From: Lactiplantibacillus songbeiensis
GTDB taxonomy: Bacteria > Bacillota > Bacilli > Lactobacillales > Lactobacillaceae
Assembly: GCF_005405125.1 (NCBI RefSeq)
Contig: NZ_BJDL01000007.1
Coordinates: forward strand, 62,001 to 126,000
DNA: 64,000 nucleotides
Reading direction: 5' to 3'
Numbering within the stretch: position 1 is the first letter of the stretch; every line of letters starts with the position of its first letter. Shown here piece by piece: positions 1 to 64,000 of the stretch. Made by a program: the position numbers and the translations under genes. Under the pieces are notes generated by a model. It was not told where the DNA came from and did not search any database. It was given only the letters and a program-made list of their open reading frames with translations.

Positions 1-7
1 TGAAGAA

Positions 8-529
8 TTATTTACCGATTTTACTTGGATAATTTGATCTCGAATAAGTGTAGGAAGCCACTTTTGCAATCTTTTTATGACTAGCAATGTGAAAATAGAA
101 CATATTGAGATAACTTTTTAAGACTCTATAATTATGACCATTGATTTTGCGGTGACCGATCCACATAAACGGGATTGATTCTGCTTCATTCATACCTTGA
201 TTAAGTTGATAATAAGATCCGCCAGTTTTTGTGCCCCATACTTTTTTGCTATTTTTATTAATCTTTTCGACATGAAGTTTTAAAGAGCCCTTCTTTTTTG
301 CAGTATAATTTCTGTAATAGCTTCTCTTACCATTATTTGAAATATTGTATGTAACGACAGCATGTCTTTTGATTTTTGTCACGCTGTATCCGGAGGAATG
401 TCCTAGGTATTCATACCAAGTTCCTCTTAAGCTCTTTGGTGTTGTTGTAGAATTAGCCTGAACGACCAAATTTGGGAGTAAGATAATGCTGATTCCTAAT
501 GTCGTTAAAATTTTTAGTGAGCTTTTCAA
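8..529 (-). CDS. Small secreted protein, unknown function (paralog of 5778-6203)
   Basis: About 173 residues. The start is chosen at a TTG preceded by GGAGGAG with seven bases between; the longer reading MEEII would run over the RBS. The N-terminus (LKSSLKILTT, then a hydrophobic run ending VVQA-NS) is a Sec signal peptide with likely cleavage after QA near residue 27. The mature part is basic and Tyr/Ser/Lys-rich and opens with RGTWYEYLG. The gene at 5778-6203 has the same RBS/start context and a matching RHTWYAYD opening, so the two are paralogs. No catalytic motif or cysteine pair is seen; the fold is probably a small extracellular beta domain. Function unknown. The two copies face the surface-protein and tRNA block from either side. 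Confidence 0.75.
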   Translation of the reverse strand: MKSSLKILTTLGISIILLPNLVVQANSTTTPKSLRGTWYEYLGHSSGYSVTKIKRHAVVTYNISNNGKRSYYRNYTAKKKGSLKLHVEKINKNSKKVWGTKTGGSYYQLNQGMNEAESIPFMWIGHRKINGHNYRVLKSYLNMFYFHIASHKKIAKVASYTYSRSNYPSKIGK

Positions 530-629
530 AATAATCTCCTCCAAATGAATGCATGCTGTATAAATATAAAAAAAGGTTTATTTTTTGGACCTTTTTCGCT
601 ATAATTGAGTTTGTTGCTAAAGAAACAAT

Positions 630-713
630 GCCCCAGTGGCGGAACTGGCAGACGCGCAGCGTTCAGGTCGCTGTATTGGCAACAATGTACAGGTTCGAAT
701 CCTGCCTGGGGCA
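630..713 (+). tRNA. tRNA-Leu (anticodon CAG)
   Basis: The acceptor arms GCCCCAG (630-636) and CTGGGGC (706-712) pair perfectly, with A as discriminator base. The anticodon stem CAGCG/CGCTG encloses the loop TTCAGGT, giving anticodon CAG for CUG codons. A long variable arm, typical of class II tRNA-Leu, precedes the T-loop GGTTCGAATCC. The CCA end is not encoded. A TATAAT box lies at 600-605, but no clear -35 was found. Confidence 0.95.
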
Positions 714-728
714 TCATAATACGTTATA

Positions 729-764
729 GAGTTACCTTACTAATTAAGGTGGCTCTTTTTTTTG
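729..764 (+). terminator. Rho-independent terminator after tRNA-Leu
   Basis: The 11-base arms GAGTTACCTTA (729-739) and TAAGGTGGCTC (745-755) pair with one G-U and are followed by a run of T from 756. It ends the tRNA-Leu transcript. Confidence 0.85.
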
Positions 765-1106
765 CGATGTTTTGCTTTTGACAGTAATTATTGAGGCTGA
801 CATCGATGAATATAGTTCGTTTGATTAATATGTTGGTTGATTTTACCTCCTCCAAAATTATAAAACTAATCTAATTATAACATATCAAACTGGTCTGGTA
901 ATGCTTATTGAAAAGATTAAATATAATCTGATTTAGCCTGGATAAAATAAAACGACCCTCGTTTTAAATCGTAATGGTCATAATAAGTATTAGATGACTA
1001 TTAATATAAAGTGGATTGTAAGGATTCGATATCGCTTTCATCTATACAACTAATAGCGTACACTATTAACGGGGTTATATTAAACTAAAATACTAATTAT
1101 ATTACT
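765..1106. other. Intergenic region upstream of the surface protein gene
   Basis: AT-rich and without a supportable gene. A short perfect palindrome, AAAACGA-CCC-TCGTTTT (949-965), may be a weak hairpin or operator. No convincing -35/-10 pair was found for the downstream surface protein gene, although TATACA occurs at 1043-1048. Confidence 0.4.
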
Positions 1107-1121
1107 GGAGGAGTGAAGACT

Positions 1122-4100
1122 TTGAATGCAATCGAAACTGGTCAATTGACCAATCCTCACCCGGAAAAAATGGCTGGTCGTTTTTGGCTAATGGCGGGGG
1201 CAGCTTTACTGACCTGGCAAATTAATAACCAAGTTGTACAAGCCGACACAACTATTGTACCGACAACTAACACGACTGTTAATATTGATACATCTAAATC
1301 TAGTACAGAAATGCAGACCAAGGAACAAAAAGTGACAGTGCAATCCGGCACGTCAGCTGAAAAGGTGACACCAGGTTCAGGTGATATAGATACAAGCCAT
1401 ACTGAGAAATCACAACAACCAGCACCTGAAACTGCACCTGACGCGAATAGTGTAGTTGAAAGTGGTGGTCCGGAATCGCAACAATCAGCATCGGAAACAC
1501 CGGTGTATCAGCCTAGTTCTGGAGAACCAGTTGCACCGACTGAAACAATACCAGCACAGTCGACAGTGCCACCAAAGAAAGTTAAGGCGGCAGCACCAGC
1601 ACCGACTCAAGCTGCAAGTGGTGCTGGTCGTAGTGCTAGAGTTGCCAGACCGATGCTTAAAACTGTTGCACCAGTTAATGAACATACTTCTGGGATGTTA
1701 GGGACTAGTGCTTGGACGATTGGCCCCGGGGACTCTAATCAGCAGAAAGTGTTACATATTGGAGCAGGGACATTAGCTAATACTGACGTAAAGACCGATG
1801 CGGATGGTAAAGTCATAGATTGGGGCGCCCTTGGTTGGAATAACTATGAGATTGATGGTCAACACCCATCTTTAACTTTGAGCTTAGATGGTGATATTAC
1901 TACGGGAGCAGATGCCAGTTATTTGTTTTCAGGGTTAAATTACATGAATAGTGATCTTAAAAAAGTACACACCGAAAACACGACTAATATGGCTGGAATG
2001 TTTGCTGGTGCAACTTCAACCGAGGGACGCGACGCGAATAATGTTGATGTAATTGGGTTTGATACCAGCAAAGTGACGAATATGTCACATATGTTTGATG
2101 GTTACCGTTTTAACGGCACATTTGATCTTTCCAGTTTTGATACTAGTCAAGTACAAGATATGTCTTACATGTTTACACGTTTATCTGATACACCAAGTTT
2201 GAATTTGAAAAATTTTGATACCAGTCAAGTGACAAATATGTCACATATGTTTGCATCTGATGGTAGTCTTGGAAGTTTAGATTTGTCAGGATTCAACACG
2301 AGTAAAGTCACATCGATGGCTTCAATGTTTGATATAGAACCAGACTTGCTATCACTTAATATTTCTAATTTTGATACGAGTTCCGTTACTGATATGTCAC
2401 GGATGTTTGAGGGGACATCTTTGTCAGGGCTAGATATTTCTTCATTTAATACTAGCCAAGTGACAAATATGTCATATATGTTTGCTGATATCGGATATGA
2501 CAAATTTATTAAGCCAATCAAGGGATTGACTAATTTGGATACTAGCAAAGTCACTGATATGTCAGGGATGTTTTATAGAATAAATTTACCGGTAAGTGCG
2601 CAACTGGATTTAAGTCACTTTAATACAAGTGCAGTTACCGACATGTCATCGATGTTTAAAAATGCTAAACACTTTGTCGATGATTATATTGCTAAGTTTG
2701 ACACTAGCCATGTGACAAATATGCAATCCATGTTTGAAGGCATCAGTAGAGATGCAACGGATCCGGGTGGTGAACTGACAACATTGAAATTCGCTAACCT
2801 AGATACTAGTTCTGTGGTTAATATGTCACGGATGTTTGCTAATATTACGCAATTGACTGATTTAGACCTTTCCAAACTTTCAAATTTTGAGACGCATGAT
2901 GTGGATGATATGAGTTATATGTTTTGGGGTGATACCGCATTAACTAGTCTAAAACTTGCTAATTTTGATACTCGTAACGTGACCGACATGCAGTATATGT
3001 TTTCTGGTGACGCTACATTAGCCGATTTGAAGCTCACTAATTTTGATACTCGTAATGTGACCAATATGACGGGAATGTTTGTAAATGATGGTGCCCTTCA
3101 AAATTTGGACATCTCTTCATTTGATATGCGTGACTTAGTACTGGATTATCAACCACTTGGTACTCTTAATATAAAAAACTATTCGCTTCTTAACTTACCA
3201 GCAATGTATACGGAGGGTTTTCAATATTTGAATACTAATCCACGAGTGCTAGTTTTAGGTGCACATACGAGATTGAATTTTGATTATCCGGTAGAAAAAG
3301 CTAGTGATATTATTGAACTACCATCAGGATCAGAAGGTAGTATTAGCTTGGAGGATGTTGCTCAGGTAGTAGGCTATAGTAGTATAAACGAACTAAAGCA
3401 ACTGTTTTCAGCCAATTTACAACCTGCTGCCAATAGATCTACGGGATTATGGATTAACGTCGACACTGGTGAACGGTTAACCGCACCGGCATTGATGGAA
3501 CGTTATAGTGGCGACCAAGCGACTGCTGGTACGTGGACTTGGCAAAGCGTGGTTGGAAAAGATGTCCAGATCATTGCCAGTCCTAAGGCAAAGTGGTCAC
3601 CAGCAGATAACTACGATGGAGAATTGAGTGTTGATGAAGCGGGTAATAAATTAGCACTTGATAAGTTGACCGTCATCGTGCGCGATGCTAAAACCAACGC
3701 CATTATCCCGGTTGCTGACGTTGATCCAACCAAGGTTGGGAGTTACACCGTGACTTACAGTTATCTGGGTAAAGATAATGTTAACCAAACTTCAGGGCCA
3801 GTTAAACTAGAGATTGTTGCAACTCAAAACATGATAAATGCGCATGATTCGGTCGTTCAGTTAAATGAGCCATGGCCGGCTGATAATTTTGACACTGCCT
3901 TTAATGCTGACGGGAGTCCGGTCACGAATATCACGACTAAAGGGACGGTCAATAGCCAAGTACCCGGAGTCTATACGATTACGTATCAATTTGTCGACCA
4001 ATTTGGGGTGCCAGTCACTAAAGACGTACACGTTATCGTGAATGGACTGACACTTAAGCAAACTACTGGTAATTTTTCAACCGACGATCGCTGGGATCCA

Positions 4101-5480
4101 CTAACTAATGTTGTGACTGCCATCGATGATCATGGTCATGAAGTTGCGCCAAGTTCGTTGTCATTGCAGATGACAGATACTACGGGTCGAGCGGTGACCT
4201 CACTTAAGCGACCGGGTAGTTACCAGTTGATTTATAGCTTCAAAGATGGTCATGGCGACCATACTCAAATGGCGCTGGTGACCATCCTCACCGGTGAGAA
4301 TCATGCGGACTTACAATTAAAAGCTGACGAAGTGACATTATATGAACACGACACGTGGAATCCGATGAGTAATGTCCAAAATTTGGTTGATTCGGATAGT
4401 GAACAAATTAATGTTACTGAATGGCCACAATACTTGAAAGTTGATAGCCAAGTGAATGTAGCTCAGCCAGGCGAGTATCAAGTTACGTATCAATTTACCG
4501 ATACATTTGGTATCGTACATGAGAAGACAGCAGTTGTGACGGTCAAACCTAGTCAGGCACAGTTAACATTAACTCACGAGACCGTGCTACTTTACGTTGG
4601 TAGCAAATGGTCGCCAATTGACAACCTTGCGGCGGTTAAAGATGTTGATGGTCGTGATGTTACTGCTGACCGGGTGACCATTAGTAATCCAGTTGATTTA
4701 ACGCAGCCGGGTCATTATTTAGTTGTCTATCGGTTTACGGATAGTCAAAATAGCTTGCATACCGCGACTAGTGTGGTACAAGTGTTAGCTAACCTTGCTA
4801 AGCTGACAGTTAAGCAGCCGGTTATTCATTTGACGGTAGGGGATCAATGGGTCGCACTTAGCAATCTAGATCAGGCAACGGATGTTGATGGAACTGATGT
4901 CGTACCCGAAAAAATACAGATTAATAATCCGGTTGAGTTGACGACGCCTGGAAGCTATACAGTCACCTATCAATTTACAGATCAGCTAGGAGTGGCTCAT
5001 AAGGCTACGGTGCAAGTTATGATTGAGGCGGCATCGGTGGTCATACCTGGTGGCAATGGTAATCAGCCAACTACGGACGATAACGGGAATCATGGCACTA
5101 ATGAAGCACCGGGGACACAACCAGTTAATAAGTTACCAGCAACGAAGCCGATTGTTCAGCCACAGCGGCCAGCCCAAAAGCCGATACCTAAGCAACAATC
5201 GGTCAAACAGGATCAAAAAGTCGTTAAAACGGGATCTGAGTCGATGGCGGGTGCTATGATGTTAGCTAGTTCATCAAAATCGAATCGTTCAACTGTAGCA
5301 CAACCCCAGCTACAACTAGTCAAAATAACTCAGTCACAAGAGGATGGGTTAGCAGCAACAGCTAAATTACCACAAACTGATGATGTAGTGACGCAATCGA
5401 CCTCAATTTGGGGTTGGGTATTATTAGCTTTGGCTGGGATTATGCGGCCATGGTTGATTAGTAAGAAGAACAAGTCGTAA
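1122..5480 (+). CDS. Cell-wall-anchored BspA-like / Ig-like surface protein
   Basis: About 1452 residues. The start is set at TTG 1122, eight bases after GGAGGAG; the in-frame GTG at 1113 overlaps the RBS. Order of parts: signal peptide ending near VVQA-D; Ser/Pro/Thr-rich linker to about residue 185; a block from about 290 to 660 with about fourteen DUF285/BspA-type leucine-rich units of pattern FDTSxVTNMSxMF; six bacterial Ig-like modules (about 820-1340), most ending in a YTVTYQF-like strand; a Pro/Gln/Lys linker; then sorting signal LPQTDD, hydrophobic stretch and SKKNKS tail. The LPQT motif fits L. plantarum-group sortase substrates, with Asp where most families have Gly or Glu. By family, such proteins bind host or other surfaces; the ligand here is unknown. 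It is monocistronic, with its own terminator. Confidence 0.9.
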   Translation: MNAIETGQLTNPHPEKMAGRFWLMAGAALLTWQINNQVVQADTTIVPTTNTTVNIDTSKSSTEMQTKEQKVTVQSGTSAEKVTPGSGDIDTSHTEKSQQPAPETAPDANSVVESGGPESQQSASETPVYQPSSGEPVAPTETIPAQSTVPPKKVKAAAPAPTQAASGAGRSARVARPMLKTVAPVNEHTSGMLGTSAWTIGPGDSNQQKVLHIGAGTLANTDVKTDADGKVIDWGALGWNNYEIDGQHPSLTLSLDGDITTGADASYLFSGLNYMNSDLKKVHTENTTNMAGMFAGATSTEGRDANNVDVIGFDTSKVTNMSHMFDGYRFNGTFDLSSFDTSQVQDMSYMFTRLSDTPSLNLKNFDTSQVTNMSHMFASDGSLGSLDLSGFNTSKVTSMASMFDIEPDLLSLNISNFDTSSVTDMSRMFEGTSLSGLDISSFNTSQVTNMSYMFADIGYDKFIKPIKGLTNLDTSKVTDMSGMFYRINLPVSAQLDLSHFNTSAVTDMSSMFKNAKHFVDDYIAKFDTSHVTNMQSMFEGISRDATDPGGELTTLKFANLDTSSVVNMSRMFANITQLTDLDLSKLSNFETHDVDDMSYMFWGDTALTSLKLANFDTRNVTDMQYMFSGDATLADLKLTNFDTRNVTNMTGMFVNDGALQNLDISSFDMRDLVLDYQPLGTLNIKNYSLLNLPAMYTEGFQYLNTNPRVLVLGAHTRLNFDYPVEKASDIIELPSGSEGSISLEDVAQVVGYSSINELKQLFSANLQPAANRSTGLWINVDTGERLTAPALMERYSGDQATAGTWTWQSVVGKDVQIIASPKAKWSPADNYDGELSVDEAGNKLALDKLTVIVRDAKTNAIIPVADVDPTKVGSYTVTYSYLGKDNVNQTSGPVKLEIVATQNMINAHDSVVQLNEPWPADNFDTAFNADGSPVTNITTKGTVNSQVPGVYTITYQFVDQFGVPVTKDVHVIVNGLTLKQTTGNFSTDDRWDPLTNVVTAIDDHGHEVAPSSLSLQMTDTTGRAVTSLKRPGSYQLIYSFKDGHGDHTQMALVTILTGENHADLQLKADEVTLYEHDTWNPMSNVQNLVDSDSEQINVTEWPQYLKVDSQVNVAQPGEYQVTYQFTDTFGIVHEKTAVVTVKPSQAQLTLTHETVLLYVGSKWSPIDNLAAVKDVDGRDVTADRVTISNPVDLTQPGHYLVVYRFTDSQNSLHTATSVVQVLANLAKLTVKQPVIHLTVGDQWVALSNLDQATDVDGTDVVPEKIQINNPVELTTPGSYTVTYQFTDQLGVAHKATVQVMIEAASVVIPGGNGNQPTTDDNGNHGTNEAPGTQPVNKLPATKPIVQPQRPAQKPIPKQQSVKQDQKVVKTGSESMAGAMMLASSSKSNRSTVAQPQLQLVKITQSQEDGLAATAKLPQTDDVVTQSTSIWGWVLLALAGIMRPWLISKKNKS

Positions 5481-5506
5481 CAGTGGCAATGACTTGTTTA
5501 TCAGTA

Positions 5507-5546
5507 AAAGGCATCTCGCTTAAAGTAAAAGTGGGGTGCCTTTCTT
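5507..5546 (+). terminator. Terminator of the surface protein gene
   Basis: AAAGGCATC (5507-5515) pairs with GGTGCCTTT (5535-5543) with one G-U, followed by a short T-rich tail. The loop is long and the T tract interrupted, so this is a moderate call. Confidence 0.6.
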
Positions 5547-5656
5547 AAAAATAGGGTGAATTAAAGCCAATATCAAACTTTTTTAAATAATCCCTAACCA
5601 CTTTGGCCGAACAAGTGTATACTATTACATGTTGGTTCAAACGAACTAAACGTGAT

Positions 5657-5730
5657 GGCGGTATTGGCGAAGTGGTTAACGCACCGGATTGTGGCTCCGG
5701 CACGCGTGGGTTCGATTCCCACATACCGCC
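5657..5730 (+). tRNA. tRNA-His (anticodon GTG)
   Basis: GCGGTAT (5658-5664) pairs with ATACCGC (5723-5729). G5657 is the extra 5' G typical of tRNA-His and faces C5730. The anticodon stem CCGGA/TCCGG holds loop TTGTGGC with anticodon GTG. The T-arm GTGGG-TTCGATT-CCCAC is intact. CCA is not encoded. Confidence 0.96.
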
Positions 5731-5737
5731 CTAAAGT

Positions 5738-5777
5738 AAAACGTCCTGACTAGTTATTTAGTCGGGACGTTTTTTTG
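5738..5777. terminator. Bidirectional terminator between tRNA-His and a convergent gene
   Basis: AAACGTCCTGACTA and TAGTCGGGACGTTT form a 14-base stem with one G-U, followed by T7 on the plus strand and preceded by an A-rich stretch serving the minus strand. The convergent minus-strand gene stops directly at 5778. Confidence 0.85.
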
Positions 5778-6203
5778 TTACCGATATCGGTAAGCGACTG
5801 ATTTGGTTTGATAGTAGTTAGCTTGGTAGCCGTCACTGTGAACGTCAAGTCGAGCATGACCAGCTTTGCGACCACGTGTCAATTTAATCGGTTGGCTAGC
5901 CAGTTGGTAACCACCAGTGGTTTTGTAAATATTAAGTTTATTTTTCCCATGCGACCAGACGCCAAGCTTATTCCCCTTAGCATTGGCCCAGATCTGACGG
6001 GAACCGTCTTCATAGCGCATAATGCCCTTTAGGGAATGCTTGGTTAGGGTTAACCGATCGTAAGTCCCATGATCATAAGCATACCAGGTATGGCGAAAGG
6101 TTGTCGGAATCGTGTGGCTACGTTTAGCCGCTTGAGCCGGCTGAGCGAGGCCAACTAACCCGAGACCGAGTGCAACGGTCAGAACTGATTTTGCTAGTTT
6201 CAA
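5778..6203 (-). CDS. Small secreted protein, unknown function (paralog of 8-529)
   Basis: About 141 residues. TTG start at 6203 with the same upstream block as its paralog (GGAGGAG, ATTATT, TTGAAA); the earlier in-frame MLNLEEII would place the RBS inside the gene. The signal peptide has a hydrophobic core rich in G, L and V and a typical AQAA cleavage site near residue 26. The mature protein starts AKRSHTIPTTFRHTWYAYDHG and is basic and Tyr-rich with repeated short beta-like segments. No enzyme motif was recognised. The identical start context suggests recent duplication or shared expression control. Function unknown. Confidence 0.78.
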   Translation of the reverse strand: MKLAKSVLTVALGLGLVGLAQPAQAAKRSHTIPTTFRHTWYAYDHGTYDRLTLTKHSLKGIMRYEDGSRQIWANAKGNKLGVWSHGKNKLNIYKTTGGYQLASQPIKLTRGRKAGHARLDVHSDGYQANYYQTKSVAYRYR

Positions 6204-6272
6204 AATAATCTCCTCCAAATTAAGCATGGTTTAATTATACCATGCAAAAACCGGTCAGCCTGCGCTAACCGG

Positions 6273-6704
6273 TTAATCAGCTTGTTTAGTGGTGATGGTG
6301 CCATTAGGATAAACAAAGTAAGTCTTCAATAAATGTCCCCGTTGGCCATTCGCTTTACGTTGAAAAGCATCGACTTGATAATAATGATGACCGCGCGCAT
6401 CGCTGTTAACGGTTGGAATGGGCTGAAATAGTTGTCCCGCCGGAGCTTTCAAGACTTGTTTGACCGCCGCAGCTGCCATTGTGGGACTAGTCAGGTGGTC
6501 ATTAGTTGCCTGCAATTGGGTGCCAGTGGCTTTTTTGGCGCTGGCATCTTGTGCTTTGGCGGCAGCATTGGCGTTACTTTGGCGATTCGCCGCTGCAATT
6601 TCTTGCGTTTTCTTTGGGGTGATTCTAGGTTGGCTACTGGCCGCACAGCCAGCGAGTAACAAGCTCAGACTTAGTCCAACCTCAATTAGCCAGCGCGCCT
6701 TCAT
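6273..6704 (-). CDS. Putative small lipoprotein
   Basis: 143 residues. A type II signal peptide with lipobox LLAGC gives Cys20 as the lipidated residue, so the protein is probably tethered to the outer face of the membrane. An Ala/Gln/Lys-rich helix (about 25-65) precedes a globular C-terminal part that contains YYQVDAFQR and ends in a strand-rich KTYFVYPNGTI segment. No named family recognised. The start codon overlaps the stop of the 39-residue membrane protein upstream (ATGA), and that gene is 16 bases below the 336-residue protein, so the three form one transcription unit. Confidence 0.75.
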   Translation of the reverse strand: MKARWLIEVGLSLSLLLAGCAASSQPRITPKKTQEIAAANRQSNANAAAKAQDASAKKATGTQLQATNDHLTSPTMAAAAVKQVLKAPAGQLFQPIPTVNSDARGHHYYQVDAFQRKANGQRGHLLKTYFVYPNGTITTKQAD

Positions 6705-6820
6705 TGAGGTTGCTCCTGGGCTAGCGTTGGATAGGGCGCCCGATTGATAATTTGCAGATCAATGTAAGCCATCCCACCAATCGATAAGATTAATAGGGCA
6801 GCGATAATTAAATTCTTCAT
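6701..6820 (-). CDS. 39-residue membrane protein
   Basis: This small gene reads MKNLIIAALLILSIGG, one transmembrane helix, then MAYIDLQIINRAPYPTL and a short polar tail. The RBS GAGGT lies about nine bases upstream of ATG 6820. It sits between the 336-residue protein and the lipoprotein gene and its stop overlaps the latter's start by ATGA, which suggests translational coupling and supports it as real. Its partner is likely one of the two flanking envelope proteins; function unknown. Confidence 0.65.
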   Translation of the reverse strand: MKNLIIAALLILSIGGMAYIDLQIINRAPYPTLAQEQPQ

Positions 6821-6836
6821 AAATTCAGGACCTCGT

Positions 6837-7847
6837 TTATTTCCAGTTTGGGACCCAGATCACTCGCGCGATGTCATTCGGTGTCACCGCAATGCGTTCA
6901 CCAGTTTGGGGACCAGCTTCGACCTCAACTTGATAGGTGGTCGGTTGGGCTTCAATCGTCACGATTGACCCGCGTTGACCCGCTGTGGTATCGATTAAAC
7001 TATATAGCGGAATCTGGTTGGTCGCAATTTCAAGTTCGTACAAGGTAAATTGTAGAAAATAGGATTTGCGGCCGGTTTTAATTTGTAACGGTGTATCGGT
7101 CGAACCGTAGTCTGGCAAAGCCCGTTGTTGGGCATTGGGATCGTTCATAAATTGCATATCGTTGACGGCATCGATGGCCATCTTCCATTGACCACCCGTA
7201 ATCCGGGTCTTGGAGGATAAGGTCATGACGGAGTTAGCGTATATATCAATGACATTAAAGGCTTCGTTAACTTGTTTCTTTGGTAGATAGCCGATAACAT
7301 AGCCATGATCGGCGACTTTCAGTTCGATTCGCACTGCTCGTTTGGCGCCATCGACTTCTTCGACTAATTGGATCTCGCCAATATTAGCATCAGCGTCGAC
7401 TTGATATTTCTTTGCGTATAAGTAATCGGCTTTTAGTCCAGATTCGTTGTAATTATCGTATGGTTTAAAATAACCACGTTTAATGGCATCGGCCAGGGCA
7501 GCATCGAATTCTTTTTGATAGTAGTCTAAACCGACGACATACGAGCGAAAGATAGCGCGTGAGTTGGCGTCAATCCGGTGATGTTGCGGCGCTGTGACTG
7601 GATGGGGGACTGATTTGCGCAATTTGGTTTTAAAACTGTCATTTTGCGTTTGCAGATCCGTTAAGGTCGCAGCTTGGTCTTGATTGACTAGCGTTTGCTT
7701 AACGAGCCGGCTACGAATGGTTTTCAATAACTCCCCTTGGTCAGTCGCGGCCCGTTTTAACCGATGCACGGTCACGCGACTGACGATTAAAATGATAAAC
7801 AGGATTAAACTGATGAGGGCTAATCCTAAGACGATATAAGCAGTCAT
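6837..7847 (-). CDS. Membrane-anchored protein with coiled coil, unknown function
   Basis: 336 residues. RBS GGAGTG is seven bases before ATG 7847. Residues 3-25 form a single strongly hydrophobic helix followed by RVTVHRLKR, so N-out/C-in or N-in is uncertain. Residues about 28-75 are predicted coiled coil (Gln/Leu/Asp-rich heptads). The remainder is a mixed alpha/beta domain with no motif I recognise; it ends with a beta-rich segment (VEVEAGPQTGERIAV). First gene of a three-gene unit with two small envelope proteins. Function unknown. Confidence 0.75.
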   Translation of the reverse strand: MTAYIVLGLALISLILFIILIVSRVTVHRLKRAATDQGELLKTIRSRLVKQTLVNQDQAATLTDLQTQNDSFKTKLRKSVPHPVTAPQHHRIDANSRAIFRSYVVGLDYYQKEFDAALADAIKRGYFKPYDNYNESGLKADYLYAKKYQVDADANIGEIQLVEEVDGAKRAVRIELKVADHGYVIGYLPKKQVNEAFNVIDIYANSVMTLSSKTRITGGQWKMAIDAVNDMQFMNDPNAQQRALPDYGSTDTPLQIKTGRKSYFLQFTLYELEIATNQIPLYSLIDTTAGQRGSIVTIEAQPTTYQVEVEAGPQTGERIAVTPNDIARVIWVPNWK

Positions 7848-7977
7848 AAGTATTCACTCCAAGGCTAAGACGATTAATTTATTTGATGAAACTTGTCAGG
7901 TTACCTAAAAATAAGGTATGATAAGTCGTAAATGACTTCACGTTATTAGATTATATAAGAAACGGCGGCGAACGGTA

Positions 7978-8436
7978 GTGCAGATGTTAAAGCGGCTTTA
8001 TCGTCGGTATCAATACTTCTGGAAATATGCCATTTTTGGGTTCCTAGCAGCGGCTGTGAATGTCTTGGCTTTTTGGGTCTTACATTCGGTCATGCTGGAA
8101 CATTATTTATTCTCAAATACCATTGCTTGGATCTTAGCCACGCTGTTCAGCTTCATCACGAACAAAGCGGTGGTCTTTCAATCCCGGTCTTCAAGTCTCA
8201 GTCACAGCATTCGTGAGTTTATCGGCTTCATGTTAACGCGAGGACTCTCGTACTTTTTTGATACATTTTTAATGTTCGTCGGGATTTCCGTCTTGTTCTG
8301 GATGCCACTACTAGTTAAAATTCTGGACCAAGTGTTAGTCGGCCTGTTTAACTACGGTACATCGCGACTAATCTTTATGGAACATAATCAAAAGATGCGG
8401 ATGCGACGACAAATTATGAAACGATTTAGTAAATAG
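7978..8436 (+). CDS. GtrA family membrane protein
   Basis: 152 residues by GTG 7978, or 150 by ATG 7984; the RBS is weak for either. Four transmembrane helices with the family hallmarks YAIFGFLAAAVNVLAFWVL in helix 1, ATLFSFITNKAVVFQ in helix 2 and a final NYGTSRLIF. GtrA proteins are thought to assist transfer of lipid-linked sugars for glycosylation of wall polymers or lipopolysaccharide. Here it stands alone, divergent from the preceding envelope unit and without an adjacent glycosyltransferase, so the substrate cannot be inferred. The tail is basic (KMRMRRQIMKR). Confidence 0.85.
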   Translation: MQMLKRLYRRYQYFWKYAIFGFLAAAVNVLAFWVLHSVMLEHYLFSNTIAWILATLFSFITNKAVVFQSRSSSLSHSIREFIGFMLTRGLSYFFDTFLMFVGISVLFWMPLLVKILDQVLVGLFNYGTSRLIFMEHNQKMRMRRQIMKRFSK

Positions 8437-8468
8437 GCGTTGCCAGCGATTAGCTGGGCGCCTTTTTT
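8436..8468. terminator. Terminator between gtrA-like and yisL-like genes
   Basis: A GC-rich hairpin with arms containing TTGCCAGC and GCTGGGCG precedes T6. The convergent gene ends at 8476, so it may serve both directions. Confidence 0.65.
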
Positions 8469-8475
8469 GCGGTCT

Positions 8476-8835
8476 TTAAAGCCAATGACCGGTGAGCATA
8501 ACATGTAAGCCAAAGCCAATGATCACGGTCAGGACGACGCCACCGATCAGTAAACTAATCAGCTTGCCAGTTAAGTGGCTTTCCTGCCAGCGGGCAAAGG
8601 CGATTTCAATCAGACCAATAGTTCCGACGCCACACACCGCTTTGACGATTGTTAACAAGGGTGCGGCCTGAAACGTTTTGGTACTGAGATACACGCCAGT
8701 GATAATCAAGGCTAAATAGCCGAGCCGACTTAAAATCAAGTAGCGATTGGCGGCTTTGATGGATTGCCGGGTCAGCCCGCAACTCACCATGATGATGAGC
8801 CAGACCCAGCTAATTAAATGAATCGTTAATAGCAT
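8476..8835 (-). CDS. DUF1516 / YisL family membrane protein
   Basis: 119 residues with four predicted transmembrane helices and the family start MLLTIHLISWVWLI. Length and topology match YisL-type DUF1516 proteins, whose function is not established. The RBS GGAGGCG lies ten bases before ATG 8835 and is itself part of the 3' arm of the hairpin that follows the methionine operon, so expression may depend on readthrough and RBS release. It lies directly downstream of the methyltransferase/MTHFR gene on the same strand. Confidence 0.82.
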   Translation of the reverse strand: MLLTIHLISWVWLIIMVSCGLTRQSIKAANRYLILSRLGYLALIITGVYLSTKTFQAAPLLTIVKAVCGVGTIGLIEIAFARWQESHLTGKLISLLIGGVVLTVIIGFGLHVMLTGHWL

Positions 8836-8837
8836 AA

Positions 8838-8908
8838 AAAAATAACGCCTCCAAACAACCTGTCATGTCTAATTTTAGCATGAAAGTCTCGTTTGGCGAC
8901 GTTATTTT
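8838..8908 (-). terminator. Hairpin terminator of the metE-metF unit that covers the next RBS
   Basis: On the minus strand AAATAACGTCGCCAAACG pairs with GTTTGGAGGCGTTATTT, then a T run. The loop holds a nested hairpin (CATG-CTAA/TTAG-CATG type). The 3' arm includes GGAGGCG, the RBS of the gene at 8476-8835. Confidence 0.7.
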
Positions 8909-10764
8909 TATACAGTTGGGGTTAAATTTTTCTGTTGGACATATTCGGCTAATTCAATCACGGTTTTGAAGCGATTGAATGGGGTGACAAGATGGACACC
9001 GTTAAAGTACTCGCAAATGCCATCAATCAATTCTTTGGCAATTTGGATTCCTACGGCGCGTTCATTACCATCCTGTTCAGCTTGCGCCATCCGGTCTAAA
9101 ACGGCTTCTGGCAACCGAATGCCATGGACTTCATGATGTAGGAATTCAGCGTTACGCCGAGAAACGAGGGGCATCACGCCAATGAAGACCGGCACCTGTA
9201 AGTCGCTAGCTTTGAGTGCCTCCGCGAGCGCTACCACATTTTGAATGTCGAAGACTGGTTGTGTAATTAGGTAGTCACAGCCGTAACTGAGCTTGCGAGC
9301 GATTGATTTGGTCGAAACCGTTGTCCGGTAAGCATTCGGATTAAAGGCCGCGGCGACCCGAAAGTCAGTGGCTTGTTTTAATGATTTTCCAGTGGGACCG
9401 ATGCCACTGTTGAATTGTTTGATTAACTTAATCAGTTCCACTGAGCGCACATCCCCTACGGAAGTTGCGCCAGGAAAGTCACCGAGCTTAGCCGGATCAC
9501 CGGTGACGGCCAGAATATCTTCAATGCCGAGACTGTGTAAGCCCATGATTTCGGATTGTAGGCCAATCAGGTTGTGGTCACGGGTGGTCAGATGCACGAT
9601 CGGCGTAATTCCGTAAGTGAGCTTTAGTTGGGCGGCAATCGTTGTGTTAGCGATGCGGACACTGGCTAGCGAGTTATCGGACAGCGTAATCCCATCGACG
9701 CCGGCTGCTTTTAAACGTTGGGCGCCTTTGAAAAATTTTTGCGTTTCAAAGTCTTTCGGCGGATCTAATTCGACTAACGCCGTTTTTTGGGTGGCCACTT
9801 TTTGCAAGAAAAGGTGTTGGCCTAACGTTGGCGTTAAAGTTGGTGTCTGCCGGGGCTGGGGTTGCACGGTATGCGCTACCAGTGTTCGACTGGTTAGCCC
9901 GCGCACCAGGGCGGCCGTATGCAACGGGGTCGTCCCACAACACCCGCCGATAATATTAAGGCCTAGTTGCCGAAAGCGTTCCGCGTAATCTTGAAAATAA
10001 CTCGGATCGCCATCATAGACGACCCGACCGTCGCTATCAGTTCCTGGCAAGCCAGAGTTCGGATAGACGGCTAAGTTAACGTTAGCTGGAATTGCTAAGT
10101 GTTCAAAGGATTGAGCTAGATAATACGGGCCTAAGCGGCAGTTGGCGCCGATCACATCCGCGCCTGCTGCGGCTAACTGAATAATGGCATCGGCGAAGGT
10201 CGTCCCATCACGCAAGACACCGGGGGCTAACATCGAGACATTCGTGATGACGGGCAACTGGGTGTGCGCTTTAACGATTTTTAGAGCGGCTAATAATTCA
10301 GGTAACTCATAGTAAGTTTCCAACAGAATCCCGTCTAATTGAGTCGTAGCGAGCAGGGCGGTTAATTGTTCGGTCAGACTTGCTTCAATCTCAGTAGATG
10401 TTGCTTGTTGCACACTTTGTTCAGTATCACCGGCGAGCCCACCAATCGTTCCCAGTAAATAAACCGGGTGATCTGCCGTTTGTCGTGCTTTAACGGCCAA
10501 GTCGACCGCCGCTTGGTTAATCGCCGTGACTTGATCTTGTAAGTCGTAGCGGGCGAGCTTTAACCGATTGGCGGCGTAAGTATTGGTCTGAATAAGATCA
10601 GCACCGGCACTAATGTAAGCCTGATGGACCCGTTGGATTGTATCCGGATGGGTTAAGTTGAGTGCTTCAAACGCCGAGGCAATTCCATAATTACCATAAA
10701 GTAAGGTGCCCATTGCACCATCGGCGACTAAGACGCGCCGTTGTAAGGCTTGACGTAAATCCAT
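8908..10764 (-). CDS. Bifunctional homocysteine S-methyltransferase / 5,10-methylenetetrahydrofolate reductase
   Basis: 618 residues from ATG 10764, eight bases after AAGGAGG; the TTG at 10770 is too close to the RBS. Residues 1 to about 295 are a homocysteine S-methyltransferase domain, with zinc ligands in GANCRLGP and GGCCGTTP. Residues about 315-610 are a methylenetetrahydrofolate reductase domain (VELDPPKDF start, TRDHN, LAVTGDP). The layout is that of YitJ-type fusions. By family, the reductase half makes 5-methyl-THF and the transferase half can methylate homocysteine. It lies 13 bases below metE and would supply the methyl donor used by MetE, so both probably answer to the upstream Met T-box. 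Cytoplasmic. Confidence 0.93.
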   Translation of the reverse strand: MDLRQALQRRVLVADGAMGTLLYGNYGIASAFEALNLTHPDTIQRVHQAYISAGADLIQTNTYAANRLKLARYDLQDQVTAINQAAVDLAVKARQTADHPVYLLGTIGGLAGDTEQSVQQATSTEIEASLTEQLTALLATTQLDGILLETYYELPELLAALKIVKAHTQLPVITNVSMLAPGVLRDGTTFADAIIQLAAAGADVIGANCRLGPYYLAQSFEHLAIPANVNLAVYPNSGLPGTDSDGRVVYDGDPSYFQDYAERFRQLGLNIIGGCCGTTPLHTAALVRGLTSRTLVAHTVQPQPRQTPTLTPTLGQHLFLQKVATQKTALVELDPPKDFETQKFFKGAQRLKAAGVDGITLSDNSLASVRIANTTIAAQLKLTYGITPIVHLTTRDHNLIGLQSEIMGLHSLGIEDILAVTGDPAKLGDFPGATSVGDVRSVELIKLIKQFNSGIGPTGKSLKQATDFRVAAAFNPNAYRTTVSTKSIARKLSYGCDYLITQPVFDIQNVVALAEALKASDLQVPVFIGVMPLVSRRNAEFLHHEVHGIRLPEAVLDRMAQAEQDGNERAVGIQIAKELIDGICEYFNGVHLVTPFNRFKTVIELAEYVQQKNLTPTV

Positions 10765-10777
10765 TGGCAAGACCTCC

Positions 10778-13084
10778 TTACTTAGTTGGATCGCTTAATT
10801 GGGCCTGGATTGCATCACGAGCAGCCACCATGTTTGTCAAGGCCGCAATGGTTTCTGGCTTTTGCCGGGTCTTTAAGCCACAGTCCGGATTAATCCAGAA
10901 TTGGTGGACGTCAATTGCCCGTAAAGCCCGTTGAATATTAGTCTTGATCTCGTCAACACTGGGGACCCGGGGACTATGGATGTCGTAAACGCCAAGGCCG
11001 ATTTCTTGGTCATAACCCGTTGTTTCAAAGGCGTTAATAATGTCGCCATGGCTGCGAGAGGTCTCAATTGAAATCACGTCGGCATCTAAAGCTTTGATGG
11101 TATCGATAATATCAGCAAAGTTTGAGTAGCACATATGGGTATGAATTTGCGTGTCATTGGCTACCCCAGTGGTCGTGATCTTAAAGGAATAGACGGCTTC
11201 ATCGAGATAAGCTTGCCAATGTCGTTGTTTCAAGGGAAGGCCTTCACGTAAAGCGGGTTCATCGACTTGGATGATTTTAATGCCTGCTTTTTCTAAATTT
11301 TGGACTTCTTGACGTAAGGCGAGGGCAATCTGATTTTGAACTTGTGCAGTCGGAATATCGTCACGAACAAAACTCCAGTTGATAATCGTCAGTGGCGCTG
11401 TTAACATCCCTTTGACGGGCTTGTTAGTCAGACTTTGCGCATAAACGGAGGCGGCCACGGTAATCGGTTGTGTATAAGCGACATCGCCGAAAATCACGGG
11501 TGGTCGTACGCCTCGTGAGCCATAGGATTGGACCCAACCATTTTGCGTGGCGTAAAAACCAGTTAACTTTTGACCGAAATATTCAACCATGTCCGTGCGT
11601 TCGAATTCACCATGAACTAAGACATCTAAGCCAATTTCGTTTTGGATGTCGATCCAGCGCTTGGTTTCGGCTTTTAAGAAATCCTGATAGTCGGTATCAG
11701 ATAAATCACCATGACGCCAAGCGGCTCGTTTGGCCCGGACGGTGTGGCTTTGTGGAAAGCTACCAATCGTGGTCGTAGGTAATAAAGGTAAGTGTAGGCG
11801 GTCATGCTGTAATTTGATCCGAGTCGCGAATGGCGCTTGGCGTTCAAAGACCTGATCAGCTAAGTGGGCTTCGGCTTGCCGGACGGTTGGATTATTCCGA
11901 TGGCTCGAGGCGTTTAAGGCGGCCAGATTAGCTTGATTTTTATCGAATTCAGCCTGAACGGCCGCCACGCCTTGATTAGCGGCTGTAGTTAAGGTGGCTA
12001 ATTCTTGTAACTTTTGATCAGCAAAGGCGAGTCCACCTAATAAAATAGGATCAGCTTGCGGTTCATTTTTGGTGGTGATTGGGACATGTAATAGCGAGTT
12101 AGCCGGTTGTAACCATAATTGGTCAGCCGTGACGATGGTGCGTAATTGCTGAATTAAAGTGAATTTGTCAGTTAAATCACTGGCCCAGACATTGTGACCG
12201 TCAATGATACCGGCCGCTAGGATCTTATCAGCGGGGAAGCCAGTCGTTTGAAGATGAGCTAAGTTTTCACCATGGTCATGGACCAAGTCTAACCCGATTG
12301 CTTGCACGGGTAGTTGAATCACTTGGTCATATAAGTCCAAGCTGTCGAAGTAAGTTTGCAGTTCAATATTCAAGGTTGGCACTGCTGCATGTAGGTACGT
12401 TAGCGCTTGGCGATAGGAATCGATCTCAGCGGGGTCAGTGGTTTTGACCAGCGTAGGTTCGTCTAGTTGTACCCATTTAACGCCAGCCGCTGCTAGTTCG
12501 GTGAAGACTTGTTGGTAGAGTGGCAGCAATTGCGGTAAGAGTTCGGCGACCGCTGCCGCATCTAAATAGTGGCCGTGGCGCTTACCGAGTTTTAAGAAAG
12601 AAACGGGACCTAAAATGACCGGCTTGCCATCGATACCGAGTTCTTGTTTGGCCTCTTGGTAATAGCGTAGCCAGCGGTTATCGAGTAAGTGGAAGTGGAC
12701 ATCATCGAATTCAGGCACGATGTAGTGATAGTTGATGTTGAACCATTTGGTCATTTCAGCGGCGATTGCTTGGTCAGTTCCCCGAGCAATGGCATAGTAG
12801 TCGTCTAAGTCTAACGGCTGATCAAATTCGCCAAAACGCGATGGAATAGCGCCAAATGCTGCCAAAGTATCTAAGACATGGTCATAATCAGAATTATCAG
12901 CGACGGGAATTAAGTCGAGGCCTAATGCTTGCTGCTTCTTTAAGTTCGCTAACCGTAATTGTTTAGCTGCGGCATGAAAGTCAGTTGCACTGAGCTGGTG
13001 GCGCCAGTAATGTTCCAATAAATGTTTCCATTCGCGATGTTCACCTAAACGGGGATATCCTAAATTACTACTGATAATTGTCAT
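10778..13084 (-). CDS. metE: Cobalamin-independent methionine synthase
   Basis: 768 residues from ATG 13084, eight bases after GAGGAG; the GTG at 13093 abuts the RBS. It catalyses methyl transfer from 5-methyltetrahydropteroyl-polyglutamate to homocysteine. The N-terminal domain begins with the family signature [14 protein letters not shown]. The C-terminal catalytic half has TTTIGSFPQ, and the zinc site in HTHMC (about 648-652) and NPDCGLKTR (Cys about 735). Length is normal. First gene of the methionine unit, under a T-box on the same strand, followed closely by the methyltransferase/MTHFR fusion. Confidence 0.97.
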
Positions 13085-13114
13085 CTTAACCACTCCTCAA
13101 TTGTTTTTACTGAA

Positions 13115-13392
13115 ACAAAAAACGGCAACCTCAATCCTAGTAAAAGGACGAAGTTGCCGTTCGCGGTACCACCTTAATTTACCAATACCTCGCGATATTG
13201 ATCTTAACCCGTACATGTCATACGGTAGCTGGGTAACAGGAGCTGACTGTCATCACCTGGCAAAAGCTCAGTGGTGCCGTTTAGAGGCCATTTTCGGTTG
13301 CCGTGCGCTGGTCTGGTTTTCATTGTTCCAGACTCACTGAACAGGAGCTAACAACTTACTTTCCTCATCGAGACGTTTTCGTTTTTGTGAAT
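13115..13392 (-). promoter_or_regulatory. T-box riboswitch of metE (probable methionine specificity)
   Basis: The minus strand carries the T-box core AAGGTGGTACCGCG (13165-13178), an upstream stem I region with the GAGGAAAGTAAG motif, and a terminator formed by AACGGCAAC (13153-13161) and GTTGCCGTT (13121-13129) followed by T6. Uncharged tRNA is expected to pair with the core and prevent termination. Several AUG triplets could be the specifier, including one in GTGATGACAG (13251-13253); I could not fold stem I well enough to decide. The metE context makes tRNA-Met the expected ligand. Confidence 0.9.
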
Positions 13393-13398
13393 GTTTAA

Positions 13399-13427
13399 AA
13401 AGTACCACCACAAAATGATAAAGTCAA
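13399..13427 (-). promoter_or_regulatory. Promoter of the metE T-box transcript
   Basis: TTGACT (-35, 13422-13427) and TACTTT (-10, 13399-13404) are 17 bases apart, just upstream of the T-box leader. Confidence 0.6.
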
Positions 13428-13484
13428 AGATTATTTTAATGCAAATGCCACTTTTGTTATAAAATATTAATTTATTAATAAACA

Positions 13485-13519
13485 AAAAAGCAAGTCAACG
13501 TGGTGGTTGACCTGCTTTT
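13485..13519 (-). terminator. Terminator of the amidase gene
   Basis: On the minus strand AAAAGCAGGTCAAC pairs with GTTGACTTGCTTTT around a six-base loop and ends in T6, just after the stop of the gene at 13525. Confidence 0.85.
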
Positions 13520-13524
13520 GGGGG

Positions 13525-14853
13525 TTATTGTAAAGCTGATTGATAAACCCAATAAGTTTTATTATTATCCTTAATGCGATACCAAACGGTTGTCTTGCCA
13601 GCTTGGACTTTCACCGCTTTAGCATTAACGGTCACATTTTGACCAGCTAAGTCAGTGACGGAGCCGGTATTTTTTGACAAATAACTAGAGCTTAAGACGT
13701 GGTTACGTAATGGCGCTTTACTCGTTGATTTGACCGTGTTGGTTTGGTCTAAATCAGTCGTATAGCTGACCTTAGCGAATTGCAACGCTTTGCTGTAAAC
13801 CCAGTAACGTTTGGCACTCTTAGATTTGCTGTAGCGAATCCGATACCAAGTGCTACCAGACTTTTTGACGCCACGATTATCTAGGTAAACTTTACGGCCA
13901 ACGTAAGATCCGTAATTCCAACCGAGATTTTTCGCCGTATATTGACTGCCCTTAACATGATTGTAAGCCCGGTATTTCCGATATGTGCTACTTAACGTGG
14001 CCCAGTCATTACCGTTACCACCATGATAGGTCACGGCTGGTTTAACCGTCGTGGTCGCGGTTGAAGAATCTGTATCTGGTGTTGTCGTTGCTGCTGAACT
14101 ACTACTGCTGACAACACTGCTAGAACTGCTGCTACTGCTATCAACGGCTGGTGTTTCGGTACTTGGCATGAGTTCGTTATAACGTTGCTTGACAAGTTGA
14201 TAGAACATCGCAAATGTATAAGCTTGACCGAAGTAAGTTCGTCCGGCACTAGCATAATAAGCTTTGGGATCAGCATGATCTGTCCCGCCAAGATATTTCG
14301 AGACGGCCTCATGTGACCAGACCGTTCCTTTACCATCATAAGCGGCATCGTTGGGTTTCAAATTGTATTGCTTCAAAATCGCTGCTGTATAGTAGGCGGC
14401 ATTATTGATCTCGCTAGCGAAGGCCGCTTTCGAGTGAACTTCCACTTGTTCAAATTGAACAAAGCGTTGATTGCCGTAATAACCAGACCCCCAAGCTAGA
14501 TAGTTGGTATTGGCAATATTAATGATCTTGCTGGCATCCACGAAAGAATGAACGAACGCATTTTGATAGTTGTTCTTCATATAAGCAATTTCGTTATAGA
14601 TGGTGGAATTCGGGTTAGCCGTTTCATGAACGACCACGCCCTCTGGTTTGCCGACCCCGTTACGGTAAGCGTTCTTCGGGAATCCGTTCCAGATACTGCT
14701 AGTAATTAGTGCATGTTGCAAGTTACTGCTGTTAATGTAATTGTTCACGACGGAATCCGCAGCTTGTGCGCTACTTCCATTGGTATTAAAGGCAACCAAT
14801 CCCATGGTGGTTGCCGCCATCCCCAAAAACAAGGTGGCTTTCCAAGTCTTCAT
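13525..14853 (-). CDS. Secreted N-acetylmuramoyl-L-alanine amidase with SH3-like repeats
   Basis: 442 residues from ATG 14853, after GGAGA; upstream in-frame codons have no RBS. Signal peptide to about residue 32 (SSAQA-AD). Residues about 60-220 form an Amidase_2/PGRP domain, with putative zinc ligands in VVHETAN, WSHEAVSKYLGG and DHADPK. A long Ser run (about 240-270) links to a C-terminal half with two SH3_8/GW-like wall-binding units, each containing a W(Y/V)YxIRxxxSK-like or WYRIKDNNKTYWVY segment. By family it cleaves the amide bond between muramic acid and L-alanine in peptidoglycan; role in cell separation or autolysis is inferred. Monocistronic with its own terminator. Confidence 0.9.
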   Translation of the reverse strand: MKTWKATLFLGMAATTMGLVAFNTNGSSAQAADSVVNNYINSSNLQHALITSSIWNGFPKNAYRNGVGKPEGVVVHETANPNSTIYNEIAYMKNNYQNAFVHSFVDASKIINIANTNYLAWGSGYYGNQRFVQFEQVEVHSKAAFASEINNAAYYTAAILKQYNLKPNDAAYDGKGTVWSHEAVSKYLGGTDHADPKAYYASAGRTYFGQAYTFAMFYQLVKQRYNELMPSTETPAVDSSSSSSSSVVSSSSSAATTTPDTDSSTATTTVKPAVTYHGGNGNDWATLSSTYRKYRAYNHVKGSQYTAKNLGWNYGSYVGRKVYLDNRGVKKSGSTWYRIRYSKSKSAKRYWVYSKALQFAKVSYTTDLDQTNTVKSTSKAPLRNHVLSSSYLSKNTGSVTDLAGQNVTVNAKAVKVQAGKTTVWYRIKDNNKTYWVYQSALQ

Positions 14854-15147
14854 AATATAAATGTCTCCTTTTTTGTCGACCCACGCCATACTATTCCTAT
14901 TGATTATAACGAGTTTTTCTGCAAAAAGGTACCACCTGGTGCCAGGTTTATCTGGCATTGTTTTCGGAGTTGCGGATAAATATCAGGTCAAACTTAATAA
15001 TTGTTCGAAATCCGGCTTTAAATATTCAGTTTTGTCGGAAATAGTTGGTTAAAACCGAACTTTTGGCGTTATATTTCAAACACTTAACAATTTCATGACA
15101 GTAGGGTTCGACGAATTGAACAATCTAACTGTTGGCCTGGACCGAGG

Positions 15148-15215
15148 TTGCCACTCTGGTTGGACTAGAATCGGCCACCACGTTCCAGCCAATACGGACC
15201 CAATCAGAGTGGCAA
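15148..15215. repeat. R1: short palindromic derivative of the structured repeat family
   Basis: TTGCCACTCTGGTTGG (15148-15163) and CCAATCAGAGTGGCAA (15200-15215) form an almost perfect inverted repeat. The interior holds GGCCACCACGTTCCAGCC, identical to the end of module B of the full elements. It is thus an inverted duplication of one element end, without the hairpin modules. It lies in the 532-base gap between the amidase and MATE genes; the rest of that gap holds no gene. Confidence 0.8.
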
Positions 15216-15385
15216 TTTAATACAAACTGGGCTAAACCACTGTAACAATAATTTAATTTATAATTGCGGATTAATAACTAGTATTAACGAACTAAAGCTG
15301 GTATACTACCAAAGTTTGCTTGAGGTACGGTCCCCAAATCCGCATGATAACAGGGACTAAGTCATTTAACGAAAGGAGTGCGAAA

Positions 15386-16774
15386 ATGAACGATTTAACA
15401 AAAGGAAACCCGTTAAAGCTGATTTTTTGGTTTACGATTCCATTATTGATCGGTAATATTTTTCAGCAGTTTTACAGTTTATCGGATACGTTGATTGTCG
15501 GCCAAACGTTAGGGGTTAAAGCTTTGGCTGCCGTCGGATCAACTGGGAGTGTCCAGTTTCTAATTATTGGGTTTGCCCAAGGATTGACCGCCGGCTTAGC
15601 CATTTTGACGGCGCAACATTACGGTGCCAAGGATTTCAAGGCTGTTCGCCGTAGTTTTGCGATTAGTATCGCCGTCAGTTTGGTTGTTGGCATTATATTG
15701 ACGATTTTGTCATTAATCTTTGTAGATCATATTTTAGTGTTAATGCAAACGCCAAGTGACATTATTGACGATGCCCGCACGTTCTTGCAAATTATGCTGG
15801 GCGGGATGTTAGCGCCGATCGCTTTTAACTTGTTATCGAACATTATTCGCGCGCTGGGCGATAGTCGGACACCGTTATGGTTTTTGATTATCAGTTCGTT
15901 AATTAACATTGGTTTGGAACTGCTCTTTATCCTTGGGTTTCATTGGGGGATCGCGGGCGCTGGCTGGGCGACCATTTTAGCGCAGTTGATCGCCTCATTG
16001 ATGTGTGTCATTTATATTGTGGTTAAAGTTCCCGTGCTGCATATTGGTCGGCGTCACTTTAGATTCCGGCGGCCAGAAGTTACCGGTCATTTGCGGGTCG
16101 GCTTACCGATGGCCTTTCAAATGTCGATCATTGCGATTGGGACGATTGTGCTACAGTCAGCGTTGAATAGCCTCGGAACCGATTCAGTGGCCGCGACCAC
16201 GGCGGCGCAAAAGATTGACCAATTGGCTACTCAACCGTTAATGTCTTTTGGAGTAACGATGGCAACTTTTGCCGCCCAAAACTTTGGTGCGCATCAGTAT
16301 GATCGGATTATCAAAGGGGTCAAACAAACGATGTGGTTGTCTGGCGGCTTTAGTGTCGCTGCGGGCTTAATCGAAATTATTTGGGGTAAACAATTAGTTG
16401 GTTTATTTGTTGGTCATCAAGATATGGCCGTTTTAAACTTGTCACAAACGTACTTTAATGTGATTGGGAGCACGTATCTCTTATTGTCGATGCTGTTCAT
16501 TATGCGTAATACGTTGCAAGGCTTAGGCCGGAGTGCGATTCCAACATTAGCAGGGGCTGCGGAACTATTCATGCGGGTCTTTGCCGCGTTGATCATGGTG
16601 CGCTTATTAGGTTATCCAGGTGCTTGCTCATCAGAACCCCTAGCTTGGCTGGGATCCGTCGCCGTGTTATTGCCGGCCTATATCCGGGCTGTTCGCGAAT
16701 TACGGCAACGAGCGCAAGCCGAAATCGCGACCACTGAAAAAAGTCCTAATCCAATGATTAAAAATGAAATTTAA
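15386..16774 (+). CDS. MATE family efflux transporter
   Basis: 462 residues from ATG 15386, after GGAG; the upstream 22 codons lack an RBS. Twelve transmembrane helices in two MatE halves. The N-terminal half has LTKGNPLKLIFWFTIPLLIGNIFQQFY and the inner helix pattern VGxTLGVKALAAVGSTG. MATE proteins expel cationic drugs or metabolites using a Na+ or H+ gradient; the substrate is unknown. TATACT at 15302-15307 could be the -10 box, with no clear -35. It is followed by an independent promoter for the DUF2187 gene. Confidence 0.92.
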   Translation: MNDLTKGNPLKLIFWFTIPLLIGNIFQQFYSLSDTLIVGQTLGVKALAAVGSTGSVQFLIIGFAQGLTAGLAILTAQHYGAKDFKAVRRSFAISIAVSLVVGIILTILSLIFVDHILVLMQTPSDIIDDARTFLQIMLGGMLAPIAFNLLSNIIRALGDSRTPLWFLIISSLINIGLELLFILGFHWGIAGAGWATILAQLIASLMCVIYIVVKVPVLHIGRRHFRFRRPEVTGHLRVGLPMAFQMSIIAIGTIVLQSALNSLGTDSVAATTAAQKIDQLATQPLMSFGVTMATFAAQNFGAHQYDRIIKGVKQTMWLSGGFSVAAGLIEIIWGKQLVGLFVGHQDMAVLNLSQTYFNVIGSTYLLLSMLFIMRNTLQGLGRSAIPTLAGAAELFMRVFAALIMVRLLGYPGACSSEPLAWLGSVAVLLPAYIRAVRELRQRAQAEIATTEKSPNPMIKNEI

Positions 16775-16777
16775 GAC

Positions 16778-16806
16778 TTGCAAGTCTGACTAGGATTTGA
16801 TAATAT
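16778..16806 (+). promoter_or_regulatory. Probable promoter of the DUF2187 gene with palindromes
   Basis: TTGCAA (16778-16783) and TAATAT (16801-16806) are 17 bases apart. TTGCAA lies within a 14-base palindrome AGACTTGCAAGTCT, and the -10 overlaps a hairpin TTGATAA-TATTTG-TTATCAA, which could be an operator. Confidence 0.45.
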
Positions 16807-16838
16807 TTGTTATCAATTTGAATGAAGGAGTTTTCTAA

Positions 16839-17084
16839 ATGGCGGTAGAATTAAAAATTGGCGATTACGTCCAAGGTAAAAAGTTTGCTTCACTTGAACA
16901 TGATTTTAAGGGTGAAATTGAAAAGGTTTATGAAAATTCGGTTTTAATCTTAATTAAGGAATTTACAAAATCCGATAAACCAGTTGTTGATGAATATAAC
17001 CATCGTGCCGTTGTTCGCAAAGGGGATGCCAAGTTAATCAAGGCAGGTCCTAAAGTTGCAACAACGCCAGAACCTGAAGCTTAA
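16839..17084 (+). CDS. DUF2187 family small protein
   Basis: 81 residues. RBS AAGGAG lies well placed before ATG 16839. KIGDYVQGKKF and the following strands match the small DUF2187 beta-barrel (KOW/SH3-like), ending in a flexible Lys/Pro tail. The family is of unknown role; a nucleic-acid-binding function is only a guess from the fold. Single-gene unit, followed by the tRNA-Gly promoter. Confidence 0.8.
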   Translation: MAVELKIGDYVQGKKFASLEHDFKGEIEKVYENSVLILIKEFTKSDKPVVDEYNHRAVVRKGDAKLIKAGPKVATTPEPEA

Positions 17085-17115
17085 GGCTGACTGACAAAAA
17101 AATTAAAAATTTTAT

Positions 17116-17144
17116 ATGACAACATCGAAAATATATGCTATACT
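17116..17144 (+). promoter_or_regulatory. Promoter of tRNA-Gly
   Basis: ATGACA (17116-17121) and TATACT (17139-17144) are spaced by 17 bases, with TG before the -10 region. The tRNA starts 18 bases after the -10. Confidence 0.65.
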
Positions 17145-17161
17145 ATTTTCTGTTGTCAATT

Positions 17162-17232
17162 GCGGGTGTAGTTTAGTGGTAAAATACAAGCTTCCCAAGC
17201 TTGAGTCGCGAGTCCGATTCTCGTCACCCGCT
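17162..17232 (+). tRNA. tRNA-Gly (anticodon CCC)
   Basis: Acceptor arms GCGGGTG (17162-17168) and CACCCGC (17225-17231) pair fully, discriminator T17232. The anticodon stem CAAGC/GCTTG encloses TTCCCAA, anticodon CCC. It has its own promoter and terminator. CCA is not encoded. Confidence 0.95.
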
Positions 17233-17249
17233 TAACTTACAAATCGGCG

Positions 17250-17285
17250 AACTAGTAATCTGAATCTTAGGTTGCTAGTTTTTTT
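17250..17285 (+). terminator. Terminator of tRNA-Gly
   Basis: AACTAGTAATCT (17250-17261) pairs with AGGTTGCTAGTT (17269-17280), with G-U pairs, followed by T5 or more. Confidence 0.8.
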
Positions 17286-17336
17286 ATGTTGTTTTTTAAG
17301 AGCCATGCTGATGATTTAAAGAAATGAGGCTAAGAA

Positions 17337-17780
17337 ATGAATTATGACGTGCGTGCTTTTGATGAGTTAACACCACGGCAACTCTATGCGATATACCACT
17401 TGCGGGTGGCAATCTTTGTGGTGGAACAAGCTTGTGCTTACCAAGAAGTTGATGCTACTGACTTAACCGCACAACATTTATTGGGAACCGATGCGGGCGG
17501 TCAGCTAATGGCATATGCGCGGTTGATTCCAGAAACGGTGCAGACGGCCCGAATTGGTCGCGTGATTGTAAATCCGGCGATGCGTGGCCAAGGTGCCGGT
17601 CGTGAACTGGTTCAAACTGCGATTGCACGGATTCAAAAACTATGGCCAACTACTATGACGATAAATTTACAGGCACAGGTTTATTTAGATGCTTTTTATC
17701 GTTCATTTGGGTTTGTCGCCGTCTCACCAGCTTATCTAGAAGATGGCATTCCGCATCGCGATATGGTCTTAAAACTGTAA
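17337..17780 (+). CDS. GNAT family N-acetyltransferase, ElaA-like
   Basis: 147 residues; ATG 17337 after GAGG. The opening FDELTPRQLYAIYHLRVAIFVVEQ is characteristic of ElaA-type GNAT proteins, followed by the acetyl-CoA binding segment IGRVIVNPAMRGQGAGRELV (motif A, R-x-x-G-x-G). The C-terminus has AFYRSFGFVAVSPAYLEDGIPHRDM. The acceptor substrate of ElaA proteins is unknown. Cytoplasmic; probably a single gene or co-transcribed with the next gene 80 bases downstream. Confidence 0.88.
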   Translation: MNYDVRAFDELTPRQLYAIYHLRVAIFVVEQACAYQEVDATDLTAQHLLGTDAGGQLMAYARLIPETVQTARIGRVIVNPAMRGQGAGRELVQTAIARIQKLWPTTMTINLQAQVYLDAFYRSFGFVAVSPAYLEDGIPHRDMVLKL

Positions 17781-17859
17781 GCCTAATCAATTGAATCCCG
17801 GCTGGACTAAGCTACACTTAACTTAGTTGGCACTAACCAGGCATGGAGAAGAGGGTTCA

Positions 17860-18948
17860 ATGATGATAAACAAACGTGGATTGACGCAGCAGCAAGTGGC
17901 ACAACTAGCTGAGTCAGGGGTGAAAATTGCCTTAGACTTGGTCACGGGACTTAAGTTAACTTTTGCCAATGGTGATCAGTTAAGTATAGCGGGTCGTTCG
18001 GTGACTGGGTTGACCATTGTCCCGGCGATGAATGCAACTGATCAGTTAGCAATAGTTGGGTTTGACTTGCGGCTGAGGGCGACCGGTTTAAGTGCAAGCA
18101 CACAGCGACGCTTAATGGCGACTAACGATATCACTGGGTTAACGGTGGTCACAGTCCATCAAGTGACTCGGTGTCAAGTTTGGTGGTCACCGTTGACGAC
18201 TGATTTTCGAGCCAATGCTGATCAAGTGGTTGAACAGTCAGCTGATCAATTACGATTGGTTGCTCAATTGCCACGGCAATTTGATTGGTCTGACCTGTTA
18301 CCAGCGGCATTGCAAACACCACATTTAACAGTGATGGCGCGAGCACTTGCGGACGTGGCTGATGAGTCGTTGGATAATGTGGCGGCTTTGAGGCAGCAAT
18401 TGACGACGATGCAACAAATGCCAACCGGTGCACCGACAACATCCAGTTTGCGGGTAACTGCGCGACTAGTGGCTGGCCAAGTTGAGTGGGATCCAATTAT
18501 TTATAAACCTACTGGAGATGAGCACGTCTTTGGTGGGATTGAATATCTGTCCTATCCTGAGATCTTAGCGATGCCGGTCCAGATTGCGACTACGGGTGAC
18601 TTTTGGTCCGGCATGGCTGCTCTGTTATGGGAGATCTCTTTTTATGGCATTGATCCTGCTGATCGACAAGCTGGTCGTGATGAGTTAGATGCGGCCTTGG
18701 CGGAGTCGCGGGACTTCAAGGCAGATACGGCTAAGCTGACGCAATTTCTCGCGCAATTAAAGGCTGATCCGGTGACAATTGCCAAGTACCAGCCTTTAGT
18801 AACGGGGCAAGTAGTCGATGTGGACGATTGGTTGCCAGCCGGGACCACAGTTTTAGATCAGGACCCGGTGTTAATGGCGGCCTTTCAAGCGGAATTCGGG
18901 TCGCAATATGCGGCGTTTATCCCGAAAACTGACGCCCCATCCAGTTAG
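17860..18948 (+). CDS. Hypothetical protein (362 residues)
   Basis: Start set at ATG 17860, behind GGAGAAGAGGG; the upstream ORF extension MALTRHGEEGS reads across that RBS. The protein is soluble, without signal peptide or membrane helix. The first 150 residues are rich in beta strands (LTFANGDQLSIAGRSVTGLTIV); the middle is helical (ALADVADESLDNVAALRQQL); the C-terminal 150 residues contain GFWSGMAALLWEISFYGID-like hydrophobic patches and many acidic residues. I recognise no family. It precedes the argS leader and has no obvious terminator before the argS promoter. Confidence 0.7.
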   Translation: MMINKRGLTQQQVAQLAESGVKIALDLVTGLKLTFANGDQLSIAGRSVTGLTIVPAMNATDQLAIVGFDLRLRATGLSASTQRRLMATNDITGLTVVTVHQVTRCQVWWSPLTTDFRANADQVVEQSADQLRLVAQLPRQFDWSDLLPAALQTPHLTVMARALADVADESLDNVAALRQQLTTMQQMPTGAPTTSSLRVTARLVAGQVEWDPIIYKPTGDEHVFGGIEYLSYPEILAMPVQIATTGDFWSGMAALLWEISFYGIDPADRQAGRDELDAALAESRDFKADTAKLTQFLAQLKADPVTIAKYQPLVTGQVVDVDDWLPAGTTVLDQDPVLMAAFQAEFGSQYAAFIPKTDAPSS

Positions 18949-18951
18949 CGC

Positions 18952-18980
18952 TAGTCAAAGCTCATAAATTCTGTTATACT
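18952..18980 (+). promoter_or_regulatory. Promoter of the argS T-box transcript
   Basis: TAGTCA (18952-18957) and TATACT (18975-18980), 17-base spacer, directly upstream of the T-box leader and overlapping the end of the previous gene's 3' region. Confidence 0.55.
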
Positions 18981-18987
18981 TACGCAT

Positions 18988-19200
18988 GGTAAAAATGCAC
19001 AACGTCTATTGAGAAAGAATAGTAACTGACAAAACTTGCATAGCGAGTCCGGGGTGATGGGAGCCGGATCAAGTCAGGCAGCGAAGCGCGCTTTTGAAGA
19101 CGACAATTCGATAATAAGTGGATGCAATATCAATTAGAGTGGTACCGCGGGAAAATCTCGTCTCTTACATGTTTAGTTTAATGTGTAAGGGGCTTTTTTT
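18988..19200 (+). promoter_or_regulatory. T-box riboswitch of argS (arginine)
   Basis: The core GAGTGGTACCGCGG lies at 19137-19150. Stem I opens with GTCT pairing AGAC at its base and contains the GAGAAAGAATAGTAA motif; CTGAC/GTCAG closes the distal part, placing the specifier in CAGCGAAGCGCGC, where CGA and CGC are arginine codons. The terminator is GTCTCTTAC pairing GTAAGGGGC with T8 to 19200. Uncharged tRNA-Arg should permit readthrough into argS. Confidence 0.92.
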
Positions 19201-19212
19201 GTAGAGTGCGAC

Positions 19213-19307
19213 GGTGGACGGGTTGGAATTGAGGATTGCCTAGCCAGTCAGTGAATGCGTTTTTTGCATTGGCTGACTGGCGTAGCAACCGGAAGTTTCA
19301 GTCCACC
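19213..19307 (+). repeat. Palindromic element in the argS leader
   Basis: Between the T-box terminator and the argS RBS lies a nested palindrome: outer arms GGTGGAC (19213-19219) and GTCCACC (19301-19307), then TTGC/GCAA, then the perfect 9-base arms GCCAGTCAG (19243-19251) and CTGACTGGC (19273-19281), then ATGC/GCAT around T6. No T tract follows, so it is not a terminator. It will be in the argS mRNA leader. Confidence 0.7.
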
Positions 19308-19349
19308 TGAGCACGTTTCCGCTCAAAACAAAGAAGGAGACCAAAGAAA

Positions 19350-21038
19350 ATGGATTACAAACAACAAGTAACGGATGCCTTAGTCCCAACCTTAACGGAC
19401 TTAACGCCTGACGAAATCAAGACCAAGATTGAACAACCTAAAACGTCAAAACAAGGGGACTTAGCGTTCCCAACGTTTACGTTAGCTAAAATCATGCATA
19501 AAGCGCCGCAAATGATTGCGGGCGAGATCGTTGAAAAGATTGATCAAAGTAATTTTGAAAAAGTCGTAGCGATGGGCCCATACGTGAACTTTTTCTTTAA
19601 AAAAGCTGCTTTTTCAGCTGATATTTTAGGGCAAGTCTTAACTGATGGCGCTGATTTTGGGAATGCCAAGATTGGGGAACAAGGTCAAGTGCCAATTGAC
19701 ATGTCGTCACCAAATATTGCCAAACCCATCTCAATGGGGCATTTACGCTCAACAGTGATTGGGAACTCCTTGGCGAATATCTTAACTAAGATTGACTACA
19801 AACCAGTTAAGATCAACCATTTAGGTGACTGGGGAACCCAATTCGGTAAGCTGATTACGGCTTATAAGATGTGGGGGAGCGAAGCTGAAGTTAAGGCTGA
19901 TCCTATCAATAACTTATTAAAATATTACGTGCGTTTCCATAAAGAAGACGTCGACCATCCTGAAATGGACGATGTGGCGCGGGACTGGTTCAAGAAGCTG
20001 GAAAATGGCGATGAAGAAGCCTTAGCTTTGTGGAAATGGTTCCGTTCTGAATCTTTGAAGGCGTTCAAGAAGATCTATGAACGTCTGGACATCGACTTTG
20101 ATTCTTTCAAAGGTGAAGCGTTCTACAATGACAAGATGGATGAAATTGTCGATATCTTGGAAAGCAAGGGCTTGCTGCATGAAAGCCAAGGCGCCGAAGT
20201 GGTTGACTTAAGCAAATACGACTTGAATCCGGCTTTGATTAAGAAGTCTGATGGTGCTACCCTTTACATCACGCGGGACTTAGCAGCGGCTTTATATCGG
20301 AAGCGGACTTATGATTTCGTTCAATCTTTATACGTTGTTGGGAACGAACAAACGAACCATTTCAAGCAATTAAAGGCTGTTTTAAAAGAAATGGGCTTTG
20401 ACTGGTCTGATCAGATTCACCATATTCCATTTGGCTTGATTACCCAAGGTGGTAAAAAGTTGTCAACGCGGAGTGGTCGGGTGATCTTATTGGATAAGGT
20501 CTTAGACGATGCGGTAGCTTTAGCTCACAAACAAATTGAAGAAAAGAATCCAGACTTGGCGGACAAAGATGCCGTGGCAGATGCCGTTGGGATTGGTGCG
20601 GTTGTCTTCCATGATTTGAAGAATGAACGGATGAACAACTTTGATTTTAATTTGGAAGAAGTTGTGCGGTTTGAAGGCGAAACAGGGCCATACGTCCAAT
20701 ATGCGCATGCACGGGCTGAAAGTATCTTACGTAAAGCTGGTAGTCCAGCAATTGCGGCTGACGGTCAAGCGTTAAGTGATCCGGCTGCTTGGGATACGTT
20801 GAAGTTGTTGAGCGAATTTCCAACCATCGTGGTGCGGGCGAGTGACGAATACGAACCATCTGTCGTGGCGAAGTACGCGATTCATTTAGCAAAAGCCTTT
20901 AACAAGTATTATGGCAATACGAAGATTTTAGTTGAAGATGATGAATTGCATGCCCGCTTAGCTTTAGTTAAGAGCGTCAGCATCGTCTTGAAGGAAGCTT
21001 TGCGCCTATTAGGTGTTAAGGCCCCTGATGAAATGTAG
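19350..21038 (+). CDS. argS: Arginyl-tRNA synthetase
   Basis: 562 residues; ATG 19350 after AAGGAGA. Class I synthetase charging tRNA-Arg. N-terminal Add1 domain (about 1-85), then [25 protein letters not shown], the HIGH-type motif and ArgRS signature, the TRSGRV region at the KMSK position ([10 protein letters not shown]), and a C-terminal DALR anticodon-binding domain (about 440-562, [17 protein letters not shown]). Length is normal for the family. Control by the upstream Arg T-box is expected. Strong terminator follows. Confidence 0.97.
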
Positions 21039-21054
21039 ATCGTGATTAGAAAAA

Positions 21055-21097
21055 GAGCCGTTGTTGCAGCAATTTTTGCTGGCAACGGCTTTTTTTT
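21055..21097 (+). terminator. Terminator of argS
   Basis: AGCCGTTG pairs with CAACGGCT, with inner TTGCAGC/GCTGG pairing, followed by T7. Confidence 0.9.
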
Positions 21098-21207
21098 GAA
21101 CTTTTTTAGTTATCACACTGTAAACGACATATGACGTCGCACCGTTATGGTAGGATGAATTTGTGGTTGAAGCACGACTAATGATGGTTTTTAAGTGAGG
21201 TTGTCCA

Positions 21208-22176
21208 ATGACAAATACAGAACGAATTATTAATGTTTTTATTGATCTATTGCATGGTGATGAATTAACTCCGGAGGCTTTAGCAGCGAAATACCAAGTG
21301 ACCACGCGAACGGCGCAGCGTGATTTGGGGAGTTTACGGGACTTACTACAGAAAAGTGAGCTGAAATATGTTTATCAGCATGATATGAAAACGAAAACGT
21401 ATGCTTTACGAGCGATGAACCAGTTAACACCAGCGACAGTCCTGGCTATTCTCAAGCAACTGATTGGAACGCGGGCATTTGGCAAGCCTGAATTAGACCA
21501 AATCTCCAATGAGCTTTTGGATTTGATTGAGCCAACTGCGGCTAGTCAAGTGCGAAAGTTATGTGCGACTACCCGCGCCCAATATGTGCCCGTTAGTGCG
21601 GGTGAAAAAGCGTTATTGCCACGTCTACAGCAATTTTCAGAGTGGATTGCATCGCAGACTACCTTAACATTTACTTATGAGCATAGTGATAGGCGTCATG
21701 TTCAATCGGAAGTCGGTTTGCCGATTAGCTTGTATTTTTCAGATTTCTATTTTTACGTCATTATGTATAGTAATCAAGATCCACGTCGGGTCTATCGGTT
21801 AGACCGTTTCAAAGCGATTCAGCCAACGCAGGATGTTAAATTAAAGCTGAAATTAGCTGAGAAGACGGATGAAGGTGACTTTATGAATAAGACGTATTTA
21901 TTGCATGGTGGTAATGAAACAACTTATCGGTTTCGCTACTGGGGACTGCCACAAACGGCGTTAGATCGATTGCCACATTCACATGTGGTCCCAGAAACGA
22001 AAAAGGTTGCGGCAGCCAATGGTGGCGGGGTTGTGATTGAAGCAAATGGTTTTGAACAAGGCACCTTGTTATGGGTTCTAAGTCAAGGAACCACGATTAA
22101 AGTTTTGGCGCCAGCTTCATTAGTAGCTAAAGTGAAACAGGAGCTGACGCGAACTTTAGCGCAATACCAAGAGTAA
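21208..22176 (+). CDS. WYL-domain transcriptional regulator
   Basis: 322 residues; ATG 21208 after GAGG. N-terminal winged HTH of DeoR type (residues 3-60, LTPEALAAKYQVTTRTAQRDLGSLRDLL). A WYL ligand-sensing domain follows at about 145-220, with the conserved YFYVIMYSNQDPRRVYRLDRFKAI segment and the C-terminal WCX-like extension. Such proteins sense ligands, often nucleotides or nucleic-acid products, and many control defence or DNA-damage genes. No adjacent target unit is evident: upstream argS is separately terminated and downstream lies repeat R2. Confidence 0.87.
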   Translation: MTNTERIINVFIDLLHGDELTPEALAAKYQVTTRTAQRDLGSLRDLLQKSELKYVYQHDMKTKTYALRAMNQLTPATVLAILKQLIGTRAFGKPELDQISNELLDLIEPTAASQVRKLCATTRAQYVPVSAGEKALLPRLQQFSEWIASQTTLTFTYEHSDRRHVQSEVGLPISLYFSDFYFYVIMYSNQDPRRVYRLDRFKAIQPTQDVKLKLKLAEKTDEGDFMNKTYLLHGGNETTYRFRYWGLPQTALDRLPHSHVVPETKKVAAANGGGVVIEANGFEQGTLLWVLSQGTTIKVLAPASLVAKVKQELTRTLAQYQE

Positions 22177-22185
22177 TGGTGTGAT

Positions 22186-22583
22186 ACGCTTGGTGCTAGT
22201 TAAACTTGCCGCCTGCCGGTTGGTTCCTAAAATGCTGGAACGCCATGGGTCATTTTGAAGCCTAAAGCCTGGTCTTCAAAACTGACCTTGGCCTAAGTCC
22301 GAGTAGACCACTCGCACTAAGGCCAACGACACGGCTGAGCATTTTAGGAACCAACCTCTCGGCTATATTTGAGGTCAACAATAGATAGTCAGTAGCTCCC
22401 GTTAATTAACGCCGGGCGGGTCAGAATTGGCTCAGTGGTGTCGTTTATCTTGGTCGGTGATTTTCCGACTTAGATAAAGCCCGGCTTGGAAGACCGAACT
22501 TTGGCTTTCAAACGTGGCCACCACGTTCCAGCCGATTCTGGCCCAACCAGAGTGGCAATTTAATCTAACTAGCGTCAAGCCGT
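22186..22583 (+). repeat. R2: full-length structured repeat element (398 bp)
   Basis: The ends ACGCTTGGTGCTAGTT and AACTAGCGTCAAGCCGT are inverted repeats. Directly outside are near-identical 10-base direct repeats, ATGGTGTGAT (22176-22185) and ATGGTGTAAT (22584-22593), resembling a target duplication. Module A has perfect 19-base arms GGTTGGTTCCTAAAATGCT (22218-22236) and its complement (22338-22356) enclosing two hairpins. Module B has arms GGGTCAGAATTGGCT (22418-22432) and AGCCGATTCTGGCCC (22530-22544), also with two hairpins. No ORF. It lies between the WYL gene and a terminator. Confidence 0.9.
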
Positions 22584-22624
22584 ATGGTGTAATGGATTTT
22601 TGTTGAGATGATTAAGATTAGTAG

Positions 22625-22652
22625 AGTCTGGGACGAAACCTAGACTTTTTTT
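22625..22652 (+). terminator. Terminator downstream of R2
   Basis: AGTCTGGG and CCTAGACT pair (one G-U) around ACGAAA, followed by T7. Probably the original terminator of the WYL gene, now separated from it by R2. Confidence 0.8.
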
Positions 22653-22696
22653 ATTTCAAAGATGGTTGACACCCATTACTTATTCTTGAGGGTAAA

Positions 22697-22725
22697 TTGA
22701 CAAAGCGACACCGTTTTCGTATAGT
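22697..22725 (+). promoter_or_regulatory. Promoter of the split membrane gene
   Basis: TTGACA (22697-22702) and TATAGT (22720-22725) with 17-base spacing, about 45 bases upstream of ATG 22769. Confidence 0.75.
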
Positions 22726-22768
22726 GGACTAACATTGACTAAGTCATGGAAAGCGGTGCGATTGACAG

Positions 22769-23839
22769 ATGAACGATATCTTACACCGGGTTAGGTTCGA
22801 TCGGGGAATTGTGATTGCGATATTAGTTGGCTTGTACGTGTTTGCAAAGATGCCATTGATGACACTGGCTAGTGTGGGACTGGCAGGCGGCTTGGTTGTA
22901 CGGACGTGGTTAACCGCGTCGCGACGGTCAGTTAAGCTAGGGTTGAGTGCGGCTTATATTGGGGTGATGGTCTTTCAACTGGTCTTTAATGCCTTGGTCT
23001 TATTCCCAATGCGGGGGTGGACGGCGTTATATTATCCAACTAAAATCGTAGCCTTAGGGTTATTGTTGTTGCCATTAGTCGTTGAGCGGTTTGTGATGGT
23101 GCAACATCAAGATGAATTTTACATGCCTTCAGCGGCCGATGTTAGTGCTGTCAGCTTTGATGAGCTCCAGCACAATTGGGCGTGAGTTCAAGCGGCGTTG
23201 CAGCAGCTCTCGCAAGTGCATCAAAGTGTGTCCGTAGATCATTTGAAAACGGTACTGACTGATCTGCCACGGCACAGTGCCACTAAGTACATCAATCATG
23301 GAACGTTGACACCGGCTTATTTTGAACAGGCCGAGGCATCGTTAACCGATTTGAAGTTGTACTTGGTAGTATCGAATACCGGGAGTCCGGCGAGTGAAAT
23401 TATCTCGGCTTTTACACAAAAGCAGTATAATCATGTGTCGTTGGCTTTTGACCGGGAGCTGAAGACCATTATTTCGTATAATGGTGGTGACAACGTTTAT
23501 CCACCGGGGTTAAATGCAGAGAATTTAGCATTTTTCCATCAAAAGGACGATGCTTCTGTACTGGTTTACAGTTTGCCGGTTACCCAAGCACAAAAGACCT
23601 TTGTCTTAGATAAATTAACGACGATTAACCGTGAAGGTAGTGCCTATAATTTAGTGGGATTAGTGGCTAAGCATTCGTTTCGACCGAATATTATGTTTTG
23701 CTCACAGTTTGTCTATACCATGTTGCGTTTAGCCGGCGTCGCTTATTTTGATAAGCAGCCTGGTGAAGTGCGGCCAACTGATTTTATTGAGTTGGACTAC
23801 TATAAAAAGCTTTGTTTTGAATATGAGATCACATTTTAA
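22769..23839 (+). pseudogene. Membrane protein with permuted NlpC/P60-like domain, split by an in-frame TGA
   Basis: Two consecutive reading frames, 22769-23185 (138 aa) and 23198-23839, lie in the same frame and are separated only by TGA at 23183-23185. Reading through gives about 356 residues: four transmembrane helices (10-110), a linker helix interrupted at ...ELQHNWA/stop/VQAALQQLSQ, then a YiiX-like permuted NlpC/P60 domain with catalytic-type His in YNHVSLAFD and Cys in MFCSQFVYTML. No RBS precedes the TTG at 23198, so the second half is unlikely to be expressed separately. A recent nonsense mutation is the simplest reading; a sequencing error or stop readthrough cannot be excluded. 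The family is of cysteine peptidases or amidases; substrate unknown. Confidence 0.75.
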
Positions 23840-23969
23840 CCAGCGGCCAGTGGAGGTAATCTGCTGGCTTTTTGGTTTACACAAGCTTTACTTAAAAGCT
23901 ACCTATTCTTAATAGCTTTTTGAACATGTGTTCCGGTATACTGGTTGAAAAGGTTGGGGGCGGTTGAAG

Positions 23970-24668
23970 ATGCAACAAATCTTAAAACGATTATTTAAAA
24001 GATCACAACAAATTTCATCGCTATCATGGAGAACAATGATACTAGGAACGATTATGATTGTTTTTTTGATGTGGCTAGCAGTGACAGAATATCAGCTGAT
24101 TATTCAAATCTTAAATCCGTTGGTTGCACTAGCAACCATTATGGGGATTGTAATTGCACTATTCCAGCTTCAATGGACTAACCAAAGTCGACAAGAAGAT
24201 TTATCAAACAAGCGTTTTGATTATACCAAACAGGCATTAGATTATTATGTTCAAGAAATTGTACCATTGCTAGATTATGATTTAACAGGATTTGATGATA
24301 AAATGAAGCAATCTGTTGATTTGAAATTTGACAATTTAGCTGAATCAAGATTTCGGATTCTGGAATATGTGATGATTAGTGATTTTTTAGAGAATGATCA
24401 TAGTGAAACTATCGCGCAGTTTCAGCAAAATCAAATTGCCTTAATTAATGGTTTGGGTCGATTATCGGGATATTTTTATTATGACAAAGTGAATACTGAA
24501 CAATTATTGAGCATTATCAGTTATTCAATTAATGAGTTTTATCATCATCGTGGTATTGAAACATCACTTTCGTTATTACAGACAAAGATGCAAATGAACA
24601 ATTATCAAACGGTCATTCATGAAACAGAAGCTTATCAGCAAAGGAGAAATGTGAAATATGAAAGGTGA
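23970..24668 (+). CDS. Two-helix membrane protein of unknown function
   Basis: 232 residues from ATG 23970; TTG 23964 is possible. Two hydrophobic helices (about 20-42 and 46-66) are followed by WTNQSRQEDLSNKRFDYTKQALDYYVQEIVPLL and a helical cytoplasmic domain, a layout like DUF4760-type proteins (tentative). The coding region is clearly more AT-rich than its neighbours and uses codons such as TTA, AAT and GAT heavily, a possible sign of transfer. Its 3' end overlaps the next gene by 11 bases, so the pair is translationally coupled. Function unknown. Confidence 0.7.
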   Translation: MQQILKRLFKRSQQISSLSWRTMILGTIMIVFLMWLAVTEYQLIIQILNPLVALATIMGIVIALFQLQWTNQSRQEDLSNKRFDYTKQALDYYVQEIVPLLDYDLTGFDDKMKQSVDLKFDNLAESRFRILEYVMISDFLENDHSETIAQFQQNQIALINGLGRLSGYFYYDKVNTEQLLSIISYSINEFYHHRGIETSLSLLQTKMQMNNYQTVIHETEAYQQRRNVKYER

Positions 24669-24876
24669 CATGATGGATGTTATCAGTGGACGTGAATTAG
24701 AGCGGTTGTTAGCTGACCAGTCGAGTGTCGATGACGCAGTTGCAATCGCGTTAGCTTCAGACAAAGTCACTGAGAAAACAAAACATTTATTACGGACAGA
24801 ACCATTACGGCAGGTCTTGTTAGATAATACAACGAGATTTGCAGAGATGTATCGCCGAAGTGGTGGTTGGCGATAA
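24658..24876 (+). CDS. 72-residue acidic/basic helical protein, partner of the upstream membrane protein
   Basis: RBS AAAGGAG lies ten bases before ATG 24658, inside the end of the preceding gene; ATG 24670 is an alternative. The protein is soluble and helical (GRELERLLADQSSVDDAVAIALAS) and ends MYRRSGGWR. No family recognised. Overlap with the membrane protein gene suggests a functional pair. Confidence 0.6.
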   Translation: MKGDMMDVISGRELERLLADQSSVDDAVAIALASDKVTEKTKHLLRTEPLRQVLLDNTTRFAEMYRRSGGWR

Positions 24877-24916
24877 GTGAGTGGCGAGTTAGGGTGAAAA
24901 TATTTGTTGGTTATCT

Positions 24917-24972
24917 AAAAAAAGATCCGGTTGACCTCACCAAATAGGTGCAGGCAACCGGATCTTTTTTTA
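24917..24972. terminator. Strong bidirectional terminator
   Basis: GATCCGGTTG pairs perfectly with CAACCGGATC, and an inner CACC/GGTG pair extends it; A7 precedes and T7 follows, so it works for the convergent genes on both sides. Confidence 0.92.
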
Positions 24973-25689
24973 GTGTTGTCGATATTGTAAGGGCGATTGT
25001 CCCAGTTTCTTACGAAAGACGCGACTAAAGTAATGCGCATCTTCGTAACCAACTTTATTAGCAATATCAGTAATTGTATATCGCAATCTGGGGTTACGTA
25101 GCAGCTCTTGGGCCTTTTTCAACCGATAAGTGGTGAGATATTCCAAGAAAGTCATACCGGTCGTTTGCTTAAGTTGTTTACTCAAATGGGTCTCACTGAC
25201 GAATAACGCTTGGGCACAGCGTGTCAATGATAAATTTTTGTCCGAATAATGCGCTTCGATATAGGACTGACTACTCGTTGACAAGTCATTAGTCACCGGC
25301 TCGGTTGGCGTGACTGTAGCAAGCTTTTGAGCAAAGGTAGTCATGAGCTGTTTTAAATCCGACCGTGGAATCGGCTTGAGCAGGTAATCTAGGACTTTTA
25401 ATTTAATGGCGCGGCGAGCAAAATCAAAATCATCGTAGCCACTAATAATAACGACTAAGGTTTGCGGATAGCGTTGATTAATGAGACTAATTAGGTCTAG
25501 ACCGTTAATATCACCGAGGTTGATATCAATTAATGCAGCGGCAAATGGTTGTCGTTCTAATTTTGCGAGCGCCGTTTGACCATTTTCAGCGGTCACGATA
25601 GTCTCAAACGGACTGTCTAAATGGGCTAGATAGTGTGCGAGCCCGTTGCGTAGTGCTTGTTCATCATCAACGATTAATAGACTTGGCAT
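24970..25689 (-). CDS. Two-component response regulator, AraC type (YesN-like)
   Basis: 239 residues; ATG 25689 with AGGAGG inside the end of the kinase gene. Receiver domain 1-120: acidic pocket in IVDDEQ, phospho-acceptor Asp in ALIDINLGD, KPIP at the conserved Lys. The C-terminal AraC HTH (about 140-239) has ALFVSETHLSKQLKQTTGMTFLEYL and VGYEDAHYFSRVFRKKLGQSPLQYR. Partner of the kinase directly upstream on the same strand. Likely target is the divergent flavocytochrome gene, whose promoter lacks a good -35 but has spaced direct repeats. If the kinase is really inactive, the regulator may act unphosphorylated or be orphaned. Confidence 0.92.
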   Translation of the reverse strand: MPSLLIVDDEQALRNGLAHYLAHLDSPFETIVTAENGQTALAKLERQPFAAALIDINLGDINGLDLISLINQRYPQTLVVIISGYDDFDFARRAIKLKVLDYLLKPIPRSDLKQLMTTFAQKLATVTPTEPVTNDLSTSSQSYIEAHYSDKNLSLTRCAQALFVSETHLSKQLKQTTGMTFLEYLTTYRLKKAQELLRNPRLRYTITDIANKVGYEDAHYFSRVFRKKLGQSPLQYRQH

Positions 25690-27272
25690 GTGATTTTGCC
25701 TCCTGGATAATGGGTAAAGTTAGGGTAACAGTTGTGACGGCCGGGTTACTGGTAAACCGTAACTGTGCTTGCCCGTTGTAAAATAAATGCAACCGATGGC
25801 GAATGTTATAAATTCCATAACCATCTTTGCCAGCAGTATAAGTGCCTTGATTCAAAGCTAACAAGGTTGCCGGTACAATTGGCACCCCGTTATTACTAAT
25901 GGTGAGTTGTAAAGCGTTTGTCGATAGTTGTTGGGCACGAATCACTAAGGTACCGTCTGTCCGGTCAGCAGGTCGCAAGCCGTGGTTGATGGCATTTTTC
26001 AACTAAAGGCTGCAAGATAAAGTGCATGACGGACAAGTTTTTAAGCGCTGGCACGACCTCAACTTTAAACTGAGCCAATTGCGGATGACGGACCGCTTGA
26101 ATTTTTAGATAACTTTCAACATGAGCCAATTCATCGTCCAAGGAGATCAACTCTTGACCATGATTTAAGCCTTTGCGGAAAAAGATGCTGAGGTTCTCCA
26201 ACATGCTCACAGCTGCATCGGGTTTGCCACCCAGGATTTGCCATTGGATGGTATCTAGCGTGTTATATAAAAAGTGCGGTTGAATTTGGGCTTGTAACAC
26301 TTGAATCGACGCTTCACGATACTTAGCTTCACTCGTATAAACATCTGCCAGCATTTGATTAAAGGTCGTTGCCAGACTGGCAATTTCTGCTGGTCCAGTT
26401 TCTGCCGCTCGAATTTGGCGATTACCTTGTTGCACTTCAGTCATGGTCTGCGTTAAGCCGAGGATTGGTTGAATGATTTGTCGGAGCAATAATAAGAGCA
26501 GTAAGCCTAATAAGCCAATCACGACTAATGCAATGACTAATAATAACCGCAATAACTGTTGCGTATTTTCACCTAGCCCTTTTTTCTGAACGACATAATT
26601 CACTTTCCACTTAGGCAGTAATTTTAAGGATGAGGTTAGTAACAGTTCCCGTTGCGGATCAATTTGTGGCGATTGATTGTTCGCTCCTAAGATGACGCCT
26701 TTGCCATCATATAACGTTAGATGACGGGCGAGGGCCTCAACTTTAGTGAGTGGAATGGCAGCGGCTAAGTAGGTCGTGCCATCCGTGAGCGGTTTCGCCA
26801 AACGATACAAAATAATCACGATGGCGCGATGATCTTCTCGCGAAGTCAAAAGGTTACTGACGGTATAGTGTCGGCGGGGATGTTGGACCATTTCACGATA
26901 ATAATTTCGATTACGAACTGAAAAGTCAGGATAACTGGCTGAATGCGAAATGCCATCTTTAGAAACGAGTCGAATCGAGACGTAGTTGTGTTGATCGAAG
27001 TTTGTGACCGCCGCCGTTTCTGCAAACATCGCTCGCCGACTATAAGCATGTCGGGCTGGTAAATCTGCCAGTAGTCGCAATTCGGCCAACCGCTCCCCAA
27101 ACCAACTATTCATTTGATTAGTCTGATTATCGACCGCCCGTTGGGTAATCGAGGTATTTAGCGGTAAGATGTTGCGGGCCAGTTCAATCCGCATGGCGCC
27201 ATAGATTAAGCCAATCAAGCTTAATGAGGTCAGTAAAAATAAGGCCACAGTTTGTTTTTTTAGTGATCGCAT
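25667..27272 (-). pseudogene. Sensor histidine kinase (YesM-like), frameshifted
   Basis: ATG 27272 after GGAGGGAG. Order: N-terminal helix (about 10-30), extracellular Cache-like sensor (30-225), second helix (about 235-262), HAMP, His_kinase domain with the H-box QPHFLYNTLDTIQW, then the start of the HATPase domain. At plus-strand T5 (25995-25999) the frame breaks: LQPLVEK... goes off frame, whereas removing one A on the coding strand restores LQPLVENAINHGLRP, the N-box consensus, continuing in the frame ending at 25667. The ATPase half is thus separated by a single-base insertion in an A run. It overlaps the response regulator start by 23 bases. It may be a true pseudogene, a slippage site or a sequencing error. 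Confidence 0.82.
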
Positions 27273-27320
27273 CAAAATCTCCCTCCATTTTGTACATTAT
27301 TTCACGAAAGTAACGGAAAT

Positions 27321-27374
27321 GTCCACCTAATCTCAAAAAAGTCCAACGAAAGCCTTTTCATTTGTCGATATACT
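27321..27374 (+). promoter_or_regulatory. Candidate activator sites and -10 box of the flavocytochrome gene
   Basis: GTCCAC (27321) and GTCCAA (27341) are direct repeats 20 bases apart, about two helical turns. TATACT (27369-27374) is a good -10, but its -35 position reads ACGAAA. This fits an activator-dependent promoter bound by the adjacent AraC-type regulator; inference only. Confidence 0.4.
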
Positions 27375-27408
27375 AATGTTGTTAATTGATATCGGAGGAG
27401 GGCTTCAG

Positions 27409-29169
27409 ATGAAAAAAGGATTTTTAAGTCTCGTTACGACGTTATCAGCTGCCATCTTACTCACGGCTTGTTCAGCCGGTAGCAAGACGCAAACGGTGGA
27501 AGGTACTGGGACGGGGAAACACGGTGATATCAAGGTGGCCGTGACGTTTAAGGGGAATAAGATTGAAAAAATCAAAGTTTTAAAGCAACAAGAAAATTCA
27601 GTCTTGTCCAAGCCAGTCTATAGCCAATTAAAAGATACCATTGTCGCAAAGAATTCAACGGATGTTGATGTGATTAGTGGGTCCACGGCTACGAGTAAAG
27701 GGTATTTGGCCGCAATCAATGCCGCGGTTAAGAAAGCCGGCGTCACGTTGAAGTCCACTAAGCAGACCGCGACATCGGATGAACCAAAAGTGGGTAAGAC
27801 CAATAACTTTGATGTTGTGGTAGTTGGTTCAGGCGGTGGCGGTTTTAGTGCGGCGATTGAAGCCAAAGAAGCTGGTAAAAAAGTTGCCATTATTGAAAAA
27901 ATGCCAACAGTTGGTGGGAACACGCTAATCTCTGGTGGTGAAATGAATGCACCGGGCAACTGGGTTCAAAAGAAACTCAAAATCAAAGGTGATTCCGTCA
28001 AAAGTTATTATCAAGATACGATGAAGGACGGCGACAACCTCGGTGATCCGAAGATGGTGCATATTTTAGCGAATAATGCTCTGGGGTCAGCAAAGTGGTT
28101 GCGTGACGACATTCACGTTAACTTTATCAAAGATCAACTCTTCCAATTTGGCGGCCATAGTTACAAACGGGCGTTGATTCCAGTTGGCCATACGGGTCAA
28201 GAACTCGTGACCAAGCTGGACAAGAAGGCCACGGCCTTGAAGATTCCAATCTATACCAATACAAAAGCCAAATCATTGATTAAGCAAAATGGTCGTATCG
28301 TGGGTGTTAAGGCACGTTATCAAGATAAAAAGAACGTCACGTTCAATGCGAAGAATGCCGTTATCTTAACGACTGGTGGCTTTGGCTCAAACGTGAAGAT
28401 GCGGACGAAATATAACAAAGAATATGATAAGCGCTACAAATCAACCGATACTGCTGGGACGCAAGGCGATGGGATCGTGATGGCGCAAAAGGTTGGCGCC
28501 AAATTGACGAATATGAAGTATATTCAGACGTATCCAATCGCTAATCCGAAGACTGGGATGATCTCATTACTAGCTGATACGCGTTTTGATGGGGCCATCT
28601 TAGTTAATCAAGAAGGAAACCGTTTTGTTGAAGAATTAGAACGCCGCGATGTCATTTCTAAAGCTATCTTGAAGCAAACCGGTGGCTACACGTATCAGAT
28701 TTGGAATGACAAGATCGATGGCATTTCGAAGACGAAAGCGGCTCACAAAGCAGAATATAATGAACTAATCAAAGAAGGCTTGTTATACAAAGCTGATTCG
28801 ATTGATGAATTGGCGAAAGATTTCAAGATTGATCCTACAACTTTGAAAGCGACGATTAAAAAGGTCAATCGCTATGCTAAGACCGGTAAGGATAAAGATT
28901 TCCATCATCGGGCCGGCCTAGTTTCCTTAGCTAAAGGCCCTTACTACATTGAAAAGGCTGTACCATCTGTACATCATACGATGGGTGGACTGGTCATCAA
29001 CGAAAAGACTGAGGTTTTGAATCAGCAAGGTAAAGCGATTCCTGGCTTATACGCTGCTGGTGAATTAACGGGTGTCATCCAGGGGTCGAACCGTTTGGGT
29101 GGTAATGCGATTGCCGATATTATTACGTTTGGCCGGATTGCAGGTCAAACGACTGGTAAACTGAAATAA
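27409..29169 (+). CDS. Lipoprotein flavocytochrome-like fumarate/substrate reductase with FMN-binding domain
   Basis: 586 residues from ATG 27409 after GGAGGAGGG. Lipobox LLTAC gives lipidated Cys21. Residues about 35-110 are an FMN_bind domain with the ApbE flavinylation motif DVISGST (Thr93 expected to carry covalent FMN). Residues about 120-586 are a FAD_binding_2 reductase: FDVVVVGSGGGGFSAAIEA dinucleotide fold, later VPSVHHTMGGLVI and GSNRLGGNAIAD. By family, extracellular enzymes of this build reduce fumarate or related alkenes with electrons from a membrane flavin chain. The substrate here is not determined. Divergent from the two-component system, with its own terminator. Confidence 0.92.
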   Translation: MKKGFLSLVTTLSAAILLTACSAGSKTQTVEGTGTGKHGDIKVAVTFKGNKIEKIKVLKQQENSVLSKPVYSQLKDTIVAKNSTDVDVISGSTATSKGYLAAINAAVKKAGVTLKSTKQTATSDEPKVGKTNNFDVVVVGSGGGGFSAAIEAKEAGKKVAIIEKMPTVGGNTLISGGEMNAPGNWVQKKLKIKGDSVKSYYQDTMKDGDNLGDPKMVHILANNALGSAKWLRDDIHVNFIKDQLFQFGGHSYKRALIPVGHTGQELVTKLDKKATALKIPIYTNTKAKSLIKQNGRIVGVKARYQDKKNVTFNAKNAVILTTGGFGSNVKMRTKYNKEYDKRYKSTDTAGTQGDGIVMAQKVGAKLTNMKYIQTYPIANPKTGMISLLADTRFDGAILVNQEGNRFVEELERRDVISKAILKQTGGYTYQIWNDKIDGISKTKAAHKAEYNELIKEGLLYKADSIDELAKDFKIDPTTLKATIKKVNRYAKTGKDKDFHHRAGLVSLAKGPYYIEKAVPSVHHTMGGLVINEKTEVLNQQGKAIPGLYAAGELTGVIQGSNRLGGNAIADIITFGRIAGQTTGKLK

Positions 29170-29177
29170 GCAATAAT

Positions 29178-29212
29178 AAAACGGTGCCACGCGATCATGC
29201 TGGCATCGTTTT
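29178..29212 (+). terminator. Terminator of the flavocytochrome gene
   Basis: AAACGGTGCCA and TGGCATCGTTTT pair with a G-U or mismatch and end in T4; moderate strength. Confidence 0.75.
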
Positions 29213-29350
29213 CATTTGGACTAGCCAACCCATGACTAATTGCGCTAAAATAGATTGGAAAAGAATTCGGAACCTTTAACTTGTCGGGACCTTTAACACA
29301 GGTTGTAAGCTGATTTCATCTTCAAATTTTGAATGTTGGGAGTTTTTGAG

Positions 29351-30286
29351 ATGTTAGCAATTTTGATTGGTTTGACGATTGGGGTTGGCTTGCCCATTCA
29401 GACAAGTATTAATTCACGATTACGCGACTCGGTTGGGTCACCTTTTGTGGCTTCAGGAGCTTCTTTTACGGTGGGGACGCTGTTTTTAGCCGTCATGACG
29501 TTACTGCTAGAACATAGCCTGTTGTTTTCACCCCAGTTATTCAGCTCACAGCCGGTTTGGATTTGGCTAGGCGGGTTCTTTGGGGTGATCTACTTAACTG
29601 GAAATATTCTACTGTTTCCAAAACTGGGCAGTGTTCAAACGGTGATTATGCCGGTGCTCGGTCAAATCCTGATGGGCTTGTTAGTCGATGACTTTGGCTG
29701 GTTCGGGTCGCAACGCAATCCATTAACCTGGGTGCGAGGACTCGGCGCATTATTAGTCTTAGTGGGCGTGATTTGTACGGTCGCGTTGAGTACGTGGCTA
29801 GCTAATCATCATGCCAATGCTGAGGCCCCCGCTACCGCGGGCTTGTGGTTCTGGCGGCTGGCGGGAGTCTTTACTGGGATGCTTAGTGCAACGCAAACGG
29901 CGATTAATGGGCATCTGGGAACCGTGTTGCATTCGTCATTAAAAGCCGCGTTGGTGTCATTTTTCGTTGGGATGGTCGCTTTAATGCTAATCATTTTATT
30001 ATCACGGACTAAGTTGCAAGTGACCACACCAACTGGTCAACATAATCCCTGGTGGATGTGGACTGGCGGGCTACTTGGTGCGCTGTACGTGTTAGGCAAT
30101 GTGGTGTTAGTGCCATTAGTGGGGACCGGCTTAGCTGTGGTGATCGTGCTGGTTGGTCTGATGGCTGGCAGCTTGTTAATTGATCAGTTCGGTTGGTTAG
30201 GTGCCAAACGTCATCCAATGACATTGGTTCAGGTGGTTGGGTTGATGATTATGATTGCTGGGGTCGCGTTGATTCGGCTCTTCTAA
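29351..30286 (+). CDS. DUF606 (YdcZ) family transporter
   Basis: 311 residues from ATG 29351 with GGGAG eight bases upstream; ATG 29333 lacks an RBS. Two tandem DUF606 halves of five helices each: both contain a GLPIQTSINSRLR/ATQTAINGHLG segment and a WxWxGGxxGxxYLxGN segment, as in DMT-superfamily YdcZ proteins. Substrate unknown. Single gene with terminator at 30299-30328. Confidence 0.88.
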   Translation: MLAILIGLTIGVGLPIQTSINSRLRDSVGSPFVASGASFTVGTLFLAVMTLLLEHSLLFSPQLFSSQPVWIWLGGFFGVIYLTGNILLFPKLGSVQTVIMPVLGQILMGLLVDDFGWFGSQRNPLTWVRGLGALLVLVGVICTVALSTWLANHHANAEAPATAGLWFWRLAGVFTGMLSATQTAINGHLGTVLHSSLKAALVSFFVGMVALMLIILLSRTKLQVTTPTGQHNPWWMWTGGLLGALYVLGNVVLVPLVGTGLAVVIVLVGLMAGSLLIDQFGWLGAKRHPMTLVQVVGLMIMIAGVALIRLF

Positions 30287-30298
30287 GAGAAAGTCAAT

Positions 30299-30328
30299 GG
30301 TCGTTACTTAAGGGTAGCGGCTTTTTTT
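30299..30328 (+). terminator. Terminator of the DUF606 gene
   Basis: GTCGTTAC and GTAGCGGC pair with two G-U pairs, followed by T7. Confidence 0.75.
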
Positions 30329-30444
30329 GATCACAAAATAGTGACCTTTCAACAAGATTAGACTAATTAAAGCTAATTTAGCTAAATCACGTCACGTTAA
30401 TCACGCATAATAAAACTTGTAATCAAGCAAATGAGGTGAACCAA

Positions 30445-32767
<2,323 letters not shown>

Positions 32768-32781
32768 GGGTGGTGACGCAG

Positions 32782-33930
32782 ATGCAAAGACGTTTAACGG
32801 CGTCATTACTAGCCATTTCATTGTTACCAATGACAACGGGAGTGGTCGCAAGTGCAACGCCTCAAGTTGCTAAAGCCTTTCCTGCCGCTAATACGACCAC
32901 TCTTAACCTAGTTGTGACGATGCCGTCGTTTGCGATGGTGGTGTTGGTGATTGTCAGCGGGGGACTCGTGCGTCACTGGGGCTCTAAACGATTGGTCTTA
33001 AGTGGTCTAGGGCTCGTGGCAATGGCGTCATTACTGGCAGCTCTTGCTCCAAATCTCGGGTGGCTATTAGTAGCTCGCCTGTTATTAGGTGTTGGCCTGG
33101 GTCTGTATAATGCCCTAGCGGTTAGTCTAATTAGTCGGTTGTTTCAGGGGGCAACCCGACAACGGTTGTTAGGTTATCAAAATGCAGTGCAAGGTCTGGG
33201 CGCACTGGTAGGCGCTTTGGCGGTAGCAGGCTTGTTAATATTGAGTTGGCGGGCGGCGTTTTTGATTTATTTAGTGAGTGTGCCGATTCTATTGGCTTAT
33301 GCACGCAATGTTCCGGAAGTGCGTTTTACGACGAGACAGTGGGCCGTTACCCCGATAACGGCACGACAATGGCGCCAGATTGGCTATTATACGGGGTTAC
33401 TCTTTTTATTAATGACTTTTTACATGTTAGCCAACTTAAAATTACCCGCTTTATTTGTGCAACGGCATTTAGGGTCAGCTAGTTCCGGCGCCCTATTATT
33501 AGCCGTGATGGCGGGCGGGACGGTGCTAGCAGGGATCAGTTACCAATCGTTAAAGCGGCGGTGGTCAGCGGGCGTTCTAGCGGTGAGCTGTGCATTAATG
33601 CTGACAGGTTACGGGTGTTTGGCACTGCCACAGCGCTGGGGGTTACTTATTAGTGCGATAGTAGTCGGTGTCAGTTTTGGTTGGTTTGTGCCCGAAATCT
33701 TTGGTGCGGTGACGAAAATTGTCGATCAAACCCAGGCCAATTTGGTAACCACCATCTTGATGACGAGTTCTAATCTGGCTAATTTTACGGCCTCATTCGC
33801 CCTATTATTATTGGCGCCAACGGGTCATTTGAATCAACTTATCTGGCATAGTGGGTTCATCATCGTAGGACTTGGTATCCTAGAGTTAGGTCATTGGTGG
33901 CATGGGCGCACGCGATTAGTGACTGATTAA
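32782..33930 (+). CDS. MFS transporter
   Basis: 382 residues from ATG 32782 after GGTGG; the longer ORF lies inside the GH1 gene. Twelve transmembrane helices; the first helix has SLLPMTTGVVASATPQVAKAF, and the loop 2-3 motif is GGLVRHWGSKRLVL (DHA-type G-x-x-x-D/R-x-x-G-R/K). Likely co-transcribed with ROK and GH1. Substrate could be a drug or a glycoside; context favours a sugar compound, sequence looks DHA1-like, so undecided. Ends at a bidirectional terminator. Confidence 0.85.
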   Translation: MQRRLTASLLAISLLPMTTGVVASATPQVAKAFPAANTTTLNLVVTMPSFAMVVLVIVSGGLVRHWGSKRLVLSGLGLVAMASLLAALAPNLGWLLVARLLLGVGLGLYNALAVSLISRLFQGATRQRLLGYQNAVQGLGALVGALAVAGLLILSWRAAFLIYLVSVPILLAYARNVPEVRFTTRQWAVTPITARQWRQIGYYTGLLFLLMTFYMLANLKLPALFVQRHLGSASSGALLLAVMAGGTVLAGISYQSLKRRWSAGVLAVSCALMLTGYGCLALPQRWGLLISAIVVGVSFGWFVPEIFGAVTKIVDQTQANLVTTILMTSSNLANFTASFALLLLAPTGHLNQLIWHSGFIIVGLGILELGHWWHGRTRLVTD

Positions 33931-33969
33931 AAAAGTTGCGACTGATTTTATTCAGGCGCAACTTTTTTT
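33930..33969. terminator. Bidirectional terminator between MFS and AraC genes
   Basis: AAAGTTGCG pairs with CGCAACTTT around a 16-base loop; A-run before and T7 after serve both strands. Confidence 0.88.
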
Positions 33970-33987
33970 GTGGTGTCATGTTTTGGA

Positions 33988-35115
33988 TTACAAAATTTGT
34001 TGTTGTTGGCGAAACTTTGATGGTGTGACGCCGAGTTGTTTTTTGAAGGCACGCGTCAATTCACCTTGATTGGCAAAACCAAGCGTATCTGACAAATCAC
34101 CGATTGATTGATCAGTAAAGACTAACTGTAAGCGGGCGTATTGAATCTTTTGCGTAATAATGAATTGCATAATTGGACTACCAGTGGTCTGTTTGAATAA
34201 ATGCATCAAATACGACTCACTCGTGTGTACGTGAGCGGCGACTTCAGCGACAGTTTTAATCGTTTGAACGTTGTCATAGATATATTCTTGCGCCAAGTAA
34301 ATAATGGATGGAATATTTTGGCGTTTGATTCGAGCCACGTTCTTTAGGAATAGTTCGCCGATTGCGCGAGTGTACTCATAGACGTTGGTAATGGTCGTTT
34401 GATGTTCAGCTGTCTGAATACACTGATCGCTTAAAGCATAAGCGCCTTCAGCAAACATGCCACCACGAATGGCCGCCCGGGTGAAGAGGGTCGTTGCGGC
34501 AATCGTGATATTTTTCTTGCTACGTAAATCATAATTGGCTAACTTGCCAAAGTTACCAGCGGCCATAAATGGCACGTAATATTGATTGAATTCTGTTAAA
34601 TTACCGTGTTCAACACCGAGCAGCATTTGTTGTTCAGCCAAATAGCCCTGGTAATAGGCATGGCGATCGGCATCGCCATCCGTAATGCGTGGCGTTCGGG
34701 TCGGATTGGTCAGTTCATGGTCAACTTGATTGAGTTGCGCCGCTGAAAACTGTGGCCAGCGTTGGGTCAGCATAAAGTAGAGTAAGCGGAGTTGTTCTTT
34801 GAATTGACTCACACCAGTCAGCGGCATCTGATCTGAATAATTGGTGCTGCCTTGAACGGAAGCGTTATTGCTCCAAACGACGACTCGTTGCTCAGCGAGC
34901 GGGAATAGGCCGATTAACCCTAATGTTGGTGTAAAAAACAAGTTTACTTCAGTTGGTAGCTGTTGTGGTAACTTGGCCAGCCAGCCCTGTGGTATTGCGG
35001 GGGTCATTGGTCCAGTGAACGCTTGAACTAATTGCATGTTTGCCGTAAATAAGTAGGTTGGTAATCCGGTTGCCGTATGAAAACTAGCGAGAATTTTAGT
35101 CGGTTCTTCAGTCAT
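33988..35115 (-). CDS. AraC family transcriptional regulator of the rhamnosidase operon
   Basis: 375 residues; ATG 35115 preceded by AAAGGTGATGGC. Long N-terminal sensing region (about 1-265) with a helical middle part, then two HTH motifs: TVAEVAAHVHTSESYLMHLFKQTTGSPIMQFI and LSDTLGFANQGELTRAFKKQLGVTPSKFRQ. Divergent from the alpha-L-rhamnosidase gene over a 148-base AT-rich gap that holds a cre site, hence the likely local activator. No receiver domain. Confidence 0.9.
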   Translation of the reverse strand: MTEEPTKILASFHTATGLPTYLFTANMQLVQAFTGPMTPAIPQGWLAKLPQQLPTEVNLFFTPTLGLIGLFPLAEQRVVVWSNNASVQGSTNYSDQMPLTGVSQFKEQLRLLYFMLTQRWPQFSAAQLNQVDHELTNPTRTPRITDGDADRHAYYQGYLAEQQMLLGVEHGNLTEFNQYYVPFMAAGNFGKLANYDLRSKKNITIAATTLFTRAAIRGGMFAEGAYALSDQCIQTAEHQTTITNVYEYTRAIGELFLKNVARIKRQNIPSIIYLAQEYIYDNVQTIKTVAEVAAHVHTSESYLMHLFKQTTGSPIMQFIITQKIQYARLQLVFTDQSIGDLSDTLGFANQGELTRAFKKQLGVTPSKFRQQQQIL

Positions 35116-35195
35116 GCCATCACCTTTTATCTAAAATTTATAAAAAATAACTGAATTAGTTAAAATAATTATTTAAATTATAGCATAATCAGTCT

Positions 35196-35209
35196 TGTAA
35201 GCGATTGCT
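35196..35209 (+). promoter_or_regulatory. cre site (CcpA) upstream of the rhamnosidase operon
   Basis: TGTAAGCGATTGCT fits the catabolite-responsive element consensus (TGWAANCGNTNNCW). It lies 55 bases before the rhamnosidase start in the shared regulatory gap, indicating glucose repression. Confidence 0.7.
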
Positions 35210-35263
35210 GGAACCGATTTCATTTTAAGGTAATCCGCAATTGAGTTAATGAGGTGAAATTAG

Positions 35264-38089
35264 ATGAAAATTAATCAAATTAAAATTAATCATATCACCA
35301 CGCCGTTGGGCTTTCAGATGCCAACTTTGGTGATTACCGCGTTTGTGAGTGGAACGACTTACCCACAATTGCAGCGCAAACTTGAAATTAAGGCCGGATC
35401 AACTGTGGTCTATCAAACAGATTGGCAGGCGGCCCCAGATTTAACGTTCAACGTCACTGATTTAGCGTTAAGTCCGCGAACTCGTTATACAGTAACGGTT
35501 TATTTACAAACAGTTGATCAATCGGCGGCTTGGCAACACACGACTTGGTTTGAGACTGGACTTTTGGATCAACCATTACAAGGCCAGTGGATTGGTACAA
35601 GTCGGACAGATTTGCATGGTATCCAACTTAGTAAAGTCTTCAGCATACCGCAAGCGGTGCAGCAAGGGCGGCTTTATATTACCGGTCTAGGATTGTATGA
35701 AGCTTACTTGGATGGTCACAAGATTGGTCAAGAAGTCTTAGCACCAGGTTTTACAAACTATAACTATTATGTTCAAGTTGCGACTTATGAGTTAACGGAT
35801 TTGTTACAGACGGCAGGTCAGCACACGCTAACGATTCGGCTAGCAGATGGCTGGTATCGCGGTAAATTAGGCTTGAGTGAGCATGGTGGTAAAGCGGCAG
35901 TTTACGGTAATACATTGATGACAAATGCTGAACTGCATTACCAGGATGCGAGTGGCGTGGATCACCAGTTGGTCACCGATACGAGTTGGCAAGCGCAGTT
36001 GTCACCAATCACACATGCCGGTATTTATTACGGTGAAGATTTCGATGCCACCCAACCGGCGACGGTTGTGCCGACGGTCAGTTTTCCGCAACCTAGTAAA
36101 TATGTGGTGGATCGATTGAGTTTACCGATTACGGCACATGAACAATTGCCAGTTAAAGATGTGATTCATACGCAGCGTGGTGAAACGGTGCTTGATTTCG
36201 GTCAGAACTTTGCTGGTTGGGTCAGCTTTAAGAATCATCTACCTAAAGGTGCCAAGGTCAGCTTAGAGTTTGGCGAAATCATGCAACATGGTGAGTTCTA
36301 TCGCGATAATCTACGGTCGGCTCGTGCCAGCTTTACTTATGTGAGTGATGGGTTAGGCCAAACGGTGCAGCCACACTTTACGTACTTTGGCTTTCGCTAT
36401 GTGCGATTGGTTGATTTTCCGGCCATTGATCCGGCTGATTTTACTGGAGTTGCCTTATATTCGGATATGCCGGTGACCGGCCAGATTGAGACCGACCAAC
36501 CCTTAGTGAATCAGTTGTTCAGTAATGTGTTGTGGGGTCAAAAGAGTAATTTTATGGATGTCCCAACGGATTGCCCACAACGTGATGAACGGCTAGGCTG
36601 GACCGGGGATGCTGCAATTTTTGCGAAGACGGCTAGTTACAATATGGATACCTATCAATTCTTTACAAAGTATAGCTTTGACATGGCGGTCGAACAAAGC
36701 TTACACCAAGGTAAGTTAACCTTGTATGCGCCTGCTGTTGATCAGCCAGATGGTGGTAAAGCCGTTTGGAGCGATGCGGCTACCATTATTCCTTGGACGA
36801 TGTATCAACGAACCGGCGATGCCACGATTTTAACGCGGAGTTTTGGTGCGATGGTGTCTTGGGTCGACTGGATTCATGAACGAGCTCAGCAACATGGGCA
36901 AGCCTACTTATGGTTGGATGATGATCAATTAGGCGATTGGTTGGCTTTAGATACCGAAGATATTATGCATTTAAAGGGTCGAACACCAGATGATTTGATT
37001 GCGAGTGCCTACTATTATTATTCAGCTAAGATTGTAGCGCAAGCTGCGGCCGTCTTAGGCAAACAGTCAGAGACAGCCTATTATCATCAATTAGCGGTTC
37101 ATATTAAGCAGGCTTTTTTAGCTGAATTCTTTACCGCTTCTGGTCGGTTGATTACCCAGACGCAAACTGGATTGGCGCTATGCTTGGGCTTTGATTTAGT
37201 GCCAACTGGTCAACGGTCACGCTTGACACAGCAGTTGGTAGCCGCAGTTGAACGGCAACAAAATCATTTGACGACGGGCTTTGTAGGCACACCAGCCTTG
37301 TTACCAGCCTTATCAAACAACGGTGAACACGCCTTAGCAGTCGATCTTTTCTTAAATCGTGGCTTTCCTGGTTGGCTGTATGAAGTTGACCATGGTGCGA
37401 CCACTATCTGGGAACGTTGGGATTCCGTACAAGCTGATGGCACGATTAATGCCAATGGAATGAACTCGTTGAACCATTATTCAGCGGGAGCCGTTATGCA
37501 GTGGGCGTATGAAGCTTTAGTCGGTATTCAAAGCGATGCGACTAAGACCGTTACGATTCATCCAGGAATCACACCACGTTTTCGCCATGTCAGTGGTCAA
37601 ACGTTGTTGGCAACCGGGATGGTTAAAGTGGCTTGGCAAATCCTAGATTTAGCTGGGACCCAAGTACAGGTTAACTTAACGGTGCCTTATGGGATGACAG
37701 CTAAGCTAGATTTGCCGCGAGCCAAAGAATGGACGAGTGGTGATCAGACATATTCAAACGGCCAGACTTTACCAGCGGGTGACTATGTCATCACGTATCA
37801 ACCGACGACACCATTCTTAAATCAATTTAGCGTGCATACGCAGTTATTTAAGTATAATCAACAGCCAGCTTTAACGAAAAAGCTCAGTACGGTTGTGCCA
37901 TTCTGGGGCTTTCTCAGTATGCCGGGGAATATGGCGCACTTTGAACAATATTCGTTATTACAACTGAGCGCTGAAATGCGGGGAATTGGTTTTACCCCGT
38001 TTACAACGGCTGATATTGACCAAATTAATCAGATTTTTAAGGACGCTGCTTTAGCGCAGGTCCAAGAGGAGGAAACCTATCATGCGTAA
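35264..38089 (+). CDS. Alpha-L-rhamnosidase (GH78)
   Basis: 941 residues; ATG 35264 after GAGGTG. No signal peptide, so intracellular. N-terminal beta-sandwich domains (about 1-330, with LYITGLGLYEAYLDGHKIG and WYRGKLG), (alpha/alpha)6 catalytic barrel (about 425-780) with DVPTDCPQRDERLGWTGDA holding acidic catalytic residues, and TTIWERWDS with the second Glu near 714; C-terminal beta domain to about 850. The last 70 or so residues (from FLNQFSVHTQLFKYNQQPALTKK) form a helical extension beyond the usual end. It removes terminal L-rhamnose from flavonoid glycosides or similar. First gene of rhamnosidase-MFS-esterase, overlapping the next start. Confidence 0.95.
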   Translation: MKINQIKINHITTPLGFQMPTLVITAFVSGTTYPQLQRKLEIKAGSTVVYQTDWQAAPDLTFNVTDLALSPRTRYTVTVYLQTVDQSAAWQHTTWFETGLLDQPLQGQWIGTSRTDLHGIQLSKVFSIPQAVQQGRLYITGLGLYEAYLDGHKIGQEVLAPGFTNYNYYVQVATYELTDLLQTAGQHTLTIRLADGWYRGKLGLSEHGGKAAVYGNTLMTNAELHYQDASGVDHQLVTDTSWQAQLSPITHAGIYYGEDFDATQPATVVPTVSFPQPSKYVVDRLSLPITAHEQLPVKDVIHTQRGETVLDFGQNFAGWVSFKNHLPKGAKVSLEFGEIMQHGEFYRDNLRSARASFTYVSDGLGQTVQPHFTYFGFRYVRLVDFPAIDPADFTGVALYSDMPVTGQIETDQPLVNQLFSNVLWGQKSNFMDVPTDCPQRDERLGWTGDAAIFAKTASYNMDTYQFFTKYSFDMAVEQSLHQGKLTLYAPAVDQPDGGKAVWSDAATIIPWTMYQRTGDATILTRSFGAMVSWVDWIHERAQQHGQAYLWLDDDQLGDWLALDTEDIMHLKGRTPDDLIASAYYYYSAKIVAQAAAVLGKQSETAYYHQLAVHIKQAFLAEFFTASGRLITQTQTGLALCLGFDLVPTGQRSRLTQQLVAAVERQQNHLTTGFVGTPALLPALSNNGEHALAVDLFLNRGFPGWLYEVDHGATTIWERWDSVQADGTINANGMNSLNHYSAGAVMQWAYEALVGIQSDATKTVTIHPGITPRFRHVSGQTLLATGMVKVAWQILDLAGTQVQVNLTVPYGMTAKLDLPRAKEWTSGDQTYSNGQTLPAGDYVITYQPTTPFLNQFSVHTQLFKYNQQPALTKKLSTVVPFWGFLSMPGNMAHFEQYSLLQLSAEMRGIGFTPFTTADIDQINQIFKDAALAQVQEEETYHA

Positions 38090-39293
38090 ACTATTCATGC
38101 GATTATCATTATTATTACTTTCGATCTTTACAGTCAGTGCCGGTGCTACTGCCGCTACGATTCCAATGATGTTGCGAAGCTTTCCGAATATTAACCCAAC
38201 ACTAATTGAATTATTGATGACAGTACCGTCATTAGGCATTATTATTTTCACCCCGTTAAGCAACTTCTTTGCCGATCGTTTCGGGGTTAAAAATACCATT
38301 TTAACGGGTTTGGTGGTTATCTTGATTTCTGGGATTACGCCAGCTTTAACGTTGAACTTTGGGCTGATTTTTGCTTCCCGGATTGGTATCGGGATTGGGA
38401 CAGGACTTTTAGCTTCATTTGCCCAATCATTGATTATTCAATTATTTGATGGCGACGATCAACAACACATGATGGGCTTATCCAGTGTTTTCCAAGGGCT
38501 CGGCATGTTTATTGTGACTTATGCAGCAGGGGTCTTAATGAACTTCAATTGGCAAACGGCTTATTGGGTCTATGTAATTGCGTTACCAATGGCGTTGTTA
38601 GTGGCATTCTTTATTCCTAAAGATGTGGGGCAAGTGAACGCTGGGACGACCACGGTTAATGCGGCTGATAGCAAGCATGTTGATGGCAAAGTCTGGATTC
38701 TAGCGTTATTCGCTTTCTTGTTCAATGTCACCTTTGCGTTTATTACGATTAAGTTTGCGACTTTAGTCGTTTCACGGCATTATGGGACCGTGATGGATGC
38801 TAGTACGTTACTTGGGATGATGTCCTTTGCCATGGCTGCAGGTGGCTTCCTCTTCATGACGATTCAAAAGCATTGGAAGGCTTATTCAATGGCGATTGCT
38901 TTAGGTTTTGCCACGTTAGCGTTCTTAATCTTAACGATTTCACATTCATTGATTTTAAGTGGCGTAGGGGTCATTTTCGTCGGGATTGCAGTTGCTGTCT
39001 TTATGGCTTCGATGGTCACATCAGTAGGATACTTGACATCTGGTCAACAAGTGCCATTTTCAACGTCAGTCGCGATTACTTTTGCAAACGTTGGGACTTT
39101 AGTTTCACCCTATGTGGCGCAAATGATCAGTCAAATTGCTGGTAATACCGCACCTGGGTTTACGTTCTTAATTGGGACGTTTATCTTTGCAATCCTCTTC
39201 ATCTTAGCAATCTTGGCTGGCTTGAACTATGGTAAGTTAGCTTATGGTGTTGGTAAGACGGCGGTGAAATCAACGATTGGAGATGCTAAATAA
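38082..39293 (+). CDS. MFS transporter of the rhamnosidase operon
   Basis: 403 residues; ATG 38082 overlaps the rhamnosidase stop and has AGGAGGAAA upstream. Twelve transmembrane helices, with NFFADRFGVKNTILTG in loop 2-3. Position between an intracellular GH78 and an esterase suggests uptake of rhamnosylated or acylated plant glycosides; inferred from context. Stop and next start overlap (TAATG). Confidence 0.9.
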   Translation: MRKLFMRLSLLLLSIFTVSAGATAATIPMMLRSFPNINPTLIELLMTVPSLGIIIFTPLSNFFADRFGVKNTILTGLVVILISGITPALTLNFGLIFASRIGIGIGTGLLASFAQSLIIQLFDGDDQQHMMGLSSVFQGLGMFIVTYAAGVLMNFNWQTAYWVYVIALPMALLVAFFIPKDVGQVNAGTTTVNAADSKHVDGKVWILALFAFLFNVTFAFITIKFATLVVSRHYGTVMDASTLLGMMSFAMAAGGFLFMTIQKHWKAYSMAIALGFATLAFLILTISHSLILSGVGVIFVGIAVAVFMASMVTSVGYLTSGQQVPFSTSVAITFANVGTLVSPYVAQMISQIAGNTAPGFTFLIGTFIFAILFILAILAGLNYGKLAYGVGKTAVKSTIGDAK

Positions 39294-40183
39294 TGTTAAG
39301 TACGCAAGCAAAGCAGGCGATTGCTATTGCGAAGACAATCAAAGCGCAACAAGATATGCCATTGACTACTACAAATATTCTACAAGCCCGGGCAGGCGCT
39401 GACCAAGGCAATCCATTTGAGTTTCCTGCCAATGTAACATTATTACCGGTGGCGACTGATCACGTAAACGGTGAATTCTATTTACTAAACGGGCAAGTCA
39501 AAGCAACTGGTAAGACAGTCTTAATGTTCTTGCACGGTGGTGCATATATGACGGGAACCGTTAAATCACGACGTTGGTTAGCAGTTAATTTAGCGTTAAA
39601 TTGTGGATACGATACTTTTTCAGTCGATTATCGGCAGTATCCAGAAGCGCAACATCCCGCTGCTCAAAATGATGTTGAAGCGGCCTATGCTTATTTACAG
39701 CAACGTTATGAACAAGTCGTGGTCTTCGGTGAATCGGCTGGGGCTTGTTTGGCGTTAACACTAACGTTGAGTTTGAAAAAGCAGGGTAAGTCTTTGCCAG
39801 CCAGAGTGAGTGTCTTTTCGCCGGTCATCTCACAATTGAATCTATTGACTTCAGAATTTACGAATCAGGAACGAGACCCCATGTTACTTGGAGCGGGGGC
39901 CCCAGTGCTGTACTTTAAGGAACCCGCTAGCTTGGATCCCTTAGTCTCACCAATCTATGGGGACTATACCGGTTTCCCACCGCTGATGATCAATTGTGGT
40001 ACTGAAGAAGTGAAGTATGACGATGCTGTGATTTTAAATCAGCTTTGTCAGGCTAAAGGGGTACCCGTAATTTTTAAGGCCTGGCAAGATTTATTTCATG
40101 TATTTGTGTTGTTTGATATGCCAGAAACCCAGGTAGCGCTACGCCAGATTGGTGACTTTTTAAAAATGAACTGCAATGATTAA
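39293..40183 (+). CDS. Alpha/beta hydrolase, acetyl-esterase type
   Basis: 296 residues; ATG 39293 overlaps the MFS stop. Hormone-sensitive-lipase type (Abhydrolase_3): oxyanion motif FLHGGAYMTG, nucleophile elbow FGESAGACLAL, acid in EEVKYDDAV and His in DLFHVF. No signal peptide. Probably deacylates the glycosides taken up by the operon, before or after rhamnose removal. Repeat R3 now lies between this gene and a terminator at 40528. Confidence 0.9.
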   Translation: MLSTQAKQAIAIAKTIKAQQDMPLTTTNILQARAGADQGNPFEFPANVTLLPVATDHVNGEFYLLNGQVKATGKTVLMFLHGGAYMTGTVKSRRWLAVNLALNCGYDTFSVDYRQYPEAQHPAAQNDVEAAYAYLQQRYEQVVVFGESAGACLALTLTLSLKKQGKSLPARVSVFSPVISQLNLLTSEFTNQERDPMLLGAGAPVLYFKEPASLDPLVSPIYGDYTGFPPLMINCGTEEVKYDDAVILNQLCQAKGVPVIFKAWQDLFHVFVLFDMPETQVALRQIGDFLKMNCND

Positions 40184-40213
40184 TCAATGTATCCACTACA
40201 AATATAGTTAGAA

Positions 40214-40494
40214 ACGCTTGGTGCTAGTTGGATTAAGTTGGCACTCTGGTTGGCCAGAATCAGCTGGAACGTGGTGGCCACGGTCTCATAAGCCGGGCTT
40301 TGACTACGCTGAGAAGGGCACTCAACTAAGTCAAACGATACCTCTGAGCCAATGCTGACCCGCCCGGCGTTAACTAATGGGTATTAAAAAATTACCGATT
40401 GATTATTTTTAGTCCAGTCACTTAGCTGTGTCGTTGGCGTTCCAATAGTTTAGAAACCAACTGGCAGGCGGCAATTGCAATTAGCACTAAGCGT
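40214..40494 (-). repeat. R3: degraded structured repeat element (281 bp), inverted orientation
   Basis: Ends ACGCTTGGTGCTAGTT and TTAGCACTAAGCGT are inverted repeats. Module B, reversed, is largely present (GGCCAGAATCAGCTGG arm, GGAACGTGGTGGCCACG, hairpin TTTGACTACGCTGAG/CTCAACTAAGTCAAA, arm GAGCCAATGCTGACCC), but its second hairpin has lost pairing. Module A is reduced to GTGTCGTTGGCGTTCCA and a short arm. The AT-rich spacer resembles that of R5. Confidence 0.82.
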
Positions 40495-40527
40495 GTTGGT
40501 TAATCTTAATTGAATCGCACCATGCCA

Positions 40528-40560
40528 GCAGTCGTTACGGATGATAACGGCTGCTTTTTT
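40528..40560 (+). terminator. Terminator downstream of R3
   Basis: GCAGTCGTT and AACGGCTGC pair (one G-U), followed by T6. Probably the terminator of the rhamnosidase operon. Confidence 0.85.
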
Positions 40561-40645
40561 GACCAAAATTCTCCTATCATCGATACAGCCATCAAAATTA
40601 ACCAAGGTCTTTGCAATGAATGGTGAAATTATCTTTCTTAATTGT

Positions 40646-40659
40646 TGTAAGCGCTTGCT
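40646..40659 (+). promoter_or_regulatory. cre site (CcpA) upstream of the sorbitol operon
   Basis: TGTAAGCGCTTGCT is a near-ideal catabolite-responsive element, 57 bases before gutF. Confidence 0.85.
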
Positions 40660-40716
40660 GTACGATGTAATTGTTGAAAAGGAAAAAACAAAAAATTTGA
40701 TAGGAGTGCATAAATT

Positions 40717-41520
40717 ATGTCAGAAGATTGGTTAGGATTAACAGACCGGGTCGTCATTGTTACTGGAGGGTCATCAGGGATTGGTGCAGCAATTGTCCAA
40801 GAATTAGTTGGTCATGGGGCTAATGTTATCAACGCTGATTTGAAGTCTGGCGAATTTGAAGCTGATCAGTTAAGCTTTATTAAGACAGATGTCACCGATA
40901 AAGCGGCCGTTGATCAGTTGGTGCAACAAGTTGGTGATGAATTTGGTCATATTGATGGTTTAGTCAATAATGCCGGGATTAATTTGCCACGCTTGTTAGT
41001 TGATAATCAGCAACCGGCTGGCAAGTATGAATTGAGTGAAGCGGCCTTTAATAAGATGTTCGCGGTTAATGTGAAGAGCGTGTTCTTAATGGCGCAAGCT
41101 GTTGGTCATTACATGGCACAGCAACGACATGGCGTGATCATCAACATGTCCTCTGAGGCCGGGCTAGAAGGGTCACAAGGTCAGAGTGTTTATTCGGGGA
41201 CCAAAGGCGCGATTAATGGCTTGACGCGGTCATGGGCTAAAGAGCTCGGTGAATTTAACATTCGCGTTGTCGGGGTCGCACCTGGTATTATGGAAGCTAC
41301 AGGTCTACGGACACCAGCATATGAAGAAGCTTTAGCTTACACGCGGCACAAGACCGTGGCTGATTTACGGGCCGGTTACAAGAGCACCACGACCACGCCA
41401 TTAGGTCGCAGTGGTCACTTATACGAAGTCGCCGATCTAGTTAGTTACTTCTTATCAGATCGGGCCAGTTACATTACTGGTGTCACAACAAACGTGGCTG
41501 GTGGCAAGTCACGCGGATGA
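40717..41520 (+). CDS. gutF: Sorbitol-6-phosphate 2-dehydrogenase (SDR family)
   Basis: 267 residues; ATG 40717 after AGGAGTG. Short-chain dehydrogenase: NAD-binding VTGGSSGIGAA (about 15-25), NNAG (about 86), catalytic Ser in MSSEAG and YSGTK with Tyr/Lys near 158-162. Oxidises D-sorbitol-6-phosphate to fructose-6-phosphate. It heads a gene order identical to the gutFRMCBA operon described in Lactobacillus casei. Induction by sorbitol through GutR and repression through the cre site are expected. Confidence 0.93.
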   Translation: MSEDWLGLTDRVVIVTGGSSGIGAAIVQELVGHGANVINADLKSGEFEADQLSFIKTDVTDKAAVDQLVQQVGDEFGHIDGLVNNAGINLPRLLVDNQQPAGKYELSEAAFNKMFAVNVKSVFLMAQAVGHYMAQQRHGVIINMSSEAGLEGSQGQSVYSGTKGAINGLTRSWAKELGEFNIRVVGVAPGIMEATGLRTPAYEEALAYTRHKTVADLRAGYKSTTTTPLGRSGHLYEVADLVSYFLSDRASYITGVTTNVAGGKSRG

Positions 41521-41535
41521 AAGGAATTGGTTTGA

Positions 41536-43392
41536 TTGGACAATCAAGATTTTCGTTTACTAAATGACTTGATTGCTAACGATTCGGTCATGATTGACGA
41601 GTTGGCAGCAAACGAGCATGTCTCTAAGCGAACCCTGCTTAAATACATTCAAAATTTAAATGATGATCTTGATGAAGTTGCGATTGTGCAACAAAAGCAG
41701 CAACGACTCTTTTTGCAAGTCAATGATTATCAAAAATTGGCAAAACTGCAAACGGGTCAGCTCAAACGAGAATTAGATTTTAATGATCCTGACAAACGTC
41801 AGTCATTCATCATCATGCAGTTATTACAAGCGGCTGATTTTGTGACCTTGGATGATCTGGCAGAACAGTTATTGATTAGCAAACCGACGTTAGCACGGGA
41901 TATGACGAGTTTACGGCACAAGTTAATGCCGTATCATGCCGAGATTGTCTCGATGACGAATAACGGCATTCGATTGGTGACGGCGGTTGATTATGACGTA
42001 CCCATCATGATTGAGAATCTTGTTTATGATTATTATCCAGTTCAGACCTTGCCAATCAAGGGACGAATGACTGAACTGACTAATAGTTGTCAGGAATTGC
42101 ATCTGAGTAGTCATCTAATTGCGCAAATTGAGCGTAAAGTGATTTCGTTATATTTAGCACTGACGGCTGGGTATCATATTCAACAGTCGATTCCACACTT
42201 TTATCCGCTCTGGGAATCGAGTGAAGCTGTTCGAGAATTAACGGAAACGATTGAATTTGTTTTAGATACGGCGGTGACGCCAGCTGAAGAGACCTACTTA
42301 TTGTCACCGTTAACTTTTCAGATGAACGATTTATTATCAACTGACGCTATCGATGAGCGGGTTAAGGCTAATCAGCCATTGTTTGCGAAGGTGGCTAAGT
42401 CAGCAAGGTTAACTATTCAATTTGACTTTGATCATTTCTACCAACAGATTAAGACGCACTTGTTGTTCTTGATCAATCGGGCGATCTTTCATGTAAGCTC
42501 AACAGCGCTGTTACCAGAAAACGTGGCTGAACAATATCCGGTTGCCAATGATTTAGCGGTTTTGACGGTTAAAACGTTGGAACACGCCTTATCAACAACG
42601 ATTAGTGACATTGAGGTCAGTTATCTGACGATTTACTTTGAGACGGAGTTGGAAGAAAAGCAGAGTCATGAGACGAATACGGTTGAAGTCGCGATGGTCG
42701 GTGCAATTGGTGAAAATGTGACGCGTTTTATTGATCGCCGGTTAAAAGAGATTTTTAATGGCTCGATTACGATTACGTCATTTAAAGATGTTAACGCTTT
42801 AAAAGCCCAATCACGCCACTTCTTATTGATCTTTACTAATGGCCCAATTAATTACAATGATGGGGTCTCGTCAATTGTCAGAATTAGTACCGTCTTTCGC
42901 GAGAATGAATTGCAGAGTAAGTTGCAAGTCTCATTAGTGGAAGATGCCATTAAGAAGCAACAGTGTCACTTCACGTATCAAACTTTAGACAGTCAGGATG
43001 GGTATTTGAAGGCAACGCAACAAATGATTGAACAAAAGATTGCCGTTAGTGAACTGAACCAAGACTTCTTACGCGATTGGCAGTTACGTGAACAAAAGTC
43101 GTCGTGTGTGTTTGAAGGCGGGGTGGCGATTCCACATGTGATTGATCATTCTGACCATAATCGGATTTTGATCAGTGTAGGAGCCTTTGATCGCGAAATT
43201 AAATATCAAGATCGCAAGGTACGCCTAGTCTTCCTAGTGGGGATTCCAGCGACCGTTGATAATCAGCTGAGTCGGGTATTGTCGGAAGTGTACGACTTTA
43301 TCTTCTCAGTAGCGAAGAATCAAGGTATTTATAATAACTTGTTGAACTTTGACCCCCAGCGGTCGTTAATCCAAATTACGGAGGGAATCTAA
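41536..43392 (+). CDS. gutR: PRD-containing transcriptional regulator/activator GutR
   Basis: 618 residues from TTG 41536, AAGGA about ten bases upstream. N-terminal HTH pair (about 1-130, ANEHVSKRTLLKYIQNLND and LAEQLLISKPTLARDMTSLRHKL), two PRD domains (about 165-380), a GatB/EIIB-like segment, and a C-terminal EIIA-type domain (about 475-615) with phosphorylatable His in VAIPHVI (about 533). Activity should be set by phosphorylation from the sorbitol PTS. Lies in the operon it controls. Confidence 0.93.
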   Translation: MDNQDFRLLNDLIANDSVMIDELAANEHVSKRTLLKYIQNLNDDLDEVAIVQQKQQRLFLQVNDYQKLAKLQTGQLKRELDFNDPDKRQSFIIMQLLQAADFVTLDDLAEQLLISKPTLARDMTSLRHKLMPYHAEIVSMTNNGIRLVTAVDYDVPIMIENLVYDYYPVQTLPIKGRMTELTNSCQELHLSSHLIAQIERKVISLYLALTAGYHIQQSIPHFYPLWESSEAVRELTETIEFVLDTAVTPAEETYLLSPLTFQMNDLLSTDAIDERVKANQPLFAKVAKSARLTIQFDFDHFYQQIKTHLLFLINRAIFHVSSTALLPENVAEQYPVANDLAVLTVKTLEHALSTTISDIEVSYLTIYFETELEEKQSHETNTVEVAMVGAIGENVTRFIDRRLKEIFNGSITITSFKDVNALKAQSRHFLLIFTNGPINYNDGVSSIVRISTVFRENELQSKLQVSLVEDAIKKQQCHFTYQTLDSQDGYLKATQQMIEQKIAVSELNQDFLRDWQLREQKSSCVFEGGVAIPHVIDHSDHNRILISVGAFDREIKYQDRKVRLVFLVGIPATVDNQLSRVLSEVYDFIFSVAKNQGIYNNLLNFDPQRSLIQITEGI

Positions 43393-43393
43393 A

Positions 43394-43897
43394 ATGTCAC
43401 CGATGCTATTAATTGGGATCGTCTTGGTCTCAGCGTTCTTATTACAAGGATTATTGGGATTCTTTCAAATTCGGAGCTTTTCGAAGCACTTTCAACAGAT
43501 GCGTCGACAGGGTAAAGTTTTGATTGGGAAAAATCCGCGAAAAATTCAGTCTGGCAGTTTAATGCTAATGGCAATTGATACAGATGGGAATATTAAAGCC
43601 GCACAATTATTACAAGGCGTGACGGTGTTTGCTCATTTTAAACCGGTTAAGCCACTGGTTGGACAAAATATTGCGGTTTTAGGGGCTGATTACGATCAGT
43701 TACGTCACTTTAACCGCTTGACCCGCCAATGTATTTTAAATGCTTATCAGAATTTTATTAATTATCGGACCGGACATTTAACCGCCGAAGCTTTCGATAC
43801 GAAAGTTAACGTCTTTGCTTTGCCGCTGGTTGATCAGATTAAAAATCAGAGCGGCCGGTTATTGGGCACTTTAAAGCAACATTTTGCACGTGGATAG
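43394..43897 (+). CDS. gutM: Glucitol operon activator GutM
   Basis: 167 residues; ATG 43394, one base after the gutR stop, with GGAGGG inside gutR's end. A single N-terminal membrane helix (MLLIGIVLVSAFLLQGLLG) followed by FQIRSFSKHFQQMRRQGKVLIGK, typical of GutM (SrlM). The protein is a positive accessory factor for gut operon expression in enteric bacteria and L. casei. Mechanism unknown. Confidence 0.92.
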   Translation: MSPMLLIGIVLVSAFLLQGLLGFFQIRSFSKHFQQMRRQGKVLIGKNPRKIQSGSLMLMAIDTDGNIKAAQLLQGVTVFAHFKPVKPLVGQNIAVLGADYDQLRHFNRLTRQCILNAYQNFINYRTGHLTAEAFDTKVNVFALPLVDQIKNQSGRLLGTLKQHFARG

Positions 43898-43912
43898 GGA
43901 GGATCAGCAACG

Positions 43913-44479
43913 ATGAAGTTAATTACGGACTTTGCTTCAGGATTTATGGGCTTATTTCAAAGTGGGGGTAAGACGTTTATTAGTTGGATGACAACGATCA
44001 TTCCAGTCGTCTTACTACTGTTAGTTTTAATGAATACGATTATTGCCTTTTTAGGTGAGAAACGAATGACGCGCCTGGCGCAGGCGTCATCTAAAAATGT
44101 GGTGACCCGTTATATGATTTTGCCATTTTTAGCCGCATTTATGTTAGGTAATCCGATGGCGTTCTCGTTAGGCCGTTTTTTACCGGAATATTACAAACCA
44201 AGTTACTATGCGTCCCAAGCCCAGTTTTGCCACACTAGTAACGGTGTGTTTCCCCATATTAATCCGGGTGAATTATTCATTTGGATGGGGATTGCGCAAG
44301 GGGTTCAAAAGTTAGGCTTGGATACGATGGATTTGGCGGTACGCTATTTATTGGTCGGCTTAGTGATGAACTTTGTTGGTGGCTGGGTTACAGATTTTAC
44401 CACGGCTTATGTTTGTCGCACATCCGGTGTGAAATTATCTAAGACCGTCGATTTAACTGCTCGTCAAAAGACGGTGTAA
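43913..44479 (+). CDS. gutC: PTS sorbitol transporter subunit IIC
   Basis: 188 residues; ATG 43913 after GGGAGGA. GutA/SrlA-type EIIC2 half, with [25 protein letters not shown] start, several membrane helices, and the [35 protein letters not shown] segment conserved in the family (glucitol permease IIC). Forms the membrane channel with the next gene product. Confidence 0.93.
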
Positions 44480-44492
44480 GGAGGAGTTTACC

Positions 44493-45476
44493 ATGGCATG
44501 GAAAAGTATTCGGATTGAAAAAGGCACCGGGGGCTTTGGGGGACCACTCATTGTGACCCCAACCGAACAAAAACATAAATTTATATATGTCACCGGGGGT
44601 AATCGTCCCGCCATCGTGGACAAAATTGCTAAATTAACCGGGATGGAAGCTGTTGATGGGTTTAAAACATCTATTCCCGATGATGAAACCGCTTTAGCCG
44701 TGATTGATTGCGGTGGGACGTTACGTTGTGGGATTTACCCGAAAAAAGGCATTTTAACCGTGAATGTGTTGCCAACCGGGAAGAGCGGGCCACTTGCCCA
44801 ATTCATCACACCTGAACTGTATGTGTCAAATGTTGACGTCGATCAAATTATGGCTAGTGATGGCAGTACCACACCAGCGACTGATAAAGTGGCGCCTGAA
44901 GCTAGTGAATCAACGCCAGCCACCCCACCGACACCGCATAAAACCGGGTTTATCGCTAAGATTGGGGTTGGGGTTGGTCGCATTGTGGCAACCTTTAATC
45001 AGGCGGCCAAGGATTCCGTACAAACCGTGATTAATACCATTATTCCGTTTATGGCCTTTGTTTCCTTGTTAATCGGGATTATCAATGGTTCTGGTCTAGG
45101 TAAAGCCTTTGCTAAGTTGATGTCACCGTTAGCAGGTAATATCTGGGGCTTAATGATTCTTGGTTTTATCTGCTCATTGCCATTCTTATCACCATTGCTG
45201 GGACCTGGTGGGGTGATTGGTCAAGTGATTGGGACGTTAATTGGGGTCGAAATTGGTAAAGGTAATATTTCACCACAATTTGCCTTGCCAGCGTTGTTTG
45301 CGATTAATACGCAAAATGGTTGTGACTTTATTCCAGTTGGTTTAGGACTAGAAGAAGCCGATGCTAAAACAGTTGAAGTTGGGGTGCCGTCCGTCTTATA
45401 TTCTCGGTTTATTAACGGGGTTCCCCGGGTCTTTGTCGCTTGGATTGCCAGCTTTGGGCTGTATCCAGGCAAGTAA
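44493..45476 (+). CDS. gutB: PTS sorbitol transporter subunit IIBC
   Basis: 327 residues; ATG 44493 after AAGGAGG. N-terminal EIIB (about 1-110): [16 protein letters not shown], and the phospho-acceptor Cys in [14 protein letters not shown] (about 72). A Pro/Thr linker (about 125-150) joins to a membrane IIC part (about 175-327) with [20 protein letters not shown] and [22 protein letters not shown]. Phosphorylates sorbitol during uptake. Confidence 0.94.
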
Positions 45477-45495
45477 AAAAGTGAGGTAAAGTGAA

Positions 45496-45873
45496 ATGAT
45501 GAGTCAAACTGGACAAGCAATTTTTGAAACCCAAGTCGTTGAAGTGGGCCAAGAAGCCCAAGATTTTAGTGCGATTGATATGTTAATTTTATTCGGTCAA
45601 GAAGCGCCAGATGCGCTTCGGTCATCGTGTTACATTATTAATGTGCAGCCAGTTGCAGCCCCAATTACCACGGCGCTGCAACTTAAGATTGATGATCAAA
45701 CGTTCCAAATTACGGCGGTTGGTGATGAAGTGCAACGTAATCTGACGAATTTGGGTCACATTGCGGTTAGCTTTACGGGTAAAACAACTGCTGAGTTACC
45801 AGGAACCTTGTATGTAGCCGCTGGTCATTATCCGTCGATGACGGTTGGATCAACGATTCAAATCATAGCTTAG
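45496..45873 (+). CDS. gutA: PTS sorbitol transporter subunit IIA, lacking the usual active-site His
   Basis: 125 residues; ATG 45496 with GAGGT upstream. PTSIIA_gutA family: FETQVVEVGQEAQDF, LILFGQEAPDALRSSCYIINVQ, ITAVGDEVQRNLTNLGHIAVSF, LPGTLYVAAGHYP. In E. coli SrlB the phosphorylated His43 lies in CFIHCH; the aligned stretch here is CYIINV, with Ile in that place. Only the structural His in LGH and one in AGHYP remain. If alignment is right, this IIA cannot carry phosphate at the normal site. Terminal gene of the operon, followed by a terminator. Confidence 0.85.
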   Translation: MMSQTGQAIFETQVVEVGQEAQDFSAIDMLILFGQEAPDALRSSCYIINVQPVAAPITTALQLKIDDQTFQITAVGDEVQRNLTNLGHIAVSFTGKTTAELPGTLYVAAGHYPSMTVGSTIQIIA

Positions 45874-45883
45874 CGTCTAATCA

Positions 45884-45920
45884 AAAATGGCCATCCGCGG
45901 ATGACCATTTTTGATTTTAA
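45884..45920. terminator. Terminator of the sorbitol operon
   Basis: AAAAATGGCCATCCG and CGGATGACCATTTTT form a near-perfect hairpin. The convergent small membrane gene ends at 45926, so it may serve both. Confidence 0.88.
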
Positions 45921-45925
45921 ATATT

Positions 45926-46219
45926 TTAGTTTTGATTATCTTTTGCTTTCATGTGATCCGACTCGTTATTTATTTTCTTAGCATGTCTGTTCTTTCCGAA
46001 TGTGTAATACGCATAAAACCAGATATTACCGAGTACAAGCACTAATAGTGTTGGGAAGACTGTCATATTTTTACCATTAAAGTATAACCATAAAATAGAT
46101 AGACTATACATTATTGGTAAAACTAAACTAAACTTTTTCTGATAATAATAGCCTTCAATATATTGTAAAATAGTGCCAAGTATCACGATAGTCCACAAAA
46201 TTATTGTTGTCATATCCAT
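45926..46219 (-). CDS. 97-residue membrane protein, unknown function
   Basis: Three predicted transmembrane helices (about 4-22, 32-48, 54-74), then a basic/acidic tail KNRHAKKINNESDHMKAKDNQN. AT-rich compared with the operon beside it. RBS is weak (ATGAAGGCATGG context), and the start could be the second ATG. Function unknown. Confidence 0.6.
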   Translation of the reverse strand: MDMTTIILWTIVILGTILQYIEGYYYQKKFSLVLPIMYSLSILWLYFNGKNMTVFPTLLVLVLGNIWFYAYYTFGKNRHAKKINNESDHMKAKDNQN

Positions 46220-46299
46220 GCCTTCATCCTCATATATATCTAATACTTTATTTGCATCCTGTAAACTTTATCAAAATTAATTTTAACATATACTTCAGT

Positions 46300-47448
46300 T
46301 TATTCACGAAAAATGGCAATAAGTAACAACAAACCACCTAACCAACTAAATGTAGACGCAAAGCCCATCAGTTCAATCAGCCAGCCAATTGCCGGAAACA
46401 TCACGATCATGACGAGGCTAAAAATCATACTGCTGATACTCAATAACGTTGCGCGTTGTGCGCTTGGCATCAGAGTATTGTAATAAGTTGACATTAAAGG
46501 TTCTAACATCGCATTCAGCATGTTGATTAGTAGATAACCGATGACTAGCAAGGTAAGCTGGCCCCAACCCATTAATAAGAGCGTGATCAATAAACAGCCG
46601 GTTAGTCCCAATAATAAATGAGTTGGGGACCACCGGCGCTGCAGATAGGGTGTGAGTTGGACGCCCAAGACATTGAGACCAGCCACCGTGATTAAGATAC
46701 CGGCAATTAGTGTCCCGTTAAAGCCGTGGTCAGTCATCACGGCCTGAAAATAGTAATAATAAGTGGTCCCGATGGCGCTAAATACCGCATGAAAACTCAT
46801 CAAATAAGTGAGTTTGGGCAATCGCCGTAACCAAGTTAGTGCGGCCATCAAGAGTTGCCATAAGTTTAAGCGATTAGCACTAGTGTCACGATGCTGTGGT
46901 TCTGGCAGCCGCCAAATGATGACAATCGTGACAATGGCAATCACTAAGTCACCCCAATAAGTGGCGGCTAGATAACCATGAATCAGCCAACCAGCAATCA
47001 AAATGCCAAGCGCATTGGCGAGTTCAATCAGGGTATTCATATTACTAGTAACTTGCGGATAACAATCAGTCGCTTGATGATCGACAAGTGTTTCGTAGAA
47101 CCAAGCTTCTAGCGTGCCGGATTGTAAGTTATAAGCCCAGGCTTGCAGGACGAAGCCAAAGGCAAACCACCAGAAGTTTGTTGCTGTGAGCATGATGATG
47201 GCATGTAGCGCCGCGGCCACACGACTACTAATCAGGTTAGTGCGGTAGCTAAAATGGTCGGCTAAGATACCAGACGGAACTTCCGATAAGAGACTAGTGA
47301 GATGGAAAATACTTTCACATAGTCCAATTTGAACCAGTGAAAGGCCGTGTTGTTGCAGGAAAATGACCCAAAGACTATCGATGCCGAAATAAGATAGGGC
47401 GGTGTAGGCATAGCCCCGTGGTAAGGACTGAATTTTATTTTTGAGCAT
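46300..47448 (-). CDS. MFS transporter (tandem paralog 1)
   Basis: 382 residues from ATG 47448, eight bases after GGAGGG; the longer frame lies within the leader. Twelve helices. It shares AYTALSYFGIDSLWVIFLQQHGLSLVQIGLCES and WAYNLQSGTLEAWFYETLVD with the gene directly upstream, so the two come from duplication. In the first loop EVPSGILADHFSYR is a motif-A variant. Likely drug or metabolite export; substrate unknown. Preceded by a structured leader (47475-47651). Confidence 0.88.
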   Translation of the reverse strand: MLKNKIQSLPRGYAYTALSYFGIDSLWVIFLQQHGLSLVQIGLCESIFHLTSLLSEVPSGILADHFSYRTNLISSRVAAALHAIIMLTATNFWWFAFGFVLQAWAYNLQSGTLEAWFYETLVDHQATDCYPQVTSNMNTLIELANALGILIAGWLIHGYLAATYWGDLVIAIVTIVIIWRLPEPQHRDTSANRLNLWQLLMAALTWLRRLPKLTYLMSFHAVFSAIGTTYYYYFQAVMTDHGFNGTLIAGILITVAGLNVLGVQLTPYLQRRWSPTHLLLGLTGCLLITLLLMGWGQLTLLVIGYLLINMLNAMLEPLMSTYYNTLMPSAQRATLLSISSMIFSLVMIVMFPAIGWLIELMGFASTFSWLGGLLLLIAIFRE

Positions 47449-47474
47449 GGTATAAAACCCTCCGTTAAGGTTAA

Positions 47475-47651
47475 ACGGTCGCAAAAAAAGACGCCTCTAA
47501 TGAGTCGCCTAATTACGGTGCCATTATGAGTGCAGTTAATCTTCAACTTAGAAAAAAGGGCAGACTGTCCCCTTAACGGACTAAAACGGCAATAATTGCC
47601 TGTTTAAGACTCATCCAAGTTAAAAGATCAAGTTGCACAAGGGTCACCACT
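47475..47651 (-). promoter_or_regulatory. Attenuator-like leader with possible leader peptide before the MFS gene
   Basis: On the minus strand a short ORF starts at ATG 47614 (MSLKQAIIAVLVR, stop 47573), or at GTG 47638 with AGTGGTGA upstream. Its 3' part contains GGCAAT/ATTGCC. It is followed by AAGGG/CCCTT with T6 (47552-47575), then a second hairpin (GGCGACTC/GAGGCGTC) with T7 (47483-47510), and CCGTT/AACGG overlapping the downstream RBS. The arrangement resembles ribosome-mediated attenuation of resistance genes; inference. Confidence 0.45.
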
Positions 47652-47660
47652 TTCTAAGAA

Positions 47661-48839
47661 TTAATGTTTGAATTTTTTAATCAGGCCTAAGCTCAGTAAT
47701 CCCAAAATTAAAAGGCCACTGCCGATCCAAGTAAAGCTGAGCGCAAAACCGAAATGTTCAATTAACCACCCAATCAATGGGAAGGAAAGACTGGTCATAA
47801 TACTATAGAGCATACTACTGACACTCAAAAGGGTTGCTCGTTGACTGCTAGGGATTAGGGCATTGTAGTAACTGGACATAATTGGGGCAATCCCCGCCAT
47901 TAACATATTGACGAAGAAATAGCCACCTAACATCACGCTCAGCTGGTTAACACCGGTGATTAGTAATGTTAAAATCAATAATCCGGTTAAGCCACTCAAT
48001 AATTTGATTGGGGACCAGTGTTGCTGTAGTCGTGGTGTCAATTGGACACTTAAGACATTTAGCGCGGTCACAATGACCAGTACCCCTGACAATAAGCCGC
48101 CTTTAAACCCATGAGCCGTTAATACGGCTTGGAAATAGTTATAATAAGCCGCCCCAATGACCGAGAAAATCGCATTAAAAATCATAAAATAACTAAGTTT
48201 GGGTAATTGACGTAAACAAGTCGCAGTGGCGCGAAAGATTTGCCAAATTGTTAGTAATTGACCACTTCGAGCATGGCGAGCGGGTTCATGTAAGACGATC
48301 GCCGTAATTAAAGCGCCGACTGCTCCTAATAGGTAAAGTTGGTAAGTGACGAGTGTGTAATCATGAATCAGCCAACCGGCAATAATCAAGCCAATCATCC
48401 CAGCCACTTTTAGAATTGTGTTCATCGTACTGGTAACTTGTGGATATTGTTTGGTTTGGTGACTGTCTACCAGTGTCTCGTAGAGCAAGGCTTCTAGCGT
48501 GCCAGACTGCAAATTATAGGCCCAGCCAAGTAAGATGAACGCACTCGCGAACCACCAGAAACTGTGGACCGGTGCCAGCAACATAATCAACGCGTGACCA
48601 ATGGCTGCAATCCGGCCGGTAATTAGCATCGTTCGGTAGCTAAACCGGTCAGCTAGCGCCCCAGCGGGAACTTGAAATAAGAAACTTGTTAAATGATAAA
48701 TACTTTCACATAACCCGATTTGAACGAGTGATAAGCCACGTTGTTGTAAGAACATGACCCAGAGACCAGCGATACCAAAGTACGCAAATGCAGTGTATAC
48801 ATAGCCAAGGTGGAGATTGCGATGCATGGCGGTTAACAT
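47661..48839 (-). CDS. MFS transporter (tandem paralog 2)
   Basis: 392 residues from ATG 48839, nine bases after AGGGAG; the longer ORF has no RBS. Twelve helices, with LGYVYTAFAYFGIAGLWVMFLQQRGLSLVQIG and ALADRFSYRTMLITGR loop 2-3 motif. Clear paralog of the next gene. Has its own promoter at 48935-48963. Exporter of unknown substrate. Confidence 0.88.
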   Translation of the reverse strand: MLTAMHRNLHLGYVYTAFAYFGIAGLWVMFLQQRGLSLVQIGLCESIYHLTSFLFQVPAGALADRFSYRTMLITGRIAAIGHALIMLLAPVHSFWWFASAFILLGWAYNLQSGTLEALLYETLVDSHQTKQYPQVTSTMNTILKVAGMIGLIIAGWLIHDYTLVTYQLYLLGAVGALITAIVLHEPARHARSGQLLTIWQIFRATATCLRQLPKLSYFMIFNAIFSVIGAAYYNYFQAVLTAHGFKGGLLSGVLVIVTALNVLSVQLTPRLQQHWSPIKLLSGLTGLLILTLLITGVNQLSVMLGGYFFVNMLMAGIAPIMSSYYNALIPSSQRATLLSVSSMLYSIMTSLSFPLIGWLIEHFGFALSFTWIGSGLLILGLLSLGLIKKFKH

Positions 48840-48934
48840 TTTTATGAACTCCCTTTGAATTGGGATACCTATCGACGTGTTGACCCCCCACTGGCCGGCA
48901 CTAGATATCATCAATTTCTCATAATTTACTAGTA

Positions 48935-48963
48935 ATTATACCAAAATAACTAGGGATAACCAA
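48935..48963 (-). promoter_or_regulatory. Promoter of the tandem MFS genes
   Basis: TTGGTT (-35, 48958-48963) and TATAAT (-10, 48935-48940) with 17-base spacing on the minus strand. Confidence 0.75.
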
Positions 48964-48968
48964 TGCTA

Positions 48969-50414
48969 TTAGAAGTTTTCTTTAATTAAGCTAGTCAAAA
49001 TTCGGATGCCTTGTTCAAAGCGTTCAGTAGATTCATACGAGAAACTCAAGCGAATATATTGGTTCGGTTGAAAGTCATAGATGCTGCCAGGATTAAAGAG
49101 GACGTTTTGCGCCGTTGCTAAGTCAAATAACTTTTGAATATTGATCCGATCAGCCAATCGCACCCATAAGTAGAAGCCACCTTGAGGCGCGTCCCAAGTG
49201 GCAAAATCATCCCAATAACGATGCAGAATGACTTGTGCTGCTTCGGCCTTGTGGGACAAGACTTCACGGAAATGGGCTTGATAAGTATCGTATTCCGGGT
49301 CAGCTAAAATTTTGGCGAGGACGAGTTGCGAGAGCGAACTGGCGCCGTAATCGGTCTGCATCCGTACATCCGTCAAGCGGTCAATAACTGGCTTCGTTGC
49401 GACTGTCCAGCCGATTCGTAGACCAGGGGCGAGGGACTTCGAGATACTGCCAAAGTAGATGACGTTACCAGTCTCATCAAGGGCTTTTAACGGCTGGGGT
49501 GGTTGCTGGTCGAACCAAACATCTTGATAGGCCGCATCTTCTAGAATTGGAATTCGATGATCTTGCGCATAGGCCAAGACTTGTTGGCGGCGTTCCGCAC
49601 TCATCACGATGCCGGTGGGATTATTGAAGGTCGGAATCGTATACATAATGGCATGACTATCTTTGGCTGGCGGTGTTAATTGCCAATAAGCCATCCCTTG
49701 ATTATCCATCGGGACGCCTGCGAGATGGGTGTGTGCCGACTGAAAGACATGTAAGGATTTAACGTAGGTCGGGGCCTCAGTGTAGATCGTCGCGTCTTTC
49801 GGGAATAATGACATTGAAACCAGTTGTAAAGCCTGTAGCGAGCCAGACGTAATTAAAATATTATCGGCACTCGTGTGAATCCCGACCTTGGCTAAATGAC
49901 GGGCAATCTGTTGCCGTAACGCTAAGATACCCGCGGGTTCCGTGTAGTTTAAGCTGGTCAGATTCTGGCCTAAATGGTCAAAGGCTTTTTGAAAGAGTGC
50001 CCGTGGAAACTGATCCGGCGCTGGTTCACCAGTGCTCAAGCGAATGACATCGTCAGTTTCAAATTGATTGATCTTTTGAATGGCGTGACTGTTGGGTTTG
50101 AATTGCCCCGCTTGAACATACTGCGCCCAGTTAACGTGTTCAGCTAGTAAGCTTGACCAATGGTTCCCGGAAACGGTCATGCCGGAACCAGGTGTACTCG
50201 TAATGAGACCGACCGCCACCAATTCGTCTAAGGCAGTGATGAGGGTACTACGATTAACGCCAAATTGAGCAGCGAGTTTGCGTTGCGAGGGAATCTTAGC
50301 GCCCATTGGCCAGTCGCCACTGGCAATAGCTCGTTGGAAATAATCGGTAATTTGTTGGTAGACTGGTAGCGCCAGCGTTTTATCTGGTTGCCAGTCGATA
50401 TGTAATGCGTTCAT
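48969..50414 (-). CDS. MocR-type (GntR HTH / aminotransferase) regulator
   Basis: 481 residues; ATG 50414 after AAGGAGA. GntR winged helix at 10-80 (QITDYFQRAIASGDWPMGAKIPSQRKLAAQFGVNRSTLI), then a fold-type I aminotransferase domain, with PLP Lys in FGSISKSLAPGLRIGW (about 324) and the TFNNPTGIVMS segment. By family, a PLP-sensing regulator such as GabR or PdxR, or a dual aminotransferase. Divergent from the LysE-type exporter, its probable target. Confidence 0.92.
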   Translation of the reverse strand: MNALHIDWQPDKTLALPVYQQITDYFQRAIASGDWPMGAKIPSQRKLAAQFGVNRSTLITALDELVAVGLITSTPGSGMTVSGNHWSSLLAEHVNWAQYVQAGQFKPNSHAIQKINQFETDDVIRLSTGEPAPDQFPRALFQKAFDHLGQNLTSLNYTEPAGILALRQQIARHLAKVGIHTSADNILITSGSLQALQLVSMSLFPKDATIYTEAPTYVKSLHVFQSAHTHLAGVPMDNQGMAYWQLTPPAKDSHAIMYTIPTFNNPTGIVMSAERRQQVLAYAQDHRIPILEDAAYQDVWFDQQPPQPLKALDETGNVIYFGSISKSLAPGLRIGWTVATKPVIDRLTDVRMQTDYGASSLSQLVLAKILADPEYDTYQAHFREVLSHKAEAAQVILHRYWDDFATWDAPQGGFYLWVRLADRINIQKLFDLATAQNVLFNPGSIYDFQPNQYIRLSFSYESTERFEQGIRILTSLIKENF

Positions 50415-50566
50415 TGAAAAGTCTCCTTAGTGGTTGGGTATAAAGCTAACGATTGGTTGGTTACAAGCCTAACCCTTTTTATTATAATCAGTTCATGAAT
50501 TAAAGCCAGCTAAGCTTACAACGGAATTTACAGTAGCTAACTGGTTGGATAGGAGTCGTGAAATTG

Positions 50567-51175
50567 ATGCAAGTCTTTTTACAAGGATTATTATTTGGTT
50601 TTGCCTACATCGCACCGATTGGCATGCAGAATTTGTTCGTCGTATCAACCGCCATTGAGCAACCAATCAAACGGGCCTTTCAAGTCGCCCTAATCGTGAT
50701 TTTCTTTGATACATCGCTATCATTAGCTTGTTTTTATGGGGTTGGCAAGCTTTTACAGAGCACCCCGTGGTTAGAATTGGCCGTGTTGCTTGTTGGCAGT
50801 TTACTCGTCTTTTATATCGGTTGGGGATTAGTGAAACAAAAATCCGCCGAGATGGGGACGATGGCTACTAGTTTTTCGTATAAGGCAGCGATTGTGACGG
50901 CCTTTTCGGTGGCATGGTTGAACCCGCAAGCGATTATTGATGGGTCCGTGTTGTTAGCGGCCTTTCGCGTGTCGATTCCAGATGAACTCGCGCATTTCTT
51001 CATGATTGGCGTCATCTTGTCGTCGATCGTCTGGTTCTTCGGCTTGACCGGTTTAATTAGTAAATTCAAACATTTAATGCAGCCACGCGTGTTACTTTGG
51101 ATTAATCGGGTTTGTGGCGTGGTGATTATCTTGTACGGCGTCAAACTTTTGGCGACGTTTATCACGAAGATTTAG
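50567..51175 (+). CDS. LysE family amino acid exporter
   Basis: 202 residues from ATG 50567; TTG 50564 is nearer the ideal distance from AGGAG at 50551. Six helices, start MQVFLQGLLFGFAYIAPIGMQNLFVVSTA, with WLNPQAIIDGSVLLAAF, as in LysE/ArgO. Exports basic amino acids or related compounds. Divergent from a MocR regulator; TATAAT at 50483-50488 is a possible -10. Confidence 0.9.
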   Translation: MQVFLQGLLFGFAYIAPIGMQNLFVVSTAIEQPIKRAFQVALIVIFFDTSLSLACFYGVGKLLQSTPWLELAVLLVGSLLVFYIGWGLVKQKSAEMGTMATSFSYKAAIVTAFSVAWLNPQAIIDGSVLLAAFRVSIPDELAHFFMIGVILSSIVWFFGLTGLISKFKHLMQPRVLLWINRVCGVVIILYGVKLLATFITKI

Positions 51176-51180
51176 TACTG

Positions 51181-51207
51181 AGCTCACTGATAACGGTGGG
51201 CTTTTTT
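51181..51207 (+). terminator. Terminator of the LysE-type gene
   Basis: AGCTCAC and GTGGGCT pair around TGATAACG, followed by T6. Confidence 0.82.
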
Positions 51208-51396
51208 ACTGTCATTAGAACAGTAATTTTAGAATAACGTCATTTTTATGATAAATCAATTAAAAATTTAATTTTAATCCCATTTATTAAAGAAAGAAAA
51301 ATCAGAGTCATGGTGTGACAATAAGCTTGCGGAAGCCCGCAATCATCGGTATGCTAAACGTATTGGACTTTTTTAGAGAGAGGAACGATTTGCATT

Positions 51397-52518
51397 ATGA
51401 AAATTGCCGGTTTTGGGGTGGAAGCATGGTTGAATCAGTACGAGACTATTGCAACGACCGATATTAGCCAGAGCTCGATTGCCGCTTTGACGATTGGCGA
51501 TGTTGCGGCTTTAGATGGTCATGACGGCCAACAATTCTATCAACAATTAAGCGCATCGCGATTGAATTATGGTTGGATTGAAGGGTCACCGGAATTTAAA
51601 CGGTTAGTCAGTGGGTTGTATACGCAAGTCCCCGCTGAAAATGTGCTGCAAACAAATGGGGCGACTGGTGCGAATCAGTTGGCGATTTATAGCTTAATTG
51701 AGCCCAATGACCATGTGATTGCATTATATCCCAGTTATCAGCAACTTTACGATATTCCCAAGTCGTTAGGTGCGACTGTCGATTACTGGCATATCAAGGA
51801 AGATCAAGGTTGGTTACCTACGATTGAAGAATTGAAAACCTTGATTCGACCAGAGACTAAAATGATTCTATTGAATAATGCGGTCAATCCGACTGGTAGT
51901 TTGTTAGATGAAACGATGTTACGTGAAGTCGTGGCTTTAGCCCGGTCCGTGGGTGCTTATGTATTAGCGGATGAAGTTTATGAACCATTGGATGGGACAC
52001 CATTCACGTCAATTGCCGATCTATATGAATTAGGGATTGCCGTGAATAGTTTGTCGAAAACTTACTCGGTACCAGGGGCTCGGATTGGCTGGACAGCGAC
52101 GCAATCAAGTGAGTTGGCGGATATTTTTCGGAAGTATCGCGATTACACGATGATTTGTGGTGGGGTCTTTAACGACCAGTTAGCGGTACAAATCTTGCAG
52201 CATCGTGACAAAGTCTTAGCTCGTAATCGAGCATTGGTCGACCGTAATCTGGCTATCTATACGGCGTGGGTCGCCCAAGAACCACGGGCTAGTCTGATTA
52301 CGCCGCATGGAATTTCTGTATCGTGTTTGAAATTAGACTTACCGGTTGATGACGAGACTTTCTGTAAAGCCTTGCTTGATGAGACTGGTGTGTTGCTAGT
52401 TCCTGGGTCGCGGTTTGATATTCCGGGTCACGTCCGCTTAGGTTATTGTACCGATACGGAAACGTTAAAACGGGGCTTGAAACTATTGGGACAATTTTTA
52501 CGCCGTTACGATGATTAA
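51397..52518 (+). CDS. PLP-dependent aminotransferase class I/II
   Basis: 373 residues; ATG 51397 with GAGAGGAACG upstream. Fold-type I: TNGATGANQLA at the PLP phosphate site, NNAVNPTGSLLD, Asp in VLADEVYEPL, Lys in SLSKTYSVPGARIGW (about 221), Arg in HVRLGY. Substrate not apparent; an amino acid role fits the neighbouring exporter and ArgR. Monocistronic. R4 separates it from the terminator at 52954. Confidence 0.88.
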   Translation: MKIAGFGVEAWLNQYETIATTDISQSSIAALTIGDVAALDGHDGQQFYQQLSASRLNYGWIEGSPEFKRLVSGLYTQVPAENVLQTNGATGANQLAIYSLIEPNDHVIALYPSYQQLYDIPKSLGATVDYWHIKEDQGWLPTIEELKTLIRPETKMILLNNAVNPTGSLLDETMLREVVALARSVGAYVLADEVYEPLDGTPFTSIADLYELGIAVNSLSKTYSVPGARIGWTATQSSELADIFRKYRDYTMICGGVFNDQLAVQILQHRDKVLARNRALVDRNLAIYTAWVAQEPRASLITPHGISVSCLKLDLPVDDETFCKALLDETGVLLVPGSRFDIPGHVRLGYCTDTETLKRGLKLLGQFLRRYDD

Positions 52519-52531
52519 TCATTAACTGAAC

Positions 52532-52927
52532 ACACTTGGTGCTAGTTGAAATTGCCGCCTGCCGGTTGGTTCCTAAAACGCTGGAACGCCATGGGCCATT
52601 TTGAAGCCAAAGCCCGGTCTTCAAAACTGACCTTGGCCTAAGTCCGAGCAGACCACTCGCACTAAGGCCAACGACACGGCTGAGCATTTTAGGAACCAAC
52701 CTCTCGGCTAAATTCGTGGTCGAGAATAAATAATAATGAATTCACGTTAATTAATGGCGGGCGGGCCAGAATTGGCTCAGTGGTGTCGTTTATCTTGGTC
52801 GGTGATTTGCCGACTTAGATAAAGCCCGGCTTGGAAGACCGCACTTTGGCTTCCAAACGCGGCCACCACGTTCCAGCCGATTCTGGACCAACCAGAGTGA
52901 CAATTTAAACCAACTAGCACCAAGCGT
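52532..52927 (+). repeat. R4: full-length structured repeat element (396 bp)
   Basis: Ends ACACTTGGTGCTAGTTG and CAACTAGCACCAAGCGT are inverted repeats. They are flanked by identical 7-base direct repeats ACTGAAC (52525-52531 and 52928-52934). Module A: GGTTGGTTCCTAAAACGCT with AGCATTTTAGGAACCAACC. Module B: GGGCCAGAATTGGCT with AGCCGATTCTGGACC. Two hairpins lie in each module. It closely resembles R2 and, reversed, R5. No ORF. Confidence 0.92.
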
Positions 52928-52953
52928 ACTGAACGGATAGTTATGCATTTGTT

Positions 52954-52997
52954 AGCTTGTTTTCCGGACTTAAAACCGCGAAAACAGGCTTTTTTTG
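52954..52997 (+). terminator. Terminator downstream of R4
   Basis: AGCTTGTTTTC and GAAAACAGGCT pair (one G-U) and T7 follows. Probably the original terminator of the aminotransferase gene. Confidence 0.8.
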
Positions 52998-53018
52998 TTG
53001 GTAAAGTAGTTTGCAAGG

Positions 53019-53042
53019 TGAATATTTGCTATAATGTATTCA
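53019..53042 (+). promoter_or_regulatory. argR promoter -10 with overlapping ARG-box-like palindrome
   Basis: TATAAT (53030-53035) lies inside the inverted repeat TGAATA (53019-53024) ... TATTCA (53037-53042), similar to ArgR half-sites. Suggests autorepression. No well-placed -35. Confidence 0.5.
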
Positions 53043-53068
53043 TAATTTATCAGGGGAGGTCCCGCAGA

Positions 53069-53536
53069 ATGAAGAAGACTGATCGGCAAGCTGCCATTGA
53101 ACAGTTGATTACTGAATACCCGATTGCCACCCAAGAAGATTTGATGGCCCGTTTAAAGGCGGAAGGGATTGCCGCAACGCAAGCCACCATTTCGCGGGAT
53201 ATCCGAGAGATGCAAATTGTGAAGTCGCCCGATGACAGTGGGCGCGCGCGTTATACGATTTTTAAAGAGAGCAGTAAGAATGAAACTGATCGCTTATTTG
53301 ATAGTTTACACGAAGTCGTGACGGGGATTGACCGTGTGGAATTCATGAACATCATTCATACCTTGCCAAGTAATGGGAATTTATTGGCGGCGATTATTGA
53401 TGATCTGAATCTCCCAGAAGTTAGTGGGACTTTGGCTGGCCATGATACGATCTTTATTATTAGTCCCAGCACCAAGGTGGCGACTGAGCTGCATGATTTA
53501 TTTGTCAGTCACATTCGTGATGATGATGAGCTTTAG
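53069..53536 (+). CDS. argR: Arginine repressor ArgR
   Basis: 155 residues; ATG 53069 after GGGGAGG. N-terminal winged helix (about 1-70) with ATQATISRDIREMQIVK; C-terminal oligomerisation and arginine-binding domain with LLAAIIDDLNLPEVSGTLAGHDTIFIISPS, including GHDTI. The hexamer with arginine represses arginine synthesis genes. An ARG-box-like palindrome overlaps its own -10. Length is normal. Confidence 0.95.
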   Translation: MKKTDRQAAIEQLITEYPIATQEDLMARLKAEGIAATQATISRDIREMQIVKSPDDSGRARYTIFKESSKNETDRLFDSLHEVVTGIDRVEFMNIIHTLPSNGNLLAAIIDDLNLPEVSGTLAGHDTIFIISPSTKVATELHDLFVSHIRDDDEL

Positions 53537-53544
53537 TAATTATG

Positions 53545-53573
53545 AAAGTCCTGGCACTTTGGGGGACTTTTTT
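53545..53573 (+). terminator. Terminator of argR
   Basis: AAAGTCC pairs with GGACTTT around a 12-base loop and continues into T6-7. Confidence 0.8.
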
Positions 53574-53639
53574 GCATTCTGCGGTTATTCACGGTATAGT
53601 TGAGCTATCTAATTAAGGCTAACAAAGGCGGTGAATCAA

Positions 53640-53762
53640 TTGAAATATACTAAAAAACGTAGTCCGCGCAAGAATCAAGATAAGCGCGATGCGACTTTCG
53701 AAAAGTTCCGCAAGCAACAAAATGAATTAAATGCTAACCGCCGCGGTGTGCGTCGGAAATAA
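53640..53762 (+). CDS. 40-residue highly basic protein
   Basis: TTG 53640 with AGGCGGTGA upstream. The product begins MKYTKKRSPRKNQDKRDATF and ends ANRRGVRRK; about a third of residues are Lys or Arg, suggesting nucleic acid or ribosome binding. It has its own terminator at 53764-53796, which supports it as a gene. Not recognised; could also be a small RNA-binding peptide. Confidence 0.6.
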   Translation: MKYTKKRSPRKNQDKRDATFEKFRKQQNELNANRRGVRRK

Positions 53763-53763
53763 A

Positions 53764-53796
53764 AGCTTGGGACAAACAAGGTCTCAAGCCTTTTTT
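53764..53796 (+). terminator. Terminator of the 40-residue gene
   Basis: GCTTGGGAC pairs with GTCTCAAGC (one G-U) around AAACAAG, with T6 following. Confidence 0.82.
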
Positions 53797-53835
53797 GTTC
53801 TATATAACTTTCAAGGATAAGTCCAGTCTGGATGA

Positions 53836-54219
53836 AACTTGCCACTCTGGTTGGTCCAGAATCGGCTGGAACGTGGTGGCCGCGTTTTTGAGCCATAGGT
53901 CGGTCTCAAAAGCCGGGCTTTATCTAAGTCGGAAAATCACCGACTAAGATAAACGACACCACTGAGCCAATTCTGGCCCGCCCGCCGTTAACTATTGGGA
54001 ATAAAAAATTATTGATTGATTATTTTCAGTCCGGTCACTTAGCAGAGAGGTTGGTTCCTAAAACGCTCAGCCGTGTCGTTGGCCTTAGTGCGAGTGGTCT
54101 GCTCGGACTTAGGCCAAGGCCAGTTTTGAAGACCGTACTTTTGGCTTCAAAATGGCCCATGGCGTTCCAGCGTTTTAGAAACCAACCGGCAGGCAGCAAA
54201 TTTAACTAGCACCAAGCAT
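53836..54219 (-). repeat. R5: structured repeat element, inverted relative to R4
   Basis: Module B reversed comes first (arm GGTCCAGAATCGGCT 53853-53867 with AGCCAATTCTGGCCC 53965-53979), then module A reversed (GGTTGGTTCCTAAAACGCT 54049-54067 with AGCGTTTTAGAAACCAACC 54169-54187). The right end AACTAGCACCAAGC is intact; the left terminal repeat is degenerate, so that boundary is uncertain. Module A is almost identical to that of R4. The remaining 277 bases before the PBP gene hold no gene. Confidence 0.88.
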
Positions 54220-54495
54220 GATGGTGTGATTAAAATAACTGAATTCAATAGTTAAAGCGTAAATTTATAAGTAGTGGATTAATTAATGTCGAGTGGTCAG
54301 AGTGACAATTATTATCCAGTTAGTTCACAAAGAATTAAGTTTTTGAAGATTTGGTCAAGCTTTGCCCCCGATGCCAAGGAAAATCGGATTTATGATACAA
54401 TTATCGGAGTTTAAAAAAGTATCGAGTGCCGTTAGTTAGTTGGAACGGCGGGTTTCAACTAATGATTTAATGGCCTTTTGAACAAGGGGAAGATT

Positions 54496-56628
54496 ATGCA
54501 AAATAATGGTTTTTGGTCCACCATCAAAGATGGATTACGGGTCATAGGCCACTGGTTAAAACCATACTGGCAACGTTTCTGGGCAATCGTCGGCTACCAA
54601 TGGCACCGACGGCAATTGACCCGTTGGCTGATTGTCTTGATTTTAACGATGATTTTAGTGGTCAGCACTTATTTAACTTTTGAAGCCAAAACGGCGAAGA
54701 TCGGTAATTTACAAGCGGAGTTAGAGAAGACGACCGTTATTTATGATGCCAGCAAGCAAAAAGCGGGTTCGCTCTATTCCCAAAAGGGGACTTATGTCCA
54801 TTTGGATAAGATTTCGTTGAATCTGCAAAATGCCGTTATTTCGACTGAAGATCGAAACTTTTACAAGGAACATGGGTTTTCAGTGAAAGGGATCGGCCGA
54901 GCTTTTATGTTGCTAGTCGCGAATAAATTGCTTGGACGTAATTACATCAGTGGTGGTGGGAGTACGTTGACGCAACAGTTGGTCAAAAATGCCTACTTAA
55001 CACAACAACAGACCTTTTCACGGAAGCTTCGCGAAATCTTCTTATCGATTGAAACGGAAAATGTTTATTCGAAGCACCAGATTTTAGCCATGTATCTGAA
55101 TAATGCCTACTTTGGCCATGGGGTTTGGGGTGCCGAGGATGCCGCTGAAAAGTATTTTGGCGTCCATGCTTCCGAACTCAGCGTGGATCAAGCGGCTGTC
55201 TTGGCCGGAATGTTAAGTTCACCGAGTGGCTATAATCCGATTGATCATCCAAGTGCGGCTAAAAAACGCCGTAATGTCGTTTTAAATAATATGGTTAATA
55301 ATGATAAGTTAACTAAAAATCAGTATACGTTCTATTCACAGAAGACGATTACGCTGAATGATAACTATCATTATTATAGTGGCTATAAATATCCTTATTA
55401 TTTTGATGCGGTGGTTGATGAAGCGATTAATAAGTATGGCTTAAGCGAATCCGATATTATGAATCGCGGTTATAAGATTTATACGTCCTTGAATCAAAAG
55501 GATCAAAGCTCGATGCAGACATCCTTTAAGAATAGTACCTTATTCCCAGAAAATGCGGCGGATGGGACGAAGGTTCAAGGGGCGTCGATTGCGGTTGATC
55601 CGTCCACTGGAGGCGTGATGGCCGTGGTTGGTGGTCGTGGTAAACACGTCTTTCGGGGCTTTAATCGGGCGACTCAGATTAAACGCCAACCAGGGTCGAC
55701 GATTAAGCCGTTAGCGGTTTACACGCCCGCACTTGAAAATGGCTATACGTATGATTCTGATCTTTCTAATAAGAAGCAAACGTTTGGTGCCAATAAATAC
55801 GCACCGAAAAACTATGATAATGTTTATGCCAAATCGGTGCCAATGTATGAAGCTTTAGCTCAAAGTATTAATATTCCGGCCGTTTGGTTATTGAATAAAG
55901 TCGGCGTCAATAAAGGCTATGCGTCAGTTAAGAAATTTGGCTTACCAGTCACCAAAGACGATGATAACCTAGCGTTGGCCTTAGGTGGCTTAACGACCGG
56001 GGTCTCGCCGCAACAGATGGCCAGTGCCTATACGGCGTTTGCCAATAACGGGAATAAGACCACCGCGCACTATATCACGAAGATTGTTGATGCGAGTGGC
56101 AAGACTATTGTTGATAATACAGCAACTAAGAGCAAAAAGCTGATGTCGGCCAGTGTCGCTAAAGAGATGACCAGTATGATGCTGGGCGTCTACAATAGTG
56201 GGACAGGGGCCGCTGCGAAGCCTTATGGGTATTCAATCGCTGGGAAAACTGGGAGTACACAAGCTGATTACAAGACTGGTTCTGGAACGAAAGATCAGTG
56301 GATGATTGGGTATACGCCAGATGTTGTGGTAACGACTTGGATTGGCTTTGATTCAACGAATAGTACCCATTATTTGAAGAGTTTATCTGAAAACCAATTA
56401 TCAGCATTGTATAAGAACGAGATGGAAAATATCTTGCCAAATACGAAACAAACTAGCTTTGGGACCAAAGATGCGGCCACGTTGGCTAATCAGAGTTCGA
56501 CGGATAATTCGGCCAGTGGTAGCTCGGTTTGGGACGATGTTCAAAAGGGTGCTAACAAGGTTGGCAAGACCGTTTCTGATACGGCTAAGAACTGGTTCTC
56601 GTCGGCAAAAAAATTAATTGGGAACTAG
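54496..56628 (+). CDS. Class A penicillin-binding protein (GT51 transglycosylase/transpeptidase)
   Basis: 710 residues from ATG 54496 after AGGGGAAG. Cytoplasmic N-tail, one membrane helix (about 43-63). Glycosyltransferase domain about 90-265: STEDRNFYKEHGFSVKG, GGSTLTQQLVKN, RKLREIFLSIE, LAMYLNNAYFGHGVWG. Transpeptidase domain about 330-610: Ser of GSTIKP near 400, SINIP, and AGKTGSTQ near 583. C-terminal Ser/Asn/Lys-rich tail. Polymerises and cross-links peptidoglycan at the outer membrane face. Closest to PBP2A/1A types. Confidence 0.94.
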   Translation: MQNNGFWSTIKDGLRVIGHWLKPYWQRFWAIVGYQWHRRQLTRWLIVLILTMILVVSTYLTFEAKTAKIGNLQAELEKTTVIYDASKQKAGSLYSQKGTYVHLDKISLNLQNAVISTEDRNFYKEHGFSVKGIGRAFMLLVANKLLGRNYISGGGSTLTQQLVKNAYLTQQQTFSRKLREIFLSIETENVYSKHQILAMYLNNAYFGHGVWGAEDAAEKYFGVHASELSVDQAAVLAGMLSSPSGYNPIDHPSAAKKRRNVVLNNMVNNDKLTKNQYTFYSQKTITLNDNYHYYSGYKYPYYFDAVVDEAINKYGLSESDIMNRGYKIYTSLNQKDQSSMQTSFKNSTLFPENAADGTKVQGASIAVDPSTGGVMAVVGGRGKHVFRGFNRATQIKRQPGSTIKPLAVYTPALENGYTYDSDLSNKKQTFGANKYAPKNYDNVYAKSVPMYEALAQSINIPAVWLLNKVGVNKGYASVKKFGLPVTKDDDNLALALGGLTTGVSPQQMASAYTAFANNGNKTTAHYITKIVDASGKTIVDNTATKSKKLMSASVAKEMTSMMLGVYNSGTGAAAKPYGYSIAGKTGSTQADYKTGSGTKDQWMIGYTPDVVVTTWIGFDSTNSTHYLKSLSENQLSALYKNEMENILPNTKQTSFGTKDAATLANQSSTDNSASGSSVWDDVQKGANKVGKTVSDTAKNWFSSAKKLIGN

Positions 56629-56701
56629 TGGTAACAGCTATTCAAGCCCTTTCAAAAATGATAAACTATATTTGACACATATTTTGAGGAGGAACGCGAC
56701 G

Positions 56702-57046
56702 ATGGCTGTAAACATTTACGATACTGCAAACCAATTAGAACAAGAATTACGCGGCACTAAGGAATTTAAAGAATTGCAAGCTGCTTATCAAGCAATGCAT
56801 GCGAATGAGAGTGCTTTTAGCTTATTCAAAGACTTCCAAGAAATTCAAATGCAATTGTCACAAAAGCAAATGAATGGCGAAGAATTAGGCGACGATGAAG
56901 TTCAAAAAGCCCATGAATTAGCTGATAAAGTTGGCAATGTCGATGAAATTAAAGCCTTAATGACCAAGGAACGTGGCTTGAACCAATTAATGAATGATTT
57001 AAACCAAATCATCACTAAACCCGTTCAAGAATTATACCAAGACTAA
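56702..57046 (+). CDS. YlbF/YmcA family (DUF964) protein
   Basis: 114 residues from ATG 56702 after GAGGAGGA; the upstream ORF extension overlaps the PBP end without an RBS. All-helical: IYDTANQLEQELRGTKEFKELQAAYQAMHAN, FKDFQEIQMQLSQKQMNG, and a conserved C-terminal NQLMNDLNQIITKPVQELY. In Bacillus related proteins form the Y-complex that affects RNase Y action. Partner genes are not in this window. Confidence 0.9.
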   Translation: MAVNIYDTANQLEQELRGTKEFKELQAAYQAMHANESAFSLFKDFQEIQMQLSQKQMNGEELGDDEVQKAHELADKVGNVDEIKALMTKERGLNQLMNDLNQIITKPVQELYQD

Positions 57047-57060
57047 AGTTTAAGGTAACT

Positions 57061-57101
57061 AAGAGGCAATGACGATACTTTTCGTGATTGCCTCTTTTTT
57101 T
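57061..57101 (+). terminator. Terminator of the ylbF-like gene
   Basis: AAGAGGCAAT-ACG and CGT-ATTGCCTCTT arms pair, with T7 following. Confidence 0.92.
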
Positions 57102-57117
57102 GAGAGCAAGTAGGTAG

Positions 57118-57330
57118 GCGATACCCGTCTCCGGTGGCCGATGATTCCGGTGGCTGTGGGGACCGGTCTCAGCCTGAGGTGCGGTCTGAGACCTCGACTT
57201 GCCCCTTTGCCCAAAACGCAAATGGGCAAGATCGTCCGTGGTGTAAGAACGGAAAAATCACCGTTTCAACGCCACTTTCACAGCCATCTCCATCACCAGC
57301 AACCTGCGACTGGTTAACGGGTTAATAGCA
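57118..57330. other. Hairpin-rich non-coding region
   Basis: GC-rich relative to surroundings, with several perfect stems: CCGGT/ACCGG, GGTCTCAG/CTGAGACC, TTGCCC-TTTGC/GCAAA-GGGCAA, AACGG/CCGTT. No RBS-supported ORF. It is bounded by the ylbF-like terminator and R7. Sequence does not match the R-family. Possibly a structured RNA or another repeat class. Confidence 0.5.
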
Positions 57331-57380
57331 GTTATCAACGAAATATTAATAAAATAAGTTTCAAGAATGAGCTTTACTAG

Positions 57381-57490
57381 CGCAGGGCGGACTGCGCTCA
57401 GTGGTGTCGTTTGACTTAGCCGAGTGATTTTGCTCGGGTTAGTCAAAGCCCGGCTTACGAGCCAATCCAGGCCAACCGGAGCAATAAGTA
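57381..57490 (+). repeat. R7: divergent single-module copy of the structured repeat
   Basis: Retains GCTCAGTGGTGTCGTTT, then hairpin TTTGACTTAGCCGAG / CTCGGGTTAGTCAAA, then AAGCCCGGCTT and GCCAATCCAGGCC. The second hairpin and module A are missing. The stem sequence differs from R2/R4 (TTTATCTTGGTCGG type) but keeps pairing. Confidence 0.75.
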
Positions 57491-57528
57491 CAACTAATTA
57501 AATTTCAAGACAAGGAGTGACAACCAGC

Positions 57529-58749
57529 ATGAAATTTTTGCATGCGGCTGATTTACATTTAGATACGCCGTTTCAAGGCTTGACAGGAGTACCGGCAGCA
57601 TTGCGGTCACAGTTGATTGCAGCCCCGTTAGCTGCGTTGACGCGGTTAGTGGATTTAGCAATCGCTGAGCAAGTTGATTTTGTTTTGTTAGTGGGCGACT
57701 TATTTGATCAACAAGCGCAGAGTGTCGCTGCTCAAGCTGGTCTGATGGCGGCGCTTGAACGGTTGAATACCGCGCAGATTCCGGTCGTTTTGTCGTTTGG
57801 TAATCATGATTATCAACCAGCAGGTAGTCAGTGGCATTTTCCAGCGAATGTGCATGCATTTGGACCATCTGTTAAAACCGTGACGTTAACGACGGCGGAT
57901 CAGACACAAGTGGCCATTAGTGGGTTTAGCTATGACCAACGCTGGGTGACAACGCCGAAAATCGCCGACTATCCTGCCAAACTGCCAACGGTCGACTATC
58001 ATATTGGTATGTTGCACGGACAATTAGGGACTGCGGGCGACCACTATGCGCCGTTTAGTGTGGGCGAGTTATTGGCGAAACATTATGATTACTGGGCACT
58101 TGGCCATATCCATCAACGGCAAACGTTGAATGCCATGCCACCCGTTGTTTATCCTGGGAACCTGCAAGGTCGATATCGCGATGAAACGGGTCAAAAAGGC
58201 TGCTTGATTGTTGAAAGCCAAGCTGACCAGACGTTACGGCCTGTTTTCCACGCATTAGCGCCGATTACCTGGACGACCTGGACGCCGGAATTACAGGGAA
58301 CGTTGGATCGGCCAACGTTATTGAAACAACTTGTTGATCAGTTTCCAACGACTTCTGAAAATGGAACTGAATTAGTACTCATTACCTTACCGGCGACAGT
58401 CGAATTAAGCGCTACTGCTATGTTAGCCTTGACTCAAGGGGCACTACTGACCCAATTACAAGGTCAATTGACCACCACCGCCTGTTGGCCGGTTGATTTG
58501 CAACTGGCCGCTGATAAGTCGCAACCAGCACTCGGTGGCCTCGACCAAGCAGTGTGGCAACAAGCGGGTCAACAGGTAGTCACTACTGAGCAGATTGCGG
58601 CGCTAGCTGATCATTTGTTAGCGGAACCTTTTTTGAATCAAGCTTTATTGGAGGATTTAACCCCAGCACAATGGCAACAACGCGTGCTGGGATTATTACA
58701 AGAGCAATACCATTTAACAACGGAAGGTGGGTCGGCCGATGGAGATTAA
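57529..58749 (+). CDS. yhaO: DNA repair exonuclease family metallophosphatase (YhaO/SbcD-like)
   Basis: 406 residues from ATG 57529; AAGGAG eleven bases upstream. Calcineurin-like phosphoesterase motifs: ADLHLDTPF, VGDLFDQ, SFGNHDY, LGHIHQR. C-terminal domain (about 280-400) as in YhaO. Probably the nuclease partner of the SMC-like ATPase YhaN, whose start overlaps by 11 bases, analogous to Mre11-Rad50/SbcCD. Confidence 0.92.
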   Translation: MKFLHAADLHLDTPFQGLTGVPAALRSQLIAAPLAALTRLVDLAIAEQVDFVLLVGDLFDQQAQSVAAQAGLMAALERLNTAQIPVVLSFGNHDYQPAGSQWHFPANVHAFGPSVKTVTLTTADQTQVAISGFSYDQRWVTTPKIADYPAKLPTVDYHIGMLHGQLGTAGDHYAPFSVGELLAKHYDYWALGHIHQRQTLNAMPPVVYPGNLQGRYRDETGQKGCLIVESQADQTLRPVFHALAPITWTTWTPELQGTLDRPTLLKQLVDQFPTTSENGTELVLITLPATVELSATAMLALTQGALLTQLQGQLTTTACWPVDLQLAADKSQPALGGLDQAVWQQAGQQVVTTEQIAALADHLLAEPFLNQALLEDLTPAQWQQRVLGLLQEQYHLTTEGGSADGD

Positions 58750-61240
58750 ACGTATTGAGATCGCTGGCTTTGGGAAGTTTAATCAACAAGTCTTTGAGTT
58801 GTCGTCCGGGCTACAAGTGATTTACGGAGACAATGAAAGCGGTAAGTCAACGTTGCGTGCGTTTATCCTAGGCATGCTATTCGGTTTTCCAACCCGGCGT
58901 CATTTGATCGACCGCTATGAACCTAAGGCGACCAGTCAATACGGTGGTTCATTGGATTTATTAGTTGGCGGGCAGACCTATCGTTTAACGCGACTGGGCG
59001 ACCAGCCAGCATCCTTAATTAATGTGGCCACGGGTGATCTCCAGCCGCTAGCGCTACTGGAACGTTGGTTATCACCATATGATGAGGATCGCTACAAGCA
59101 ATTATTTACCTTTAATCAGGCGGAATTGACTGCCTTGAAAACGCTGAGTGCTACTGACTTGAATACCCAATTGCAACAAATCGGTACCCTCGACAGCAGT
59201 CAATGGCGGGCCACGGCGGCTGATTTACGGGCTAGTGCTGATGAGCTATATAAACCGCGTGGCCGTAAACCGGCTTTAAATCAGGCCTTACAGCAATATC
59301 AAAGCTTAAAACAAACGCTTCAAACGGCGCGCGACCATTATGCCACGTATGAACAGCTGCAGGCGACCGTTCAACAGTTACGAACACAACAAACGCAATT
59401 GCGACAGCAACTGAATCAAGCAAACGACGCGCAACAAAAGTTAGCCAATCTACGGAATCAATGGCCAGTCTATCAACAATTGCAGCAGCTGCAAGCGCAA
59501 TTGGCGACCGCTACAAATGAGTTACCGGCAGCGGTTAGTCAACAATATGCGCAATTAACCACGACACAAACCGAGTTACGGCATACGTTGGCTAGTGCGC
59601 GTGAACAACTGACGCAACAACCAGTTGATGCTAATTCCACATCGTTAGTCGGTTTCTACGTTGCGCACCAAGCGCAGTTTGATGCTTTAGAACCCAAGTT
59701 GCCAGAGCTACAGCAGGCGTTGGGCCAGTATCAAGCTTTAACGAGTCAGACAACGGCAGCACAACGGACTTATCAGCAGCAACAAACTGATCAGCCGGAG
59801 CTAATGGCGGCGTTATCACCCGCGAAACAATCAGCGGTGGCTAGTTTAAAAGCGGCGGTATTAACCACGGCGACGACTGGGTCACGGCAAGCGCGGCAGT
59901 CACAGTCGACACCAGCGTTCAAGGCCGATTGGCGTTTGGTGGCGGGGGGGATTGGTTTAGTTGCTGGGGTAATTTTGCCACTAGGCGGGGTTAAATGGGT
60001 CCTAATACTAATGGGATTAGGGTTGTTAGGCTGGTTTGGTTGGGAACAACTCGCTCCAGCCGCACCAACCACAGCTGACCGGACTTTAGCGCCGTTACTA
60101 ACTGCGGTAGGCTGGTCACCGGACTTGGATTCAGCGGCGATTTTAACTAAGCTGGATCAGTTAGCGGCCTTACAACGCAGTCAAGCACAAGTGACGACGT
60201 TATCACAACAGACGGCTGCACAAGCGGCGACTGTCTGGCAAGCATTACAGGCTTATCATTTTGCGAGTGACTGGCTAGTGTTAGATGAACAACAGTTGGT
60301 TGTCAGTGTTCAAAAAGTGACAGGCTTTTATGACCAGGTTCATCAAGCCATGCAACATCAAAGCTTAGCATCGACGGACTTTGCCTATGTCCAGCGCCAA
60401 GTTAAACAATTGACGACGCAGCTGCAAACGACATCGGACCAGCTCCAAGCACTTGCCACGCAAAATGGCTTGGCGGATGCTGATGCCTTGGCCGAGGCAT
60501 TAGCGGCTCAGAGTCAGCAAGTGGCAACGCAAACGAGTGTTGATCAATTGACGGCGCGGTTAACCCCAACGGAACAAACGGCATTACGGGCTTATCCAAC
60601 ATTAGCGGCATTACAGGCAGCGATTCAAACGAATCGATCGACCATTCAAACGGCTCAACAGCAACTTACCGAACAAGCCCAACAATTAGCAACCGCCCAA
60701 ACGCAGCTACAGGCATTAGTGGCAGATGGTCGTTATGCTGATCTGCGTCAACAACAGGCCGATGCGCAGACTAAGCTAACGGTCATGGCGCGGCAATGGG
60801 TGACGCGCCAATTAGGGGCGGCTTGGATTGATACGGCCTTACAACAGTTGACGAATCAGCAGTTACCGGCCATTTTAACGGCGGCTGGAACGACTTTCGC
60901 ACAACTGACCGGGTCGCGGTATAATGAGATTAAGTTAAACGGCGATGCGCTGGTCGTGCAAGCGGTTAACGGACCACAATTTAGTGTCGCCGAATTATCA
61001 ACTGCCACTAAAGAGCAATTGTATCTAGCGTTGCGGCTGACTTTAATTACCCAACTCGGGACGCAAGCGCAACTTCCGTTAATGATCGATGATGGCTTCG
61101 TTAATTTCGATGCACATCGTCGTCAACGGGCCTGGCAATTGCTGGCGACCGTCGCTGCACAGCATCAAATTTTATACTTTACGAATGAACCCGCTGCACT
61201 GACCGAGATGCCAGCGACCGCGGTTAACCACTTAACCTAA
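58739..61240 (+). CDS. yhaN: SbcC/Rad50-like AAA ATPase with internal membrane helices (YhaN-like)
   Basis: 833 residues from ATG 58739, RBS GGAAGGTGG within yhaO. Walker A GDNESGKST (about 31-39) after IEIAGFGKF; long Gln-rich coiled coils (about 180-380 and 470-690); a hydrophobic pair near 402-435 (VAGVILPLGG ... LILMGLGLLGWFGW) unusual for SbcC but typical of YhaN; C-terminal ATPase half with ELSTATKEQLYLALRL and Walker B LPLMIDDGFVNFD. Probably membrane-linked DNA end processing with YhaO. Confidence 0.92.
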   Translation: MEIKRIEIAGFGKFNQQVFELSSGLQVIYGDNESGKSTLRAFILGMLFGFPTRRHLIDRYEPKATSQYGGSLDLLVGGQTYRLTRLGDQPASLINVATGDLQPLALLERWLSPYDEDRYKQLFTFNQAELTALKTLSATDLNTQLQQIGTLDSSQWRATAADLRASADELYKPRGRKPALNQALQQYQSLKQTLQTARDHYATYEQLQATVQQLRTQQTQLRQQLNQANDAQQKLANLRNQWPVYQQLQQLQAQLATATNELPAAVSQQYAQLTTTQTELRHTLASAREQLTQQPVDANSTSLVGFYVAHQAQFDALEPKLPELQQALGQYQALTSQTTAAQRTYQQQQTDQPELMAALSPAKQSAVASLKAAVLTTATTGSRQARQSQSTPAFKADWRLVAGGIGLVAGVILPLGGVKWVLILMGLGLLGWFGWEQLAPAAPTTADRTLAPLLTAVGWSPDLDSAAILTKLDQLAALQRSQAQVTTLSQQTAAQAATVWQALQAYHFASDWLVLDEQQLVVSVQKVTGFYDQVHQAMQHQSLASTDFAYVQRQVKQLTTQLQTTSDQLQALATQNGLADADALAEALAAQSQQVATQTSVDQLTARLTPTEQTALRAYPTLAALQAAIQTNRSTIQTAQQQLTEQAQQLATAQTQLQALVADGRYADLRQQQADAQTKLTVMARQWVTRQLGAAWIDTALQQLTNQQLPAILTAAGTTFAQLTGSRYNEIKLNGDALVVQAVNGPQFSVAELSTATKEQLYLALRLTLITQLGTQAQLPLMIDDGFVNFDAHRRQRAWQLLATVAAQHQILYFTNEPAALTEMPATAVNHLT

Positions 61241-61255
61241 TTTGGGGGTAACAAC

Positions 61256-62239
61256 ATGGCAAAAAAATTATTTGACTATCAAGTCGATGAACCCGTTGAC
61301 GGGTACTTTCTATTAAAGGATTCTGAAGTTCGCATTGCTAAAAACGGTAAGAAATTTTTAGCAATTAACTTTCAAGATACATCTGGTGAGATTTCAGGGA
61401 AGTTCTGGGATGCGAGTGACCAAGACGTAGACCATTTTCAAGCTGGTCGGGTCATTCATTTAAAGGGTAAACGTGAGAATTACCAAGGTAATCCGCAGAT
61501 TAAAATTTTGCAAATGCGGTTGACTCATCAAGGGGAACCTCAAGATGTGCAACAATTTGTTGAACATGCCCCGATGAACACGGGGGCTATGGAAGAAGCA
61601 CTCAATACGTTTGTTTTTGAGATTACAGAACCGAATTGGAACCGAATCGTGCGGCATTTACTCACGCAATTTCATGATGATTTCTTCAGTTATCCAGCTG
61701 CGAAAAAGAATCACCATGCTTTTGCTGGTGGGTTAGCGTTTCACACGTTATCCATTTTACGCTTAGCGAAAGCGGTCGCTGACGAATATCCACACGTTAA
61801 TCGCGCGTTATTATATGCAGGGGCTATTTTGCATGATATGGGGAAGACGATTGAAATGTCGGGTCCCGTTTCCACAACGTATACGTTAGCCGGTAATTTA
61901 GTCGGGCATATTGTCTTGATCGATGAACAAATCGTAAAAGCTTGCCAACAATTAAAGATTGATGACCAATCTGAAGCGGTCTTAGTGTTGCGGCACATGA
62001 TTTTAGCCCATCACGGCTTATTAGAATATGGCTCACCAGTGCGACCACATATCATGGAAGCTGAGATCTTGCATGACTTAGACGAGTTGGACGCGTCGAT
62101 CCAAATGATGCAGACAGCAATTGGCCATGCAGAACCAGGAACTTATACCGAACGAATCTTTGCGATGGATGGCCGTAACTTCTATCGACCAGAACATGAT
62201 GGGACTAAGGCTGATGTGAAGCCAACTGATAATCAGTAG
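61256..62239 (+). CDS. yhaM: 3'-5' exoribonuclease YhaM
   Basis: 327 residues; ATG 61256 after GGGGGTAA. OB-fold domain (about 10-95: DGYFLLKDSEVRIAKNGKKFLAINFQDTSGEISGKFWD) followed by an HD domain (about 150-290) with HHAFAGGLAFHTLS and LHDMGKT metal ligands. Degrades RNA, and possibly DNA, from 3' ends. Third gene of the yhaO-yhaN-yhaM unit. R6 begins 8 bases after its stop. Confidence 0.95.
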   Translation: MAKKLFDYQVDEPVDGYFLLKDSEVRIAKNGKKFLAINFQDTSGEISGKFWDASDQDVDHFQAGRVIHLKGKRENYQGNPQIKILQMRLTHQGEPQDVQQFVEHAPMNTGAMEEALNTFVFEITEPNWNRIVRHLLTQFHDDFFSYPAAKKNHHAFAGGLAFHTLSILRLAKAVADEYPHVNRALLYAGAILHDMGKTIEMSGPVSTTYTLAGNLVGHIVLIDEQIVKACQQLKIDDQSEAVLVLRHMILAHHGLLEYGSPVRPHIMEAEILHDLDELDASIQMMQTAIGHAEPGTYTERIFAMDGRNFYRPEHDGTKADVKPTDNQ

Positions 62240-62246
62240 GGGATAT

Positions 62247-62580
62247 ACGTTTGGTGCTAGTTGCCGCCTGCCGGTTGGTTCCTAAAACGCTGGCCTTGGC
62301 CTAAGTCCGAGCAGATTACTCGCACTAAGGCCAACGACACGGTGAGTATTTTAGAAACCCAAACGGCTCGGCTTAATGACTGAACTGAAAATAAGCAATC
62401 GTTATTTTTTCAATGTCCGTTAGTTAACATCGGGCGGGCCAGAATTGGCTCAGTGGTGTCGTTTATCTTGGTCGGTGATTTTTCGACTTAGATAAAGCCC
62501 GGCTTGGAAGACCGCTCTCTGGCTTCCAAACGTGGCCACCACGTTCCAGCCGATTTTGGACCAACCAGAGCGGCATTCTA
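62247..62580 (+). repeat. R6: structured repeat element with shortened module A
   Basis: Left end ACGTTTGGTGCTAGTTGCC. Module A keeps arms GGTTGGTTCCTAAAACGCT / AGTATTTTAGAAACC and hairpin 1, but hairpin 2 is deleted. Module B is complete (GGGCCAGAATTGGCT with AGCCGATTTTGGACC; hairpins TTTATCTTGG.. and TTGGAAGACCG../CTTCCAA). The right terminal repeat is lost next to the prsA terminator. Confidence 0.87.
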
Positions 62581-62590
62581 AAATCCAACA

Positions 62591-62623
62591 AAAAAGGACG
62601 ACCAAATTGCTGGTCGTCCTTTT
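62591..62623. terminator. Terminator of prsA, likely bidirectional
   Basis: AAAAGGACGACC and GGTCGTCCTTTT form a perfect stem around AAATTGCT, with T6 on the minus strand. May also end the yhaM transcript. Confidence 0.9.
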
Positions 62624-62635
62624 GAATAACTTAAT

Positions 62636-63535
62636 TTATTTTGAGCTAGATGATGAAGATGAAGTAGTCATGTATGAAGATAAGATGTTCTTCAAATCAT
62701 TATCCTTAATCTTAACATTCCCAGCCTTTAAGACTTTGGCAACCACGTTATGCAAGACGGTTGAGTCGCTCATATCGTTGTCCCAAATTTGTTTCTTCAA
62801 ATCAGCGGTGTGATCAGACATGTTCCCTTTACCAGGGTTCTTGACCATCCGGATGATTTCGTAACCGTTAGAGGTCTTCACAGCGGTCGTGGTGTAAGCG
62901 CCATTCTTCAATGCGAAAGCGGCCTTCAAGAATTTAGATGAATAGCTCGTGTTCGTGTTGTCGAAAGCAGCTAACTTACCACCGTTGCTCTTAGAAGTCG
63001 TATCAGTTGAGTATTTCTTGGCTAACTTGGAGAAGTTTGATTCGCTAGAATCCTTCTTCAAAGCTTTCAATACTGTATCTGAAGTTGATGACTTCGCAAC
63101 TAAGATATGTTGAACGGTAACTTTAGGTTCGTATGATTTCCATTGCTTCTTCAAATCAGCGTTGGTAATCTTAGCCTTGTCTTTGACCGCTTCTTTTAGT
63201 AATAAGTTCGAACGGATTTGTTCCTTGAATGTTCCCGTAGTCAACCCATTTTGTGACAATACAGTTGAGAATGAAGTCCCGTATTGTTGCTTGTAGGTGT
63301 TATATTGCTTCGTAACGGCTTTCTTTGAGACTTTTGAACCGTAGTCCTTTTCAAGCACTTTGTTCAAAATCATCTGTTGTAAAACTTGTTTCCCAGATGA
63401 AGTGCCCTTCATACTACTGTAATACTGACTTTCGGTGATCTTACCACCGTTAGTCGATGCAACTGTCTTGCTACCGCAACCGGCAAGCGTAAACGTTAAT
63501 AAAATACCGGCAAGTGCAATAAGCCATTTTTTCAT
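62636..63535 (-). CDS. prsA: Foldase lipoprotein PrsA
   Basis: 299 residues; ATG 63535 with a weak GGATGTG upstream. Lipobox LAGC, Cys20. N-terminal chaperone helices (about 25-130), parvulin-type PPIase (about 132-225: [32 protein letters not shown]), C-terminal helices, and a Ser-rich end. Folds secreted proteins at the membrane-wall interface. Monocistronic. Confidence 0.94.
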
Positions 63536-63726
63536 TCTTGTAACACATCCTATTCCTAAAATAGTTCTGCTCTAGCAGACTTACCAGATAACTATAACAT
63601 AAGTTAGCAGGGTTCTGCATCGTGACTGGAATCTTTACAAAATTTTCAGATAATTCACACGGTCTTCACAAAGTCTAGCGCCAAACTAATGCCTTAATAA
63701 ACGAAACGTGTTCGTTTATTAACTAA

Positions 63727-63764
63727 CAAAAAAATCATCGAGCCGCAATTAGCCCGACGATAAG
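63727..63764 (-). terminator. Terminator of the last gene
   Basis: On the minus strand ATCGTCGGGCT and GGCTCGATGAT form an imperfect stem, followed by T7, just after the stop at 63769. Confidence 0.82.
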
Positions 63765-63768
63765 GTGC

Positions 63769-64000
63769 TTAATCTTTAGGTGCAAGATCATCTAACGTTT
63801 TTTGTAAATGTTCAGCGCGTGCTTGCATAATCTTAACGTGCGGTTCAATTTTAAACTGAAACTTATCAACTTCGGTTTGAATCTCATCGATGACTTTGGC
63901 AGCGTTACTGAATTGGACGCTCAAGTTACTCTGTGCATCACTAAAGTCTTCGCGCGCCGTTTGTAAGTCGTCGGCCGCATCTAACACGTCTTGTACATAA
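63769..64000 (-). CDS. Partial coding region, YtxH-like helical protein (3' end only)
   Basis: At least 77 codons remain open to the window edge; GTG 63987 is inside the frame, but codons upstream of it stay open, so the true start is beyond the window. The visible part is one long amphipathic helix (NAAKVIDEIQTEVDKFQFKIEPHVKIMQARAEHLQKTL) ending DLAPKD. Position next to prsA and yhaM recalls Bacillus YhaH/YtxH proteins; tentative. Confidence 0.6.
   Translation of the reverse strand, partial: YVQDVLDAADDLQTAREDFSDAQSNLSVQFSNAAKVIDEIQTEVDKFQFKIEPHVKIMQARAEHLQKTLDDLAPKD

What the first reader, a model, noticed from the sequence alone, without database searches (positions are those of the whole stretch)
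52532..52927. A family of non-coding two-module structured repeats, seven copies in 64 kb
R1-R7 share a plan not explained by genes: terminal inverted repeats with CTTGGTGCTAGTT, then two homologous ~140-base modules in opposite orientation, joined by an AT-rich spacer. Each module is an outer stem enclosing two hairpins plus fixed motifs (GCTCAG..GTGTCGTT, AAGACCG..CTTTGGC, CGTTCCAGC). Full copies (R2, R4) are just under 400 bp and contain no ORF. Density and structure suggest a non-autonomous mobile palindrome (MITE/REPIN-like), perhaps with an RNA role.
Basis: partly seen in the sequence, partly recalled or inferred. Interest (0 to 1): 0.88.

Follow-up and report, generated by a model that had tools for sequence, protein, structure and literature searches.

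The report
Jumping DNA with paired hairpin modules
The repeat is a small jumping DNA element that carries two facing, elaborately folded hairpin blocks; in this genus it has the ends of a common bacterial transposon, related folded blocks occur in many other lactic acid bacteria, and the folds appear to be kept at the DNA level rather than as RNA.

Summary
In detail: seven copies or remnants in the window, R2 (397 bp) and R4 (396 bp) with both modules and both ends. They are MITEs: the 16-bp ends fit the IS982-family consensus and equal those of an open-framed IS982 element in another species of the genus; target duplications are 7-9 bp; 2 of 37 tested copies have a clean empty site elsewhere with a 9-bp overlap. 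The interior is not IS-derived: two inward-facing copies of a ~155-base fold. A covariance model finds it in 19 of 21 genomes of the genus and 105 of 397 Lactobacillaceae genomes (13 of 40 genera), over 100 modules in some. No Rfam match. Across genera 40 of 41 pairs change on both sides, yet G.T is no commoner than A.C (35 vs 60; RNase P of the same family 344 vs 13). The fold therefore looks like Watson-Crick palindrome kept as DNA, against the suggested RNA role. IS982 transposase (PF13612) was not found in 10 of 10 module-bearing genomes of other genera, nor in 5 of 19 within the genus. So: a MITE here, built on a wider paired DNA-hairpin unit whose recogniser is unknown.

The parts
52532..52927 (.). 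R4, full two-module element (396 bp)
52525..52531 (.). left target-site duplication ACTGAAC (7 bp)
52928..52934 (.). right target-site duplication ACTGAAC (7 bp)
52532..52547 (+). left terminal inverted repeat, IS982 type
52912..52927 (-). right terminal inverted repeat
52552..52713 (+). module A, reads inward from left end
   Evidence: 156.5 bits
52714..52748 (.). AT-rich spacer between modules
52749..52903 (-). module B, reads inward from right end
   Evidence: 173.5 bits
22186..22582 (.). R2, full element (397 bp), modules 22206-22368(+) and 22404-22558(-)
40214..40494 (.). R3, 281 bp, both ends, one recognised module 40238-40375(+)
53828..54219 (.). R5, both modules 53839-53993(+) and 54037-54199(-), right end only
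57375..57487 (-). R6, module fragment
   Evidence: 35 bits
62247..62581 (.). R7, left end only, modules 62261-62377(+) (shortened) and 62422-62576(-)
15137..15225 (-). R1, remnant of one module
   Evidence: 22.3 bits, E 8e-4

Best explanation
In this genus the repeat is a MITE moved by IS982-family DDE transposases: the enzyme binds the 16-bp ends and inserts the element with a 7-9 bp duplication (ends, TSDs and empty sites are shown; the enzyme acting on it is inferred). Its cargo is not IS-derived: two inward-facing copies of one folded unit, kept as Watson-Crick palindromes with fixed internal-loop sequences. Inferred: the fold is used as DNA, each 5' end of either strand folding into the same branched hairpin when single-stranded (replication or strand opening), and a protein or the transposition process itself recognises it, so source copies that cannot fold leave fewer descendants. 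After insertion copies drift and some lose their inner hairpins. Outside Lactiplantibacillus the same paired unit occurs without detected IS982, so it is probably older than its present carrier.
For: 17 of 30 fetched PF13612 loci of the genus have such an end on both sides; in L146 of G010 both ends are identical to the MITE end, and similarity stops after the end repeat. The end fits the published consensus AC(N)6T(N)5TT (PMC7335449, passages; test). TSD signal z 5.1, 6.5, 6.2 at 7, 8, 9 bp over 57 copies; 12 of 57 perfect at one of these lengths. Empty sites in L. dongliensis with 9-bp overlap for 2 of 37 copies tested. Cross-genus alignment: 94.3% of cells paired, 40 of 41 pairs with two-sided changes; four of five measures reached by 0 of 500 shuffles. 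No wobble excess: G.T 35 vs A.C 60, RNase P 344 vs 13; same inside and outside the genus. 23 of 23 close module pairs in G287, another genus, face inward.
Against: No recogniser of the fold is known. Copying between palindrome arms could keep the stems without selection. Within this genome shared changes in module A are mostly one-sided (16 two-sided Watson-Crick of 85 cells; module B 212 of 325). Unpaired columns are only modestly more conserved than paired ones (mean entropy 0.93 vs 1.14 bits). Five module-bearing genomes of the genus (G002, G005, G006, G007, G009) have no PF13612 match and the own genome only a decayed one below cut-off. 45 of 57 copies have no perfect 7-9 bp TSD. 13 of the 30 PF13612 loci lack a recognised end on one or both sides. 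One covariation measure, further pair types, was reached by 46 of 500 shuffles. The model comes from this genome and A5 was fitted to it.
Confidence: 0.7

Rival explanations
1. RNA element: the module acts as a structured RNA. Because both modules read inward, any transcript through the element begins with a sense module, whichever way it is inserted.
For: Branched fold with conserved internal-loop bases and strong covariation; both modules read inward.
Against: G.T is not favoured over A.C (35 vs 60), unlike RNase P (344 vs 13). Of 32 own copies, simple frame calling puts 10 between divergent, 13 between tandem, 8 between convergent genes, 1 undetermined: no link to one direction of transcription. 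A need for both strands to fold as RNA would also suppress wobble and is not excluded.
Confidence: 0.15
2. Ordinary MITE whose stems are kept by mutation alone: template switching between arms of quasi-palindromes copies one arm to the other, giving Watson-Crick covariation without function.
For: Covariation without wobble; 18 private two-sided Watson-Crick changes in own copies (7 in A, 11 in B), which could also be rare source variants; 16 of 179 own hits span the whole model in only 74-119 bases, i.e. lost inner hairpins.
Against: Does not explain conserved unpaired positions across genera (11 of 38 unpaired columns at 90% or more) or the inward pairing in another genus (23 of 23).
Confidence: 0.25
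3. Transcription terminator or insulator spread by transposition.
For: 3 of 5 window copies start 7-13 bp after a stop codon; by eye many of the 40 ends of 20 G287 elements follow a terminator-like hairpin.
Against: 10 of 32 own copies lie between divergent genes; the module consensus shows no T-tract.
Confidence: 0.08

Closest known systems
IS982-derived MITEs (MITECca01 of Cardinium; PMC9769881, passages)
   Same: IS982-type ends, no gene, abundant, mostly intergenic or in other mobile elements
   Different: About 240 bp, described as likely derived from its IS and found in one strain; no paired folded modules in the passages seen
Pneumococcal BOX and RUP (PMC3049150, passages)
   Same: MITE features: TIR, TSD, strong predicted folds, over 100 copies (125 BOX, 110 RUP in one genome); IS of the host proposed as movers
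   Different: Other IS; reduced in S. mitis and very rare in other streptococci; folds discussed for transcribed forms
REPIN / REP (PMC3116915, PMC3733652, PMC2817692: listing with title and abstract start only)
   Same: Palindromic units, some in inverted pairs, high copy
   Different: REP units are 20-40 bp and linked to tyrosine transposases; here ~155-base units with DDE-type ends and TSDs
Integron attC sites (recalled, no call)
   Same: Folded single-stranded DNA with varying stems and fixed unpaired bases
   Different: No integrase or cassette context looked for or seen; paired units and TSDs
bcr1 repeats of Bacillus cereus (listing only; features recalled)
   Same: Abundant mobile folded repeat of similar length
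   Different: Single unit, one species group

Membership tests
MITE | terminal inverted repeats | tested here: met
MITE | target-site duplication | tested here: met
   57 copies, z 5.1-6.5 at 7-9 bp
MITE | no transposase gene | tested here: met
   for R4; the ~1 kb forms have only stop-to-stop frames up to 137 aa, not searched against protein libraries
MITE | mobility seen as empty sites | tested here: met
   2 of 37 copies with 9-bp overlap
IS982-mobilised element | ends fit AC(N)6T(N)5TT | tested here: met
   consensus from PMC7335449 passages, test
IS982-mobilised element | same ends on an IS982 (PF13612) element in the genus | tested here: met
   17 of 30 loci with ends on both sides; L146 identical
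IS982-mobilised element | direct repeats of IS982 size | tested here: met
   7-9 bp; ISLpl4 of L. plantarum listed with 8 bp
IS982-mobilised element | interior derived from the IS | tested here: not met
   compared by eye with 8 IS ends: similarity ends with the end repeat; so it is IS982-ended, not an IS982 deletion derivative
IS982-mobilised element | PF13612 present wherever modules are | tested here: not met
   0 of 10 module-bearing genomes of 5 other genera; 5 of 19 in the genus lack it
Rfam RNA family | match to a curated family | tested here: not met
Structured RNA | G.U tolerated over A.C | tested here: not met
REPIN/REP | RAYT (Y1) transposase partner | not tested
attC-like folded ssDNA site | recombination of the folded single strand | not testable with these tools
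   needs experiment

The most novel reading that the evidence does not exclude
The paired module is a family-wide selfish DNA unit recognised as folded single-stranded DNA (in the manner of attC, REP or parvoviral terminal hairpins) by a still unknown host or element protein, and has changed its transposon carrier as it spread over at least 13 genera of Lactobacillaceae.
Probability: 0.3. Interest if true: 0.9.

Novelty: new variant of a known kind. Interest (0 to 1): 0.7.

Why it matters
It is a very common component of many lactic acid bacterial genomes that has no Rfam family, had no listed feature under the 15 plasmid matches shown (that gene table is incomplete), and turned up in none of nine literature searches of open-access papers. 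If the fold is used as DNA, it offers a natural system in which to ask how DNA hairpins are recognised in a cell. It is also a caution: strong covariation alone would have passed for a structured RNA, while counting G.T against A.C separates the two.

Tried and rejected
Autonomous two-module element with a gene: the ~1 kb forms and a TIR with unrelated interior, L124, gave no convincing transposase. An origin locus in low-copy genomes: L348-L350 are one orthologous site between a nucleoside hydrolase gene and a GidB gene. Strand orientation against replication: no bias in six genomes (Fisher p 0.13-1). A 154-bp copy (L117) thought to match a full copy in L213: the alignment showed no element there, dropped. 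Phages and viral contigs: no match. Literature searches listed no description of this repeat; they cover open-access papers, and only top rows were listed. ISfinder was not available.

Limits: the genome search scores a limited number of candidates per genome (144, 7, 150), so copy numbers are lower bounds. The TSD test scanned 112 sources of the own genome and kept the 57 copies with both ends recognised. In one search, 147 of 179 own hits were used (over 140 letters, type A or B clear). RNase P used the 30 fetched of 61 matched genomes. In the wobble counts the pair of columns 43-239 was left out; it is G.T in 68 of 70. Unfiltered counts were G.T 42, A.C 85; 24 of the A.C fall in one poorly pairing position. 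The own copies are mostly the best BLAST matches, not a random sample, and in 4 of 32 a frame overlapped the element.

Full report
What is there. Both flanks of five of its copies align to L. dongliensis loci at 89-94% (plus one 41-base piece at 98%). R4 at 52532-52927 and R2 at 22186-22582 have the full plan: end repeat, module A reading inward on the + strand, AT-rich spacer, module B reading inward on the - strand, end repeat. Five more places in the window are incomplete copies or fragments. No frame of its own is evident.

Copy number. The 16-bp end ACGCTTGGTGCTAGTT has 206 matches in the genome with up to 2 mismatches, against 1 for the reversed control. BLAST with R4 scored 40 of 351 candidates, and the 40 best rows are near-full copies. 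The covariance model R1, built from 22 modules, reached its scoring limit of 144 in G000 and in G004.

How it moves. Of 57 copies with both ends recognised, the flanks agree well above shuffled pairs at 7, 8 and 9 bp (z 5.1, 6.5, 6.2); other lengths give z 2.2 (12 bp) or less. Twelve are perfect at 7, 8 or 9 bp, and one each at 10 and 12. Of 37 copies tested, 10 had both flanks on one held locus of another genome; 2 of these show an empty site in L. dongliensis where the flank matches overlap by exactly 9 bp (L003 against L179; L016 against L209, whose own duplicate has one mismatch), and the other 8 have gaps of 111-421 bp.

The transposase. PF13612 (IS982) matches 15 of 21 genomes of the genus, 11 over the cut-off. 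Of 30 such loci fetched, 17 have the end repeat, with up to 3 mismatches, on both sides, 4 on one side, 9 on neither, mostly weak matches. In G010 the IS is 958 bp with a 290-residue frame and ACGCTTGGTGCTAGTT at both ends; G004 has ACGCGTTGTGCTAGTT at both, G017 at one, G011 ACCCGTTGTGCTAGTT. The larger ~1 kb forms of the repeat read in G011, G013 and G017 show ends close to ACGCGTTGTGCTAGTT, by eye and not in every copy. The published consensus AC(N)6T(N)5TT (PMC7335449, passages) fits the four end variants tested. G000 has one PF13612 match, 26.1 bits, below cut-off, with 6 stops, inside an 867-bp relic with such ends. Five module-bearing genomes of the genus have no match at all (G002, G005, G006, G007, G009). 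IS and MITE agree in the end repeat and not beyond it, so the cargo is not a remnant of these IS.

The module. Each is an outer stem, an asymmetric internal loop (GCTGGAACG facing CTGAGC), a second stem, and two hairpins. On 70 distinct sequences (71 rows: 33 of the genus, 38 outside) 94.3% of cells pair, 40 of 41 pairs have changes on both sides, and the covariation score is 0.718 against 0.165 in shuffles and 0.07-0.12 when partners are slid; one of five measures, further pair types, was reached by 46 of 500 shuffles. The alignment was fitted to the structure. Eleven of 38 well-filled unpaired columns are at least 90% one base; mean entropy is 0.93 bits unpaired and 1.14 paired. Rfam has no match other than three tRNAs in the window, none at E 1 for R4, none at E 0.1 for eight loci of other genomes.

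DNA or RNA. In RNA helices G.U is tolerated and A.C is not. RNase P from 30 Lactobacillaceae genomes shows 344 G.T and 13 A.C cells; the module shows 35 and 60, or 28 and 56 when aligned without the model. The count is alike outside the genus (24 and 48) and inside it (18 and 37). In own copies, private single changes are 29 G.T, 20 A.C and 24 other, as expected if inserted copies drift. Shared changes of module B are two-sided Watson-Crick in 212 of 325 cells (42 A.C and 9 G.T single changes); those of module A are mostly one-sided (16 two-sided Watson-Crick of 85; 38 A.C, 28 G.T). I read the whole as a fold kept as DNA palindromes at the level of source copies, module B more strictly than A in this genome. 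Two alternatives fit the wobble count: arm-to-arm template switching, or a need for both RNA strands to fold. Sixteen of 179 own hits span the whole model in only 74-119 bases, i.e. kept outer stem and lost inner hairpins.

Spread. The model finds modules in 19 of 21 genomes of the genus at E 0.01 (none in G018 and G019) and in 105 of 397 genomes of the family at E 1e-6, in 13 of 40 genera. G287, of another genus, has 122 matches; among the 102 of them that I could list, all 23 neighbouring pairs within 800 bp face inward. Its flanks, read by eye at 24 module ends and then 40 element ends, show no uniform IS982-type end, and PF13612 matches none of 10 module-bearing genomes in 5 other genera. 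The L. plantarum-type element has matches on 26 plasmid records, 19 of Lactiplantibacillus and 7 of Ligilactobacillus, none over 80% of the query and the best over 61% (two regions read); the window type and the G287 type gave no plasmid match.

Position. Of 32 own copies, simple frame calling gives 10 between divergent, 13 tandem, 8 convergent genes and 1 undetermined, so a terminator role is not the common thread. In six chromosomes whose main contig is 2.6-3.6 Mb the fifth nearest the terminus holds 16 of 276 elements (10/80, 2/24, 1/19, 0/79, 2/42, 1/32); taken singly, only G011 and G287 depart from uniform at p 0.05. Positions were part lists for G287 (102 of 122), G361 (48 of 75) and G001 (32), and the length of G361 was rounded.

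Verdict. A real, very abundant MITE of IS982 type in this genus, built on a paired folded unit that is wider, and probably older, than its present carrier. Past mobility is firm; the link to IS982 in this genus is strong; the DNA-level reading rests mainly on the wobble test. What recognises the fold is open.

Noticed in passing
chromosomes of G001, G011, G013, G016, G287, G361: Elements are scarce in the fifth of the chromosome nearest the terminus (16 of 276): 0 of 79 in G287, but 10 of 80 in G013; only G287 and G011 are significant alone.
   Followed up: partly
L373-L392 (G287): Many element ends in this other genus lie directly after what look like intrinsic terminators (by eye).
   Followed up: partly
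window 2047-3081: Twelve 51-nt repeats, 6 of 11 spacings 78 nt, inside the 1455-aa frame 1113-5480.
   Followed up: no
window 46300-48914: Two neighbouring frames on the - strand share stretches of 74-77% identical DNA, probably a tandem duplication.
   Followed up: no
L117, L119, L120, L125: Very short copies (139-175 bp) with both ends and little of the modules.
   Followed up: no
L393 (NC_006530.1), L394 (NZ_AP028149.1): Partial matches to the L. plantarum-type element on mobilisable plasmids of Ligilactobacillus salivarius and L. plantarum, a possible route between genera.
   Followed up: partly
L338, L340, L342: About 98.5% identical DNA (0.8-2.3 kb) with a module in genomes G139, G237 and G359 (two genera), next to an E1-E2 ATPase gene in L338: probably recent transfer.
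   Followed up: no
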